Source of the DNA: Verrucomicrobiota bacterium
GTDB lineage: Bacteria; Verrucomicrobiota; Verrucomicrobiia; Limisphaerales; J093
NCBI GenBank assembly: GCA_022710935.1
Contig: JAKLFY010000037.1
Location: 1 to 62,019 of the forward strand
Direction: 5' to 3'
Length of the DNA: 62,019 bases
Shown: piece after piece, positions 1-62,019 of the stretch
Layout: every line of letters begins with the position of its first letter
Numbering within the stretch: position 1 is the first letter of the stretch
Notes under the pieces: model-generated
Database searches by the model: none
What the model saw: only the letters and a program-made list of their open reading frames with translations
What the model was told of the DNA's origin: nothing
Translations under genes and position numbers: made by a program

Positions 1-416
1 GCGCCGCAACCGCCACCTGACCCGCGTCTAACTTCTGTCATCCCGGAAGATCAGTCCTGTCGGCCGCTCGACATGCATGAGTGACGGACCGCGCCGGCAG
101 ACTCGATGCACGGCCTGTGCGCCCTGAGGCGCCGCGCGGTGCAGCTCTCCTGCTGATATGCCAATATCAAGAACTGACCCGTTTACGGGGCGGTGTTGGT
201 CTGGTAGCGGTAGCCGCCACTCGCATAGGCCATCACCTAGAAACTGGTTTGGCCAAAAGCGACGCTCAAGGTGCACAAGCCGTCGACGGACCGTTCGACG
301 GTCGAGGTTTGTGTACTACTCCCGAGTATTCGTGCAGGTCTCGCCGCCCGCGTTCAAAACCATCCGAGTGAGCGCCAGACCGAAGATGAGCGCGGCCTAT
401 GGCGTGACGCTCGCCG
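1..416. other. Left edge, no gene recognised
   Basis: No open frame here has a recognisable product, a signal peptide or a convincing ribosome-binding site. The short frames on both strands look like chance frames of GC-rich DNA. A leftward frame of about 80 codons could be a decayed gene end, but I cannot assign it. Confidence 0.4.
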
Positions 417-1277
417 CTATGCGCTGGGCCCTCTTGTCTCATTCTTCATGTGGGTTCTACGCGGACCGGTTGGCCGGCCGTTCTGATACAGTTGTTCCCA
501 CCAAGGCCCGCCCACGCCCAGGACTCCAATGACTCGAGAAACGGCTCCGCTCGATTCCAGCACGGCCTCGTACCACCGATTTCCACTGGAGAAATGCGCC
601 ACACACTCCCCATTCCCCAAAGAGAACGCTATCGAACACCGCCATGTCTCATCAAGCCGCTCGCCGAGGGCCTTGATAGCCTTCGAGCAGAGCTCGCGCA
701 TCTCCTGCAGGTTCCTCCACCCTTGCGTCCCACCGTTCTCTGGCATCGGAAGGCATTCCTTCACCAGGGTTCGGCCGAGTAAGGTCATACCGGGCTCGCC
801 GACTTGCCCATTCGCCGGAGCGAAGTGGCAATACGCATCAATGGACAGAGATCGGGCGTGCGCCGCTAGATTCGTGGGACAAATGACATTTCTTGGTGGC
901 CCACACATCACGCCCGAAACACCGAGGTCGGGGCGGAACTCCAGAAGCTGAAACTGCTCCTTTCCGCGCGTGAACAGGACACCGCATGCCGTGTTTGTGC
1001 CAGCCAGCAACACATAAACTGCACACTCGTACGAACCGTCCACCTTCCTACCGTACGGATCCTCCATCACTCGGATCGCTTCTTCCTTTAGCTTACGCAG
1101 TGAGTAAGACCTCTCGTTCGCAAAAGACACATGCGCTCGTTCATCCCATGGTTCAGTTATCGAGGCACGTGTTGAAGGCATGGGCTTCTCGCTCGCGGTT
1201 ACTTGTTCCTCAGCAGCCGTGAGGGTTCCCAACTGCATTATCCACGCGGTGGTGGCCACGATCACTTCGATTCGCAT
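417..1277 (-). CDS. Hypothetical secreted protein
   Basis: A 286-residue protein that I do not recognise. It starts at an ATG (1277) followed by a hydrophobic stretch (about residues 4-22, ending near AEEQ) that fits a Sec signal peptide, so export is inferred. The middle is Cys-containing (ECAVYVLL, NTACGVLF, GVMCGPPRNVICP), and paired Cys residues could form disulphides in the periplasm. The C-terminus is basic. No catalytic motif or repeat is visible and no Shine-Dalgarno sequence precedes the ATG. It stands alone: upstream lies an ISL3 transposase scrap in the opposite direction and downstream is gene-free DNA. It may belong to the accessory, recently rearranged part of the genome. Coding status rests on the long uninterrupted frame and signal peptide only. 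Confidence 0.5.
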   Translation of the reverse strand: MRIEVIVATTAWIMQLGTLTAAEEQVTASEKPMPSTRASITEPWDERAHVSFANERSYSLRKLKEEAIRVMEDPYGRKVDGSYECAVYVLLAGTNTACGVLFTRGKEQFQLLEFRPDLGVSGVMCGPPRNVICPTNLAAHARSLSIDAYCHFAPANGQVGEPGMTLLGRTLVKECLPMPENGGTQGWRNLQEMRELCSKAIKALGERLDETWRCSIAFSLGNGECVAHFSSGNRWYEAVLESSGAVSRVIGVLGVGGPWWEQLYQNGRPTGPRRTHMKNETRGPSA

Positions 1278-1288
1278 AACGTCTTTGC

Positions 1289-1435
1289 CTGACGATCCTG
1301 GACGTGGCGGAGTTGACGATCCTGTGCTGGGACACGGTCAAGGGGATCGTTAAGGAGCGGTTGGCCAAGGATTACAAGCATATCCGGCTCAAGCTCTACG
1401 CGCTCCACGAGGCAAAACACAAACTTGTCGGATGA
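1289..1435 (+). pseudogene. ISL3-family transposase remnant
   Basis: A 48-codon open stretch ending in TGA, without its own start. It reads through a motif like the helix-turn-helix part of ISL3 transposases: DVAELTILCWDTVKGIVKER followed by LAKDYKHIRLK. In intact members the segment with WDTVK lies just before the DDE domain. Here the frame stops soon after, so the catalytic domain is gone. It lies between two leftward genes and marks an old insertion. Family assignment is by eye from a short stretch. Confidence 0.45.
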
Positions 1436-1479
1436 GGCAGAAAACCCCTTGCGGCGAAGCACCAGCCATTTGTGAGACA

Positions 1480-3243
1480 CTACAAGTCCTTCACCGCGAT
1501 CTCGGCCCAATAGGCGGCTTCGTAGGCCCATCCGCTGGGCTGGTTGATCAACTCGATCTCGACCTTCTGGCCGGCGAATCGGCTCAAGTCCACGTCCTGG
1601 ACCAGCCAATGCCCCTGCGTGCAGGTCGCCGGGCTCACCGCCTTGCGCAGCAACTCCGCGCCGGCAGCCCGCACGATGAGATCGAAGTCGCCCTGCGGAT
1701 CGTGACCGACGACCAGATGCAGCCGCGTCTTGCCGCCCGCCGGCACGTCGACCGTGCGCTTGAGCTTGCAGCCCGTCTCCCGATCGAGCGGATGCGTCGC
1801 AACCACGTTCTTTCGACCCTGCCATTCGGCGCGCAGGCCGGGATCCATGTCCGGACCGCAATCGGTCAGCTTCCATCCCGGGAAGAGCTTCTCGACCGCT
1901 TCGATCGCGCGTTTGGGCGTGTTTGAGGCCGTGATCTTCGCCATCTCCTCCGGGGTGAACCGGCTGTTGGCGATCGGCCCCGGCGCCCAGCTCAATTCGA
2001 GCGCGCTCGGCTTGGGCGCGCGCACCGGGATGACAAAGACATCCTCGCCGGCGCCGTCCTTCTCGATGCGCCCGCCGTAGCGCACAAGGAACTGGCGCGC
2101 GAGCTTCTCGCACACATCGAGGAGCCGCGGGAAGTTGTACGCCGTGTGGCTGAACTCCCGCATCTCATCCAGCCCCGTATTGAAACGCGCCGGAAGCTTC
2201 GCGAAGCCGATGGTGGCGAACAGGACACCCGCCGAACTCGACGGATTGCAGTCCGAGTCCATGCCGCTGCGGCACGATATCAAAATGGTCTGGTCCAGAT
2301 CGCGCTGGCCAAAGAGCAGGCCCATCAGGACGTAGGCGCCGTTGATTTTGCAGTCGATGCCGCCATTCGAGGCCTTCTGGTACTCCGGATCCTCCCGGTA
2401 CTTCTTCTGGCACAGCCTCCAGGCCTTCTCCCAGTCGTTTGGATCAGCTTGGTACCACGCGATCATGTCGCGCACCATCTCCGCGTATTGGCTCTGCGCC
2501 GGGATCGCGGCAAGCGCTGTCCGGGCCAGTTTCACCGGATCGGACTCAAAGAACGCCGCGGCATACAAAGCGCCCATGAACTGACCGGCGTACACGCCGT
2601 CCCCGTAGTTCATCAGCCGTCCGAACCTCTCGCCCAAGTCGATGGCGACCTGCGGCATGCCCGGCGCAATCAGCCCCGAATAATCCGCCTCGATCTGATA
2701 ATCGATGTCGTTGGGACATTTGTTGAACTGCGGATGGCCCGAGTCCGGAGGGGCGACGCCCCGGCGCAGGTTGGTGCGCCCGGCATTGTTGGCGCACCAG
2801 AGCGGATACCCGCTGTTGGCAAAGTCGATCCCCGCCTGCCGAATCGAGACATCGATGCCGTACTCCTCGAGCGAACGCAGGAACGTCATCTCGACGTACA
2901 GATCGTCCTGGCCGAACGCGTCGTTGATCATCGACGGCCGCCACGCGGGCATTTGATCGGCGGGGATGATCTTGTCCTGCCACTTGAACTCGGTTGGAGC
3001 GCCCCACGACACGCCGGCGATCTGGCCGATCCAGCCGCCTTTCATCTTGTCGCGGTATTCTTTGACCGGCAGACGCAAGAACTGCGTGTCGCTCGAAGCG
3101 CCGTGGGCGGCACTGAGAATGCCGGCCAGCAACAGGACCCCGAGAGCCCGCTGCCCCTTGCCGGCAAAGCGCCTTCGAGCGCCAGGTCGTGAACAGCCCG
3201 GGGTTTCTGTGCTGAGGACAACGGGAGAGGACAGAGCATTCAT
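1480..3243 (-). CDS. Exported ADP-ribosylglycohydrolase-family protein
   Basis: A 587-residue protein. Residues about 28-50 (basic, then ALGVLLLAGILSAAHGASS) form a signal peptide, preceded by an Arg-rich stretch. The DraG/ADP-ribosylglycohydrolase fold follows: MKGGWIGQIAGVSWGAPTEF (67-86), NDAFGQDDLYVEM (107-119), equivalent to the first metal-binding block, and GMDSDCNPSSSAG (327-339), equivalent to the C-terminal D-x-D block that holds the two metal ions. The last 110 residues or so are a separate beta-rich module (LHLVVGHDPQGDFDLIV, then HWLVQDVDLSRFAGQ) resembling carbohydrate-binding domains. The family cleaves N- or O-glycosidic bonds of ADP-ribose. In an exported member with a sugar-binding tail, a nucleoside or glycan substrate is more plausible than a modified protein; that is inference. 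It has no operon partner. Confidence 0.8.
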   Translation of the reverse strand: MNALSSPVVLSTETPGCSRPGARRRFAGKGQRALGVLLLAGILSAAHGASSDTQFLRLPVKEYRDKMKGGWIGQIAGVSWGAPTEFKWQDKIIPADQMPAWRPSMINDAFGQDDLYVEMTFLRSLEEYGIDVSIRQAGIDFANSGYPLWCANNAGRTNLRRGVAPPDSGHPQFNKCPNDIDYQIEADYSGLIAPGMPQVAIDLGERFGRLMNYGDGVYAGQFMGALYAAAFFESDPVKLARTALAAIPAQSQYAEMVRDMIAWYQADPNDWEKAWRLCQKKYREDPEYQKASNGGIDCKINGAYVLMGLLFGQRDLDQTILISCRSGMDSDCNPSSSAGVLFATIGFAKLPARFNTGLDEMREFSHTAYNFPRLLDVCEKLARQFLVRYGGRIEKDGAGEDVFVIPVRAPKPSALELSWAPGPIANSRFTPEEMAKITASNTPKRAIEAVEKLFPGWKLTDCGPDMDPGLRAEWQGRKNVVATHPLDRETGCKLKRTVDVPAGGKTRLHLVVGHDPQGDFDLIVRAAGAELLRKAVSPATCTQGHWLVQDVDLSRFAGQKVEIELINQPSGWAYEAAYWAEIAVKDL

Positions 3244-3715
3244 TGTTCTGAAGGCGTCAGGACCGCGGTGTCCCTGGACCCATCAACGGCGACACCGGTG
3301 TCGCCGCCGACCCCAGGGACCGGGCCAGTCGATTGGACAAGCTGTGGGCGCGTGTGCTCACTTTGACAGAGGCACAATAGCGCGGCGCCCTCCTCCTGAG
3401 AATCGAAAAGCGATCGGATCCCGCGGCCAAGTGTCGAGGCCGTCTCCCAGGAGGCGTTCCAGCGGGATCGGCTGACGGAGGGCATTCTCCTCCCGCTGAA
3501 CACCAGTAGTTCTTCGTCGCACAGCCAACCTCCGCCACCTTTGGTCGCTCGACACGCCGCAGGTCGACAAGGGTTTCGACGAAGGTCTCGACAAAGACCA
3601 AACCCGCCCATAGAAGAGCAGGGATCCGCAGGAAGACGAGAGACGACTTCCTACCTGTCGGCAGGCGGGTGACAGTGTGTTGGACAGCGGTCCGGCTGAA
3701 GCTGGTTGAGTCGCT
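3244..3715. other. Intergenic region between divergent genes
   Basis: About 470 bases between the starts of the ADP-ribosylglycohydrolase-family gene and the Sel1 gene. It must hold both promoters, but no clear -35/-10 pair stands out. It contains a nested palindrome at 3270-3320, listed separately. No gene is supported. Confidence 0.5.
3270..3320. repeat. Nested palindrome (REP-like hairpin)
   Basis: A perfect 18-bp palindrome GGCGACACCGGTGTCGCC (3288-3305) is enclosed by outer arms GTCCCTGG (3270-3277) and CCAGGGAC (3313-3320). The structure could fold as a hairpin in DNA or RNA. It lies just upstream of the ADP-ribosylglycohydrolase-family start, so it may be regulatory or a REP-type element; function is unknown. 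Confidence 0.6.
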
Positions 3716-4930
3716 ATGAAGAACTTGTTCCTCCTCTGGCTGGCGACGCCGTGGCTTGGAGCGGGTGCCGCGCCGGAGATTGTCCCCTCTGAACCGCCAG
3801 CGGTGGCGCTGGGCGGCGAAGTCTGTCGCCTTGAGGTTCGATTGCGCAACAGTTCGAAGGAGAGCTGGACCTACGAAACCGGAGTGGGCGTGGTGCGAGA
3901 CCGGCCCAGCGCGGAACTCTGGACCCGCAAGGCTGCCGACCAGGGACTCGCCTATGCGCAATACGCGATGGGACGCCTGGCCGAACACCAGCCCAGAACC
4001 GGTGGCAACCAGGCGGTGGCCGGGAATTACGAAGTCGCCGCTGAGTGGTATCTCAAGGCGGCCCAGCAAGGGCACCCCCAGGCCATGTTCAATCTGGCCG
4101 AGCTCTACAACTACGGCAAGCTGGACTACAACTACCCGGAAGCCGTGAAGTGGTATGAGAAAGCCGCCGAGCGGGGCTTGCAGGCCGCAGCCGTGCAGCT
4201 TGGCGACCTCTATTCTGAGAACCACCCCGACTTTCCCGCCAATCTGTCCGAGGCAATCCGCTGGTATCGTGTTGCCGCGGAGACGGGCGACCAGGAGGCG
4301 CAGTATCGGTTGGGCTGCCTGCTGCTGGACGAGAAGTCCGGGCATCAGAACCGCGCGGAGGCCGAGCAATGGTTGAACAAGGCGGCCGAGAGCGGCTTTG
4401 CCGAAGCGAGCATCAGACTGGCATCGCTCCGCAATCAATCGCCGGACACAGTCGCCGCCAGCCTCACGCTCGATGAGCTCGAGCGTGCCGCCTCTCGGGG
4501 CGAGGGACAAACGCGGCTCATGTTGGGCAAGGCTTACGAAGAGGGTCTGGGCGGCCCAACCAACTTTGTCGCGGCGGCCAGAATCTATTGGTGGGTGGCA
4601 AACGCCGGGCCTGATAAGGACCGGCCTGAAGCCCTGCGCCGGGTCGTGAAACTGTATGCCGCGAAAAGAGTCGGCTTCGAAACGACGGAAACCCAATTCC
4701 GATTGCCGACGTCCCGCGAGGAACTGGCGAGGTTGCTCGACGGTTATCGCAAGCTGATTCCGCCAGGCGAAACGGAGTTTGAAATCAGCGAGATGTACCT
4801 GCACGGAGAGCTGTTGCCGGAAAACAAACCCAAAGCCGTCCAGTGGCTGACCCAAGCGGCCAAGAACGGCAGCCCAACAACGAGCCGGGCAGTTGGGCAA
4901 GGCAGGTGTCAAACCATGACCTTCTCTTGA
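3716..4930 (+). CDS. Sel1-repeat protein
   Basis: A 404-residue protein with a short hydrophobic N-terminus (MKNLFLLWLATPWLGAGA) that may be a signal peptide. From about residue 65 it consists of Sel1-like alpha-alpha repeats with the usual A-x-x-W/Y-x-x-K-A-A-x-x-G pattern (ELWTRKAADQGLAYAQYAMG, AAEWYLKAAQQGHPQAMFNL, AVKWYEKAAERGLQAAAVQL, AIRWYRVAAETGDQEAQYRL and others; at least six). Such solenoids bind partner proteins; no enzymatic domain is present. The final repeat loses phase after AAKNGSP: shifting frame by one base near 4877-4887 restores a typical repeat end (GQLGKAGVKP, stop 4917-4919). This suggests a small frameshift in the gene or the assembly. The next gene starts 84 bases downstream on the same strand. 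Confidence 0.75.
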   Translation: MKNLFLLWLATPWLGAGAAPEIVPSEPPAVALGGEVCRLEVRLRNSSKESWTYETGVGVVRDRPSAELWTRKAADQGLAYAQYAMGRLAEHQPRTGGNQAVAGNYEVAAEWYLKAAQQGHPQAMFNLAELYNYGKLDYNYPEAVKWYEKAAERGLQAAAVQLGDLYSENHPDFPANLSEAIRWYRVAAETGDQEAQYRLGCLLLDEKSGHQNRAEAEQWLNKAAESGFAEASIRLASLRNQSPDTVAASLTLDELERAASRGEGQTRLMLGKAYEEGLGGPTNFVAAARIYWWVANAGPDKDRPEALRRVVKLYAAKRVGFETTETQFRLPTSREELARLLDGYRKLIPPGETEFEISEMYLHGELLPENKPKAVQWLTQAAKNGSPTTSRAVGQGRCQTMTFS

Positions 4931-5014
4931 CCCAAAAGGTTGCGCCTCTCAAGCTCTCAAAAAACGATTCACAAAAAACGATTTGGAGAACAAGGCCGCT
5001 GAGGCCACGCGCAA

Positions 5015-6220
5015 ATGAACAGACGAACCTTCTTACAGACCTCGGTCTGCGCCACCTCCGCCGTCGTTGCCGCCTGCGAGACGCACTCGGGCGTCGCGGA
5101 CATGGACGCGCCCGTGCCGAGGCCGTGCGCTGCCACGCGCTGGCGGAAAGACGGGGTGGTGCTGGAAGCAACAGAGCCGTGGGAGGGAGAGAACGTCCAG
5201 AACTTCACGGCCCGCGCCGAGCCTCTGGGGCGCGGGGCGTGGCGATTGTGGTATTCGGTTTCCGGTCAGCGGCAGCGCTATGCTGTGGCCTTCGCAGAGG
5301 GCGTCCCTGGCCAGCCGATGAAAAAGGTGCGCGCAGCCCTGTCGCCGCGTGAGCCCCCAGACGAGCCGCTTGCCATCGGAAATCTGCCCGAGGGCTGGAA
5401 CCCGGTCCAGATCGTTCACCTGCGTCTTCGAAATGGCCGCCACCGCCTCTATTTCTGGGCGCACGGTCCCGAGATCGCACGCTATCTCGCGGCGGACAGC
5501 GATGACGGGAGACGGTATCGCGTCGTCGATCCGTTGCGTCCGACGCTCTATCACCCAAACGACCGCGCGGCGTTCGGTGTGCCGTCACCCGACGGGGTTG
5601 TGTTTCGCGCAGAGAAGAGCGCAAACCGTCCCTCCGATGAACCCATGGCGTTGCCGTGGCTCATCTCCAACGACGCCACGAACATCTACCAACTCGCCGA
5701 CGGCACGTTCGAGATGTGCTCGGTCGCGTTGATACGCGTGCCGAAGAACGATCCCGCATACGTCGCGGAGGATAATGCGCCGGGCCTGCTGCGGGTCGTC
5801 GACCGCTACACATCGGCAGACGGACTGCGTTTTGAGAACCGCCGACGCGTCATTCAGCGCGATGCGGACGATCCGGTTGATCAGCAGTTCTACTACCTGT
5901 CGCTCACACACACACCGAAGGGGCGCGTCGGTCTGCTGGGCCATTACCGATGTCGGGCACAGACGATGGATCTGGAGTGGTGTTTCTCGCGCGACGGGGT
6001 GGATTGGCGGCGCCCCCGGCGCACGGGGTGGTTGCCGCGCGGTGAGCCGCCTGCGCCGGACTGCTACGGCATTTACGCAGGCAGCCAGCTTGTGGAGCAC
6101 GACGGACGTTGGCACCTCTTCTACACAGGGGTGAATAGCAGTCACAATGGCAGGCACGCCTACGGCAAGGCGCGGCAGGTCGTCATGCTCGCCACAACGG
6201 ACTCGATCTGGGAAGAATAG
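5015..6220 (+). CDS. Tat-exported lipoprotein with GH43/GH32-like beta-propeller
   Basis: A 401-residue protein starting MNRRTFLQTSVCATSAVVAAC: a twin-arginine motif (RRTFLQ) followed by a lipobox ending at Cys21, so it should be Tat-exported and lipid-anchored. The rest shows repeated beta-strand units typical of five-bladed glycosidase propellers (WRLWYSVSGQRQRYAVAFAE, HRLYFWAHGPEIARYLAADS, WHLFYTGVNSSHNGRHAYGK), with the W-x-L/H-x-F/Y-Y-T signature seen in GH43/GH32/GH130-like proteins. I cannot assign the three catalytic acids, so hydrolase activity is not proven; it may be a binding protein or a DUF-type relative. A GAGG about 11 bases before the ATG could act as ribosome-binding site. 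It lies 84 bases after the Sel1 gene on the same strand. Confidence 0.7.
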   Translation: MNRRTFLQTSVCATSAVVAACETHSGVADMDAPVPRPCAATRWRKDGVVLEATEPWEGENVQNFTARAEPLGRGAWRLWYSVSGQRQRYAVAFAEGVPGQPMKKVRAALSPREPPDEPLAIGNLPEGWNPVQIVHLRLRNGRHRLYFWAHGPEIARYLAADSDDGRRYRVVDPLRPTLYHPNDRAAFGVPSPDGVVFRAEKSANRPSDEPMALPWLISNDATNIYQLADGTFEMCSVALIRVPKNDPAYVAEDNAPGLLRVVDRYTSADGLRFENRRRVIQRDADDPVDQQFYYLSLTHTPKGRVGLLGHYRCRAQTMDLEWCFSRDGVDWRRPRRTGWLPRGEPPAPDCYGIYAGSQLVEHDGRWHLFYTGVNSSHNGRHAYGKARQVVMLATTDSIWEE

Positions 6221-6441
6221 CACCACGACCACGCGTGCTCTGATTCCCAAGGCCAATCGGAACCGGGCCTCGGGGTGATCGGAGCAGCGCCTCCGCCAAA
6301 CGCTTCACGGCCTGCGCCGCCCCTGGTCCATCAGGCCCGCGGGCTCTGCCGCCTCCCGCCGCCGCACCCCTCCACGGCGAAGCGCCACATCCACCCGCGA
6401 CGGCCCCGCCAGAGATCCAGACACCGCGGCGAACATCCATT

Positions 6442-6469
6442 TGTCAACTATTTAGATTCGACCCCATTG
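6442..6469 (+). repeat. 28-bp repeat, copy 1 (mobile-element-like edge)
   Basis: This sequence, beginning TGTCAACTATTTAGAT and ending CGACCCCATTG, recurs at 60283-60310 in the same orientation with one mismatch. Here it supplies the last codons and the stop of the MFS-Ppx gene (read on the minus strand as MGSNLNS-stop). At the other site it cuts into a sigma-factor gene. This behaviour fits the boundary of an insertion sequence, but no transposase is next to either copy. Confidence 0.65.
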
Positions 6470-8648
6470 TCCTGCAAAACCGGTCGATGAGGACGCCGTG
6501 GCGCAGCCCGCGGTCGCTGACCCTCAGCCGCCCCTGGCGCAGCTTGTCCATGATAACCCGCACAACGCAGGCTCCGGCGAGAATGATGTCCGCACGCCGC
6601 GGGTCGAGGCCGGGGATCTGCCGCCGCGCCTGGGCATCCCGCGAGCGGTAGAGCTCGATCTGACGACCGATTTCGTCCCGGTCGAGCACGGTTCCCTGCA
6701 CGACATCCGGGTTGTAACGAGCCAGGCCGTGTTTGACGGCGGCGAGATTGGTCACGGCCCCCCCGATTCCGACCAGGAGGTCAGGCGCAGCCAGGCCGTC
6801 CAGGGGACTGAACTCGGCGGCGATGGCCTCGAACACGCGATCGAGATCGTCCGCGCCCACCCGTCCCCCCAGGCCCCACTGCTCGGTCAACCGGACCGCG
6901 CCGATGTTGAGACTGAATCGGGTCTCGACGGCGGTGGCGCGCCCGATTGTGAACTGGGTGCTGCCGCCGCCAGTATCGAAAATGGCCAGGCGATCGTCGT
7001 CCGAGCCGAAGCAGGCTCTGACGGCCAGGTAGCCAAGCCGGCTCTCTTCGGCGCCGTCGAGGACCTCGATCTCGACGCCGCAGCGCTGGCGCACGGCGTC
7101 GATCAACCTGTCCCGGTTGGGGGCAACGCGCAGAGCCATTGTGCCGACCGCGACGACCGACGAAACGCCAAGCCGCCGCGCCTCGGACGTCATGCCGGCG
7201 ATCGCATCCAGAGTGCGGTCGCAGGCATCAGGCGCAAGACTGCCCCCCTCGCGCAGACCTTCTCCAAGCCGCGTCACTTCAGACCGATCGACCAACGGCC
7301 GCCATCCTCCGTCCTGTTGCTTCGCCGCGACGTGAAGTTTGACCGAGTTCGTCCCGACATCGATCGCGGCATACAAGGGCATGGCGCTCTGCCGCGTCGT
7401 GGCGCCCTGGCGCAACAGGAGCGAGCCCAGGGCGCCCAGAAACGCCACGCCCGAGGCAAGCAGCATCGCCGGCGCCAGCGAACCGGCGGCATCGGCGAGG
7501 GCCCCGGCGGCACTGGGCGCCGCCGCCTGGCCAAGGCCGAAGAACAGGGTCACGAATCCCAAGCCCGCCGGTGCGAATCGTGGGCCGAGCAAATCTCCGC
7601 AGGTCGCCGCCATGATGGCCGGGATGCTCCAGGCTGACAGGCCGAACAGAGCGGCTGAGAGAGCGAGTCCGATGGGCGAGGGCCAGAGCGCGAACAGGCC
7701 GAAGGCGACGGTATGAATCAGATAGACAATGACCAGGGCGCCCTTGCGCCCGATCACGTCCGAGACCCATCCCCAAATCAATCCACAGAACAGGCCCAGC
7801 CAGCCCATGGCCATGAACAACCCGCCCGCGGCAGCCTGCGTGTAGTGGGCCTCGGCCACGAGGTATTTGGTGAAGAAGGTCATGTAGATGATGTAGGAGA
7901 AGCCGAACGCGACATAGATCAATCCGACATGCCACATAACCCCGGACCGATAGACGCTGCTCCAGTCAAGTCCGCGTGCCCCCGCGAGCGCGGGCACCTC
8001 GTCCCCTGCCGCTCCCAAGGGGCTCAGGCCGATCTCCGCTGGCCGGTTCCGCAGGGCGGCCAGGGCGAGAATGGCCAGCCCGAATGTCACGCCCGAGAAA
8101 ACGAACCAGCAGATGCGCCATCCATTCTCTTCGTTTCCGGCCAACAGGCGCGGGACCAGCGGCCCCAGCAGGATGAGCCCCAGTGAAGACCCTGTCACAC
8201 CGATCCCAGAGGCCAACCCGCGCCGACGCTGGGCGAACCAGGCGGACAGCAGTGCCATGACCGGAACGTTGCTTGCGCCGCTGCCGATGCCGGAAAGAGC
8301 CCGCCAGCCAAGTGCAGCCCCGAAACTGTCGGCGAGTCCGGTCAACAGCATGCCCAGGGCCGCCGCCGTCAACCCGGCCGCGATGACCGCGCGGGGACCG
8401 AACCGCGACGCGAGGGCGCCGCCGACCAGGGCCAGAACGAGGTAGCCGGCCAGATTGGCTGTTGCCAGGGCGCCAGCCTGGGTGTTGTTCAGGAGCAGGC
8501 CCGCCTGCATGGGCGGCAGCAGCATGGTGTAACCGAATCGGGCCAGACCCAGAGCGCCGAAGACGACCAGCGTGCCCACGGCCAGGACGATCCACGCGTA
8601 GTGAAGCCTCGAGCCGGCACGTCTCACTGCGTCGTTTGGCGAGTTCAT
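6444..8648 (-). CDS. Fused MFS transporter and Ppx/GppA phosphatase
   Basis: One uninterrupted frame of 734 codons from ATG 8648. Residues 1-422 are an MFS permease with about 12 hydrophobic segments; LARFGYTMLLPPM near the start resembles the YbfB/YjiJ branch, and GWRALSGIGSGASNVPV is the usual TM4 region. With no stop or linker the frame enters MPLYAAIDVGTNSVKL (residue 423, base 7382), the phosphate-1 motif of exopolyphosphatase/guanosine pentaphosphatases, then AIFDTGGGSTQF (phosphate 2, with Gln where the family normally has Glu) and GIGGAVTNLAAV, ending GLRHGVLIDRF. The Ppx part alone would be 312 residues, about the length of short Ppx proteins. No Shine-Dalgarno is visible before Met423, so a real fusion is more likely than reinitiation. 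The last residues come from the 28-bp repeat. Frames upstream of 8648 are antisense to the pseudopilin gene. Confidence 0.82.
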   Translation of the reverse strand: MNSPNDAVRRAGSRLHYAWIVLAVGTLVVFGALGLARFGYTMLLPPMQAGLLLNNTQAGALATANLAGYLVLALVGGALASRFGPRAVIAAGLTAAALGMLLTGLADSFGAALGWRALSGIGSGASNVPVMALLSAWFAQRRRGLASGIGVTGSSLGLILLGPLVPRLLAGNEENGWRICWFVFSGVTFGLAILALAALRNRPAEIGLSPLGAAGDEVPALAGARGLDWSSVYRSGVMWHVGLIYVAFGFSYIIYMTFFTKYLVAEAHYTQAAAGGLFMAMGWLGLFCGLIWGWVSDVIGRKGALVIVYLIHTVAFGLFALWPSPIGLALSAALFGLSAWSIPAIMAATCGDLLGPRFAPAGLGFVTLFFGLGQAAAPSAAGALADAAGSLAPAMLLASGVAFLGALGSLLLRQGATTRQSAMPLYAAIDVGTNSVKLHVAAKQQDGGWRPLVDRSEVTRLGEGLREGGSLAPDACDRTLDAIAGMTSEARRLGVSSVVAVGTMALRVAPNRDRLIDAVRQRCGVEIEVLDGAEESRLGYLAVRACFGSDDDRLAIFDTGGGSTQFTIGRATAVETRFSLNIGAVRLTEQWGLGGRVGADDLDRVFEAIAAEFSPLDGLAAPDLLVGIGGAVTNLAAVKHGLARYNPDVVQGTVLDRDEIGRQIELYRSRDAQARRQIPGLDPRRADIILAGACVVRVIMDKLRQGRLRVSDRGLRHGVLIDRFCRTMGSNLNS

Positions 8649-8864
8649 CGGTCGAATCGCATCGGGACCAGCCCCAGTCTGGCCAGTCTCTCTCGGCGGT
8701 TGCAAGGACTCTGTCGCGATCGACCCGTAAGCCCGGGCATTCCAGAAGGCTGCGCGTGATCTGATGGCCGGGCTACGGGTTTGGCGGCGAGAGAATTCCG
8801 TGCTCGCCTTTGGCGGAGACGGTGCTAAAGTCAAGCCGTCACCAACAAACCGAAGGTTTTGAGT

Positions 8865-9707
8865 ATGCCGCAGCGCGTGATTTCCTCCCGATGCCGGGCG
8901 TTTACGCTGATCGAATTGCTCGTGGTCATTGCCATCATTGCCATTCTCGCGGGCATGTTGCTGCCGGCGCTGGCCAGGGCCAAGACCAAGGCACATGGCA
9001 TCCAGTGCATCAATAATCTCAGGCAACTGAAGCTTGCGTGGCTGGCGTACGCGCACGACAACGGCGACAGCGTCACGGCGCCCGGCAACAACCGCGACGA
9101 GCCGAACTCGTGGGTGGGCGGCTGGCTCGATTATCAGGGGAGCAACAGCGACAACACCAACACGCTTCTCCTGCTGACCGAGCGTTATAGCAAGATCGCG
9201 CCTTATCTCCAGAGTGCGGATGTCTTCAAGTGCCCTGCCGACAAAAGCTATGTCACCATTGGCGGGAGGCGGCATGACCGGGTGCGCAGCATGGGGATGA
9301 GCCAGGCGCTGGGCGGGCCGGGGGAATGGCTGCCCACGGCGCCGGGCATGCACGCCGGACAGAAGGAGTACCGCACGTATTACAAGCTGAGCGAAATCAC
9401 CGAACCCGGCCCTTCGATGCTCTACGTCCTGCTCGACGAGCATCCCGACAGCATCAACGCGGGCGGGTTCGCCAACAAGATGGTGGTCAATCCCTCGAGC
9501 GCCTACATCATCGACTACCCCGCCAGCTACCACAATGGGGCAGCCGGCATTTCGTTCGCTGATGGGCATGCTGAGATCCGGAAGTGGAAAGATTCGCGGA
9601 CGATCAAGCCGATCGCCTATCGCGACGGCGCGTTGCCCCTCAACGTGGCCTCGCCCAACAACCAGGACATGGTGTGGCTGGCCGAGCGCACCTCGGTGAA
9701 GCGTTGA
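8865..9707 (+). CDS. Pseudopilin-like secreted protein (H-X9-DG type)
   Basis: A 280-residue protein with a type IV pilin/pseudopilin leader: short basic segment, then [19 protein letters not shown] with Glu at position 5 of the mature part. The residue before the cleavage site is Ala rather than Gly. The C-terminal part carries the H-X9-DG signature ([19 protein letters not shown]), typical of the large paralogous pseudopilin families in PVC bacteria (DUF1559-like). CPADK in the centre fits the same family. Function is unknown; proposed roles are in secretion or envelope structures. The ATG at 8865 is preferred over an upstream TTG because GAAGG lies 8 bases before it. It is divergent from the MFS-Ppx gene and has no pilus genes around it. 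Confidence 0.85.
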
Positions 9708-10106
9708 AGCCTGAGCCCGGTTATTTCACACGCTTAGCGAGGAACCGTAACCGGGCTAGCGCGCATGAGTGCACTTTTCGATGACATCGGCTCCGCGTTC
9801 TTCAGGAATTGGTGACAAATGCGCGCCAGTGCCCTTGAATGCCTCGCCAAAAGGCGCTGCGTCTTTCCGCGACGCAGGAGCGGAAAGAATTCACTTTGAA
9901 ATTCCAGGTCCGGGCCGCACCATTCGCCCCCGTTTGCCGTTCGCTCGATCCGACACATCAAGACAAATGCGACACACTGTTCTCATGGCAGAACGCCTTA
10001 GAAACGGACTCGAGTCTCTTGGTTCCCTTCCGGGCGTGGTTTTGCCACAGCCCGGAAACCCGGGTCTTCGCCCAGGCATGGGATTTCCGGGCGAGGGGTC
10101 GCGCTG
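9708..10106. other. Intergenic region before aspS
   Basis: About 400 bases with no supported gene. Short frames on both strands have no family features. No tRNA-like cloverleaf or clear terminator was seen. The aspS promoter should be here. Confidence 0.4.
10093..10098 (+). promoter_or_regulatory. Ribosome-binding site deciding the aspS start
   Basis: GAGGGG lies 8 bases before TTG 10107 but 14 bases before ATG 10113. The spacing favours the TTG as the true start of aspS. Confidence 0.5.
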
Positions 10107-11912
10107 TTGTTCATGAAACGCACACATCACTGCAACGAATTGCGCCCGATACACATCGGGCAAACCGTATCTCTTTCGGGCTGGGTCCATTCCCGTCGCG
10201 ACCTCGGCGGCGTCATCTTCATCGACGTGCGCGACCGCGAGGGCCGCACGCAGGCGGTGTTTGATCCTTCGGATCTGCCGGCGGACGTCTTCGATCGAGC
10301 GGCCGCGCTGCGCAGCGAGAGCGTGATTCGCGTCGGCGGCGCGGTGCGCCAGCGCCCGGAGGGCACGGTCAACCCGAAGATTCCCACGGGCGAAGTCGAG
10401 GTTCTGGTCAAGGATCTCGAGGTCCTGAACCTGGCCGATCCCCTGCCCTTCCAGATCGACGATCCCGAGTCGGCCGCGAAGGTCAACGAGGAGCTGCGGC
10501 TGAAGTACCGCTATCTGGATCTGCGCCGCGGCGACATGGCGCGCAACCTGCGCCTGCGCCACGCGGTGGCGACCGCGACGCGGGCCTATTTCGACGAGCA
10601 CGGCTTTCTCGAGATCGAGACGCCGATGCTGTTCAAGTCGACGCCCGAGGGGGCGCGCGAGTTTCTGGTGCCGTGCCGGACCAATCCCGGGCTCTTCTAT
10701 GCCCTTCCGCAATCGCCCCAACAGTTCAAACAGATCCTGATGGTCGCGGGCATCGAGCGGTATTTCCAACTTGCCAAGTGTTTTCGGGACGAGGATTTGC
10801 GGGCGGATCGGCAGCCGGAGTTCACGCAAATCGACATCGAGATGTCGTTCATCGATCGGGAGGACATTTACGCCACAATCGAGGGTCTATTGAGTCGCAT
10901 CTGGAGGAGGGCTCTGAACCGCGATCTGGCCACGCCGTTTCGGCGCCTGCCCTTCCGCGAGGCGCTCGACCGCTTCGGCAGCGACAAACCGGATCTGCGA
11001 TTCGGGCTCGAGCTCGAGGATTTCACCGAGGCGTTTCGCGCCAGCGAGTTCAAGGTGTTTTCGGGAGCCGTGAAGGCTGGCGGCGTGGTCAAGGCCATCA
11101 ACGCCAAGGGCCTTGCCGGGGTGACCCAGGGCCAGATGGAGGCCATGACGCAGATCGCCAAGGACGGCGGCGCCAAGGGCCTCGCCTTCATCAAGGTCGA
11201 GAACGGCGAATGGAAGGCGCCGATGGTCAAGTTCTTCACTGACGCCGAGAAGACTTTGCTGCGGCAGAAACTCGCAATCGAGGAAGGCGACCTGATCCTG
11301 TTTGCGGCGGGCGAATGGCTGATGGCGTGTGAAATCCTCGGTCGCATCCGCCTCTACGCCGCGACTGTGCTCGAAGCGCAAGGCAAACTATCGATCCCGT
11401 CCGATCGCTTCGAGTTCCTCTGGGTTGTCGACTTCCCGCTGCTCAGTTTCGACAAGGACCAGAACCGATGGTATTCGAGCCATCATCCCTTCACGGCGCC
11501 CGTGGCGGAGGACATCCCGTTCCTGACCACCGACCCCAGGAAGGTCCGCGGCCAGCACTACGACGTGGTGGTCAACGGGGTCGAGTTGGGCGGCGGGTCT
11601 ATTCGTATTCACCAACCCGCGGTCCAGAAAGTGGTGTTCGAAGACGTGCTCCAAATCCCGCCCGAGATCGCCCAGGCGCGCTTCGGATACATGCTCGAAG
11701 CGTTCCGATACGGCGCGCCGCCGCACGGAGGCATCGCGCTCGGATTCGACCGTCTCATCGCCATGCTGTGCGGCACCCCGAGCATCCGCGATGTCATTGC
11801 CTTCCCGAAGACAGCGAAAGGGACCTGTCTCATGACCGACTCGCCCGGAACGGCCGACCTCAAGCAACTGCGGGACCTTTACCTCGAACTCAAGATCCCA
11901 TCGAAGCAGTAG
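10107..11912 (+). CDS. aspS: Aspartyl-tRNA synthetase
   Basis: A 601-residue class II aminoacyl-tRNA synthetase that charges tRNA with aspartate in the cytoplasm. The order is that of the bacterial enzyme: OB-fold anticodon-binding domain (about 1-105, SGWVHSRRDLGGVIFIDVRD), catalytic core with motif 2 (FRDEDLRADRQPEF, about 227-240), the bacterial GAD insertion (about 285-420), then the core resumes with motif 3 (GIALGFDRLIAML, about 543-555). Length is normal. The likely start is TTG 10107, set by a GAGGGG 8 bases upstream; ATG 10113 would be two codons shorter. Whether it charges only tRNA-Asp or also tRNA-Asn cannot be decided here, since no gatCAB or asnS is in the window. It is monocistronic and convergent with the HerA-like gene 23 bases away. 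Confidence 0.97.
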   Translation: MFMKRTHHCNELRPIHIGQTVSLSGWVHSRRDLGGVIFIDVRDREGRTQAVFDPSDLPADVFDRAAALRSESVIRVGGAVRQRPEGTVNPKIPTGEVEVLVKDLEVLNLADPLPFQIDDPESAAKVNEELRLKYRYLDLRRGDMARNLRLRHAVATATRAYFDEHGFLEIETPMLFKSTPEGAREFLVPCRTNPGLFYALPQSPQQFKQILMVAGIERYFQLAKCFRDEDLRADRQPEFTQIDIEMSFIDREDIYATIEGLLSRIWRRALNRDLATPFRRLPFREALDRFGSDKPDLRFGLELEDFTEAFRASEFKVFSGAVKAGGVVKAINAKGLAGVTQGQMEAMTQIAKDGGAKGLAFIKVENGEWKAPMVKFFTDAEKTLLRQKLAIEEGDLILFAAGEWLMACEILGRIRLYAATVLEAQGKLSIPSDRFEFLWVVDFPLLSFDKDQNRWYSSHHPFTAPVAEDIPFLTTDPRKVRGQHYDVVVNGVELGGGSIRIHQPAVQKVVFEDVLQIPPEIAQARFGYMLEAFRYGAPPHGGIALGFDRLIAMLCGTPSIRDVIAFPKTAKGTCLMTDSPGTADLKQLRDLYLELKIPSKQ

Positions 11913-11935
11913 CGCGCCTTTGATCGAGCGGACAC

Positions 11936-14395
11936 TCAGAAGGCCGGGTTGATGACGCCGGCGGCGTCGCGACTGAACGGCAGCCAGACCAGCGCCACGA
12001 GCCGCACGTTGATGTTCGCGCGCGTGGGGCTCAGTTCGATCGCCTCGAGCGTCTCGGTCGGGAGATTCCCGGTTTTGGCCATCTTCTCAGCCTCGAACTG
12101 CGACTCGAGATCCTCCAACTGCTGCTGCACAGCCGCCACGGTTTCCTCGGCGCGCCCGACGTCGCCCGCCTGGCCCATCGCGCGGCCGGCGCTGCGCATC
12201 GCGGTGCCGGCCTTGCTCACCGTGCCGAGAGAGACGGCCCGCCGGCCCAGGAAGGCCCCGAGCAATGTCGAGCCGAAGGAAATGACCGTATCCATCTTGG
12301 CCCGTTTGGCCTGATCGATCTCGCGTTGCCTGGCCGCCTGGGCCCTGCGCAGGCGTTCCTGGAGTGTGGCCATCTTCGGGGCGTACTTCGCGCGCAGCTT
12401 CTCCGCGGCCTCATCGCGCGCCTCCCGCGCGGCCTGCTGCAGGCGGATTCGAAAATCGCGCTCTTCCTCTCCGGGCTTCGAGACCTGACCCAGCGATGGC
12501 GATCGGAGCAGGGTCAGCCTGCGTTGGTTCTGGATCCAGGTCGCAAGGTCTTTCGCCCAAGCCGCGTAGTTCTTCGCATCGCCGGCGGCGGGCGGGCATG
12601 AGGCGAACTCAGCCGCCACCGGGCTCTTCTCCAACTGATTCGCCGTGATGGCGAGTTCCTCCGCCGCGGTCCAATCCACGGGCACGGCGCTGTCGGTGAT
12701 CTCGGTCACCGCGATGAAATCCTGCAGCAGGTCCACCTTGAACTTCGCGTGGGCGTAGCGAACCTGCGCGCTGCCGAGCACGCGCGGCTGGTAGACGATC
12801 GTGCTGTCCGGCGGCGGCACACCCCGCACCGGCGCAAAGAACTGCGGCACTTGGGGCGGCAAGACCGGACGGCTCGAACGCTCCGCGACCGGGACAGGCG
12901 CGGCTGGCGTGGATGGCGTGGATGGGCCGGACGGGCCGGCAGCGGCGGGAGGAGCGCTCGATGGCGTGTCCTGATGCGCGTCGTTGAGCGATTTGATTTG
13001 CGACCGGGAAAGCGGGCCGCGCAGGTAGGACATGGCCCAACGCGATTCGAAGATATCCGGCTCGTCGTCGTGGACGTTGTGGAGCAGGAAGATGCGACTG
13101 GCCAATCCGGCCAGCAGTTGCTCGGCGGCGGCGCGATCGAACTTCGCGCCACGCCCGGCCGCGGCCCCCTCGAGACCTTCGAGCACGCGGGCCTTGTCCC
13201 GGTCGGTCTGGAGTCGTCCGATGAACCACGAACCGATGTTGGCCAGGCCGCGATAGTCGAGATCGACCGGGTTCTGCGTGGCGAGGACCAGGCCCACGCC
13301 ATAGGCGCGCGCCTGTTTGAGCAAAGTCAGCAGCGGCTGCTTCGAGGGCGGATCGGCGACCGGGGGGAAGTAGCCGAAGATCTCGTCCATGTACACGAGC
13401 GCGCGCAGGCTGTTGGTGCCGGACTGACCACGCATCCAGCTCAGGATCTGGTTGAGCAGCAGGGTGACAAAAAACATCCGCTCGGAATCGCCCAGATGCG
13501 CAATCGAGAAAATGGCCACGCGCGGTTTGCCGGCGTCGGTGTAGAGGAATCGCCCGACGTCGAGGGCTTCACCCTGCATCCATGCTGCGAAGCTGGGCGA
13601 GGCGAGGAGGTTGTTGAGCTGCATGGCCAGTTCGAACCGATCCTTGGCCGGGTAGAACGATTCGACATCGAGCACGCCGATCCGGCGCACGGCCGGCTCC
13701 TGGACCTCGTGAATCAGGCCGGCGAGATCGAGGTCGCGACCCTGGCTCCAGGCGCTTTGCAGCAGGTTGGCAAGCAGGATACTCTCCCGGCTCTTGACGG
13801 GATCGGCTTTGACGCCCATGAGCCCGAGCAGTCCTGTCACCATCGAGCCGACACGCTCCCGCAGCAATTCGCCGTCCTCGAGCGTTTCCGGCGGAGGGAC
13901 CGCGAACGACTTCAGGATTGAGACCGGGCGTCCGGCGCTGCTCCCCGGGGTGTAGAGGGCGAAATCGGCCGCCGCGCGCAACCGCCGGATGCGCTCGCCA
14001 TCCTGGTTCCACCGGGCGAGGCCCTGGCGCCAAAGCTCGGCTTGTTGCGCCGCGTAGTCGGCCATCGAGACCCCTTTCTTGCGCGCGTCGTCCTCGTTGG
14101 TCCATGGCGCAAAGTCCTCGGAACGCAAATCGGGGAATGTCAGGAGCAGATTGCCCAGATCGCCTTTGGGATCAATGACGATGGACGGGATGCCGTCCAT
14201 GGCCGCTTCCTCGATGACGTCGAAGCACAAGCCGGTCTTGCCGCTGCCGGTCATGCCCACGACCAGGCCGTGGGTAACGAGGTGCTTGGACTCGTAGAGC
14301 AGAAGCTCCGGCAGACTCTGTTTCTTGCCCAGATCGTAGCGGCGCCCCAGGTAGAAAACGCCGAGTTTTTCGTAGTCTTGCACAGTGAAAGTCAA
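11936..14395 (-). CDS. HerA/VirB4-like ATP-binding protein with C-terminal coiled coil
   Basis: An 819-residue P-loop protein. Walker A is GMTGSGKTG (residues 47-55), preceded by a short beta-rich N-terminus. The Walker B region is RALVYMDEIFGYFPP (about 330-345), followed by the Q-containing LVLATQNPVDLDYRGLANIG, the arrangement of HerA/FtsK-type motor ATPases. A Pro/Ala-rich linker (about 470-520) leads to a second region with a long charged coiled coil (about 650-770, EERDFRIRLQQAAREARDEA, RLRRAQAARQREIDQAKRAK). Bacterial relatives are annotated as helicase HerA-like or DUF853-type ATPases; some work with NurA nuclease, but none is adjacent. The predicted start is TTG 14395 with no strong ribosome-binding site; GTG 14383 is an alternative. 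DNA or protein translocation is inferred from the fold only. Confidence 0.8.
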   Translation of the reverse strand: MTFTVQDYEKLGVFYLGRRYDLGKKQSLPELLLYESKHLVTHGLVVGMTGSGKTGLCFDVIEEAAMDGIPSIVIDPKGDLGNLLLTFPDLRSEDFAPWTNEDDARKKGVSMADYAAQQAELWRQGLARWNQDGERIRRLRAAADFALYTPGSSAGRPVSILKSFAVPPPETLEDGELLRERVGSMVTGLLGLMGVKADPVKSRESILLANLLQSAWSQGRDLDLAGLIHEVQEPAVRRIGVLDVESFYPAKDRFELAMQLNNLLASPSFAAWMQGEALDVGRFLYTDAGKPRVAIFSIAHLGDSERMFFVTLLLNQILSWMRGQSGTNSLRALVYMDEIFGYFPPVADPPSKQPLLTLLKQARAYGVGLVLATQNPVDLDYRGLANIGSWFIGRLQTDRDKARVLEGLEGAAAGRGAKFDRAAAEQLLAGLASRIFLLHNVHDDEPDIFESRWAMSYLRGPLSRSQIKSLNDAHQDTPSSAPPAAAGPSGPSTPSTPAAPVPVAERSSRPVLPPQVPQFFAPVRGVPPPDSTIVYQPRVLGSAQVRYAHAKFKVDLLQDFIAVTEITDSAVPVDWTAAEELAITANQLEKSPVAAEFASCPPAAGDAKNYAAWAKDLATWIQNQRRLTLLRSPSLGQVSKPGEEERDFRIRLQQAAREARDEAAEKLRAKYAPKMATLQERLRRAQAARQREIDQAKRAKMDTVISFGSTLLGAFLGRRAVSLGTVSKAGTAMRSAGRAMGQAGDVGRAEETVAAVQQQLEDLESQFEAEKMAKTGNLPTETLEAIELSPTRANINVRLVALVWLPFSRDAAGVINPAF

Positions 14396-14697
14396 TTCGA
14401 CGCCGACCGTCGCAACTCACGAGAGGTCGGTCTTACACACCGATGGACCCTGCTCGCGCGCAGCCGGTTGTTCAAGCCGAAAGGGGTTCAACTTCCACCT
14501 TGACACCCGCTCGCAATATGAACACTTTCCTAGGTGATATCCCCTAGGGGAGGGACAGGTGCCAAAAGGACCCTGGAGAGCAATGCGAGGGCGGACCACT
14601 TTTCCCTTCAGGAGCGGGTGATGTCGCGGTCGGGATCGCAGGGGATTGGCCGACGACAGAAACAAAACAACGAACGATCAGAAATCAAGGACCTATC
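14396..14697. other. Divergent promoter region
   Basis: About 300 bases between the HerA-like and DUF11 genes. It contains CCTAGG followed by the palindrome CCCCTAGGGG around 14530-14550, a possible operator. No gene is supported. Confidence 0.35.
14687..14690 (+). promoter_or_regulatory. Ribosome-binding site favouring a TTG start
   Basis: AAGG lies 7 bases before TTG 14698 but 16 bases before ATG 14707, so the TTG is the better start of the DUF11 gene. Confidence 0.4.
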
Positions 14698-16365
14698 TTG
14701 AATCGTATGAAACTGAGACAAACTGTGGCTTTAGCAGCAGTTGCCGGGCTGACAGCGCTCTGGGGAGCCTGTTCCACCGCCGCCGCCTCCACCTCGACGT
14801 CGAACGCGTCCGGGGAGGATCAGATTGCCGGAAACAGCTCCATGATGGTGGCCCAGGCGAGTCGGACAACGCGGCCCCGGGGCGGGCGGGCAACGACCCC
14901 CCTGACACCGGCGCCAGCTCAGACGGCCGTGACGCCCGTGGCGGTGAGCGCTGCCCCGCGAGCCGGGACAGCCTCGGCCGCATTCCCCACCGGCAATCCC
15001 CAGACGGGCGCCCTGCTTGTCGAGAAGACCAGTCCGGCCGAGGTTCTCCTGGGTAAGCCGTTCGAAACCGTCATTAAGGTGAGCAACCTCACCGGCCTGG
15101 CGCTTCAGGATGTCACGCTCACCGACCAGATGAGCGGGAACGTTCGCGTCGAGGAAGCGACGCCGAAAGCGGACCGGAGCAGTGGGAGTGAATCGACGTG
15201 GGTCCTGGGCGAACTGGGACCGCGCGAGGCCAAAGAGGTGCGCATCCGCGCCGTGGCGCTGGACGAATCCCCCATCACGGGCTGCGCAACCGCGACATTC
15301 CGTCCGGTCGTCTGCACCACGATCGCGGTGGTCAAACCGGCGATCGAGCTGGTGAAGACGATGCCCGCCCAGGTGGTTCAGTGCGATCCGATCCCGGTCA
15401 AGCTGGTGGTGAAGAACAGCGGCACCAGTGCGCTGACGGGTGTGCGCGTGACGGACACGCTCCCCGAAGGCCTGGTAATCGACGGGGCCGCCGGGGCCAA
15501 GACGTTCGAAGTCGGCGATCTGGCGCCGGGCCAGTCGCGGGAACTCGGCTTCACCGCGCACGCGACGCGGACCGGGAACTTCGTGAACCCTGCCAAGGCC
15601 ACTTCGACACAGGGGGTGGAAGCCGCGGCCGACGCCTCGGTCACTGTGGTCAAGCCGGCCCTTGCGGTGGCGTGCCAGACGCCCGCTGCGAAGGCAGGCG
15701 AGTTTGTTGAGTACATCGGCCGTCCCTTCGAGGTTTGCTGGGAAGTGCGGAACACCGGAAATGCGCCAGCCGCCAACACCGTGTTGGAAGTCCCGGTCCC
15801 TGCGGGTCTGACCCTTCGTTCAGCGAGCGATGGCGGGGCGGGCGTGGGCGGCAAAGCCGTCTGGAACCTTGGCTCTCTGGCGCCCCAGGCCGCCAAGAAG
15901 GTCTGCGCGACCTTCAGCGCGGCGAACAGCGGCACGTACGCGTTTGAGGCCGCGACAGCGGGCGCCTGCGCCGAACCGGCGCGGACCAGTTGCAGCGTGG
16001 CCATTCAGGGCGTGAGCGCCATTCTCGTCGAAGTGGTGGACGATCCGGATCCGATCCAGGTGGGCGAGCAGACCACGTACACCGTGCGGGTCACCAACCA
16101 GGGCGGCGGCATGGATCTGCGCGACGTCACGATCAAGGCGGTTCTGCCTGCCGGAATCGATCCCGTGTCGGCGTCCAACGCCGGACAGATCAGCGGCAAG
16201 AACGTGACGTGGGCGCCTGTGCCGGCTCTGGCACTGAAGCAAACGATCACCTACACGATCGTTGGCAAGGCGGTTGGCGCCGGTGACCAGCGGCTCGAGG
16301 TCCTCGTGACCACGCGCGAACGTCAGACGCCGATCACCGAGATCGAGTCGACGACCACCTACTAG
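14698..16365 (+). CDS. DUF11-repeat envelope protein (OmcB-like)
   Basis: A 555-residue secreted protein. The N-terminus (MKLRQTVALAAVAGLTALWG then AC) is a signal peptide with a possible but imperfect lipobox. After a Ser/Thr/Ala/Pro-rich spacer to about residue 95 come four DUF11-type beta-sandwich repeats: VEKTSPAEVLLGKPFETVIK, VKTMPAQVVQCDPIPVKLVV, the block around GRPFEVCWEVRNTGNAPAAN, and VVDDPDPIQVGEQTTYTVRV. Each ends in a V-T-D-x-L-P-x-G-like segment followed by W-x-L-G-x-L-x-P. Several Cys residues recall chlamydial cysteine-rich outer-membrane proteins, which use the same repeat to cross-link the envelope. A structural role is inferred. Start by ribosome-binding site: TTG 14698. 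A strong terminator follows the stop, so it appears to be a single-gene unit. Confidence 0.8.
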   Translation: MNRMKLRQTVALAAVAGLTALWGACSTAAASTSTSNASGEDQIAGNSSMMVAQASRTTRPRGGRATTPLTPAPAQTAVTPVAVSAAPRAGTASAAFPTGNPQTGALLVEKTSPAEVLLGKPFETVIKVSNLTGLALQDVTLTDQMSGNVRVEEATPKADRSSGSESTWVLGELGPREAKEVRIRAVALDESPITGCATATFRPVVCTTIAVVKPAIELVKTMPAQVVQCDPIPVKLVVKNSGTSALTGVRVTDTLPEGLVIDGAAGAKTFEVGDLAPGQSRELGFTAHATRTGNFVNPAKATSTQGVEAAADASVTVVKPALAVACQTPAAKAGEFVEYIGRPFEVCWEVRNTGNAPAANTVLEVPVPAGLTLRSASDGGAGVGGKAVWNLGSLAPQAAKKVCATFSAANSGTYAFEAATAGACAEPARTSCSVAIQGVSAILVEVVDDPDPIQVGEQTTYTVRVTNQGGGMDLRDVTIKAVLPAGIDPVSASNAGQISGKNVTWAPVPALALKQTITYTIVGKAVGAGDQRLEVLVTTRERQTPITEIESTTTY

Positions 16366-16395
16366 AACCAGCTCTCATTCTCAAGCACAGTACGC

Positions 16396-16425
16396 CGAAG
16401 GGCTGACCGCAAGGTCAGCCCTTCG
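16396..16425 (+). terminator. Hairpin terminator after the DUF11 gene
   Basis: A perfect 13-bp stem CGAAGGGCTGACC / GGTCAGCCCTTCG with a GCAA tetraloop starts 30 bases after the stop codon. The T-run is weak (CTGCCCTTGTCT), but the stem is very stable. Confidence 0.75.
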
Positions 16426-16492
16426 CTGCCCTTGTCTGTCAGAACAGCGGAGGGCAACAAACCAAAAGCCAAGGCACCCAAAGGAACAACGC

Positions 16493-17623
16493 ATGAACAT
16501 CGTCGAATTGATCATGAGCCAGATGGGCGGGGACACGCCCAACAAGCTCGGCTCTCTGATCGGGGAGAACCGGGCCAAAACGGAATCCGCGGTCGGCGCC
16601 GCGGTGCCGGCATTGCTGGCGAGCCTCACCAAGCTCGTTTCGAAGCCTGATGGAAGCAAGCAACTCGATGCCCTGCTCGGCAAGCAGGACACAGGAGTGC
16701 TGGATCACTTCACAAACATGCTCGGCAGCCAGGGCGCCTCGGTCGCCGAGCAAGGCAGCGGGCTGCTCACGTCGTTGCTAGGCGGAGACAATCTGGCCGG
16801 CCTGCTCGGCACGCTCGGGAAGTTCACCGGGCTGCGCCAGGACTCGATGGGCAAGCTGTTGGGAGCGCTCGCGCCCCTGGTGCTGGGCGTACTCGGCAAA
16901 CAGAAAGCAAGCATGGGACTTGATATGGGGGGATTGGCCAACCTGCTGGCCGGCCAGAAGCAGAACATCATGGGCGCCATGCCGTCCGGACTTGGAGACG
17001 CCTTGGGCGCCCTGCCCGGCATGGCGGGACTCTTCGATTCCGCCAGGTCCGCCCTCGGCGGCGCCGCGGCCGCGGCCCGGTCCGGCGCTACGCAGGTGGC
17101 CGGCTCCGCGGAGCGGGCGGCCGATTCCGCGCGCGCGGGCGCGGCGCAAGCCGCACAGCAGGTGGGCGGCGCGGTCGCCAAGACGGGCTCTTCGATCGGG
17201 CGGTGGCTCGTCCCCCTGGTCATCATCGTAGGAGCCATCATCCTGTTCTCGCAGTCCAAGGGCTGCCAGCGGGGCGATCTCCCCGCCGCTCCGGATGTTT
17301 CCGCCGATGCGAGCACCGTCGTGAGCAGCATCGAGAGCGTCGCGAACTCCGCGACACAGACCCTGGGGACCATTCAAGACGCCGCGTCGGCCGATCTTGC
17401 CCTGCCCAAGCTGCGCGAGATGAATGCCAAGCTTGATGGTCTCAAGGCCTTTTGGGACAAGATTCCTGCAACCGCCCGGGCGCCGATCGCCGCGGTGGCC
17501 GAGTCGGCAGGCGCGCGCCTGACTCCCGTCCTCGAGAAGGTCACTGCGATCCCGGAGGTGGGCCCGAAGATGAAGCCGATCGCGGACGAAATGCTGGCGA
17601 AGCTGGCTGCGTTCGCCCAGTAG
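16493..17623 (+). CDS. DUF937 domain protein with a transmembrane segment
   Basis: A 376-residue protein. The first 175 residues or so match DUF937: MNIVELIMSQMGGDTPNKLG, Ala/Gly/Leu-rich amphipathic helices, and the LLGALAPLVLGVLGKQKA block. A low-complexity Ala/Ser region (180-235) precedes a single membrane helix WLVPLVIIVGAIILF (about 237-251). The remaining 120 residues or so are helical, with VSADASTVVSSIESVANSAT and several Pro-Lys pairs. DUF937 proteins are of unknown function and often end in an OmpA-like domain; here that domain is absent. An AAAGGAAC just before the ATG gives a good ribosome-binding site. It follows the DUF11 gene but is separated from it by a terminator. Confidence 0.8.
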   Translation: MNIVELIMSQMGGDTPNKLGSLIGENRAKTESAVGAAVPALLASLTKLVSKPDGSKQLDALLGKQDTGVLDHFTNMLGSQGASVAEQGSGLLTSLLGGDNLAGLLGTLGKFTGLRQDSMGKLLGALAPLVLGVLGKQKASMGLDMGGLANLLAGQKQNIMGAMPSGLGDALGALPGMAGLFDSARSALGGAAAAARSGATQVAGSAERAADSARAGAAQAAQQVGGAVAKTGSSIGRWLVPLVIIVGAIILFSQSKGCQRGDLPAAPDVSADASTVVSSIESVANSATQTLGTIQDAASADLALPKLREMNAKLDGLKAFWDKIPATARAPIAAVAESAGARLTPVLEKVTAIPEVGPKMKPIADEMLAKLAAFAQ

Positions 17624-17663
17624 TCGAGCGCCGCGAGGCCCGCCCGCCTGGGTCCTGCAAACA

Positions 17664-17703
17664 CGAATGCCTGCCTGGCATCCGCTGCCCGGCAGGCATT
17701 TCG
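17664..17703. terminator. Hairpin terminator between convergent genes
   Basis: AATGCCTGCC (17666-17675) pairs with GGCAGGCATT (17691-17700) and is followed by TCGTTT. It lies between the 3' ends of the DUF937 gene and the leftward flavoprotein gene and could serve both. Confidence 0.6.
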
Positions 17704-17774
17704 TTTGAGTCCAGATCAGCTCGCAGCCGACAGCTCGAACATGTCGGCCGATGCGGGTTGGAAGAGCACCCGCC

Positions 17775-18770
17775 TCAGGTCGGGCTCCAGGTCGAGATCA
17801 CCCGCATGTACTGCGCGCGCTCGAAGGCGGCCGGGTCGGGGCAGTTCTTCTGGCTGAGCGAACCCTTGAGTTGCTCGATCGAGTCGTACTCGTGCTGCTC
17901 CATCCACTGGCGCATCTCCTTCTCGATGGCGGCGATTTGAGGCATGCCTTTGCGGAGCAGCACCGAGCAGAGCATCGCAACATCCGCGCCGGCCATGAGC
18001 ACTTTCAAGGCATCGGAAGCGGTGTGAATCCCGCTGGTTGCAGCCAGGCTGGCCTTGACGCGGCCGTGCAGGATGGCGACCCAGCGCAGGGGCAGGCGTC
18101 GGGCCTGCGGCGTGCTGAGCAGGAGGCTGTGCTCGACTTCGAGCGTCTCGAGGTCGATGTCGGGCTGATAGAACCGATTGAACAGGACCAGGCCGTTGGC
18201 GCCCGCGCGATCGAGTTCGCGCGCGACGTTGGCCATGCTGCTGAAGAAGGGGCTGAGCTTGACCGCGACGGGGATCGTCACGGCCTGCTTGACCGCCTTG
18301 AGGATGTCCAGATACGTCTTCTCGACATCGGCGGATGTCAGATCGGGGTCGGTGGGGATGTAGTAGATATTCAGCTCGAGGGCGTCGGCCCCGGCCGTCT
18401 GGATCTTCCTGGCGAAGTCCGTCCAGCCGCCCAGGGACGCCCCGTTCAGGCTGGCGATGACCGGGATCTTGGTCGCGGCCTTGGCCGCCGCGATGTGCTC
18501 GAGGTAATCCTCGCCGCCCAGGCGGAACTCGCCGACGTCAGGGAAATAACTCAGAGCCTCGGAGAAACTCTGGGTCCCCTGTTCGAGCGCCGCATCCAAC
18601 TCGGCGCGTTCCCGCCGGATCTGCTCCTCGAACACCGAGGGGAGCACGATGGCGCCGGCCCCGGAATCCTCCGCGCGCTTGATATCGTCCACCTCCCGTG
18701 TCAGCGGGCAGGCCGAGGGCACGAGGGGACTGCGCAGTTTCAATCCGAGATACGTGGTGCTGAAGTCCAT
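17775..18770 (-). CDS. Dihydroorotate dehydrogenase-like protein
   Basis: A 331-residue TIM-barrel flavoprotein of the PyrD-like class: MDFSTTYLGLKLRSPLVPSA at the start, VIASLNGASLGGWTDFARKI, DALELNIYYIPTDP and VAVKLSPFFSS as FMN- and substrate-site segments, and SGIHTASDALKVLMAGADVA near the end. It differs from true dihydroorotate dehydrogenases and belongs to the group annotated as dihydroorotate dehydrogenase-like, often encoded with pyruvate:ferredoxin oxidoreductase. That is the case here: it lies 59 bases downstream of nifJ on the same strand, so co-transcription is likely. The reaction is unknown; a ferredoxin-linked reduction is inferred from context. The length is normal and no residues appear lost. 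Confidence 0.85.
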   Translation of the reverse strand: MDFSTTYLGLKLRSPLVPSACPLTREVDDIKRAEDSGAGAIVLPSVFEEQIRRERAELDAALEQGTQSFSEALSYFPDVGEFRLGGEDYLEHIAAAKAATKIPVIASLNGASLGGWTDFARKIQTAGADALELNIYYIPTDPDLTSADVEKTYLDILKAVKQAVTIPVAVKLSPFFSSMANVARELDRAGANGLVLFNRFYQPDIDLETLEVEHSLLLSTPQARRLPLRWVAILHGRVKASLAATSGIHTASDALKVLMAGADVAMLCSVLLRKGMPQIAAIEKEMRQWMEQHEYDSIEQLKGSLSQKNCPDPAAFERAQYMRVISTWSPT

Positions 18771-18829
18771 AATTGGTTCCTTTCTCGTTTCAAGTATTCA
18801 GTTCTCGCCAATGGCAGTCATTCCGTTCC

Positions 18830-22441
<3,612 letters not shown>

Positions 22442-22845
22442 GATCGATTCCAATTCCAGGTTGTTGACCCCCGCGCGCTGCCATGCCGTCCCTGACCGGG
22501 ACGGGGCGCGGACAAACGCCATCCGCAGCCGCCAAACCGCGGCTCGGGCGCCGCGGAGCGCCCCGCGTTGTCGCTGTCAATACACTCCACCTTCCCTGCC
22601 CGCCCCAAGATCGGCTCCACATGCTTTGCCGACTGCTTCGCATATTTTGCGCTGATCCGGCACCGGCTGGCCCGCATGTCTCGTGGACTCGTGACCGTGG
22701 CGAGGCCGAAAACTCGACAATGCGGACCGCTGCGGGCTGGGAGGCCCGCTGCAAGCCGGCGCTCCGCAGCCGGTCTACGAGGGAACGCATGCCCTGGCAG
22801 GAAGAGGCTTTACTTCACCGCCGGAACACATATACGTGACACCCC
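22442..22845. other. Divergent promoter region of nifJ and the PQQ-like gene
   Basis: About 400 bases with no supported gene; the short frames have no recognisable features. It should hold the nifJ promoter and that of the propeller gene. I see no distinct operator. Confidence 0.35.
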
Positions 22846-24117
22846 ATGAAACGAACCGATCAGCCATCCCATGGCGCTCAGGCGACGCTGCTGCTGCTTC
22901 TGGGGCTCCTTCTCGCCCCCGCAATTCACGCCCTCGACTGGCCCCAGTGGTTTGGTTCGGACCGCACCGGGCGATCCGCCGAGACCGGTCTGCTCAAGAC
23001 ATGGCCGGCAAACGGGCCGCAGTTGTCGTGGAAAGCGGCTGGCCTCGGCAGCGGCTTCACCACGGTGTCCGTCGCCGCAGGGAGGATCTTCACCGCGGGC
23101 GACATGGCGGATGGGAATGACATCATTGCGCTCAAGGAAAGCGACGGCACAAAGCTCTGGTCGAGCAGGCTGGGCAAGGCCGGCGCGCCGGGGTGGGGCG
23201 GTTTTGCGGGGCCCCGATGCACGCCGACGGTGGATGGGGATCGGCTCTTTGCGCTGGGCCAGTATGGCGAGTTGGTGTGTTGCGAGACGGCCACCGGCAA
23301 GGAACTGTGGCGCAAGCATCTCGTCACAGACTTCGGTGGCAGCCTGCCGGAATGGGGGTACAGCGAGTCCCCGCTGCTCGATGGAGACAAGATCATGGTG
23401 ACACCGGGCGGCGCGCAGGGGGCGATTGTGGCTCTGGACAAGAAGACCGGGGCGCCCGTGTGGCAGAGCAAGGAATTCACCGATGCCGCCCAATACGCCT
23501 CGCTGGTGCCTGCCACCATCGGCGGCGTGCGACAGTACATTCAACTCACCATGGAGAGCGTGGCGGGCGTCGCCGCAAACGACGGCAAGCTCCTCTGGCG
23601 CGCCCCCCGCAAAGGCCGGGTCGCCGTCATCCCGACACCCATCGTCAAGGACGACCTGGTTTACGTGACGTCCGGATACGAGGTTGGCTGCAATCTGTTC
23701 AGGATCGCAAAGAACGGCGCGGCATTTGGCGCAACCCAGATCTACGCGAACAAAACCATGGCCAATCATCACGGCGGGGCGATTCTGGTCGGTGACCACG
23801 TGTACGGGCACTCCGATCGAGGAGGCTGGACGTGCCAGAACCTCGCCTCGGGCGCGACGGCCTGGCAGGAGAAGGCAAAACTGGGCAAAGGCTCGCTGAC
23901 CTACGCCGACGGCCATTTCTACTGCCGCGAGGAGAAGGAGGGGGCAAGCGAGGTGGTCCTTCTCGAAGCGACGCCTTCGGCGTATGCGGAGAAGGGCCGT
24001 TTCAAACAGCCTGATCCGAGCGGAAAACAGGCCTGGCCGCATCCGGTCATCGCCAACGGCAAGCTCTACCTGCGCGACCAGGATCTTCTGTTCTGCTATG
24101 ATGTGAAGGCGAAGTGA
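22846..24117 (+). CDS. Secreted PQQ-like (BamB-like) beta-propeller protein
   Basis: A 423-residue protein with a signal peptide (ATLLLLLGLLLAPAIHALDW). The mature part starts DWPQWFGSDRTGRSAETGLL, a typical start for PVC PQQ-like proteins. Propeller blades repeat the A-x-D-x-x-T-G-x-x-x-W pattern: IIALKESDGTKLWSS, LVCCETATGKELWRK, IVALDKKTGAPVWQSK, VAANDGKLLWRAP, WTCQNLASGATAWQEK. Such propellers are used for binding or, with bound quinone, as dehydrogenases; I see no clear PQQ ligand set, so the role is open. It converges with the phosphoesterase gene, 37 bases apart. No obvious ribosome-binding site precedes the ATG. Confidence 0.82.
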   Translation: MKRTDQPSHGAQATLLLLLGLLLAPAIHALDWPQWFGSDRTGRSAETGLLKTWPANGPQLSWKAAGLGSGFTTVSVAAGRIFTAGDMADGNDIIALKESDGTKLWSSRLGKAGAPGWGGFAGPRCTPTVDGDRLFALGQYGELVCCETATGKELWRKHLVTDFGGSLPEWGYSESPLLDGDKIMVTPGGAQGAIVALDKKTGAPVWQSKEFTDAAQYASLVPATIGGVRQYIQLTMESVAGVAANDGKLLWRAPRKGRVAVIPTPIVKDDLVYVTSGYEVGCNLFRIAKNGAAFGATQIYANKTMANHHGGAILVGDHVYGHSDRGGWTCQNLASGATAWQEKAKLGKGSLTYADGHFYCREEKEGASEVVLLEATPSAYAEKGRFKQPDPSGKQAWPHPVIANGKLYLRDQDLLFCYDVKAK

Positions 24118-24154
24118 CGCCGCGTCATGCCCGGATGCGAGACTCCGCGGAGCT

Positions 24155-25132
24155 TTATGAAACATCCGGGCCGAACGCAGCCGTGCGATCGGATTGGCGT
24201 CCGTGCCCGACAAGCTCGAAGTGCTTGGCGTACAGATTCAGGACGGCGTAGGCGTTGGCGTCGCGCGTCTCGACCATCCCATCGAGCGTGACGAATGGCA
24301 CGCCGTTGCGGACCGCGAATGCTCCGGCGTGGTTGTGCCCGTTGAACCACGCGACGATATTCCGGTTCCGATCCAGCACACCGAGAACCTCTGGGACGTT
24401 CCAGAGGTTATGGGCGCCGTCCGGGTGAACGGGATGATGGGCGAAGACAATCACTCGCCGCCCCTCTTTCGCTGCCGCTTTGGAAGCGGTCTCGAGCCAC
24501 TGCAACTGACGGCCGCTGATCGCGCTGTTCCAGGTCTGGGCATTTGCAGCGCCGCTGTCGGCGAGACGCTTGAGCGCCGCCGCGGCTTCCGCATGGTCGG
24601 GCGTCGACTCCGGCTGCGCGTACAGGCTCACATCGGTGGTATCGAGCATGGCGAAGCACCACCCGGCGCGCTCGACGGCATAGAACCGCCGGGTGAGTCC
24701 GAGCCGCGCCGGCACCCGCGCCTTCAGGTCACTCGACACCTCGAAGTCGTGGTTGCCGAGCACGTGATGGAACCGATGGCGCGACGCGGCCAATGTCTCG
24801 AGGATCGCGTCGTAGCTCCTCCACTCCCGATCAATCAGATCGCCGAGGTTTACACAAAAAGCGATCTCGAGCCGGTTGAAGTGGTTCACCGCCTCGGCCA
24901 GCTTGCCGATCGACTGCCGATAGAACCGCGTGCCGGCAGGATCAACATCAGCGTACTGCGGATCTGCGATCAGCCCGATGCTCAACACCGGCTGACTGCT
25001 CCCGGCCCCGAGTGCGCGACGAATGCATGGAAAACCGGCTCCGGCGACACCCGCCCAGAGGAGGAACTGGCGACGCCTGAGCCCGGACATTGCACAAGGC
25101 TGCGCGTCACTTGATGTTCGGGCTGTGGTCAT
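24155..25132 (-). CDS. Tat-exported metallophosphoesterase, ADPRibase-Mn-like
   Basis: A 325-residue calcineurin-like phosphoesterase. The start ATG 25132 overlaps the TGA of addA as ATGA, indicating translational coupling; upstream frames are rejected for this reason. A Tat signal follows (GLRRRQFLLWAGVAGAGFP). Metal-binding blocks: IADPQYADVD (56-65), NLGDLID (95-101), GNHDF (126-130), FAHHPVHPDG and NGHNHAG. GTRFYRQSIGKLAEAVNHFN after the first block and FVTLDGMVETRDANAYAVL at the end are the hallmarks of manganese-dependent ADP-ribose/CDP-alcohol diphosphatases, which split ADP-ribose or CDP-choline. The substrate here is inferred from those motifs. Export makes extracellular nucleotide or phospho-alcohol scavenging more likely than intracellular ADP-ribose turnover. 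Confidence 0.85.
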   Translation of the reverse strand: MTTARTSSDAQPCAMSGLRRRQFLLWAGVAGAGFPCIRRALGAGSSQPVLSIGLIADPQYADVDPAGTRFYRQSIGKLAEAVNHFNRLEIAFCVNLGDLIDREWRSYDAILETLAASRHRFHHVLGNHDFEVSSDLKARVPARLGLTRRFYAVERAGWCFAMLDTTDVSLYAQPESTPDHAEAAAALKRLADSGAANAQTWNSAISGRQLQWLETASKAAAKEGRRVIVFAHHPVHPDGAHNLWNVPEVLGVLDRNRNIVAWFNGHNHAGAFAVRNGVPFVTLDGMVETRDANAYAVLNLYAKHFELVGHGRQSDRTAAFGPDVS

Positions 25133-28100
25133 GCTCGATCGTGCTGAACATAGGTTGGCACAGGTTCGGCCCGGCCCAGTGCAAAGAAATACAGCCAAGC
25201 CTCGGTGACGGGACGTCGGTATATCCGGCTCAGGGCCAGGGCGTAGAGACGCAACTGCGGAGCGTATGACTCGACCTTCGCCTGAAGTCCGTCCGTGGCA
25301 ATGTCGTCCGTCTTGAAATCGACGATCCAGATCTGATCCGACACCATCACGGCGAGATCCACAACGCCTTGAACAATGATGAACTCGTCCGCTCCGAGTC
25401 CGCGGGTGATGGGTATCGCGAGCCGCTCGAAATCCTCCGGGGAGAGACGCAGCGTGAAGTCGAGCTCGCGGCGCACCTGTTGCCTCTCCGCAATCACGCG
25501 CCGGCCCAATTCCGATTGCCCAAACGCTCCCAAGGCGCCCAGGTCGAGCACTGCGGCTTCGTCCCCGCTCAGGACCCCCTCGTGTTCAAGCCGCGCCACC
25601 TCGGCGCGCACGCCATCCGGACGAGCCAGCGTGTCCAGCGCAGCCGATTCGAGAAAACGGTGATAGGCCGTCCCCCGCTCGGCGGCCGTGAGAACGCGTC
25701 CGGATTCTCGAGCCCTGGCATGACTCGGGTCCGCGCCCGAGGGGATCGGGAACAAGCGGCGGCTCTCCCGATCGGTCTCTTCAGTCACCCGGCGGCGCAG
25801 AGTTGTCACGGCGGTCTTTGCGGACTCGACCGTGGCCGCGCGCCAAGGGTACTGCCACGTCAAACGCCCTTCGAGAGCCGTCCACACGGCGGGGGCAGGC
25901 GCCGCGGGCGTCGTTTCGACCGCCGGTCCGGTCGGGGGACTCAAAGGGGCCGGTTGATCGTGCCGCACCCATCGGAAGCAGCCCCGCTGCCCGACACCCT
26001 GATCGAGCCAATCCGCGCTTCCCGCCAGTTGGGTCAGCACCGGCCCCAGCCAATCGAGACCGCACCGTGCCGAGCCAATCTGGCGGGCGGTCAAGGCCTT
26101 TGCCTCCGCGAAAGGCCATCCTGCCTCGGCGCGCTTGGCCGAGACGCTGCCGACGAGGATGAGCTTGTCGCAAGCGCGGGTTGCGGCCACATAGAGCAGG
26201 CGGATCTCCTCGCCAAGCAGTTCGTGGCGTTCCCGGCGGCTGGCCAGCCAATGCGGCAGACTCGGATAGGCCTCGACGCCCCCCGCCGGCCGAACCATCG
26301 GACAAAAGCCGAGTTCTTCCTCGATCAGGATCGGACCTCGAGTGTCGTCGAAATTGAACCGCTTGCCCAGATCGGGCACGACGACGACCGGGAACTCGAG
26401 CCCCTTGCTCTGGTGAATGCTCATGAGCCGCACGGCGTCCCGCGCCTCCGTCACCGCCGGCTCCGGCTCGAACTCGACGGCGCGCTGGGCCTCGACGAAC
26501 CTCAGGAAGCGAAAGAGGCCCTGCCGCTGGAACCGGTCGAACTGACGCGTCAACGCCAGGAGCCGCTGCACATTGGCGCGGCGCTGGGCGCCACGCGGCT
26601 CGACCTCGATGCGCGCCTCGTAATGCGTTTCATCCAGAACGGTCTCGAGACACTGCGACAAGGCGACGCGCCGGGCAATCCGGCGCCACCGCTCGTAACG
26701 GGCGAGGAACCTGTCCACCCGCATCCACGCCCCACCCTCGACCGCACCCGCGTCGAGGGCGGACGCCGCGGCCTGATCGGGGCCCTGTTTGTGAAAGCGT
26801 TGGAGCGCCGCCCACACGGGACCCGAGCGTTGTCCGAGACGGACCAGGGCGAGCCCCGTGACGGTCAGGCCGACAAGCGGCGATCGCAACACGGCCAGCA
26901 GGGGGATGTCTTGCAGCGGATTGTCCAGAATCTCCAAGAGACTCAGCAGATCCGAGATCTCGAGCGCATCGTACAGCCCGCGACGCGCCGCCACCAGAGG
27001 CACGCCCGCAGCCTCGAAGACCTTCGCATACGCCTCCGCCTTGTTCCGCGGCGAACGAAGCAGGATCACCATGTCACCCCAGGAAACCGGTCGAGCGTCG
27101 CGCCGGGCCGCGGACCAGACCGCAAACTCGCGGTCGCGTAACGCGCGCAACCGGGCGGCAACCAGAGCCGCTTCCTGCTCGGCCCCCGTGCGCTCCCCTG
27201 CCCCCTCGTCCTCCGCGCCCTCGAAAACGGAGCCACCCGAGTCAACCGCCGTGCGATTGTCGATCCGCACGTGCACTTCGACCCGCGCCTCCTCCCGAAC
27301 CCGGCCCTCCGCCGCAGCGTCTGCCCGAGGCGATTCGCCGTCACCAGGAACCGGCTCTCGACCACTCGAATCCGCGGCGGCCGGGCGCCATGCCATCGGA
27401 CGCCGGGCCTCAGGATCTCCAAATCGCAGCCGCGCCGCAGGACCGTACTCGACCCCGCCAATCTCCCGCCGCATGAACAGCGGGAACAAGGCATTCACAA
27501 AACGGAGAATGGCCTCGTGACTGCGGAAGTTGTCCGTCAGGGACACGGCGCTTGCGGCCGACCCGCCTCCGCCCCAGGCATCGGCATAGCCCTGGAAGAT
27601 GCGCGGAGCCGCCAATCGGAACCTGTAGATGCTCTGCTTGACGTCGCCGACCAGGAAGCGATTGGCCCTGCTGCCCGGGCGCGACAGCGCCGTGACGATC
27701 CGATCCTGCGCCGCATTGATATCCTGGTATTCGTCGACGAAGACGTACGCGAGATCGAGGCGAAGCGACTCGGCGAGCGGCGTGGGACACTCCGCCCTCG
27801 AGTCCCAGAGCAGGCGCAGGGCGAACTGCTCGAGATCGTGGAAGTCAACCGCCGCCAACTCATGCTTCGCTCTCGCGAACGCGCCCCCGAACTCTCGGAC
27901 AAGGGCCACCATCGCCATCAGAGGCGCGCGCACCCAATCCCAGTCTTCGCGCAGAGGATCCTTGGATCGAGCCCGGTTCGGGCCCGAGTCGGCCCGGATC
28001 GCCCCCTCGCACGGAATCAGCGACGAGAGAAAGGCGGCTTCTTCGAGCAGAGGCTCGAGCGGCTTTCGCCATGCGGTTTTCTTTCGATGCGGCCAAGCCC

Positions 28101-28899
28101 GGTCCAGGGCCTCGATTTGCTTGAACGCCTCGAAGGCCGCCTGATGCGAAACCGGCCGGCCCAGGCGACGCAGGACCTCGAGGCACTCGACCGCCTTCAG
28201 GTTCTCGGGCGGGAACTCGGCCAGCGCCTCGGTCCACTCCGCCGCCCAATCGTCGAGGGCTCGCTCGAACCAACCGGTCCAATGGGCCGGGGCCTCCTGG
28301 CGCAATCGCGACTCCTCGCGGGCCAGCCAGGCCTCGGGGTCGGGCAGCGTGCAGGTGAAGTCGTGCGCGCGGAGCACGAGGCGGCGGATGGTCTCATCGC
28401 TCGCTCCTCCATACACAAACACCAGTTCCTGAACAGCGCGGTCGGCTTCGTCCGTCCCGGCATAATGCCCCTCGAACACGCGCGTCAACACGTCGTCCAC
28501 CAGAACGGCGCGCTGGGCCTCGTCCAGGACGGTGAATTCGGGGTCGAGCCCCAGTTCCTGAAAATGGTCGCGCACGAGGTGGAGACAGAAGCTGTGGAGG
28601 GTCGAGATGCGCGCGCTGTCCACCAGGGCAAGCTGTTCGGCGATCCAACGGTCCTCCGGAGCCCCCTCGAGCGCCTGCTCGAGACGCTGCCGGATCCGCC
28701 GTCGCATCTCCGAAGCGGCCGCCTCGGTAAAGGTCACCAACAGGACTGCATCGAGTGAAACACGAGCCTCCGGATCCAGAATGCGCCGCACGCAGCGCTC
28801 GACCAGCGTGCTTGTCTTGCCCGTCCCCGCCCCGGCCACAACCAGAACATCCCCGACGGCTTCAATCGCGCGTTGTTGATCGGATGTCAGACCCGGCAT
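25129..28899 (-). CDS. addA: AddA-type helicase-nuclease (double-strand break repair)
   Basis: A 1256-residue UvrD-family helicase with a C-terminal nuclease. Motifs: LTSDQQRAIEA (Q motif), VVAGAGTGKTSTLVERCV (Walker A, about 19-36), LLVTFTEAAASEMRRRI (Ia), ISTLHSFCLHLVRDHF, YVFVDEYQDINAAQDRIV (Walker B), FLVGDVKQSIYRFRLA (III), VRLMSIHQSKGLEFPVVVVP (V, about 820) and LLYVAATRACDKLILVGS (VI). Near the C-terminus GVVDLAVM and IWIVDFKTDD (about 1190) are the PD-(D/E)XK nuclease residues. AddA unwinds and resects broken DNA ends together with AddB; no addB is in the window. It lies 21 bases after the alpha-galactosidase gene and overlaps the phosphoesterase start, an unusual grouping. AAGG shortly before ATG 28899 is a fair ribosome-binding site. 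Confidence 0.92.
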   Translation of the reverse strand: MPGLTSDQQRAIEAVGDVLVVAGAGTGKTSTLVERCVRRILDPEARVSLDAVLLVTFTEAAASEMRRRIRQRLEQALEGAPEDRWIAEQLALVDSARISTLHSFCLHLVRDHFQELGLDPEFTVLDEAQRAVLVDDVLTRVFEGHYAGTDEADRAVQELVFVYGGASDETIRRLVLRAHDFTCTLPDPEAWLAREESRLRQEAPAHWTGWFERALDDWAAEWTEALAEFPPENLKAVECLEVLRRLGRPVSHQAAFEAFKQIEALDRAWPHRKKTAWRKPLEPLLEEAAFLSSLIPCEGAIRADSGPNRARSKDPLREDWDWVRAPLMAMVALVREFGGAFARAKHELAAVDFHDLEQFALRLLWDSRAECPTPLAESLRLDLAYVFVDEYQDINAAQDRIVTALSRPGSRANRFLVGDVKQSIYRFRLAAPRIFQGYADAWGGGGSAASAVSLTDNFRSHEAILRFVNALFPLFMRREIGGVEYGPAARLRFGDPEARRPMAWRPAAADSSGREPVPGDGESPRADAAAEGRVREEARVEVHVRIDNRTAVDSGGSVFEGAEDEGAGERTGAEQEAALVAARLRALRDREFAVWSAARRDARPVSWGDMVILLRSPRNKAEAYAKVFEAAGVPLVAARRGLYDALEISDLLSLLEILDNPLQDIPLLAVLRSPLVGLTVTGLALVRLGQRSGPVWAALQRFHKQGPDQAAASALDAGAVEGGAWMRVDRFLARYERWRRIARRVALSQCLETVLDETHYEARIEVEPRGAQRRANVQRLLALTRQFDRFQRQGLFRFLRFVEAQRAVEFEPEPAVTEARDAVRLMSIHQSKGLEFPVVVVPDLGKRFNFDDTRGPILIEEELGFCPMVRPAGGVEAYPSLPHWLASRRERHELLGEEIRLLYVAATRACDKLILVGSVSAKRAEAGWPFAEAKALTARQIGSARCGLDWLGPVLTQLAGSADWLDQGVGQRGCFRWVRHDQPAPLSPPTGPAVETTPAAPAPAVWTALEGRLTWQYPWRAATVESAKTAVTTLRRRVTEETDRESRRLFPIPSGADPSHARARESGRVLTAAERGTAYHRFLESAALDTLARPDGVRAEVARLEHEGVLSGDEAAVLDLGALGAFGQSELGRRVIAERQQVRRELDFTLRLSPEDFERLAIPITRGLGADEFIIVQGVVDLAVMVSDQIWIVDFKTDDIATDGLQAKVESYAPQLRLYALALSRIYRRPVTEAWLYFFALGRAEPVPTYVQHDRA

Positions 28900-28920
28900 T
28901 GGCGGCCTTTCAATCTCGTT

Positions 28921-31410
28921 CTACAAACGCGAGTAGACCAGGACCGCGTCGCCCGGGAGGTCCGCGATCTCAACGGACAGCCCCACCTCGATCAACTCGA
29001 ACCCCGACACGTTCCGTGTGTCGCCCGAATCGAGATTGGTGACCGCATAGCGGGCCTCGGGATCGAGCCCGGCCAATTTGAAGCGCGCGCTCTCATAAAC
29101 GCTTTGGTCGCGCCGAAAGGCCTGGACCAGGCCCTGCCCCTTCTCCGGCAGATCGAACTGCCAGGCCATCCAGAGCGATCGATCCAAACTGTACGGAGTC
29201 AGCGGATAATAGTCGCCATAATAGCAGTCAGCGTAGCGTCGCCACTGGCCGAGCACCCGGCGAATCATGTCGTAATCCAGATCCTTGCGGCGCACGTCGA
29301 AGCAGGCGGTGAAATGCGTGTGCATCGTGCTGCGCAAGAGATATGGCGAAAGGGCGCCCGAGCCGGTCCCGGTCCCCTGGAACGGCACCCAGAACGAGAG
29401 CCCGTAGGTGTGTCCCTGGTTGCCCACCGGTTCCATGATGTAATCGCTGCGCAGCAGCGGCACGGCGCGGCGCAGTGTCTCGAGGTCGTTCCGGCGGCCG
29501 CCCGACGCACACGAGTCGATCAGCATATTCGGGTGGCGGCGGCGCAATTCGTCCCAATAGGCCAGGTAGCCGGTGACGTGGTGGTTTTCGGTGATGCCCT
29601 GGCGGTCTTCGGCATCGTTCCGCCGCCAGGAATCGAGCGGGTCCATGTTGAAATCCTGACGGTACAGATCGATCCCCTGCTCGGTCAGAAGCCGGTCCAC
29701 GTGGTCAGTGAGCCAACGGCGCGCCGCGGCGTCGCCGAGGTTGAGGAGACCGCCGTTCTTTCCGCCCAGGATCCACTCGGGATGACTCTCGGCGAGCCAG
29801 GTGCCGCTGTGAACCCGCTCGGGCTCGAACCAGACAATGGTCTTCACGCCCTTGGCGCGCGCATAATCCGAGATGGGGCGGAGACCGCCTGGAAACCGGT
29901 TTGTGTCGACCTCCCACGTGCCGGTCCTGGGCCAACTGCCCTCGCACCAATACCAGCCGGCGTCCATCCACCAGTAGTCGAGCGGCAGCCGCTCTTCGAG
30001 ATAGCGGTCCACGAACAGCTTCTGGTTCGCGGTGTTGGCGTTGATCATCTCCCCGAACTGGTGCGAGCTGCACGCGGCCATCTGCACGGGCGGCAGACTG
30101 CCGCCCGGACGCGGCAGATTGTGCGCCAGCATCCAGCGGCGCCAGAGGTTCTGGGCGCGGATCCAATCGCCGCGCCAGAACTGAAGCGCCATGAGCGGCG
30201 TGCGAACCTCCTCACCCGGACGAAGCCTGAGGCGGGTCTTCTCCTGGCCGGCCGTGATTCGCAGGCCCGTGGCCTGGTCACGCGCGAACTGCGCAGCCCA
30301 TTGTCCGGGCCAGCCCACGACCACGATGACGCCGGCGTCCGGCCCTGCGACATTGAAATAGGGCATGTCACTGTTCGTCGGACGCCCGCCTGCCGCCGTG
30401 ATGCGCTTGACGGTTCCGGGCTGCAGCACAGTCTGGAAGGGTTCGAAGTCGCTGGCCAGGCACGGGCTGCCCCTGAAATGGTGCAGAACAAACTCGCCTC
30501 GGCCCGACCGCTCGAACCCGAGATCGAGCGCCAAAATGTCCGAAAGAACCGGCGTCTCGACCTGCCCCTGATTCTTGAAGTGCACCGTCCACTCGACGGT
30601 CGGGAAATCGCGATACTCGATCGCCACGCACCGCACTTCGAGCCCGGTCCCCTTGTCACTGTAAAGGACCGTGTGCTCGATGCGCCTCTCGTCGAGATCC
30701 CGACTTGACCGCACAGCCGTCCAGGCAGGAAGAAGATCGGCGGACCTCTTGCCGTCGTATGTGAAGGCAAATGGCGAGTCGGCGCTCAGCGGTTTGCCGA
30801 CGCCGCCTTCGACCAGCGGCAGATCCGCAAGCCAAACCTGCCGACCGTCCTCGAGCAGCACCCGCGCCTCGGCCCAGTCCGCCTGATCGCAACTGATCCC
30901 ATCGCCACCGTCCTCCACCACCAGCGCAAACTCCACTGCGCCGCCCAGCGCGACACGGACCGGCACACCCGCCATGCCCTCCCGCAGGAGTGCGGACTTG
31001 AAGCGTTGCTGCCCGTCCACCTCGACAGAGAAACGCACGCTGCCCCGCCCGCCGCTCGTCTGCTCGTTGCTGTCCACACCGACGACGGCGTTGAGCCCGG
31101 CGCCTCGGCCCGGCAAACGCACGACAAGCCGGCTCGATGCGTGGCAATAGAGGCCGCGCGTGTAAGTGGCTTCCGCGATGCGCAGCGGTTTGCCGGCGCG
31201 CGAGTTCAGTTGGACCGGATCGTTGTTGGCCAGCACGTGGAGCCCCGATGCGGGCTTCGCGGTTTCGGTCACCGCCCGGAACTTGGCCGCGGCCCACCGG
31301 GCGGCTTCTTCGCGTTCAATCTCGGTCGGGGCAACCGCCCACGCGGCCAGAGAGCAGGCGAGGGCCCCCGCAAGCGCGAGGGCAGGAAAGGTCATCGGAC
31401 GTGTCTTCAT
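28921..31410 (-). CDS. Secreted alpha-galactosidase, NPCBM plus GH36
   Basis: An 829-residue protein from ATG 31410 with a signal peptide (FPALALAGALACSLAAWAVA); the longer frame upstream lacks homology. Residues about 55-200 are an NPCBM domain (GLYCHASSRLVVRLPG, VGVDSNEQTSGGRGSVRFSV, VEDGGDGISCDQADWAEARV), thought to bind galactose-rich glycans. The GH36 part follows: YWWMDAGWYW, TIVWFEPERVHSGTWLAE, the nucleophile Asp in YRQDFNMDP (about 585), and the acid/base Asp in LIDSCASGGRRNDLE (about 630-645). GH36 enzymes release alpha-linked galactose from oligosaccharides. Both catalytic Asp are present. It is the first gene of a leftward cluster with addA and a phosphoesterase; the divergent region upstream holds two hairpins. 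Confidence 0.9.
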   Translation of the reverse strand: MKTRPMTFPALALAGALACSLAAWAVAPTEIEREEAARWAAAKFRAVTETAKPASGLHVLANNDPVQLNSRAGKPLRIAEATYTRGLYCHASSRLVVRLPGRGAGLNAVVGVDSNEQTSGGRGSVRFSVEVDGQQRFKSALLREGMAGVPVRVALGGAVEFALVVEDGGDGISCDQADWAEARVLLEDGRQVWLADLPLVEGGVGKPLSADSPFAFTYDGKRSADLLPAWTAVRSSRDLDERRIEHTVLYSDKGTGLEVRCVAIEYRDFPTVEWTVHFKNQGQVETPVLSDILALDLGFERSGRGEFVLHHFRGSPCLASDFEPFQTVLQPGTVKRITAAGGRPTNSDMPYFNVAGPDAGVIVVVGWPGQWAAQFARDQATGLRITAGQEKTRLRLRPGEEVRTPLMALQFWRGDWIRAQNLWRRWMLAHNLPRPGGSLPPVQMAACSSHQFGEMINANTANQKLFVDRYLEERLPLDYWWMDAGWYWCEGSWPRTGTWEVDTNRFPGGLRPISDYARAKGVKTIVWFEPERVHSGTWLAESHPEWILGGKNGGLLNLGDAAARRWLTDHVDRLLTEQGIDLYRQDFNMDPLDSWRRNDAEDRQGITENHHVTGYLAYWDELRRRHPNMLIDSCASGGRRNDLETLRRAVPLLRSDYIMEPVGNQGHTYGLSFWVPFQGTGTGSGALSPYLLRSTMHTHFTACFDVRRKDLDYDMIRRVLGQWRRYADCYYGDYYPLTPYSLDRSLWMAWQFDLPEKGQGLVQAFRRDQSVYESARFKLAGLDPEARYAVTNLDSGDTRNVSGFELIEVGLSVEIADLPGDAVLVYSRL

Positions 31411-31976
31411 GCGTCTGTACTGCCGCCGCACTCTCCCGCAACCGCACATGCGCGTCAATCCAAGCGAGCTTTGGCGATCGAGGCCAGGATGCATGGCCGC
31501 GCGACAATCGAAGTCGCTGGTAAGGGATGGTCTCCAGAAGGAGCAGTCTCTGTCGAATCGACAGTGGAGCGGGGACGTCCTGGAGTGGGGACGTGCTCGT
31601 CCCCGATCAATGGGATCGCAGAATGTGTTTGCGGGCGACGAGGACGTCGCCCCTCCGGCGTGGAGGTTGGAGCAGGCAGTGGTGCGGCGGTTCACCGCCG
31701 CCTTTCGATGACGATCTCCGATCACTGCCACCAAGGCGGCGCTGAAGCCCACAGATCACACACGTTCTCGCGAAGATCACGCGATCGGGCCATCGTCGGG
31801 CTCTTTGGCTCTTTGCCTGTCCAGCCTTTTCCCCTTGACCCATCGTGGTTTGGCACTGAGAATTGAAATGGCTAGTATGGTGTGACCGGCAGGGTGGGGC
31901 CTCTTCGCAGGAGGTCTGCGCGAGCAGGCATGCGAAGGGGGACTCTGTGGGCACATTGTGAGAACCACTGCAGACA
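31411..31976. other. Divergent intergenic region with hairpins
   Basis: About 570 bases between the GH36 gene and the PA14/lectin gene. It contains two strong hairpins, listed separately, and no supported gene. Promoters for both flanking genes should lie here. Confidence 0.4.
31587..31652. repeat. Pair of GC-rich hairpins (REP-like)
   Basis: GGGGACGTGCTCGTCCCC (31587-31604; 7-bp stem, TGCT loop) is followed after 28 bases by GGGCGACGAGGACGTCGCCC (31633-31652; 8-bp stem, AGGA loop). The two share the GACG/CGTC core. The pair resembles a bacterial interspersed repeat; function is unknown. Confidence 0.6.
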
Positions 31977-34900
31977 ATGAAGAGAAAATGCTTAATTGGA
32001 TTCATGGCAGCGGTCGGGCTAGGATCCCTCGGGGCGCTGGCGGGTTCGGCGTCCTGGGATTTCACCGCCGACCCCACGGATCCCACGCAAGTTCCACACC
32101 CGATCACTCTCCTGGGCAGCACCGTCTCTGGTGGCGCCTCGGGCGGTGGCGAGTGGATTAATTGGGATTATGGCTCTGACGGCACCACGATTGGTTTCCT
32201 GTCCATCTCCGGCCCCTCCGCGGGAACATGGTCCAAGATCATCTTCCCCGACATCGACAATGGCGTGACGGTTGCAGCGTTCACGTTCGAGTGCATGCTG
32301 CGTGTGGGCAATGGCACCGCCTCCCCGGCGGACGGCTTCAACATCAGTTACGCGCGGGCCAATGACCCGACGTTCACCAAAGACGGCAGCGGGAATTACC
32401 AGGCCGGCGGTTGGTCGGGCACCGTGAACGAACCGGGTTCGGTCGGCGGCTCGATGGCTGGCCTGGCCGAAGAAGGCACGATCACGGGTCTGTCCATCGG
32501 CTTCGACGCCTGGCAGAGCAACAGCGAGATGTGGCCGTTGGATCTCAACGCAGGCCTGTACGACGTCATCGGTCTGAGCGTTCGCGTGGACAACAAGATC
32601 GTGAGCCAGGTGTCGCTGCCAACGCTCAACGGCGCGTGCGACGATAACACATCGATGCAGACCGGTCCGCAGAACGCCGCTGACCCAGCCGACTGGTCGG
32701 TCCTCTGCTGGCAGCCGTTCAAGGTCCAGTTGACCGAGGACAAGCACTTGTCCGTGTGGTGGAAAGGCCGCGCGGTCGTGGACAACCTTGCGGTTGATTT
32801 CAACCCGAGCCCCGGCCGGTTGGTTTTCGGCGGCCGCACCGGCGACGCCTATCAGAACACGCACGTCGACGACATCGTGCTGACCACGATCCCGGCGGAC
32901 AAACCGCTGATCACCGCGGCCAGCGCCGACGCCGTGAGCGTTTCAGCGCAACTCGAAGATGCCGGGGCCATCACCGTCGACCAGGACACCGTGAAAATGA
33001 AGGTGAATGGTGCCGACGCAACGCCGCTGACATTCAGCAAGACCGGCACAACAACCACGGTTCGATGGGCCTCGCCGACCTACCTGGCCTCCGGCGCGAG
33101 CATCCCCGTTGACATCGAGTTCAAGGACAGCACGGGCCGAACCATCTCCGGGACAGTGACGGCAGTCGTCGCCGCTTACAACCGGCTCCCCGCTGCCTAC
33201 CAGGTGCCGACCGCCTCGGTCGACACCGGCAAGCCCGGCTTCCTGATCCACCCCTACCAGACCGAGGCACTCCAGCCCAACACGCTCTGGTGGACAGAGG
33301 AACAGTTGGCCGGCTTGCGCGGAGACAACATCGCCGATCTGACCGGCGCCACCGGCGGTTACTACACGCATGAGACCGTGGTGAATTTCAACATGGCAGC
33401 CCCGGCCGCCGTCGGTAACTTCAATGTCGATAACGGCTTCGAAGATCTGATGTTCCCCGGCTTCCCCGGATCCACAGGTCTCACCGGTTCCTCGACCGAA
33501 GAAATGCTCGCCTATGTCGAATTCCCGACCGCCGGCATGTATCAACTCGGCGTCAACAGCGACGACGGCTTCCGCGTCAGCGTGGGCACGGCCCCAGGCG
33601 ACCTGACCGGCCTCATCGTCGGCCAGTTCGACGGCGGGCGCGGGGCTTCGGACACGATCTTCACGATCGTCGTCGATCCGCCCGGCATCTACCCGATCCG
33701 CCTGATTTGGGAAAACGGCTCAGGCGAGCTTCCCGGCAACGGCGCGAACTGCGAGTTCTTCAGCGTCAAGGACGGCGTGAAGACCCTGATCAACGACGTT
33801 GCCAACGGCGGCCTCAAGGCCTACCGCGAGAGCAGCGCCGCCGCTCCCTGGATCTCGAAGATCCGCCCGCTCCGCGGCGAAGCGGTCCTCCCGGATCCGG
33901 TCATCACGGCCGAGATCACCCACGGTGCCTCCCCGGTGAACAATGGCAGCGTCAAGGTGAAGCTCAACGGCACCGAGACCGCGGCCGATGTCGTGACCGC
34001 TGGCGGCAAGACGACCGTCACGATTCCGCGCCCGGCGGCGTTCCTGCCGGCCGGCACGTACACCGTCACGATCGACCTGACGGACTCGGGGACGCCAGCC
34101 AAGGCCTACACCTTCCAGTGGCAGTTCAACGTTGGCGCTTACCAGGTCTACCAGGCGCCTTACGGCGCCGGTGGCACGTGGAACGTCTACCTGGTCACAC
34201 GCGGCGCGAAGAATTGGGTGGCGGCCGAAGTGGCGGCCAAGGCTTCCGTCGAGCCCTTCTCCGGCCAGAAGAAATCCGGCCACCTGGTCACCCTCGCCTC
34301 CGCCGAGGAGCGCAACTTCGTCCGGATGATCGCCACCGGAGAGAGCGTCTGGATCGGCCTGACCGACAACGAACTCTACGGCGGCTTCGAGTCCGGGACA
34401 GACGGCAGCATCGGCTGGGTTTGGGTCACGGGTGAAGAGTACACCTACTACGAGTGGAATGCGGGCGAGCCCAACAACGCGGGCACGGGAGAAGACGCCG
34501 CGGAGATGATCGACACCGGTCTGTTCAACGACAACATCACGGGCATCCCGCCCGAGGGCAGCGGCACCACGCGCTCCTACGTGGTCGAGTACGAGACCCG
34601 GGCGTCCGCCAAGCTGGCAGACCTCAGGCCCGGCCTGTTCCCCGACGGCCCGCTTCCTGGACCGGAAGCCCCCTGCGGGGCGTTTGCCATCCGGGCGGTT
34701 CGCGACGTCGGCAACGTCGGAAACATCGCGACAGCCTTCAACGCGTTGTATAACCCCAACGCGTCCATCGTCGACACCACCTCGCCGGTCGTGAACTTCA
34801 ACGACCCGGGTGGCGCCGGCGGCCCCGGGATCTTCCGCGCTGAGCTCACCTTCCCGGGCGACCGCGACGGGGACGACAATGACTTCGTCATCTCGGCCAC

Positions 34901-36014
34901 GACCAAGATCAAGATCACCGAGGCCGGCCTGTACACGTTCGGCGTGCACTCGGACGACGGCTTCGCGCTGCGCATCCGGGGAAAGAACTGGGTGAGCGTG
35001 AGCGGCGCCGGCCAGTTCGCCCCGGGCGGCACGGACACCATCACCTACCAGTTTGGCACGGGTGATGCCAATACCCGCGGCGTCATCGACCTCGCGGTGG
35101 GCGAGTACGACCTCGACTTCGTCTTCTTCGAAGACGGCGGTGGCGCGTTCGCCGAGCTGTATGCAGCCAAGGGCGAGTACGCCAATGACGCGGACGCCGC
35201 GAAGTGGCAGTTGGTCGGCGCGAACGGCCTGCTCGTTCCGGGCGTGTCGGCCGCCGGCTGGACCGTCGCGTACTCTCAACCCGGCGGGACGGCCCTCAAC
35301 TCGATCGCCAACGCCGAGGCCGAACTGGTGGGCGCTCCCACCGTGACCGGCGTGCCCAAGATCCAATATGCGGATCCCGAAGCGGCTGGCGGAACCCAGG
35401 CCGGTTCCCTGCCGTTCCCGAACAACACGGCCGCCGACGACGACGACTTCGCCATCCTCGGCGAGGCGCAGCTCGTGATCCCGGCCGACGGGACCTATTA
35501 CTTCGGATTCCAGGGCGACGACGGCGGTTATCTCCAGATCGTCGGCCAGACCTGGGACCGCATCGTGGCGACCGCGAATGGCGGCCTTGGCATCATCAAC
35601 GGCGATCGCATCCAGTTCGATGCCAACACGGGTGACAGCTATACGGTCGGGGCCATCACCCTCGCCCAGGGCACCTACACCATCCGCACCCTCTTCTGGG
35701 AGCGGGGTGGCGGCGGTTACCACTGGGTGTTCGGATCGGCGCCCAACGACGTCCACTTCCCTGGCAGCGTCCTCCTCGCCAACGCCGCAACCGCGGGCAC
35801 ATGGCCGATCGAGATCGTCCCGTGCGCCGGCCAGCCGGAGATCACCGTCACCAAGAACACCGACGGCACGATCACCATCTCGTGGACCAACGGTGGAACC
35901 CTCCAAGCCGCGACGAGCATCCTCGGACCGTGGCAGGATGTGACCGCCACGAGCCCGTACACGTTCACGCCGGAAGCCGGTGTGCCGTACATGTTCGGGC
36001 GCATCAAGAAGTAG
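31977..36014 (+). CDS. Large secreted protein with three PA14-type domains and a C-type lectin domain
   Basis: A 1345-residue protein with a signal peptide (CLIGFMAAVGLGSLGALAGS). Residues about 26-310 look like a jelly-roll (LamG-type) domain (GNGTASPADGFNISYA, VWWKGRAVVDNLAVDF). A PA14-like unit lies at about 460-620 (YVEFPTAGMYQLGVNSDDGF). Residues about 740-875 are a C-type lectin-like domain (GHLVTLASAEERNFV, VWIGLTDNELYGGFES, YYEWNAGEPNNAGTGEDAAE). Two more PA14-like units lie at about 955-1070 (ITEAGLYTFGVHSDDGFALR) and 1140-1260 (IPADGTYYFGFQGDDGGYLQ). The end (ATSILGPWQDVTATSPYTFT) is a short module shared with other secreted proteins here. All domains bind sugars, so attachment to polysaccharide is inferred. 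A strong terminator follows. Confidence 0.85.
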   Translation: MKRKCLIGFMAAVGLGSLGALAGSASWDFTADPTDPTQVPHPITLLGSTVSGGASGGGEWINWDYGSDGTTIGFLSISGPSAGTWSKIIFPDIDNGVTVAAFTFECMLRVGNGTASPADGFNISYARANDPTFTKDGSGNYQAGGWSGTVNEPGSVGGSMAGLAEEGTITGLSIGFDAWQSNSEMWPLDLNAGLYDVIGLSVRVDNKIVSQVSLPTLNGACDDNTSMQTGPQNAADPADWSVLCWQPFKVQLTEDKHLSVWWKGRAVVDNLAVDFNPSPGRLVFGGRTGDAYQNTHVDDIVLTTIPADKPLITAASADAVSVSAQLEDAGAITVDQDTVKMKVNGADATPLTFSKTGTTTTVRWASPTYLASGASIPVDIEFKDSTGRTISGTVTAVVAAYNRLPAAYQVPTASVDTGKPGFLIHPYQTEALQPNTLWWTEEQLAGLRGDNIADLTGATGGYYTHETVVNFNMAAPAAVGNFNVDNGFEDLMFPGFPGSTGLTGSSTEEMLAYVEFPTAGMYQLGVNSDDGFRVSVGTAPGDLTGLIVGQFDGGRGASDTIFTIVVDPPGIYPIRLIWENGSGELPGNGANCEFFSVKDGVKTLINDVANGGLKAYRESSAAAPWISKIRPLRGEAVLPDPVITAEITHGASPVNNGSVKVKLNGTETAADVVTAGGKTTVTIPRPAAFLPAGTYTVTIDLTDSGTPAKAYTFQWQFNVGAYQVYQAPYGAGGTWNVYLVTRGAKNWVAAEVAAKASVEPFSGQKKSGHLVTLASAEERNFVRMIATGESVWIGLTDNELYGGFESGTDGSIGWVWVTGEEYTYYEWNAGEPNNAGTGEDAAEMIDTGLFNDNITGIPPEGSGTTRSYVVEYETRASAKLADLRPGLFPDGPLPGPEAPCGAFAIRAVRDVGNVGNIATAFNALYNPNASIVDTTSPVVNFNDPGGAGGPGIFRAELTFPGDRDGDDNDFVISATTKIKITEAGLYTFGVHSDDGFALRIRGKNWVSVSGAGQFAPGGTDTITYQFGTGDANTRGVIDLAVGEYDLDFVFFEDGGGAFAELYAAKGEYANDADAAKWQLVGANGLLVPGVSAAGWTVAYSQPGGTALNSIANAEAELVGAPTVTGVPKIQYADPEAAGGTQAGSLPFPNNTAADDDDFAILGEAQLVIPADGTYYFGFQGDDGGYLQIVGQTWDRIVATANGGLGIINGDRIQFDANTGDSYTVGAITLAQGTYTIRTLFWERGGGGYHWVFGSAPNDVHFPGSVLLANAATAGTWPIEIVPCAGQPEITVTKNTDGTITISWTNGGTLQAATSILGPWQDVTATSPYTFTPEAGVPYMFGRIKK

Positions 36015-36043
36015 CATTCACTGCGTTTGGACGCAGTCGCATC

Positions 36044-36077
36044 GAGGCCGGGGCTCACGCTCCGGCCTCTTTTTTTT
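36044..36077 (+). terminator. Rho-independent terminator
   Basis: GAGGCCGG (36044-36051) pairs with CCGGCCTC (36062-36069) and is followed by eight T. It lies about 30 bases after the stop of the PA14/lectin gene. A smaller hairpin (CTGCGT-ttgg-ACGCAG, 36021-36036) precedes it. Confidence 0.9.
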
Positions 36078-36093
36078 CCGCCCTGATCGAGCG

Positions 36094-36412
36094 GTGCGTC
36101 TGGTTGCCCTCGGTGTTCCGTCGCCCGGCGAGGGCACCGGGCCTGCCTCCGATGGAAACTCCCGGTGTAGGCCGCGTGCCCCCACGCGGCGCGAGGACAG
36201 ACATCGGCGCAGACGCCGGGTCAGGGGATCCGGCCTACAAAGGGGCGGACACCGATGTTGTAGGCCGCGTGCCCCCACGCGGCGCGAGGACAGACATCGG
36301 CGCAGACGCCGGGTCAGGGGACCCGGCCTACAAAGCGGCGGACACCGATGTTGTAGGCCGCGTGCCCCCACGCGGCGCAAACTCCATTCCAACCGACACA
36401 CTACGGATGCAC
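36094..36412 (+). repeat. Hairpin repeat element, locus 1 (three 93-bp-spaced units)
   Basis: A 319-bp non-coding element. It contains the palindrome GCCGCGTGCCCCCACGCGGC at 36171-36190, 36264-36283 and 36357-36376, exactly 93 bp apart, and a second hairpin GCCGGGTCAGGGGACCCGGC (36308-36327; at 36215-36234 one base differs). The left part has a variant of the CCCGGTGAGGGCACCGGG hairpin (about 36123-36141). Ends are related to the inverted ends of loci 2 and 3 but are degenerate (about 12 of 22 positions). It is one 93-bp unit longer than locus 2. Confidence 0.85.
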
Positions 36413-36487
36413 TGCTGACGAAGCTCGTACAGAAACCGTTTGACTTGGCTCGCCTTGTCGGAATAATCCGTCCAGACATTCCGACCT

Positions 36488-36982
36488 ATGGCCAAGCTTG
36501 TCGTCCTCACAGAAGGGTTCGCGGGCACCTCTTTCGAGCTCAAAGGGGAACGGACCACTGTCGGGCGGATGGAGGACAACGCCTTTCAGATCGCCGAGCC
36601 GTCGATCTCGAGCCATCACTGCGAGATCCTGGTGCGCGGCAATGAGGTGGTGGTCAGAGATCTCAACTCGACCAACGGCACATTCATCAACGGCCAGCCC
36701 ATCAAGGAGTCCGTCCTCAAACCGGGCCAGGTCATGCGCCTCGGGTCGGTCGATATCCGCCTGGACGACGGCACTCCACCGCCTCCCGCCAAGCGACAGC
36801 AAGACCATACACAACTGCTCCCGGGCGGAGTCAAACTCACCGAACTCGAACAGGGCGGACGCCAGGTCGGATCCCCCTTCGCCAGGAAGAGCGCCGGAGC
36901 GAACACGCTGTTTCTCTACGTGGGGATTGCTCTTGTGGTGCTGATCATCGGGTTCATCGTGATCCTCGTCTCGCAACTCTAG
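36488..36982 (+). CDS. FHA-domain protein with C-terminal membrane anchor
   Basis: A 164-residue protein. Residues 1-95 are a forkhead-associated domain with the standard signature: GR in TTVGRMEDNAFQI (24-36), S-x-x-H in SISSHHCEIL, and N in LNSTNGTFING. These residues bind phosphothreonine peptides, so the protein should read the output of Ser/Thr kinases. A Pro/Lys/Gln-rich linker leads to one hydrophobic helix (LFLYVGIALVVLIIGFIVIL, about 140-160) at the very C-terminus, placing the FHA domain in the cytoplasm as a tail-anchored protein. It lies 76 bases after repeat locus 1 and converges with hemB (8 bases). The only kinase-like gene in the window is the defective one at the right edge. 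Confidence 0.88.
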   Translation: MAKLVVLTEGFAGTSFELKGERTTVGRMEDNAFQIAEPSISSHHCEILVRGNEVVVRDLNSTNGTFINGQPIKESVLKPGQVMRLGSVDIRLDDGTPPPPAKRQQDHTQLLPGGVKLTELEQGGRQVGSPFARKSAGANTLFLYVGIALVVLIIGFIVILVSQL

Positions 36983-36990
36983 ACGGCCCG

Positions 36991-38007
36991 TCAGATGTCG
37001 CCGGCCCGGTGCCACCGGGCCAGATCCGGCGCCCAGTAGGTGATCAGGATGTCCGCGCCCGCGCGGCGCAGGGCGAGCAGGCTCTCGATCGTCACGGCCT
37101 TCTCCGCAAGCCAGCCATTGGCCGCCGCCGCTTTGATCATCGCGTACTCGCCGCTGACGGCGTACGCCGCCGTGGGGTATCCAAACGTCGTCTTGACGCG
37201 GTAAAGCACATCGAGATACGCCAGCGCAGGTTTCACCATCACGATGTCGGCCCCCTCCTGGATGTCCAGAGCCACCTCGCGCAACGCCTCGAGCGCGTTG
37301 GCCGGGTTCATCTGGTAACTGCGCCGGTCGCCAAACTTCGGGGCCGATTCCGCGGCCTCACGGAAGGGGCCATAAAAAGCCGAGGCATACTTCGCCGCGT
37401 AGGCCATGATCGGCGTGTCGTCGAATCCCGCTCCGTCGAGCGCCGCTCGAATCGCCCGCACGCGGCCGTCCATCATGTCGCTCGGAGCGACAATATCGGC
37501 GCCGGCGTCCGCATGACTCACCGCCGCCCGCGCCAGGAGTGCCAGGGTCGGATCGTTCCGAATTCGGCCGGCATGCCGCCCGCCCGTTTCAACCAAACCG
37601 CAATGCCCGTGACTCATGTATTCGCACAGACAGACGTCAGTGATCACCAGGAGCGACGGCAGTTCGCGTTTGAGGAGACGTACGGCCGACTGCACGATCC
37701 CCTTTGACGCGTAGGCCTCCGACGCACGGGCGTCTTTGCGCGCCGGTATCCCGAAGAGAAGCACGGCCGGCACGCCCAGCTCATGTGCCGCCGCCGCTTC
37801 CTTCACCAACTCGTCAGTCGAAAGCTGGAAAACCCCGGGCATCGACCCGATCGGATTCCGCACCCGCCGACCGGGCCGGGCGAAGAGGGGCAGAACCAGG
37901 CGTTCGACGTCGAGCGTCGTTTCCTGCACCAGCCGCCTCAGGACAGCGGACTGGCGCAGGCGACGCGGGCGATAAACTGGGAATTGGGCAAGCGCAGGCA
38001 CATTCAT
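36991..38007 (-). CDS. hemB: Porphobilinogen synthase (delta-aminolevulinate dehydratase)
   Basis: A 338-residue TIM-barrel enzyme that condenses two 5-aminolevulinate molecules to porphobilinogen in haem and corrinoid synthesis. The two Schiff-base lysines are present: Lys206 in [17 protein letters not shown] and Lys259 in [12 protein letters not shown]. The metal site is the Cys-rich type: [13 protein letters not shown] with Cys126, Cys128 and Cys136, which predicts zinc dependence rather than the Asp-rich magnesium type. Length and N-terminus ([20 protein letters not shown]) are normal. It converges with the FHA gene; upstream on the same strand lies a secreted-protein gene 39 bases away, with no functional link seen. 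No other haem genes are nearby. Confidence 0.97.
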
Positions 38008-38046
38008 CCGGCAATGCTGCGCCTCCCAAAACCGTGTGCAAAGCCT

Positions 38047-40086
38047 TTACTTAACCAACCGGAAGAACATGGTCGTCCCGCTGACCGGGAGCGTCACCAC
38101 GTTGCGGTCCCCGATCACTTCGACCGTGGCGTTCACCACAGCCCAATCGGGAGCCGCCAGGCCCGATGCGCCCTGCACAGCGAACCCTGTCGCCGCGGCC
38201 GGCCAGCTCAGCGTGACATCGGTCCCGACCCGTTCGATGGCGAGCGGGACATCGAGCACAGGCTTGCAGCTTTCGAGCAGGTTCACCCCCGCATTCGGGC
38301 CGCAAGGCCGGATCACGGCGTACTTCACCGATGTGAAGAAGACCTTGCCCGAGACTGTCAACCGGGCAGCCGCCTGCGGGCCCTGATTCACCCCGTTGAA
38401 CTTCATGTCCGGGATTTCCCAATACGCCGTCCGCCACGTGTCGGTGCCTTCAATCGTGACGAGGTAACTGTCATCCGGGAACGCAAGCGTCAGAACACCG
38501 TTGCGCACGGTCTGGTAAACTTCCGGTTTGAACTGGACACCAATCAGCGCCGGGTCGTCGTAATAGGTCGCGCAGATGGCCAGTCGGGCCGGGGGTTGGG
38601 AACTGGGGCCCAAGGCCTCTCCGGTAATGGCGAAGTTGAGGTATTGATGCTGAAAGCCCGGGGTGCCGTCCTCGCGCGCCGGCCGCACGGCCATGCGAAT
38701 ATCGCCCGCCGGGCCGGCCTCGGCCACAATCATCTCCTGGTCGCCGCCGCTGCTGCCGACATCGAGTCCGTTCTTGATATCCTTGCCCAAGTCCAGTTCG
38801 ACGAAGTCCCCGTACACGCCCCTGCAGATGTTCGGATCCTCGTAGCAGGTCTCAAGCGGGTCCTGACCCGCCAGTGGATGGTCGCCCACACGCAACACGG
38901 CCAATTCGAAGCGTGAGACCGCCACCTGACCGTTCATGGACAGGAAGCGCGGACCGGCGGTGAGCGTGCCCGCATTCACGCCCTTGAGATTCACGGCCGG
39001 CACCGTCCAGGAACGCCGGATCCAGACGCCTGACCCTTCCATCGTGTGACGATTGGCGGCCGCGACGAATCCGACGCCTCCCGCGTCGTCAGTCGCATAG
39101 GCTTCCGGACCGAACACCACCCCGAGGCCGGCAAAAGCCGGGTCATCGTAGAAATCGACACAGACCTTGACGGTGCGCGGGTCGTTGCACGGCAAGCCCA
39201 GGTAGTTGTCCGTAATGCCGAAATTCAGATACAGGCCGTCCGGCACAACCGCTCGGCGCTTGTCGCCGGCAGGCCCCACCTCTTCGGCGTACGTCACGGT
39301 CTGATCGCCGTCGTTGAGCACCTGCATGTGATTGTTGGTCCCCGCCGCGACGTCGATTCCGGCGAGATTCGTTTCGGGCTCGGGATCGCATGTCTCCGCC
39401 GGCAGGAACTTATTGATGTCTTCCGGCGTGCCAAAGGCCCCCTCCTGGCCAAACGCAATGACGCGGACGATCAACTCGGGCACCGATTGCATGCGGATCG
39501 TCCCGCCATTGACACCGCCGGCTCCCGTGGCCCCCTGGGCCTCGGCCGAGAGCGAGCCGCAGAAACGTTCGCCGTCGGGGCGAATGCCATTGGGAATCCG
39601 GAATAACACCCAGTTCCAGCGCTTGTTCTTCGCCTCGACCGGGATTTGGCCGCCAGCGGGAGAGCTCAAATAGGGATTCGGCAGGGTTCCGATGAGGAAG
39701 TTGAAGTTGCGCGGCTGGCCGTTGGCGTTCAAAACAGCCGCATCGCCGTAGACTTGCACCAGGATGTCGATGAACTCTTCGTCCGCCCACTCCCAGTAGT
39801 CCATGTCGGCGACGTTGAGATAGCTGCCGGTCACTTTCTTGCCCGTGTGACCGCCAATTGCGAAATCCTCAGTCACCTGGTCGCCCCCGGTGAGAATGTT
39901 CAGATTCCCCGTCCAATAAACATCGGGCGGCTCGAGACCGCCGTCCGTGACCACGTAATGAACGACCTTGCTGGAATCTACTGTTGCAGGCCACTGATCC
40001 GGATCGAATGGACCGGTCTGGGCCAGGCATGAGGTTGCGACGCCCACGCAAAGCGCCGCCAAGGCAAACACGCAGGAAGTTTTCAT
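38047..40086 (-). CDS. Secreted repeat protein of unknown function
   Basis: A 679-residue protein from ATG 40086 with a signal peptide (SCVFALAALCVGVATSCLAQ). Two similar halves can be seen: NNHMQVLNDGDQTVTYAEEVGPAGDKRRAV with LYLNFGITDNYLGLP and VKVCVDFYDDPAFAGLGVVF, then DQEMIVAEAGPAGDIRMAVR with YLNFAITGEALGP and LAICATYYDDPALIGVQFKP. Each half ends in a W-x-x-A/R-x-W-x-x-P stretch. This implies an internal duplication of an about 200-residue beta-rich domain. The C-terminus (SWPAAATGFAVQGASGL, TTMFFRLVK) matches the short module shared by other secreted proteins here. I do not recognise a named family; a glycan-binding or structural role is a guess. The longer frame upstream of 40086 runs into a decayed hairpin repeat and is not coding. 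Confidence 0.75.
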   Translation of the reverse strand: MKTSCVFALAALCVGVATSCLAQTGPFDPDQWPATVDSSKVVHYVVTDGGLEPPDVYWTGNLNILTGGDQVTEDFAIGGHTGKKVTGSYLNVADMDYWEWADEEFIDILVQVYGDAAVLNANGQPRNFNFLIGTLPNPYLSSPAGGQIPVEAKNKRWNWVLFRIPNGIRPDGERFCGSLSAEAQGATGAGGVNGGTIRMQSVPELIVRVIAFGQEGAFGTPEDINKFLPAETCDPEPETNLAGIDVAAGTNNHMQVLNDGDQTVTYAEEVGPAGDKRRAVVPDGLYLNFGITDNYLGLPCNDPRTVKVCVDFYDDPAFAGLGVVFGPEAYATDDAGGVGFVAAANRHTMEGSGVWIRRSWTVPAVNLKGVNAGTLTAGPRFLSMNGQVAVSRFELAVLRVGDHPLAGQDPLETCYEDPNICRGVYGDFVELDLGKDIKNGLDVGSSGGDQEMIVAEAGPAGDIRMAVRPAREDGTPGFQHQYLNFAITGEALGPSSQPPARLAICATYYDDPALIGVQFKPEVYQTVRNGVLTLAFPDDSYLVTIEGTDTWRTAYWEIPDMKFNGVNQGPQAAARLTVSGKVFFTSVKYAVIRPCGPNAGVNLLESCKPVLDVPLAIERVGTDVTLSWPAAATGFAVQGASGLAAPDWAVVNATVEVIGDRNVVTLPVSGTTMFFRLVK

Positions 40087-40278
40087 AGGCTTGATGTGAC
40101 ATGGTCTGTGTACACCTGAAACCCTCGGCTTGTCAAAGAAAATAGCCCCAACAGGAAAACTGCCTCGGGGAGAAACCGCGGCAACAGAAACAGAGCAAAG
40201 CGCCCATTGAACGAATGGCCGGGAAGAGACACCGCGCGGTGCACCGACGAGCGCAAACCCTTGGCACACCCTCCTTGC

Positions 40279-40335
40279 ACCGCGTGGAGGCACGCGACCG
40301 ACAATCTGGATTGCGCCGCGTGGAGAGGCACGCAG
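40279..40335. repeat. Decayed copies of the hairpin module
   Basis: CACCGCGTGGAGGCACGCG (from 40279) and GCCGCGTGGAGAGGCACGC (from 40316) are imperfect versions of the GCCGCGTG-CCCC-CACGCGGC palindrome, with ACCGACAATCTGG between them recalling the inverted end of loci 2 and 3. This is probably an old, degenerate member of the same family. Confidence 0.5.
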
Positions 40336-40546
40336 CACGCGGGCCGTTCGGGTGTGGCGCGGCTGGCCTTCGACCCAGCCGCCCTCCGGCACATCTTGCC
40401 CGATTGTCGCCGGGTGTGATCAGCGGGCTGTGCGCCAGACCCAAGGAAGCCATCCCCCCCGGCACAGGCGCCTGAGCTCATTCAAGCCGAGATGGGGGAG
40501 ATCCCTCGAAACGCAAACTCAATTCCCCCGACGTCGCTCTTCGCCT

Positions 40547-40587
40547 CCTTCGTTTCCTTCGGCTCTTCTCACAGAAGGAAACGAAGG
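40547..40587. repeat. Perfect 14-bp inverted repeat
   Basis: CCTTCGTTTCCTTC (40547-40560) and GAAGGAAACGAAGG (40574-40587) are exact reverse complements separated by 13 bases (GGCTCTTCTCACA). No T-run follows and neither adjacent gene ends here, so a terminator is unlikely. It resembles dispersed intergenic hairpins. Confidence 0.6.
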
Positions 40588-40675
40588 AAACCAAGAAGCA
40601 GGGAGTTGGACCTGCGTTGCCTTCGGATCTGTTGAGGCCCTTCTGCTCAAGTCTGGTCGCGGGCGCGGAATGAAC

Positions 40676-40764
40676 TGTAAAAAAACGTTGACACAGTGAT
40701 CTCGACCTTCGATTAGTTCAACACCACAGGCTCAACTGAGATGAACTGTCAAAAACTGTTGACA
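40676..40764 (+). promoter_or_regulatory. Two tandem TGTNAA-N6-TTGACA dyads, possible promoter/operator
   Basis: TGTAAAAAAACGTTGACA (40676-40693) and TGTCAAAAACTGTTGACA (40747-40764), each preceded by GAAC and followed by CA, lie 71 bp apart as direct repeats. The second is a perfect dyad TGTCAA/TTGACA. TTGACA at 40759-40764 could be a -35 box, with ATAAAT 17 bases downstream (40782-40787) as a weak -10. That would place transcription start near 40794, before ATG 40828. Confidence 0.4.
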
Positions 40765-40827
40765 CACCGATGGGCATCTCAATAAATGAATCATTCTACG
40801 CATTCACGCGTAATCAAAAACCATGAC

Positions 40828-41430
40828 ATGAAGACCAATCCTGTTTCCGAATTCACCAAGTTCTATGCCTCAACGACTCTCGGTTTCCTCCTGGCCGGTT
40901 CGCTCCTCGCGGCTGCCGCCGGCGATCTGGTGCCCTACAAAGGAACAATTTGGGGCGAGATCCCATTCTCCGTCACGACTAGAGAGTTTGTTGTCGCGTA
41001 TGATAGAATGGAACCGGTCAATGAGATTTCCAGTCACCTTGGCAGGGGGACTCAGCAGTACTCGGCAATCGAGTTCGAGCAGAACTCGCAGACCGGCATA
41101 CTGACCTGCATGGGCACTTCTCAGTGCTATGCGGCGAATGGCGACATGCTGCTGCTCACATTCGAGTTGGTGTCGGATGGCCCCTTCAAGCTGAACGAAC
41201 CATTCACATATCGAGGCAGTTTCACGATCCTCCCCCAAGGCACGGGCCGTTTCGCGTTCCCCGACAATGCCGAAACGGACGAAGACGACTTCGGTCTCGG
41301 TGGAGGCACTCTATTCAACGGCATCGGAATCGCCAGTGTTGCCTCAGACGGGAAGGGAGTTCTCCCCTTCTCGCACGATTTCGCGGGGACGATCGCCGTG
41401 CTGCGCGGATCTCCGAAGAAGTCGAAGTAG
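40828..41430 (+). CDS. Hypothetical secreted protein
   Basis: A 200-residue protein from ATG 40828 with a signal peptide (LGFLLAGSLLAAAAGDL). An in-frame ATG at 40786 would add 14 polar residues and would lie upstream of the inferred transcription start, so it is less likely. The mature part is beta-rich with PYKGTIWGEIPFSV, TRGSFTILPQGTGRF-like strands and an acidic loop (NAETDEDDFGLGGG). It ends in Lys/Ser. The pattern LVPYKG...GTFTHLGRG recalls small beta-barrel secreted proteins of PVC bacteria, but I cannot name the family. It converges with the pseudopilin gene, 17 bases apart. The tandem dyads upstream suggest it is regulated. Confidence 0.55.
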   Translation: MKTNPVSEFTKFYASTTLGFLLAGSLLAAAAGDLVPYKGTIWGEIPFSVTTREFVVAYDRMEPVNEISSHLGRGTQQYSAIEFEQNSQTGILTCMGTSQCYAANGDMLLLTFELVSDGPFKLNEPFTYRGSFTILPQGTGRFAFPDNAETDEDDFGLGGGTLFNGIGIASVASDGKGVLPFSHDFAGTIAVLRGSPKKSK

Positions 41431-41447
41431 ACGGGCTCGTCCGCGGG

Positions 41448-42245
41448 TCAATTCCCGCCCTCGTTTGGCTTGAGCCACGGGGTGCCGCCCCAGTACCAGG
41501 ACTGAGCCTTGAGGCTCTCGACGTGGGCGTCGACAAAGGCGACGTTGCTGCGTCCGTTGTGGCGGAGGTGGGGTCCGCCCCAATTCGGGTCGCCGGGCGA
41601 AGTGACACAGCCGGTGCACGGTTCATCGGCCTCCGGGTCGTGGACGATCCAGGCCCCCGGCTTCTCCTTGGAAGCCGAGGTGACACATTGGAGAGGATCT
41701 CTGGTGCGCAGGGGTTGGGTGGCGCTGTCGGTGATATGCACCACACTGCTGGGGCGTTTGACGTCCGTATCCCGGATTGCAGGCCACTGGGCCTTATCCC
41801 AGACTCCAGGCCAATCGCAGCCGCCGAGCCGGAAGTTGGCGCCGTAGTTCGAGACGGCCTGGTCGGCGAGGTCGGTGGGATACACGGCCAGGAATTCCTT
41901 GAACTTCTGCGTGCGGGTGGGACAGCGGAGGAGGTTTGTGGTTTGCTGATAGGGCTGGAGGTAGTTGAACCAGGCCTTGCGGTCCAACTGGTTGCCTATG
42001 AGTGAGAATGTCCACGGAAAGCGCGACTGGTTGTCATCGGCGTAGACCTTGGATGCGACCAGCATTTGGCGGAGGTTATTGACGCAACTGATCGATCGGC
42101 CCTTCTCCTTGGCTCGCGACAGAGCCGGCAACAACATGCCAGCCAGAATCGCGATGATGGCGATGACCACCAGCAACTCGATCAGCGTGAAGCCGCTGCC
42201 GGCGGCGCCATTCCGCGGCTGCGGCGAATGAGTCATGGTCTTCAT
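41448..42245 (-). CDS. Pseudopilin-like secreted protein
   Basis: A 265-residue protein. ATG 42245 overlaps the TGA of the upstream oxidoreductase gene as ATGA, which fixes the start and implies coupled translation. The leader is [18 protein letters not shown] followed by [18 protein letters not shown], with Gly before the cleavage site and Glu5 present. [20 protein letters not shown] is the usual following segment, and the end has the H-X9-D motif as [20 protein letters not shown] (Ala replaces Gly after Asp). It is a paralogue of the protein at 8865-9707. Function is unknown. The link to a Tat-exported dehydrogenase is notable but unexplained. Confidence 0.85.
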
Positions 42246-43522
42246 CCAAGCAGAATCTCCTCCTTCGCGACGTCGAACCGCGCCACCTTCTTCTCGAGGA
42301 ACGCCAGCATGGCCATGTTCAACGCCACCTGGACCTGGAAACCGAACTCGACGTCGCTGACCGGTTTCTCGCGCGTTCGGACGCAGTGGAGAAAGTTCTG
42401 CCAATGGGCGCGGGTTGTGTCGCTGCGTCCGCCTTTGATCTGTTGGCGTTCGCCCTTCTTGGGAATGATCGTGAGGCTGTCGACGCCCGAAGACCAGTCG
42501 GTCTGGAGAACGATCGACCCTTCGTCACCCCGAATGCACGGATCGGTCTGGTACTCGTTGGCCAGGGTGCAGACCATGACCACGCTGAGCTTCTGGGGGT
42601 AATCGAGGCACATGTTGAACGTGTCGGGCACCTCGCGATCGTACGTGTCGTATTTGAAGAGGCCGCCCGAGGCCACAGCCAGCGACGGGAACTTCAGGCC
42701 GAGCAGGCTGACGAAGGGCGTGTAGACATGCGGAAAGAGGTCCGTGCACGGCCCGCCCGCATAGTCGAGGTACTTCCGCCAACTGAAAAACCGATCGACG
42801 GTGAACGGCACCTTGGGCGCGTCGCCCAGGAAGCCGTCCCAGTCGACATCCGGGCCGGGCTGGGCCGTGCGGTCCGGGATCGGCATGCGCTCGCCCCAGT
42901 CGCCGTCCCGGTAGAAGCCGGCCAGCACGAGTTGCGGGCGTCCAATGGCGCCTTGGCGGATGTGATCGCCGACCATGCGCCATTCGGGGCTCGAGTTCGC
43001 CTGGTTGCCGATCTGCACGATCCGCTTGAGCCTTTGTGTCTCGTGGTAAAACTCGCGGCTGAGCGCCGTCTGGGTCCAATGCCCCATCGGTTTCTCGCAG
43101 TAGACGTCCTTGCCGGCGCGGATAGCCGCCAGGGCTTGGGGCACATGCAGCCGATCGGGCGTGGCGACGCAGACAACCTGCACCTCGGGGTCGGCCAGGA
43201 GATCCGGATACCGTCGGTACTTCCTGGCGCCCGTGATCCGGCACGCCTCGTCCAATCGGTGCCCGTAGGTGTCGCTGGCGGCGACGATGGCAAGCCGTTC
43301 CCCGTCCTGAATCAGCTTCTGAACGGTCGCAACGTGGCTCATGCCGCGCCCGCCCACACCGATGAATCCGACGCCGATCCGATCGTTGGCGCCCAGGACA
43401 GTCGGCGAAGCCACATACGGAACAGCGCTCAACAAAGCCGCCCCCCGGGCGGTGGACCTGATAAAGGCGCGACGGGTAAACGGGGATGGGGATTCGGCAC
43501 AATCGGAGAGTCGATGATTCAT
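42242..43522 (-). CDS. Tat-exported Gfo/Idh/MocA-family oxidoreductase
   Basis: A 426-residue protein with a Tat signal ([20 protein letters not shown], residues 15-34). The Rossmann domain follows: [17 protein letters not shown] (48-64) with the GxGGxG dinucleotide loop, [16 protein letters not shown], and CEKPMG (142-147) with the conserved Lys. The C-terminal alpha/beta domain contains [20 protein letters not shown]. The family oxidises or reduces sugars and related polyols with NAD(P). Exported members are numerous in Planctomycetes and Verrucomicrobia and act on diverse glycan-derived sugars; the exact substrate is not visible. The stop overlaps the pseudopilin start. Repeat locus 2 lies just upstream. 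Confidence 0.9.
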
Positions 43523-43602
43523 GGCTTCGTGGTTGTTAAGGCCATACTGAACCTGCCGGCATCGTCACGCAAACTATTCCTGCACAATCCAATTTCCCGC
43601 CG

Positions 43603-43828
43603 GTGCATCTGGTCGTTGTCGGTGTTCTGTCGCCCGGTGAGGGCACCGGGCCTACAACAGAAGGAGACTCCCGCTGCGGGCCGCGTGCCCCCACGCGGCG
43701 CAAGGACAGACATCGGCGCAGACGCCGGGCCAGGGGACCGGGCCTACAAAGGGGCGGACACCGATGTTGTTGGCCGCGTGCCCCCACGCGGCGCAGACTC
43801 CATTCCCACCGACAACCTCCAGACACAC
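43603..43828 (+). repeat. Hairpin repeat element, locus 2, with inverted ends
   Basis: A 226-bp non-coding element between divergent genes. Its ends are near-perfect inverted repeats: 43603-43624 begins GTGCATCTGG and its partner 43807-43828 reads, on the other strand, GTGTGTCTGG then GGTTGTCGGTG (18 of 22 positions match). Inside are the hairpin CCCGGTGAGGGCACCGGG (43633-43650) and two copies of GCCGCGTGCCCCCACGCGGC (43680-43699 and 43773-43792), 93 bp apart. Confidence 0.85.
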
Positions 43829-43896
43829 GGATCTCCCGCACGCCCGTCCGGGATTCCGCACTCGACAGAGCGGCGAGCGCTCCTTAAACGAGCGGC

Positions 43897-44700
43897 GTGC
43901 AGGAACATGTCCGGATTGCCGTCGCCATACTGGCCGCGCTGTTTATCGGTCTTTCCAAGGCCGGTTTTGGCGGTGGCCTGGGCATGTTGACGACGCCGCT
44001 TTGCGTTCTTGCTTTTGGCCCCAGGGACGCGATTGGCATTCTCCTGCCGTTGTTGTGCGCCGGCGACCTCTTTTCGATGTACCATTACTGGGGCAAGTGG
44101 GAACGCAAGAATCTGCTCTACCTGCTGCCGGGCGTCGTGGTGGGAGTCGTAATCGGCGTGCAGTTGATTGGGCGGTTCTCGGCGCGCGAACTCAATCTTG
44201 CCATCGGACTCCTGGCTGTCGCCTTTGTGACTTTTCAACTGGTCAAGGAGGCCGTGTTCAGGGCGGAGGGGGCCTTCGAGCCCAGTCACACGGTTGGAAT
44301 CCCTTGCGGGATCGCATCGGGAATCACATCGACCTTCGCCCATGGCGCCGGGCCAGTGGTGAGCATGTTTCTGATCCCGCAGCGTCTGCCCAAGGTGATG
44401 TACGTCGGAACCACCGTGCTCGTCTTCACCTGGATCAACTGGATCAAGCTCCCCTTTTACTGCCTGGACCGCGACTGGGTGGACTGGACATGGGTGCCGT
44501 CCGAGGGAATCATCAACTGGCACACCCTCCGATCGAGCGCCCTCCTGATGCCGGTCGTCCCGATCGGAGTCTGGCTGGGCGTGTGGCTCAACAGAAAGTT
44601 CTCGGAAGAAGGCTTTTTCAAGGTGATTTACGCACTCGTCTTCCTTGCGGGTGTCCAGCTTATCTTCAACTTCGATCTGACGAAACTCGTGCCGCGGTAA
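43897..44700 (+). CDS. TauE/SafE-family permease
   Basis: A 267-residue membrane protein with about eight hydrophobic segments. IAALFIGLSKAGFGGGLGML at the N-terminus and GIASGITSTFAHGAGPVVSM in the middle are the paired family signatures (the two half-repeats). TauE/SafE proteins export sulfite, sulfoacetate or other small organosulfur anions, or take up related compounds; the substrate here is unknown. The only in-frame start is GTG 43897, with a weak ribosome-binding site. It begins about 70 bases after repeat locus 2 and converges with folC. It has no sulfur-metabolism neighbour. Confidence 0.88.
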   Translation: MQEHVRIAVAILAALFIGLSKAGFGGGLGMLTTPLCVLAFGPRDAIGILLPLLCAGDLFSMYHYWGKWERKNLLYLLPGVVVGVVIGVQLIGRFSARELNLAIGLLAVAFVTFQLVKEAVFRAEGAFEPSHTVGIPCGIASGITSTFAHGAGPVVSMFLIPQRLPKVMYVGTTVLVFTWINWIKLPFYCLDRDWVDWTWVPSEGIINWHTLRSSALLMPVVPIGVWLGVWLNRKFSEEGFFKVIYALVFLAGVQLIFNFDLTKLVPR

Positions 44701-44734
44701 GGGGCCGTCAGGAAACAACCTGTACACTGTGCTG

Positions 44735-46042
44735 CTAGCCATCGGGCTTGCGGGCGCCGATCGAGCCGGGCGTCCACTCGTTCAGAGCCCGTTCGCCCAC
44801 CGCCGGCGCGGACTCTCCAGACAGCTTCTCGAGGGCTTCCCCGACAAGGTAGAGCGAGCCGGTGATCAACCGGAACGGGGCGTCGCGGGTCAACTCGAGC
44901 GCTTCCTCGATCGACGCGCAGATCTGGATCGGCAGATGGGCGGCGGTGACCTGGCAAGCCAGCCGCAAGTCGTCCGGGCGGGCGCTGCGCGCGCTCGTCA
45001 CGGGCACCAGATAGAGGGCTTGCGCCAGGGGCGAGAGGCGATGACACATCGCCGACCAGTCCTTGTCCTGGAGCACGCCGAAGATCATGACGGGGCGGCG
45101 ATCAGGGTAGTACAGGTTGAGGGCAGCTTCCAGGGCGTGGACGCCGGCGGGATTGTGCGCGCCATCCAGGAGAGTGACACAATCCGGGGCGGTTTGGATC
45201 TTCTGCAGGCGCCCCGCCCATTGCACAGCAGCCAGGCCGCGACGCACAGCATCATCCGACACCGGGAACCGCGAGCTCAGCGCCCGCACGGTCGCGAGGG
45301 CCAGCGCGGCGTTGAACTTCTGATGCTCGCCCGGAAGCGGCAGTGCGATCGTATCGAGCGGCGGTGTCCGGACCTCCTCGATCCCCACCGTCACGAGGGG
45401 CGCCTGGGCCAGACCGGCAGCGGCCCGAATCACCCCCAGCGCTTCCGGAGCATCGGTTGCGGTCACGACCGGCACGCCCGGCTTGATGATGCCGGCCTTC
45501 TCGGCGGCGATCTTCGACAGCGTGCTGCCAAGCCATCGCTCATGGTCGAACTCGATGTTCGTGATGACGCTGGCCACGGGCGTCACGATGTTCGTGGCAT
45601 CCAGGCGCCCGCCCATGCCAGTCTCCCACACCACCAGATCGCATCCCTGCTCGGCGAAATAGCACAACGCCATCACCGTCACCACCTCGAAAAACGTCGG
45701 CGAATGATCGTGCGGAAACCCCCGCAGATACCGCTGAGCCTGCTGCACAAGACGGACAACATCCGCCTCGGAAATCGAAACGCGGTTCACCTGGATGCGC
45801 TCGCGGAAGCTGATCAGATGCGGTGACGTGAACAAGCCGACGCGCAGGCCTGTCGCGGAGTAGATCGCCTCGATCATGGCGCAGGTCGAACCCTTGCCGT
45901 TGGTGCCGGCCACGTGAATGAAGCGGAGCCTCTCCTGCGGGTTGCCCGCCAATGCCGCCAGGCGCCGCGTGTTCTCGAGGCCCAGCTTCAGGCCAAACCA
46001 CTGCAGACCGTAAAGAAACTGGATGGCAGATGCGTATGTCAT
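44735..46042 (-). CDS. folC: Folylpolyglutamate / dihydrofolate synthase
   Basis: A 435-residue Mur-ligase-family enzyme that adds glutamate to folates and, in bacteria, often also makes dihydrofolate from dihydropteroate. ATG 46042 gives MTYASAIQFLYGLQWFGLKL, the usual start. The P-loop is GTNGKGST (46-53). Then SPHLISFRERIQVN, the folate-site loop; TFFEVVTVMALCYFAEQGCD; ETGMGGRLDATNIV; ITNIEFDHERWLG (with the conserved His); and LLDGAHNPAGVHALE in the C-terminal domain. Length is normal. The upstream gene on the same strand ends 77 bases away and encodes an unrelated secreted protein, so folC may have its own promoter. Confidence 0.95.
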   Translation of the reverse strand: MTYASAIQFLYGLQWFGLKLGLENTRRLAALAGNPQERLRFIHVAGTNGKGSTCAMIEAIYSATGLRVGLFTSPHLISFRERIQVNRVSISEADVVRLVQQAQRYLRGFPHDHSPTFFEVVTVMALCYFAEQGCDLVVWETGMGGRLDATNIVTPVASVITNIEFDHERWLGSTLSKIAAEKAGIIKPGVPVVTATDAPEALGVIRAAAGLAQAPLVTVGIEEVRTPPLDTIALPLPGEHQKFNAALALATVRALSSRFPVSDDAVRRGLAAVQWAGRLQKIQTAPDCVTLLDGAHNPAGVHALEAALNLYYPDRRPVMIFGVLQDKDWSAMCHRLSPLAQALYLVPVTSARSARPDDLRLACQVTAAHLPIQICASIEEALELTRDAPFRLITGSLYLVGEALEKLSGESAPAVGERALNEWTPGSIGARKPDG

Positions 46043-46119
46043 GAGATCACCGCACCGCCGGACCCTGGATTCGACGGACCGTATGGTCAACTGCATTGTC
46101 CAGCGAGGCGCCCGCCTCG

Positions 46120-47781
46120 CTATCGGTTTGCACGCGGTCGAATCTCGATCCACCGCAGAAAGCCCTGAGCGTGAGCCTCGGTGGCAGTGGGGATTTCGAT
46201 CTGGATGTTCCCCTCGCCGTCAGCCGCACGATCGGACTCCGGCACGTCCGTCCAGGGGCCGGTCAGCCTGGGCGCTGACTGCAACCGGCAACGCTGACCG
46301 GGCATCGTCCGATGCCGAAGTTGCAGCGCGTTGCCGTGCAGCACAATTGACGGCGTGCGGACAGGAGAATCGCTCTCAGCGACTGATTCAGCAGCGATGT
46401 CGCAGCCAGAGTCTTCTGCCATGCTCCGCACAGCCTGGAGCGAGACCGTGCTTGCCAGTTCCAGTACCCGCTCCCCGACAGGCACGGTGATCAGCGCCAA
46501 ACCGGTTGACGCGCTGTCCAGGTTCTGGGAGACAATGTCCGCGTCTGTCTTGGAAACTTTCGAATCCCGGTTGATATCGTATCGTGAGACGACACCGCCC
46601 GATCCAGCAGCCTGGGTGAAGTTGGCTCGTATCAAATCGCGGTCGGCCAGGGTGACCTTGGCGTCGCTTGTCGAGTTGCCTGTGTCCCCCAGTGCATTGC
46701 CGAAATAGGAGATGTCACTGGTCGCCAATCCGGTGTTGAGCGTCGGCCGCACCGTGACCTGCAACCACTTCTTGGCGATCGACCCCGCGCTGGGCCAGTT
46801 TGGCCAGATCAGCGTGACGCGATCGGCCCCATCGACGCCCGCGCCCGGGCGCACCGCGACAAGCGATGGCGCAGGCCCGGCGACCCAGGTCGCCACGTCG
46901 CTGTTATTGCCCACTCGAAAGGAGAAATCTGCAAGCGTGAGAGTTCCGGCGAGACCCGCGATATCCACCATGATGCCGTTGATGCCGCTGCTGTAGCTGG
47001 TGTAGTTGGCGAAGGTCGCCGTCTGGCCCGGAAGAAGGGCTGTCTTGTCCGTGGCAATGGCCGCGTCGTCCAGCGCGTTGGCCGCGGCATTCCGCTCGTC
47101 CCAGCGCGACTGATTGTAAAAGATGTGCCGGCCAACGACACGCGCCGCGATGGTTTGGTTGACCGTCACGGTCAGCGTGAACTGGGTCGAGGCGAACGCT
47201 CTTCCATCGCTCACCGTCAGGGTGATGATTGTGGTGCCGGCGCTCTCGGCAAGGGGCGTCAAGGTGATCGTGCGATCCGTGCCCGCGCCGGCCAAGGTGA
47301 CGTTGGCGTCGGGAACAAGCGCCGGGTTGCTCGAAGTGGCGGTCACCGCGAGCGTGGCCGGGTCGCTGTCAACGTCGCCCACGGTGAATTCGATCGGGCC
47401 GATGACCGAGTCTTGCGGAGCGGATTGATCGTCGATCGCGCCGATGGTGGGCGACGCGTTCGGGGCAAGAAAGCTGACCTCGTTCGACGGGTCGCTCTCA
47501 AGACCAGCCGTGTTGTACGCTGTGACGACGAAGTAGTAGATCACGTCGGTCTGCAGATCCGCGTCGGTGAATGTTGTGACATTCCCCACATCCACCGTTC
47601 GGTCGTACACGCCCGAACTCTGGCCCCGGTGAAGCCTGTACCCAGCCAGGTCGGGCTCGCTGTTCGGGTCCCAGGCCAGCGTGACCTGCGCACCCCATGC
47701 GGCACCGCTGCCCCACAGAGTTCCCGCAACCACGACCCCGATGAACAAATCTGTAATCCAAGACGACGTCTCACGATCCAT
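46120..47781 (-). CDS. Secreted fibronectin-III / dockerin-like protein
   Basis: A 553-residue protein from ATG 47781 with a signal peptide (DLFIGVVVAGTLWGSGAAWG). Domains: a fibronectin type III domain at about 28-120 (QVTLAWDPNSEPDLAGYRLH, YYFVVTAYNTAGLESDPSNE), a cadherin/Ig-like domain (IGPIEFTVGDVDSDPATLAV, ESAGTTIITLTVSDG), then a region (VVGRHIFYNQSRWDERNAAA) like those preceding dockerins in PVC proteins. About residues 395-420 hold an EF-hand/dockerin-type calcium loop (DINRDSKVSKTDADIV). The C-terminus (CRLQSAPRLTGPWTDVPE) is the shared secretome module. An adhesive or scaffolding role is inferred. The frame upstream of 47781 has no coding character. Confidence 0.82.
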   Translation of the reverse strand: MDRETSSWITDLFIGVVVAGTLWGSGAAWGAQVTLAWDPNSEPDLAGYRLHRGQSSGVYDRTVDVGNVTTFTDADLQTDVIYYFVVTAYNTAGLESDPSNEVSFLAPNASPTIGAIDDQSAPQDSVIGPIEFTVGDVDSDPATLAVTATSSNPALVPDANVTLAGAGTDRTITLTPLAESAGTTIITLTVSDGRAFASTQFTLTVTVNQTIAARVVGRHIFYNQSRWDERNAAANALDDAAIATDKTALLPGQTATFANYTSYSSGINGIMVDIAGLAGTLTLADFSFRVGNNSDVATWVAGPAPSLVAVRPGAGVDGADRVTLIWPNWPSAGSIAKKWLQVTVRPTLNTGLATSDISYFGNALGDTGNSTSDAKVTLADRDLIRANFTQAAGSGGVVSRYDINRDSKVSKTDADIVSQNLDSASTGLALITVPVGERVLELASTVSLQAVRSMAEDSGCDIAAESVAESDSPVRTPSIVLHGNALQLRHRTMPGQRCRLQSAPRLTGPWTDVPESDRAADGEGNIQIEIPTATEAHAQGFLRWIEIRPRANR

Positions 47782-47965
47782 GAACTGCTTTCTAACGTGC
47801 CCACGGAGGACGGACAATTGGGGCGGTTGCTTACCGGGGATGATGGGATTGCATACGGACCGTTGCGTGCTGAGCGTTGCGTGCTCGCACGAAGACCTCA
47901 CTCGCTTCGAGAGCGAACCACTGGTGGCCCGCCTCTACTTCCCGACACCCGTCCCGCCGCGTGCA

Positions 47966-48134
47966 GTGCATCTGGAGGTTGTCGGCGGGAATCGAGTCAG
48001 CGCCGCGTGGGGGCCGCAGCCTGCTACACCGGCAATCTCCATCCGTTGCAGGCCCGGTGCCCTCACCGGGCGACAGAAGTTGTAGGCCCGGTGCCCTCAC
48101 CGGGCGACAGAACACCGACAACTACCAGATGCAC
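47966..48134 (-). repeat. Hairpin repeat element, locus 3 (opposite orientation)
   Basis: A 169-bp element, inverted relative to loci 1 and 2. Ends 47966-47987 (GTGCATCTGGAGGTTGTCGG...) and 48113-48134 match as inverted repeats at 19 of 22 positions. It has two copies of the CCCGGTGCCCTCACCGGG hairpin 34 bp apart (48053-48070 and 48087-48104) and one degenerate copy of the GCCGCGTG palindrome (near 48000-48016). It lies between divergent genes, like locus 2. Confidence 0.82.
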
Positions 48135-48201
48135 CCCACCGTGTGCGCGATCCGGAATGCCGCTTGAAAGAGGACCGACACACACTATTCTGATCTACAG
48201 C

Positions 48202-49419
48202 ATGACAACAGAAACTGCGGCGCGCCGAGTGCGGACCTGGCAGTGGGTCTCCGTTTTGCTCGGCTTACTGGTTCTGCATGGCCCTCGAGCCCAGGCAGCG
48301 GCGAACGTGTATCTGACCGGCGTCCCCGATTACGAATGGCACCAGGCCTGTTTCGGCACGGCAACCGGCAACCTGATTGGCTTCTGGGATCGGCACGGTC
48401 TCCCCAATTTCTACACCGGGCCGACGGCAGGTGGTGTGGCACCACTCGACAGCTACGGGGTCAACAAAGGCATTCGATCGCTCTGGATGTCCATGGCCGG
48501 ACGCGACGGACGCCCTGCCGACATGATGGGGCACGAGGATGATTATTACGTTTACTATGAGAGCACCAGTGACGATCCGTACATCACCCACGGGCGCCTC
48601 GATCACGCCCCCGACTGCATTGGCGACTTCATCGGCATGAATCAGAAGAAGTGGACGCTCATGGACGGCGAGTGCGACGGCAACATCGACGGTTACGTCT
48701 ACAACTACTGGGACAAGACCGGAGCGCGGCGCAGGAACTACACGCCCGACACCACCGCCGGAGAACCACCGGTCGATCTGCAATCGGGCCTCCGGGCCTT
48801 TGCCCGATATCGGGGCTACGCCGCGGACACCTTCTCGCAGTACGCGGATTTCAACCCGGACATCGCGGTTCCTGGGAACGGGTTCGGGTACAACGACTTG
48901 AGAGCCGAGATCGACGCTGGCTACCCGGTGCTGGTCTTCCTGCAAGACTATCCGGAAAAATGGCGACCCATCGACGGCATCCCGCGAGCCAATCCCTCGA
49001 TTCACGGGATGCTGGCAACTGGGTACTACATCGACGACACCGGCACCCAGTTCGTTCGGGCACGCACCAGTTGGGCCCTGGGCGACCAGTATTATCGGTG
49101 GACAAGCGCTTCCTGGGTGTCCTGGACGCCATTGCCTGTCCGAGGCGTGATTGCTTTTCACCCGCTGCCTCGAATCCTGAGGTTCGAGATCAAGGGCGAG
49201 GAGATGAGTCTTCACTGGGAAGGACCAGACGCGGAGATCTTCGATCAAATCGAGCAGGTCGCCCGGAAGGCACACTGGTACGTGCTCGAGAAGGCGACAG
49301 CGCTCAATCCCAGCGATTTCACCCCCGTTGCGCCCCCAACCACGGCCCGCGAATTGACTGTGTCCGCCTGCTGTCCCGGAACGGCCTTCTACCGACTCAG
49401 GGTGGTCTCGTCGCCCTGA
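48202..49419 (+). CDS. Secreted C39-like peptidase-fold protein
   Basis: A 405-residue protein from ATG 48202; the longer frame upstream crosses repeat locus 3 and is not coding. Signal peptide: WQWVSVLLGLLVLHGPRAQA. VPDYEWHQACFGTATGNLIG places Cys50 in the position of the C39-like papain-fold nucleophile (W-x-x-x-C-x-x-T-A-x-x-N), and NPSIHGMLATGYYIDDTG (His about 268) supplies the likely second residue, with RTSWALGD after it. C39-like proteins in this layout may be peptidases or peptide-bond-processing enzymes outside the cell. FWDRHGLPNF and GLRAFARYRGY also fit the family. The C-terminus (YVLEKATALNPSDF, TAFYRLRVV) is the shared secretome module. Substrate unknown. Confidence 0.75.
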   Translation: MTTETAARRVRTWQWVSVLLGLLVLHGPRAQAAANVYLTGVPDYEWHQACFGTATGNLIGFWDRHGLPNFYTGPTAGGVAPLDSYGVNKGIRSLWMSMAGRDGRPADMMGHEDDYYVYYESTSDDPYITHGRLDHAPDCIGDFIGMNQKKWTLMDGECDGNIDGYVYNYWDKTGARRRNYTPDTTAGEPPVDLQSGLRAFARYRGYAADTFSQYADFNPDIAVPGNGFGYNDLRAEIDAGYPVLVFLQDYPEKWRPIDGIPRANPSIHGMLATGYYIDDTGTQFVRARTSWALGDQYYRWTSASWVSWTPLPVRGVIAFHPLPRILRFEIKGEEMSLHWEGPDAEIFDQIEQVARKAHWYVLEKATALNPSDFTPVAPPTTARELTVSACCPGTAFYRLRVVSSP

Positions 49420-49581
49420 GAATCGGGCCCAATCCCCGAAATCCCTCGAACGCCGGGCACGAGTCAAGTCCGGCCCTCAGGTGTCGGATGCGATGAGGGG
49501 GCACGGTCTCGATATGAGTTTGAGATTGCTTTAAGGGACGGCGGGCCTATCTTCCAAGTCAAATCCGGCACGAGTCAACTT

Positions 49582-51648
49582 ATGTATTTTGGCGTGGACT
49601 ACCACCCGGAGCATTGGGTTTTTCCCTATGCTGGAACGTCGGACAATCCCGAGGCGCGATGGGAACGCGATGCGCAGTTGATGGTGGCTTCCGGGGTCAA
49701 TGTCGTGCGCATGGGGGAATTCTGCTGGGGGCTCTACGAGCGTCAGGAAGGGGAGTACGATTTCAAGTGGATGTGGCGCGTGATGGACATCATGAAGCTG
49801 CACGGCATCAAGGTGATGCTCGGCACTCCAACGGCCGCTCCTCCCCTCTGGCTGGCCGAGAAACACCCGGAGATCCTGCCCATCGACGAGGAGGGCCGGA
49901 CGCTGCACGAAGGGACGCGGCACGCGTACTGCATGAACAGCGACGTGTACTGGGAGTACGCGCGCAAGATCGTGACGGCCCTGGCGAATGAGCTGGGCAA
50001 GCACCCGCAACTGGTGGCTTGGCAGATCGACAACGGGATCGGCGGACATCGCACTGAATTCTCCTTCAACGAGGAGTGCCGGCACGACTGGCATGCGTGG
50101 CTCGAGGCCAAGTACGAGACCATCGAACGCCTCAACGACTGCCTCGGCCTGCGGTTCTGGGGCCAGGTGGCCACCAAGTGGGACGACGTCCCGATGCCCC
50201 GCATCGCGCCCACAGTCCACAACCCGGCGTTGGTCCTGGACTGGATGCGCTTTTCGAGCGACACCTGCGTTGCCTTCGTGAAGATGCAGGCCGACCTTCT
50301 CCACGAACTGACGCCCGGCATCCCCACCACCACCAACCTCCGCGCACTCTCGCGCCACTACGACCACTTCGACATGGCCGAAGTGCTCGATTTCGTCTCG
50401 CTCGACAGTTTTGCCACGCTCAGCCGCCGTCCTTCGGAGAACGCCGTCGAGCACGACATCATGCGCTCGCTCAAGAAGGCCGACATCAAGATGCCCGACG
50501 GAGAGAGCGGGTTCTGGGTGGTCGAGGAGAAAGCGAGCAACGTCAACTGGCAGGAGGTCAATTCCCTGCTGCGTCCGGGCGTCGTCCGCCTGTTCACCTA
50601 CCAACTGATTTCGCGCGGCGCCACCGGCGTCTTCTACTTCTTCTGGAGGTCGCCGCGCATCGGTTCGGAGAAGTTCTACGGCGGGATGCTCACCCACGAT
50701 GGCCGGGGCGACAACCGGGTCTACCGGGAGATCAGCCAGATCGGCGAGGAGGTCAAACTGCTCGCTCCCGTCCTGCGCGGCACGCGCGTGATGGCCGAAA
50801 CCTGCATCCTTTTCAGCCACCCAAATGAGTGGAAGCTCAAACAACCGCAGCAGCACACCAAACTCTTCCGGCTCTGGGACCACGTGATGCTGTTCTACAA
50901 CGCCCTGCATGACCGCAATATCCCGGTCGACTTTGCCCGCCCCACGGAGGATTTGTCCCGCTACAAGATCGTGTTCGCCCCCTCGCTGCACCTGCTGGCC
51001 GGGGGCGAGGCCGACCTCCTCAAGCTCTACGTCCAGAACGGCGGCACGCTGGTCACCACCTTCAACACCGGCCTGGTCGACGAACACGACATCGCCCCGG
51101 ACACGGGGTTCCCTTCCGATTTGACGGATCTCCTGGGCCTCGAGGTGCAGGAGTTCGACCCGATCCCGCCCGACGAGGAGAACCACCTGGTCTTTAAAGG
51201 GGCGTTCCCGGCGAGCCACCTCCACTCGGCCCGCGTTTGGTGCGATGTGATCGAGCCCAAGGAATGCCAGGTCCTGGCCACGTACTCGAAGGACTTCTAT
51301 GCGGGCCGCCCGGCCGTGACGATCAATTCCTTCGGCCTGGGCAAGGCGATCTACATCGGCACAATGTGCCATCAACCGTTCTACTGCGACCTCGTCGACT
51401 GGCTCCGACAGATGTGCAGCCTCTTCCCGCTGCTCAAGGTGCCTGACAGCGTCGAGGTCAGCATGCGCCAGAAAGACGACACGAAGATCTACTTCCTGCT
51501 GAACCATGCGCCGACGCCTGTGCGCATCACGTTCTATAAGCCGATGCACGACTACCTCACCGGCAACACATTCACCGGCAACTACGACCTGCCCCCGCAC
51601 GGCGTCCTGGTGCTTGACGAGCGGATTGCGAAAGCCGGCACACCGTGA
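49582..51648 (+). CDS. GH42 beta-galactosidase-like protein lacking the acid/base Glu
   Basis: A 688-residue protein without a signal peptide, so cytoplasmic. It has the three GH42 domains: a TIM barrel (MYFGVDYHPEHWVFPYAG, VNVVRMGEFCWGLYERQEGE, LGTPTAAPPLWLAEKHPEIL), a trimerisation-type middle domain, and a beta-rich tail ending YDLPPHGVLVLDE. The nucleophile is present: Glu315 in GFWVVEEKASNVNW. In contrast the acid/base position, normally D-N-E, reads VAWQIDNGIGGH, with Gly152 (codon GGG, 50035-50037) instead of Glu. The change could be a mutation (GAG to GGG), a sequencing error, or a feature of a distinct subfamily. Classic GH42 enzymes cleave terminal beta-galactosides. It stands alone between the C39-like gene and a DUF721 gene. 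Confidence 0.85.
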   Translation: MYFGVDYHPEHWVFPYAGTSDNPEARWERDAQLMVASGVNVVRMGEFCWGLYERQEGEYDFKWMWRVMDIMKLHGIKVMLGTPTAAPPLWLAEKHPEILPIDEEGRTLHEGTRHAYCMNSDVYWEYARKIVTALANELGKHPQLVAWQIDNGIGGHRTEFSFNEECRHDWHAWLEAKYETIERLNDCLGLRFWGQVATKWDDVPMPRIAPTVHNPALVLDWMRFSSDTCVAFVKMQADLLHELTPGIPTTTNLRALSRHYDHFDMAEVLDFVSLDSFATLSRRPSENAVEHDIMRSLKKADIKMPDGESGFWVVEEKASNVNWQEVNSLLRPGVVRLFTYQLISRGATGVFYFFWRSPRIGSEKFYGGMLTHDGRGDNRVYREISQIGEEVKLLAPVLRGTRVMAETCILFSHPNEWKLKQPQQHTKLFRLWDHVMLFYNALHDRNIPVDFARPTEDLSRYKIVFAPSLHLLAGGEADLLKLYVQNGGTLVTTFNTGLVDEHDIAPDTGFPSDLTDLLGLEVQEFDPIPPDEENHLVFKGAFPASHLHSARVWCDVIEPKECQVLATYSKDFYAGRPAVTINSFGLGKAIYIGTMCHQPFYCDLVDWLRQMCSLFPLLKVPDSVEVSMRQKDDTKIYFLLNHAPTPVRITFYKPMHDYLTGNTFTGNYDLPPHGVLVLDERIAKAGTP

Positions 51649-51693
51649 CACTCGAGTTCCTCACTTCGCAGGTTCCACCCGGGGCCATCACAT

Positions 51694-52122
51694 ATGCCGG
51701 CTAGGCGCACCGCCCGGTCAGGTCCACCCCCTGCCCCGCTCCGTCGGCCCGAACCCCGGCGCTCCGCTCGTGACACTGTCCTTGCGGAATGGAGGGGAAC
51801 CGATTGGTCTCCAGTCGAGACAGCTCATCGTCTGGCTGCCCGTTCAACAGCTCAGTTGGTCCCCGCCGTGGTCCAACTGCTGAATCTCGATCAGCGACGC
51901 GCTGAAACCGAGATCTGCAAGGCCTGGAAAACACTCATCGATCCCGCCCTCGCCGCGCATGCGCGTCCCACAGGACTGCGCCGCGGCACCCTGTTCGTGT
52001 CCGTCGACAGCAGCGTCTGGCTGGCGGAAATCGTTCGTTACCGGCAGCGGGAGATCCTCGAACGCCTCCATTCGGCCTTCGGAACCGCCCTCATCAGGAA
52101 GATCGCGTTCCGCGTCGGGTGA
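51694..52122 (+). CDS. DUF721 (DciA-like) protein
   Basis: A 142-residue protein. The last 80 residues or so carry the DUF721 pattern: LNLDQRRAETEICKAWKTLI, AAHARPTGLRRGTLFVSVDS, SVWLAEIVRYRQREILERLH, ending in FGTALIRKIAFRVG. DUF721 proteins include DciA, which loads the replicative helicase at the origin in bacteria without DnaC/DnaI; the assignment to that function is by family only. The N-terminus is Arg/Pro-rich and variable, as usual. The gene lies 45 bases after the GH42 gene and its stop is 4 bases from that of the convergent DUF3106 gene. It is not near dnaA or gyr genes here. Confidence 0.85.
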   Translation: MPARRTARSGPPPAPLRRPEPRRSARDTVLAEWRGTDWSPVETAHRLAARSTAQLVPAVVQLLNLDQRRAETEICKAWKTLIDPALAAHARPTGLRRGTLFVSVDSSVWLAEIVRYRQREILERLHSAFGTALIRKIAFRVG

Positions 52123-52126
52123 CTTC

Positions 52127-53182
52127 TTACTGCGACGCCTGGGCGTTGGTGACCGCCGGGGTCGCCCTGCTGCCCGCCGGAGCCCTCGGCATGGGCGGAG
52201 GCGGCACGGGCGGACGTGGGAAGAAGGACTGACTGGGCGCAAGATGAACGGCGACCCAGCGCCACGCCTCTCTTTCTTCAGGGGACATCGCCTGCCAACG
52301 CGCCGCGTTCTGAAGAAAGCGGGCCCGCTCCTCAGCGCTCATCTCGGCATAGCGATTGAGCGCATCGAGACACTGCATTCGTTCGTCCGCCGGCAACCGA
52401 TCGAGCGCCGCCGCCGCGCGCTCGATCTTTGCACGGTCCGGCACAGCCACACGTTCGAGAGTCCTCTGTCTCTGCCGGTCGCTGAGTTCGAAAAACTGGT
52501 TGAAATTGCGCATCATCCGCCCGCGCTGGCTCTCGGGCAGTTGCCGCCACTGTTGAAGATCGGACTGCAGCTCCCGGGGTGCTCGGGTGGACAGGGGATT
52601 GGGCGCCGCAGCCTGCCTCTTGACCGAGCCGGTCTCGAACCACGAGAGATGGCTGAGGACCGCTTCGTTTTGAAGCAGCTCCTGCTGCTGTTCGGCAGGC
52701 AGATTCTCCCAGGCCGACAGACGCTCCGCAATCAGGCCCCGGTGTTCCTCCGGCACGTCCTTCAGTCGCGCCTCACGCTGGGCTGCAGGTGTTCGCATCA
52801 GCGCCAACAGATAGTACCGCAACTGCAGCAGCCCCAAACGCACCGCCCGCTCGGTGTCCGACAGGGCATCGAACTCCGCCAAACGCTCGCGCAGATACCG
52901 CTGCTGCCACTCGCCCTTGCCCGCCAGGACAGCCTCCCGACCGGCCGCGTCCAGGGCCAGCAATTCGCTGAATTTCCTGACCGGATTGTCCGGCGGGGGC
53001 GGAAGAGGCGGCAACGCGGCCCGCTGCTCCCCCGTCTGCGTCCCTGCGACAGGAACCCCCGGAGCAAGTGTGTCCGGGGTTTGCGCGCTCGATCCGACGA
53101 TCGCGCCGGCAAGCCCCAGAGCGAGCAGCAAGACCAAGGCACCCCCTCTCGGAACGGCGCGCGAGACGGCCCTTCGATTCAT
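52127..53182 (-). CDS. DUF3106 domain protein
   Basis: A 351-residue protein from ATG 53182, chosen because GGAGGG (on the minus strand, 53191-53186) lies just before it and because it gives a clean signal peptide (GGALVLLLALGLAGAIVGSS). The frame continues upstream to a GTG at 53269 that overlaps the stop of the anti-sigma-like gene, but that start would bury the signal peptide. The mature part shows DUF3106 features: helical, Arg/Glu/Leu-rich repeats with L-S-D-x-E-R-A/x-R/L-x-x-L-x-x-W-x-x-L-P-x-x-x-R patterns (AEFDALSDTERAVRLGLLQL, QQWRQLPESQRGRMMRNFNQ, AAALDRLPADERMQCLDALN, QNAARWQAMSPEEREAWRWV). Ends are Pro-rich. DUF3106 proteins of PVC bacteria usually follow a sigma factor/anti-sigma pair and are thought to be periplasmic sensors. 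That fits the neighbour here. Confidence 0.82.
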   Translation of the reverse strand: MNRRAVSRAVPRGGALVLLLALGLAGAIVGSSAQTPDTLAPGVPVAGTQTGEQRAALPPLPPPPDNPVRKFSELLALDAAGREAVLAGKGEWQQRYLRERLAEFDALSDTERAVRLGLLQLRYYLLALMRTPAAQREARLKDVPEEHRGLIAERLSAWENLPAEQQQELLQNEAVLSHLSWFETGSVKRQAAAPNPLSTRAPRELQSDLQQWRQLPESQRGRMMRNFNQFFELSDRQRQRTLERVAVPDRAKIERAAAALDRLPADERMQCLDALNRYAEMSAEERARFLQNAARWQAMSPEEREAWRWVAVHLAPSQSFFPRPPVPPPPMPRAPAGSRATPAVTNAQASQ

Positions 53183-53185
53183 TTG

Positions 53186-53191
53186 CCCTCC
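53186..53191 (-). promoter_or_regulatory. Ribosome-binding site deciding the DUF3106 start
   Basis: GGAGGG on the minus strand directly upstream of ATG 53182 marks this codon as the start rather than the earlier in-frame GTG 53269 or ATG 53248. Confidence 0.6.
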
Positions 53192-53265
53192 GATGATCGT
53201 CCCAAGGCGGGCCCGGTTTGCCAAAGGCCACAAACGATGACGATGCATGCCCTCACAACGCACGG

Positions 53266-53811
53266 TCACTTGAAAGCCTCCGCCAGCAGGTCCACCGACG
53301 GCACAGGCCCGGCAGGGAGACTGTTGATCGAGTCAAAATCGCGCCACAGTTCGACCTCGGCCAGGCTGATCGCGGGAAGGGCCTCGAGACTGCGCGCCAA
53401 GGCCTCGCGCTGGCGCGCCTGATGGTAAGGAACGGCGATGAGCAAGGCCAGCACCCCGCACGCAGCCGCCGACCGCCAACCGTACGTCAACGCCCCAACC
53501 CATCGCCTCCAGGCCAGCGTGTCGTGCGCGCGACGCCGATCGGAGGACCGATCGACCTGATGGAGCACCTGCGCCGTAAAATTCGTGGACGGTGGAATGT
53601 CCGGCAGAAGACGCAAACAGCGGGTCAACCTCTCATCCAAAACCCAATCCGCGCGGGCGTCCGGGTGGGCGGCCAACCACGCCTCAAGTCGGGCCTTCTC
53701 CAGACCGTTCAACTCACGCTGAACGGCAATCGCCCAGAGGTCCTGGTACTCCGACTCATTCACGTCGTATGTATAACCGGAACGATCGGGAAGTTGCGCT
53801 TCGGGGCGCAT
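53266..53811 (-). CDS. Anti-sigma-factor-like membrane protein
   Basis: A protein of about 181 residues if ATG 53811 is used. GTG 53763 (VNESEYQDLW, a typical start of this type) is an alternative giving 165 residues, and TTG 53835 a third. The N-terminal half (LWAIAVQRELNGLEKARLEA, WLAAHPDARADWVLDERLTR) matches the anti-sigma layout of PVC bacteria without a zinc-finger; a single membrane helix follows (SAAACGVLALLIAVPYH), then a short periplasmic tail (ALPAISLAEVELWRDFDSIN). It should hold an ECF sigma factor at the membrane. The expected sigma gene is not upstream: the region 5' is a divergent gene. It lies 83 bases before the DUF3106 gene and the two probably form a unit. Confidence 0.72.
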   Translation of the reverse strand: MRPEAQLPDRSGYTYDVNESEYQDLWAIAVQRELNGLEKARLEAWLAAHPDARADWVLDERLTRCLRLLPDIPPSTNFTAQVLHQVDRSSDRRRAHDTLAWRRWVGALTYGWRSAAACGVLALLIAVPYHQARQREALARSLEALPAISLAEVELWRDFDSINSLPAGPVPSVDLLAEAFK

Positions 53812-53864
53812 TCCGGCGATTGTCAGGGTGGGCAAATACCCAGTTCTGGTCTAACCTCCACCCA

Positions 53865-56516
53865 ATGCAGCACTTCATCGACCGCCCGAGCCCGATCCGA
53901 CCCTGTTCGCAGATTGAATCGGCATGCCCTCGCGCCGCGCGACACTCCGCGCCGCTTCACCAATCGAGGCGCTCCGGTCCGGTTTGTCCATCCCTCCGAT
54001 GGGCGGGCTCCACGACTCCGACGCTCCTCGCCGTGATGCTCCTGATTGCGCTGGGCGCGCGCGCGGCTGGCTCTGACCCCGCAGGGCGACTGGCCTATTG
54101 GCGCTTCGAGGATCCCCAATGGGCGGACGTTCAGGGGCGGCACCCGCTTGCTGCCGCAAACGTGACTGCCGCCCCCAGCTTCGATGGCGCGGCTCTGTGT
54201 CAATCGTCAACCAATAGCCCGGCCTGTCTCCTGATCGGCTGCGCCGACACGACGGGAGCCCGCGTCCTGGCCCCCGCGCAGGGCGCGATTCGTTTCCTGT
54301 ACAAACCACTGTGGGCGAGTCCGGACACGGTGCCGAGGCTTCCCCGCGCCTGGCCGCGCACCCCGGGGCGATGGCTCCGCCTGTTCGAAGCCGGGGTCCA
54401 GGGACCTCAGGGCCGCGTGGCTCAGTGGATGATGTCGATCGATCCGGTCGGCACAAACCTCATCGTCCACACCCGTGACGCCGCCGGCGCGGTGCGCACA
54501 AACCTCCAGGTCCCGATAAGCTGGACCGCCGCGGTGGTTGCGCCGCGAGACACGAACCGCACCGAGCCGGTCCAATGGCGCGAGATCATCCTCAACTACG
54601 GACCCGAGACCTGCGCCCTAATCGTCAACGGGGTCGTGCAGCAGGATTGGTTCACACGCGGCCTCGCCGGTCAGGGCCTGCCCCCGCTGGCCGGTTCCTC
54701 CGCAAGAGAGCAGGTCTTCTCGATCGGAAGCACCCTGACCGGCGAGCTTCCAGCCGAGGGACTCTTCGATGAGGTCGAGACCTTCGACCGCACGCTCTCG
54801 CCATTGCGCAGCTATGCCTACCTCGCCCAAACCGGCCTGCACGCCGAAATCGCAGCCTCGCCGCCCAGCGTCAAATTGTCCTGGTTCACCCTCGGCAACG
54901 AACGCCAACCCCTCGAACGGGTCGAACCGGGGAATCCCAACCCCCTGTTGCTGGCCACGAACCTCACAGGCATGTCGTACACCGATACTCGAGATCTCCG
55001 ACTTGGCGGTGTCTACATGTATCGCCTCGGCGGCCAGCGACTCATCGTCGGCGTCAACCAACCGCCAACCGATCAGCGCGGACGCGCCATCGTCCTGGTC
55101 GATCGCACCCTGGCCTCTGGTCTGAGGTCGGAGCTGGATCAGTTCCTGGCAGACCTGGCAGGCGACGGCTGGACGGTGTCACGTCACGACGCGCCGCGCC
55201 ACGACGATGACGCCTGGAAAACCGGCCCCGTCAATGCCGCCTATCGGACCGACGTCGCCCGCATCAGGTCGCTCGTCGCCGCCGAGTATCGTGCTGCTCC
55301 GGACCAAACGTGCGCCTTGATCCTCATTGGCCATGTCACCATCCCCTACTCGGGCCTCGCCGCCGAAGACGGCCACATCGACCACAACGGCGCCTGGCCC
55401 GCCGACGCCTATTACGGCGACATCCAGGGCGATTGGACCGACGAGACCGTGCGGACGGCCTCGTCGGTCCAAAACCCGCTGCTCCGCAACATTCCGGATG
55501 ACGGGAAGTTCGATCAGCACATGTTCCCCAAGCCAACCCGGCCCGACGCCACACGGGCGGTCCCCGGCCTCGACCTGGCGGTCGGACGAATCGACTTCGC
55601 CCGGCTGCCCGCATTTCGGGGAACGTCTGAGAGAAACCTGCTGCGTCAGTACCTGACGAAGAACCATCGCTATCGTCACAAGGAACTGACCTTCCGGCAA
55701 AGTGCGTTGATCGGCGGCTATTTCGGAAACCCATACCACAACGAAAGCAGGGTGCTCTACCACATCGGGAACCTGCTGGCCTATCGCCTCTATCGCCCGG
55801 TCCTCGAAACCGTGCTCGATGGCGACGCACTGGCCGCGGATGCCAGCGCCGTCTGGGCTGTTCAAGGTGGTTACGGCCATCCAACCGCCCTCCACAACAG
55901 CGTCAGCATGAACCCGGGCCTCGGCGTCAAGCGCGTGGACGCCGCCGATCTCGCGCAATCCAGCCCCACGCCCAAAGCCGGATTCTACGTCCTCAAAGGA
56001 TCTTACTTCGGGGATTGGAACTACACCGAGAACAACTTCATGCGCGCCGTCCTGGCCTTGCCCGACTCCGGATTGGCCGCCGTTTGGACCCGGTTTACGC
56101 CCTGGGCAGTCGAACTCGCCGGACTGGGGGATCCGCTCGTCCCGACGCTCCTGGCCACCGCGCGCGGGGACATCACCGTTCGCAACTGCAGCCTGTTGGG
56201 CGACCCGACCCTGCGGCTCTTTGTCACCGCGCCCCCCCGCCGTTTGACCGCAGCGCGTGCCGGGAATCGCGTCAATCTGGCATGGACCCCCTCGCCCGAC
56301 GCCGCTCAAGGCTACCTGGTGTACAGGTCCGAGAACGGGTTGAGCGGACCGTTCGTTCGCGTGAGCGCCTCGCCCGTCGCCGGCAGCGCGTTCGCCGACC
56401 CGAGCGCCCCGTCAGGCCCCCTGCTTTACCAGGTGCGTGCCTGTCAACTCCTCACCACGGGGTGCGGGGCGTTCACCAACACCAGCCAGGGCGCAATGGC
56501 CGACATACGCCGCTAG
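53865..56516 (+). CDS. Gingipain-fold (C25-like) protein with LamG and FN3 domains
   Basis: A protein of about 883 residues from ATG 53865; further upstream the frame is antisense to the anti-sigma-like gene. After a long basic leader, TLLAVMLLIALGARAAG is the signal sequence. Residues about 60-290 form a LamG-like jelly roll (RLAYWRFEDPQWADVQGRHP, GLFDEVETFDRTLSP). The middle is a C25-peptidase-like fold: LILIGHVTIPYSGLAAEDGH, IDHNGAWPADAYYGDIQGDW, LDLAVGRIDFARLPAF, and the typical end VRNCSLLGDPTLRLFV. I cannot place the usual gingipain His-Gly/Cys dyad (VWAVQGGYGHPTALHNSVSM lacks a Cys), so it may be inactive or a related fold. The C-terminus is a fibronectin type III domain (VNLAWTPSPDAAQGYLVYRS). 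Surface or secreted role is inferred. Confidence 0.72.
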   Translation: MQHFIDRPSPIRPCSQIESACPRAARHSAPLHQSRRSGPVCPSLRWAGSTTPTLLAVMLLIALGARAAGSDPAGRLAYWRFEDPQWADVQGRHPLAAANVTAAPSFDGAALCQSSTNSPACLLIGCADTTGARVLAPAQGAIRFLYKPLWASPDTVPRLPRAWPRTPGRWLRLFEAGVQGPQGRVAQWMMSIDPVGTNLIVHTRDAAGAVRTNLQVPISWTAAVVAPRDTNRTEPVQWREIILNYGPETCALIVNGVVQQDWFTRGLAGQGLPPLAGSSAREQVFSIGSTLTGELPAEGLFDEVETFDRTLSPLRSYAYLAQTGLHAEIAASPPSVKLSWFTLGNERQPLERVEPGNPNPLLLATNLTGMSYTDTRDLRLGGVYMYRLGGQRLIVGVNQPPTDQRGRAIVLVDRTLASGLRSELDQFLADLAGDGWTVSRHDAPRHDDDAWKTGPVNAAYRTDVARIRSLVAAEYRAAPDQTCALILIGHVTIPYSGLAAEDGHIDHNGAWPADAYYGDIQGDWTDETVRTASSVQNPLLRNIPDDGKFDQHMFPKPTRPDATRAVPGLDLAVGRIDFARLPAFRGTSERNLLRQYLTKNHRYRHKELTFRQSALIGGYFGNPYHNESRVLYHIGNLLAYRLYRPVLETVLDGDALAADASAVWAVQGGYGHPTALHNSVSMNPGLGVKRVDAADLAQSSPTPKAGFYVLKGSYFGDWNYTENNFMRAVLALPDSGLAAVWTRFTPWAVELAGLGDPLVPTLLATARGDITVRNCSLLGDPTLRLFVTAPPRRLTAARAGNRVNLAWTPSPDAAQGYLVYRSENGLSGPFVRVSASPVAGSAFADPSAPSGPLLYQVRACQLLTTGCGAFTNTSQGAMADIRR

Positions 56517-56532
56517 CCTGCATTTCTCACCA
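56516..56532 (+). repeat. 17-bp direct repeat, copy 1
   Basis: GCCTGCATTTCTCACCA occurs here and again at 58654-58670 in the same orientation. The two copies bracket the IS66/DUF4338 remnants and the ceramidase-like gene, and each lies at the end of a decayed leftward frame (read as KSW-stop or KKW-stop). It may be the edge of an old mobile element. Confidence 0.5.
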
Positions 56533-56721
56533 GCTTTTGATGTCATCTGACCGGTCACCGTCACATTTCACCTGAAATGCGGGCTCATCAGAAACCCGCG
56601 CCCCAAACCGATCGACCCAATCTCGACCACACTGTGTCCGCGTGCGCGCGTCACCCAAGCGGCTGGGGCGCGTCCCGGCGTTGCTGAACCGATCAGCCAA
56701 TTCCCCTTGCTGGGCGCGGGT

Positions 56722-56835
56722 TTCATCGATGGGCGCAGAGGTTTCAACGGCCTCTACACCCTGGTCAAAGAGACGCTGCACCAGGAGCCCACGTCCGGTT
56801 ATCTCTTTGTCTTCCTGAACAATCGAATGCGCTGT
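56722..56835 (+). pseudogene. IS66 orf2 (tnpB-like) remnant
   Basis: Reads FIDGRRGFNGLYTLVKETLH then QEPTSGYLFVFLNNRMR, matching the conserved start of IS66 accessory protein 2 (M-R-x-x-F-x-G-L-x-x-L-V-x-x-x-L-x-x-x-P-x-S-G-x-x-F-V-F-x-N-x-x-R). The frame ends without the Lys/Leu/Tyr-rich second half, and no IS66 transposase follows. Confidence 0.55.
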
Positions 56836-57107
56836 GGGTCGCCACGGACCTGGAGTGGTCGAAGCCGGGCCCAGGGATTCGTGGCGCGCTGAGCGACCTG
56901 GAGCCGCTGCGCCTGCAAGAGGTCAGTGCCGAGCCTGCCGCACGGGCCTGGGTCAAAGAGGCGCTGGTGGCCAACAACACGCGCCTTCTGATCCTGCCCT
57001 GGGTCCGAGTGCCCGGTTTGGGCACACCCACGTCCTGCGTCGCGGGCCTTGATTGGGGGGGCGAGTTGGGACAAGAATGCGTCAGATACAATCCAGTCGA
57101 GGCATGA
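56832..57107 (+). pseudogene. DUF4338/DruA-like remnant
   Basis: A 91-codon frame without a start. It contains LSDLEPLRLQEVSAEPAARA and then ANNTRLLILPWVRVPGL, which resembles the N-N/S-x-R-F-L-I-L-P-W-V-x-V-P core of DUF4338, the domain of Druantia DruA, a family also carried by IS66-type elements in PVC bacteria. The segment that should lie between these two blocks (with the H-Y-L-G motif) is missing, so an internal deletion has occurred. Assignment by motif only. Confidence 0.4.
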
Positions 57108-58501
57108 ATGCGATCGTCAAATCAATCCTGATCCTGAATCTGGCTCTCACCCTCCCGGTCGCGCAGACCGCTGATGTTCGTGTTGGCGTGGCGGCTGCCG
57201 ACATCACGCCGCCGCTGGGCATCCCGATGGCGGGCTATTACCATGCGCGCGGTGCGGATGGCGTCCTTGACCCGCTGTTGAGCAAGGCCATGGTCATCGA
57301 GGCGGACGGCGTTCGGGCGGCTTTTGTGGCATTGGACCTGATTTCCGTGACGCGCGAGATCACGGACCAAGCCCGCGTCGAGATCGAGAAGTCAACCGGC
57401 GTACCGGGGGCGCATGTGATGCTCTCAGCCACCCACGCCCATACGGGACCCGAGTTGGCCGGCAGGGGCAAGCGCGGCGGGGACATGGGCGGGCAGCGGC
57501 AATTGTCGGTCGAGTACACGGAGGGTTTGCCGGCCAGGATCGCCGAGAGCGTCCGTTTGGCCAATGAGCGTCTCGAGCCCGCTCGACTCCGCGCAGTCAA
57601 GGGGCGTTGCGACGACCTGACGTTTAACCGCCGCTATTACCTGCGCGACGGGACGGTGGGCTGGAATCCCGGCAAGCTGAACCTGAATATTGTCAGGCCT
57701 GCCGGCCCGAGCGACGACGAGGTGGGGATACTCTACGTCGAGAGATCCGGCGCAACCGGTCCGGCCCAGGCCATCGCGACGTGCGTCAACTTCGCCATGC
57801 ACGCCGACACCACAGGCGGCAGCAAGCTCGGATCCGATTGGCCGGGGGCCTTGAGCCGGGTGCTGGCGGGCTACCACGGCACGAATCATCTCAGCCTGGT
57901 GACACTCGGCACATGCGGCAATCTCAATCATTTGGACTTTGGCTGGGCCTGGCCGCAAGGCACACCGATCGAGCCGTATCGGATCGGGACGGTGCTGGGC
58001 GCGGCGGTCTTTGGCGCCTACAAGCAGCTTGAGCCGGTCGCGGCCGGGCCGCTGCGGGTGCGATCCGAGACGGTGGAACTCGCGTTGCCGGAGGTGACGC
58101 CCGCCCAGGTCGAGGAGGCCCGTCAGACATTGGCTGTCACCAAGGACGATCAGGGCGCCAATTTCATGAAACAGGTGCGGGCCTATCGCGTGCTGGACAT
58201 TGCCGAACGGGCGGGCCGGCCTTACCGGGTCGAGGTGCAGGCCGTGGCGCTGGGCGCCGACGTGGCCTGGGTCAGCCTGCCGGGCGAGGTGTTTGTCGAG
58301 TTGGGGTTGGCCATCAAGAAACGGTCTCCGTTCCCCCACACCTACGTGGTCGAGTTGGCCAACGAGAACATCGGTTACATTCCCGACCGCCGCAGCTACG
58401 CCGAGGGCAACTACGAACCCGAGAGCGCCCGGTGCGCCGCCGGGTCCGGGGAGGCATTGGTCGAGGCAGCCGTTCGCCTGCTGACCGCCCTGCGCCAGTA
58501 G
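57104..58501 (+). CDS. Neutral ceramidase-like secreted protein
   Basis: A 465-residue protein with a signal peptide (VKSILILNLALTLPVAQTAD). ATG 57104 is used; ATG 57077 would add nine residues and has a GGGA at a better distance, so the start is uncertain. The N-terminal ceramidase/alkaline-lipase-type domain starts VGVAAADITPPLGIPMAGYY. HAHTGPE (111-117) supplies the metal-binding His residues, and VTLGTCGNLNHLDF and LPGEVFVELGLAIKKRSPF are the later family blocks. Neutral ceramidases use zinc to split ceramide; PVC members are many and have unknown substrates, so a carbohydrate- or lipid-ester hydrolase role is open. It is shorter than animal enzymes and lacks their C-terminal domain. Mobile-element scraps lie on both sides. 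Confidence 0.82.
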   Translation: MNAIVKSILILNLALTLPVAQTADVRVGVAAADITPPLGIPMAGYYHARGADGVLDPLLSKAMVIEADGVRAAFVALDLISVTREITDQARVEIEKSTGVPGAHVMLSATHAHTGPELAGRGKRGGDMGGQRQLSVEYTEGLPARIAESVRLANERLEPARLRAVKGRCDDLTFNRRYYLRDGTVGWNPGKLNLNIVRPAGPSDDEVGILYVERSGATGPAQAIATCVNFAMHADTTGGSKLGSDWPGALSRVLAGYHGTNHLSLVTLGTCGNLNHLDFGWAWPQGTPIEPYRIGTVLGAAVFGAYKQLEPVAAGPLRVRSETVELALPEVTPAQVEEARQTLAVTKDDQGANFMKQVRAYRVLDIAERAGRPYRVEVQAVALGADVAWVSLPGEVFVELGLAIKKRSPFPHTYVVELANENIGYIPDRRSYAEGNYEPESARCAAGSGEALVEAAVRLLTALRQ

Positions 58502-58653
58502 CGCGTCACGGATCATAGCCTTGGATCCACAGGCTCGCTCCTGAGCACCTCGACCACATCCAACGGTTGAGGGCGCCTTCGAGAACTTCGAAATGCCGGA
58601 ACGGTTTCGGACAGGTCAACGTGCGATCTTCGGGATCACTCGTCGCACGCCGA

Positions 58654-58670
58654 GCCTGCATTTCTCACCA
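58654..58670 (+). repeat. 17-bp direct repeat, copy 2
   Basis: The second copy of GCCTGCATTTCTCACCA (first at 56516-56532). It covers the stop of a leftward decayed frame. Confidence 0.5.
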
Positions 58671-58958
58671 CTTTTTGCCACCGCGAAGCCGGAGTTCACA
58701 AGAGAAGTCAGCATGCAGGCCAGCGAGTTGCAGAGGGGTCGGTCGGTTGGTGCCCGCCACTTGCGTCCCGCTCATGTGCCATTCGCCCCGGAGTTCCGCC
58801 AAGTCAATGTCCAACAAATCGAGATCCGGATGACGGTCATGGCGGCGTCCCAATTCGCGGATGAGGCGAAAGCGCCTCTGCTGAAAGAACGAGTCGGATG
58901 CCGACCACCACGGGGAACCGTCTGGGTGACACGGTTGTTCCAGGGTTCGCCTTCTTTC
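58665..58958 (-). pseudogene. Unidentified coding remnant
   Basis: A 97-codon leftward frame bounded by stops, without a convincing start. It reads HPDGSPWWSASDSFFQQRRF then RLIRELGRRHDRHPDLDLLD and IDLAELRGEWHMSG, ending RLRGGKKW-stop. The composition looks like real protein rather than chance, but I do not recognise the family. It overlaps no other gene and lies in a region full of remnants. Confidence 0.3.
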
Positions 58959-58973
58959 TCATGATCGGTCTGG

Positions 58974-59863
58974 TCAGTCGGATAACGCTCCCGCAAACGC
59001 CCCCTGGCTGGTCAGAGCCCCGGCCGGGCTGTCCGGACTCAATCGGTAGTCGCGATGGTCTGGGTCGAGAAACTGGGGGTCGGCCAACAGGGATTGGCGA
59101 TCAAACCCGCGTGCGTGCATGAAGGCGGCGAAGTCGTCCGCGCCGACACGCCGCTGGCCCCAGAGCAGCATCGGGCCGCGGGCCGGGTGCCAGCAATTGC
59201 GGTCCATCACCAGCGCGCTCGTCCAGTCGCGTCCGTGCAGGCGCAACAGGGAATCGGTTGCGTTGGAGAAGATGTTGCCTGCAATCACGAAGTTCGTGGT
59301 GGCGGCGGAGTTGTCGTAGAACATCAGGTGGCGGCCGTTCGGATCGGGGCGTTGCTCATGGCCGCAGCCGCAGCCGGCGTCGACGCAGGTGTTGTGCTCG
59401 AACACGATATTGCGCGTTACACTGCCGGAGCCATGGTTCCAGTATTCGAACGAGTATTCGCTGTTCCAGATCACATTGCGGCGGTAGACGAGGTTCTCTC
59501 CACGTACGCGCGCCCGCTTTGGTCGATGATCTGCTTGCGCAATGCCAATTCGATGCTGCGAGACTGGGTGGCCGGGTTGTCGTCCGAGCGGAGTTTCACC
59601 GGTTTGGTGCGGGCATCATAGTAGTAATCGCCGTCCCGGTGCAGGTCGGCTTCGGCCCACATCTTGACCCCGGTGGACCGTCCGTGGTCGAAGAGGATGT
59701 TGCCGACGTCCACGGAGAGTGGGCTGACCTGACTGCTCTGTGTCTCCGAAGGTGGTGTGGCCCAGAGATGTTCCCCAATGCGCTCCCAGTCCGCCGGGCG
59801 ATCCGCCGCCACCGAACCCAGGAGAACGGGCTTGGGCCCCTCGCCGTAGGCGCCGTACGCGGG
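58974..59863 (-). pseudogene. Parallel beta-helix protein remnant with frameshift
   Basis: Two adjacent leftward frames form one protein. The upper (59863-59471) reads YGEGPKPVLLGSVAADRPAD and WERIGEHLWAT, then VDVGNILFDHGRSTGVKMWA, up to IIDQSGRAYV. The lower (59474-58974) continues as ENLVYRRNVIWNSEYSFEYW and ITRNIVFEHN-like rungs, ending PQFLDPDHRDYRLSPDSPAG, the usual C-terminus of right-handed parallel beta-helix (pectate-lyase-like) proteins. Joining them needs a one-base insertion near 59485-59490. The N-terminal part is also missing: an in-frame stop (59864-59866) precedes the recognisable sequence. So the gene is both truncated and frameshifted. Confidence 0.65.
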
Positions 59864-59866
59864 CTA

Positions 59867-60282
59867 AGCCTCGCGACTATGCTGCACTCGCTCTCGACGT
59901 TTGGTGCCCGCTCTGTCCGACGCCTCAGCGGTCAAGTCCGTATCGCCGTCCAAATTGAACGCACGGACCGCAGCGCGCTTGGTGACGTGATAGCTGCGAC
60001 TCATCGCGTCTTTGCCGAACGATCAGCTCACCCACAACTGCTGGAGGAAGGCGCACGCAGCGAATTGGACGTCTGAATCTCCAGCGACGCTGGAAACGGC
60101 GAGGGCGGGCGGCTGTTGGGCGGAGCGACTTGTTCGCCGAATTCCCGTCACCGGTCTGCCAGGATCCAGCTCGGCCATTCGTGTGACCAGGTGGAGAGCC
60201 ATTCCGACCGTGAAGCGTTTTGCGCGGAGGTCGGACGCTGACCCGGAGCGCCAGCGCTTGGCGGGGAAGCTCAGGAGCGACA
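59867..60282. other. Gene-free stretch
   Basis: About 415 bases with short frames only. No family features were recognised. It separates the beta-helix remnant from the 28-bp repeat and probably consists of decayed sequence. Confidence 0.35.
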
Positions 60283-60310
60283 TGTCAACTATTTAGATGC
60301 GACCCCATTG
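60283..60310 (+). repeat. 28-bp repeat, copy 2 (mobile-element-like edge)
   Basis: The same sequence as at 6442-6469 (TGTCAACTATTTAGAT...ACCCCATTG), same orientation, one mismatch. It ends 3 bases before the sigma-factor remnant begins, so it probably marks the junction where the front of that gene was lost. Confidence 0.65.
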
Positions 60311-60313
60311 CCT

Positions 60314-60442
60314 TGCTTCGTCGGGCTGACTCTGGCCGAAGCGGCTGAGGTGCCGGAAATCTCGGAGCCGACGGCCAAACGCCACTGGGCCTATGCCCGG
60401 GCGTGGCTTCCTTGTGAACTCGAGCACGATTTGGCCCCCTGA
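60314..60442 (+). pseudogene. C-terminal remnant of an ECF sigma factor
   Basis: 42 codons and a stop: [20 protein letters not shown] then [20 protein letters not shown]. This is the region-4 helix-turn-helix and C-terminus of the ECF sigma factors that PVC bacteria encode in front of Ser/Thr kinase genes (R-F-F-x-G-L-T-x-x-E-x-A-x-x-L-x-x-S-x-x-T-x-x-R-x-W). Region 2 and the rest of region 4 are absent; the sequence begins right after the 28-bp repeat. The remnant cannot act as a sigma factor. The next gene follows 116 bases downstream. Confidence 0.75.
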
Positions 60443-60558
60443 GCGGCCCGGGTCCCGGTGTCTGGCCGCCGGCGCCGTGCCTCCACGCTCGGGCAGTTCA
60501 TCTCGCGGTGATCCGTTTCGCCGCGGAGTTGCGCGTTACAGAGCATCAGGAAGCTGCC

Positions 60559-62019
60559 ATGAAGCCGTCGCGATCAACCGAGGAGCTCTTCGCCGCCGCG
60601 TCGGCACTGACTGATCCCGATGCGCGGTTGGCCTATCTGGACCGGATCTGTGCGGGCAATCCGGAGCTCCGCGAGGAGGTCGAGCGGCTGTTGGCCGCCG
60701 CCGGGCGGGCCGGCACGTTTCTTGATTCGCCGGCCGCCGGAGTGACGGAAGTCCTGCGGGAAGTCCGCGAGGCGGCAGGAGTTCCGATGCCGGAACAGGC
60801 CGGGAGCCGGATCGGGCGCTACAGACTGCTCGAGCCAATCGGTGAGGGCGGCTTTGGGGTGGTCTGGATGGCGGAGCAGGAGGAACCGGTACGCCGACGC
60901 GTGGCGCTCAAGATCATCAAGCCGGGCATGGACAGCCGGGAGGTGGTGGCGCGGTTCGAGGCGGAACGCCAAGCCCTGGCGGACGCGGCTGACGCCCAGC
61001 GAGCCGAGGCGGTGCAACGGACGATTGCCGAGGCTACTGCCGAGGAGAGCCAGCAGCGGCTCGCGCGACTGAACACCGCCCAGGGCATGCAACTGATGGA
61101 TCGCGGCGATTGGCTGGGGGCTGCGCTCTGGTTCAATGACGCCCTCCGCCTCGCCGGCCCCAATGATGCCGCCGAGGCCGCGAACCGCCTGCGCCTCGGA
61201 GTCATCCTGTCGTACGCGCCCCGCTTGGTGCGGCTGTGGTCTCATGCCGGCCCCGTCAACCGGGCGAGTTTCAGCCCGGACGGCCAGTGGGTGTTGACCG
61301 CCGCCCAGGACGGCCTGGCGCGCCTCTGGGATTTGGCCAACGACCAGCCGGTGGGAGCCGCCCTGCGCCATGCCGCGCCGGTGCGGGACGCGGAGTTCAG
61401 CCGGGACGGACGTTATGTGGTGACGATCTGCGAGGACCGCACGGCGCGCGTCTGGGAGGCGGCGTCTGGGAAGGTGGTTTCACCGCCACTGGTCCATCCG
61501 TTGCCGCTGTGTCGCGCGTGGTTCAGCCGCGATGGCCGGCATGTGTTCACCGCGAGCAGTCGCGACGCATACTCCTTCTCCTGGTCAGACGCCGGTGATC
61601 TCGAATTCAAGACGCGCAGCGCGCAGAGCGAGATCCAAATCTGGGACACGCTCTCCGGTCGCGAATTGCCGTCGAACTACCGACGGAACAGCCCGCTCGT
61701 CCAGGTCCTTCCGAGTCCGTCCGGTCGTTGGGTGGCCGTCGCGTACGCCGATGGCGAGGCCTGTCTCCTCGACGAACGCCTGCATCTGGACAGGCGGTTG
61801 GGCGATTGGTCGGGCTTGTCTGTGACAGGAATGAAGACCGTAGGCACGATCATCCAACTCGGCCAACCGCAGGACCCGCCGGAGGTCAAGATGCCCGGCG
61901 AAGAGAAGCCGGTGTGGCATCCCGCGCACGACGGGCGCATCCATGCCCTCGCGTTCCGCTTCGACGACAAGTATCTGGCGACGGCGGCATCCGACGGCTC
62001 GGTAGTGTTGTGGGACCTT
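60559..62019 (+). CDS. Ser/Thr kinase N-lobe fused to WD40 repeats (partial, kinase core missing)
   Basis: 487 codons open to the window edge. ATG 60559 is preceded by AGGA at a proper distance. Residues 1-75 are the usual N-terminal helical region (LFAAASALTDPDARLAYLDR, ELREEVERLL). The kinase N-lobe follows: IGRYRLLEPIGEGGFGVVWM (Gly-rich loop about 95-100) and VALKIIKPGMDSREVVARFE (Lys118). After EAERQALA (about residue 142) the sequence changes at once to ADAQRAEAVQRTIAEATAEE, the helical linker normally found after the kinase, and then WD40 repeats (PVNRASFSPDGQWVLTAAQD then LARLWDLA; PVRDAEFSRDGRYVVTICED; IHALAFRFDDKYLATAASDG). The C-helix end, HRD and DFG motifs are absent, about 200 residues. 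Kinase activity is not expected. Confidence 0.82.
   Translation, partial: MKPSRSTEELFAAASALTDPDARLAYLDRICAGNPELREEVERLLAAAGRAGTFLDSPAAGVTEVLREVREAAGVPMPEQAGSRIGRYRLLEPIGEGGFGVVWMAEQEEPVRRRVALKIIKPGMDSREVVARFEAERQALADAADAQRAEAVQRTIAEATAEESQQRLARLNTAQGMQLMDRGDWLGAALWFNDALRLAGPNDAAEAANRLRLGVILSYAPRLVRLWSHAGPVNRASFSPDGQWVLTAAQDGLARLWDLANDQPVGAALRHAAPVRDAEFSRDGRYVVTICEDRTARVWEAASGKVVSPPLVHPLPLCRAWFSRDGRHVFTASSRDAYSFSWSDAGDLEFKTRSAQSEIQIWDTLSGRELPSNYRRNSPLVQVLPSPSGRWVAVAYADGEACLLDERLHLDRRLGDWSGLSVTGMKTVGTIIQLGQPQDPPEVKMPGEEKPVWHPAHDGRIHALAFRFDDKYLATAASDGSVVLWDL

Follow-up and report, generated by a model that had tools for sequence, protein, structure and literature searches.

The gene at 6444–8648 on the minus strand of the window (the 62,019-nucleotide stretch of contig JAKLFY010000037.1, from a Verrucomicrobiota bacterium of the order Limisphaerales, that was analysed here) joins an MFS permease in frame to a Ppx/GppA phosphatase domain, and comparison with a second species of the genus indicates that this fusion is real and evolutionarily maintained. 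The product is predicted to be a single membrane protein, in which a 12-helix MFS permease bears at its C terminus a short exopolyphosphatase-type phosphohydrolase of the ASKHA fold. From the sequence comparisons described below, we infer as reasonably probable a horizontally acquired, membrane-tethered exopolyphosphatase whose Ppx half lies in the cytoplasm and acts on polyphosphate made by PPK1, and whose permease would still transport a small organic anion.

The frame is uninterrupted from its ATG to its stop codon (734 codons; protein P0001), and its features are listed in Table 1. Ahead of this ATG (at 8648), the frame stays open for a further 307 codons, up to 9569. Translation nevertheless likely starts at 8648, because homology with the congener does not extend past 8712 and the N termini of the MFS relatives align close to residue 1. 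In Pfam searches, MFS_1 was found at residues 29–354 (1e-43; PF07690, 149.8 bits against a cut-off of 33.4), MFS_4 at residues 32–407 (7e-35), and Ppx-GppA at residues 442–722 (6e-51; PF02541, 174 bits against a cut-off of 27), the last covering positions 3–280 of the 285 of the profile. Since these matches span nearly the whole profiles, both parts are considered complete, in agreement with the original prediction. The PF07690 match, the 12 helices predicted from hydropathy and from the AlphaFold model, and motif A-like loops at residues 77–86 and 296–304 assign the permease half to the MFS, and through this half the earlier view of a membrane-bound protein is supported. In the AlphaFold model, the first strand of the Ppx fold starts at residue 425; helix 12 of the permease lies at residues 392–410. 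The permease had been described as residues 1–422 running into the phosphatase with neither a stop nor a linker. The absence of a stop holds and the boundary sits at Met423, but the permease itself ends at about residue 413 and is followed by a short linker (pLDDT <50), which is probably its former C-terminal tail. In the usual MFS topology, the C terminus is inside. The motif A-like loops fit this topology, in which both termini of the permease would be cytoplasmic and the Ppx half would lie on the cytoplasmic face of the membrane.

Table 1. Features of the fusion gene, in positions of the window.
Feature	Position	Strand	Basis or remark
Fusion gene, 734 codons + stop	6444–8648	-	One open frame; same fusion in congener
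MFS permease half, residues 1–413 (approx.), 12 predicted TM helices	7410–8648	-	MFS_1 + MFS_4, helix prediction, motifs
Linker, residues 414–422, QGATTRQSA	7383–7409	-	pLDDT <50; alignment; no interspecies indel
Ppx/GppA half, residues 423–734, short form (domains I–II only)	6447–7382	-	PF02541, TIGR03706, Aquifex aeolicus structures
Met423 ATG, presumed ancestral Ppx gene start	7380–7382	-	ATA (Ile) in congener
Phosphate-binding loop AIDVGTNSVKL, residues 428–438, with D430	7335–7367	-	D430 = D7 of DrPPX, PMC11234463
R507	7128–7130	-	= R86 of DrPPX, PMC11234463
E535	7044–7046	-	= E114 of DrPPX, PMC11234463; Glu also conserved in A. aeolicus
DTGGGSTQ loop, D558 to Q565; Gln replaces usual catalytic Glu	6954–6977	-	E143 position of DrPPX
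DNA homology block with congener, 91%	6478–8712	-	Unrelated sequence on either side

The same fusion is carried by the congener, Verrucomicrobia bacterium ADurb.Bin006 (record MWFF01000165.1), whose genome was the one other member of the genus in the comparison. The two proteins are 92% identical over residues 1–725, with no stop and no indel up to residue 724. The in-frame fusion of the original prediction is thereby confirmed, and a stop codon between the two parts, which was to be looked for in relatives, is absent from the sole close relative. Between the two species, dN/dS was found to be 0.147 for the MFS half (dS 0.22) and 0.131 for the Ppx half (dS 0.30), and purifying selection is indicated for both halves. 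The two species have none of the genes flanking the fusion in common, and a conserved neighbourhood was rejected as a functional clue on this ground. The flanking genes of the congener match other contigs of the window genome at 91–95%; thus, both contigs belong to the genus and the genomes have been rearranged. By this comparison, the MFS–Ppx joint was kept while all of its surroundings moved. Both genomes are drafts in many contigs and that of the congener is a MAG, so that two genes might have been joined artificially in assembly, binning or sequencing. However, two assemblies made independently, each with its own flanks, show the identical junction, and the flanks of the congener match the window genome at the same level as does the fusion gene itself. 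An artefact is therefore practically excluded.

The two species differ in the final ten residues of the fusion protein (window 6444–6480), which places a rearrangement breakpoint inside the 3′ end of the gene. A dispersed repeat of about 125 bases is present in at least 30 copies (about 80% alike) across the genome, including several in the window (36120–36192, 36355–36415, 43612–43703, 43772–43823 and 47963–48125); the repeat was also noted at L034:13189–13315. It may underlie the extensive rearrangement seen when the two species are compared.

Is the frame used to make one protein or two? Met423 (ATG) of the window species coincides with the position at which standalone Ppx proteins start, several unfused Ppx relatives beginning with MPRRAVIDVG or similar. 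With TTG412 and TTG425 also near the boundary, internal initiation or proteolysis could yield two proteins from this frame, and the fusion would then be only formal. In the congener, however, ATG423 is replaced by ATA and TTG425 by TCG, and no in-frame ATG, GTG or TTG occurs from codon 413 to codon 450. The only start-like codons left there are TTG412 and codons inside the last helix, all without a Shine-Dalgarno-like stretch. Because the boundary start codons have been lost, a separately started Ppx protein is unlikely in the congener, and we consider the production of two proteins very improbable. No other single sign speaks as strongly for use as a fusion as this disappearance of the internal start.

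The Ppx half shares its catalytic core, consisting of domains I–II only, with the short Ppx/GppA proteins of Aquifex aeolicus (1t6c/2j4r) and Mycobacterium tuberculosis (Rv0496). Its best NCBIfam match is the exopolyphosphatase family exo_poly_only (TIGR03706), with 213.6 bits, below the cut-off of 307. In the AlphaFold model, the Ppx half has the fold of the Aquifex aeolicus Ppx/GppA (matches to 1t6c, 1t6d and 2j4r; target TM-score 0.87 for 1t6d), in which the counterparts of D430, R507, E535 and D558 are conserved. The structure search with this half also returned NTPDases, which have the same fold. Unlike the short Ppx/GppA proteins, the fusion protein is permease-borne and contains Gln565 in place of Glu; to our knowledge, the known members, like the known bacterial exopolyphosphatases in general, are soluble enzymes. 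In the alignment with DrPPX, whose five catalytic residues are D7, R86, E114, D136 and E143, four are kept (as D430, R507, E535 and D558), whereas the E143 position is occupied by Q565. In DrPPX, the E143A substitution lowers kcat/Km from 2.28 to 0.04 (PMC11234463), and therefore the Q565 enzyme may have a lowered polyphosphate activity or may prefer a different phosphoanhydride substrate.

This replacement also bears on whether the Ppx half is an enzyme at all. It could instead be a sensor or regulator (or a nucleotide hydrolase) that binds polyphosphate or a nucleotide and gates transport, as in eukaryotic SPX-MFS proteins. Such a function would be consistent with the exchange of the catalytic Glu for Q565, which both species share with the Cupriavidus relative described below, and with the same-fold NTPDases returned by the structure search. 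Gln is usual at the matching place in NTPDases. However, the four other catalytic residues are retained, L047 and L025, which are unfused Ppx genes of the order, also have Gln at the E143 position, and no second Ppx was found in these PPK1-containing genomes. In addition, no sign of domain contact is seen in the AlphaFold model of the fusion, which has a pTM of 0.48, does not fix the placement of the domains and is of only moderate confidence in its MFS part. A sensor is thus unlikely, and an active exopolyphosphatase remains the preferred reading.

The fusion is the only PF02541 gene found in the window genome and in that of the congener, a count taken from two MAGs that are 95.7% and 94% complete, so that a second Ppx could sit in the unassembled parts. 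As the only recognisable Ppx/GppA, it is most likely the exopolyphosphatase of the genus. Each of the two genomes contains one PPK1. No match to the RelA/SpoT synthetase domain (PF04607) was obtained in the window genome, the congener and two family members, in a search in which 11 of 14 controls were positive; PVC bacteria have been reported to be without long RSHs (PMC3153485). The presence of PPK1 and the lack of a RelA/SpoT match favour polyphosphate over (p)ppGpp as the substrate pathway. The turnover of (p)ppGpp, which had been put forward as the other option, is not supported, no synthetase being detectable in these genomes. At the membrane, the Ppx half would split phosphate off the ends of the polyphosphate chains that PPK1 synthesises.

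The closest permeases, 65–77% identical to the MFS half over its whole length, come from Planctomycetota, Nitrospirota, Chloroflexota and Pseudomonadota (a MAG labelled Proteobacteria), and the permeases of its own order are only 46–55% identical. In the tree, the MFS half groups with the other phyla (support 100/100), apart from the clade of the order. Unlike the fusion protein, the related permeases (L035–L043) all stop a few residues past the last helix, with no Ppx attached. A match of the Nitrospirota permease L036 that ran into the Ppx half was found to be spurious, an extension past the stop. The nearest solved MFS structure is that of the L-lactate transporter 6g9x, and the best NCBIfam match is likewise to an L-lactate MFS type (SfMCT, NF049980), with 96.8 bits, not reaching the cut-off of 320. 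The helix 8 Arg of 6g9x is not conserved, Gly being aligned with it in the permease half. Genes neighbouring the related permeases encode DAHP synthase, a pyruvate/indolepyruvate ferredoxin oxidoreductase-like protein, aldehyde:ferredoxin oxidoreductase, acyl-CoA ligases and aminotransferases, and hint at an aromatic or 2-oxo acid as the solute. In three Nitrospirota (L036, L038 and L039), the gene for the related permease comes immediately after one for DAHP synthase, an arrangement suggesting that MFS permeases of this family carry a solute of an aromatic pathway. The permease half has most likely kept the ability to move a small organic anion; phosphate, named earlier as a possible cargo, is not supported, the nearest solved structure being a lactate transporter and relatives adjoining aromatic-acid or 2-oxoacid genes.

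The same observations bear on a true coupling of the two halves, in which the permease would move a compound made or consumed by the Ppx half. Natural LplT-Aas fusions join an MFS to an enzyme acting on its substrate (PMC11416262). However, the present permease resembles no phosphate transporter, being nearest to 6g9x among solved relatives, and its own relatives adjoin the metabolic genes listed above and never a Ppx gene within the stretches examined. Such a coupling is accordingly regarded as distinctly unlikely, and just as doubtful is the possibility that hydrolysis of polyphosphate (or of a nucleotide) at the membrane drives or gates solute transport through the MFS half. LplT-Aas (PMC11416262) and the SPX-MFS phosphate transporters (PMC4821872) also combine an MFS with a cytoplasmic domain for a phosphorus compound, but their enzyme or sensor domains are unrelated to Ppx, and the likeness is one of design only.

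Against the Ppx proteins of the order, the Ppx half reaches no more than 41% identity, and it lies outside their clade. The nearest Ppx found, with 56.5% identity across 299 residues, comes from the Cupriavidus sp. P-10 plasmid pMTS1; the Ppx half groups with it (support 100/99), outside the clades of the order, in a tree built without the long-branch cyanobacterial row that had joined the Ppx half in the first tree. A native Ppx gene of the order is ruled out by this tree as the source. The Cupriavidus Ppx (L085:7413–8903) has the same DTGGGSTQ loop and likewise forms the C-terminal portion of a longer open frame; around the Ppx boundary, between codons 213 and 244, that frame contains no start codon. 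Its N-terminal part of about 194 residues is, in contrast to that of the fusion, not a permease and gave no Pfam or PDB sequence match; the CYTH/TTM-like look of this region, noted by eye, was not confirmed in the same searches. In two genomes of the class of the Phycisphaerae MAG G325, CHAD and Ppx were found in one open frame (L081:259–3138 and L083:394–2595). CHAD, a polyphosphate-binding domain (PMC6537752), is an N-terminal module ahead of Ppx, as the permease is, but is not a membrane part. Ppx domains thus do acquire N-terminal partners, with a permease partner seen only in this genus, and the Gln-type Ppx proteins appear to form a subfamily, present in distant phyla and placed C-terminally in proteins of different make-up.

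The permease–Ppx fusion was detected in two of the 320 genomes of the order, both of this genus, in none of 101 genomes among the relatives of the Planctomycetota genome G320 and in none of 397 in the class of G325; these searches used score limits, by which fusions of distant MFS and Ppx domains would be missed, and the wide genome scan detects close relatives only. None was present in the plasmids or viral contigs searched, and no MFS–Ppx protein was found in the open-access literature. Neighbouring but separate MFS and ppx genes, as a possible ancestral state, were also sought: no Ppx gene lies beside nine MFS relatives (stretches up to 8 kb), and the Ppx genes of the order have no such MFS partner within 1.5 kb. 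The transfer of a ready-made fusion from an unsampled donor fits these data best, a possible alternative being that two imported genes were joined within the genus. The horizontal acquisition probably preceded the split of the two species.

Overall, the fusion brings two well-known families together in an uncommon combination that has been maintained and has a narrow distribution, and its parts document a Gln-type Ppx subfamily across distant phyla. A genus whose sole recognisable exopolyphosphatase-type enzyme is built into a permease would offer a natural test of whether the site of polyphosphate breakdown matters, and likewise of whether an attached phosphohydrolase can regulate or energise an MFS transporter.
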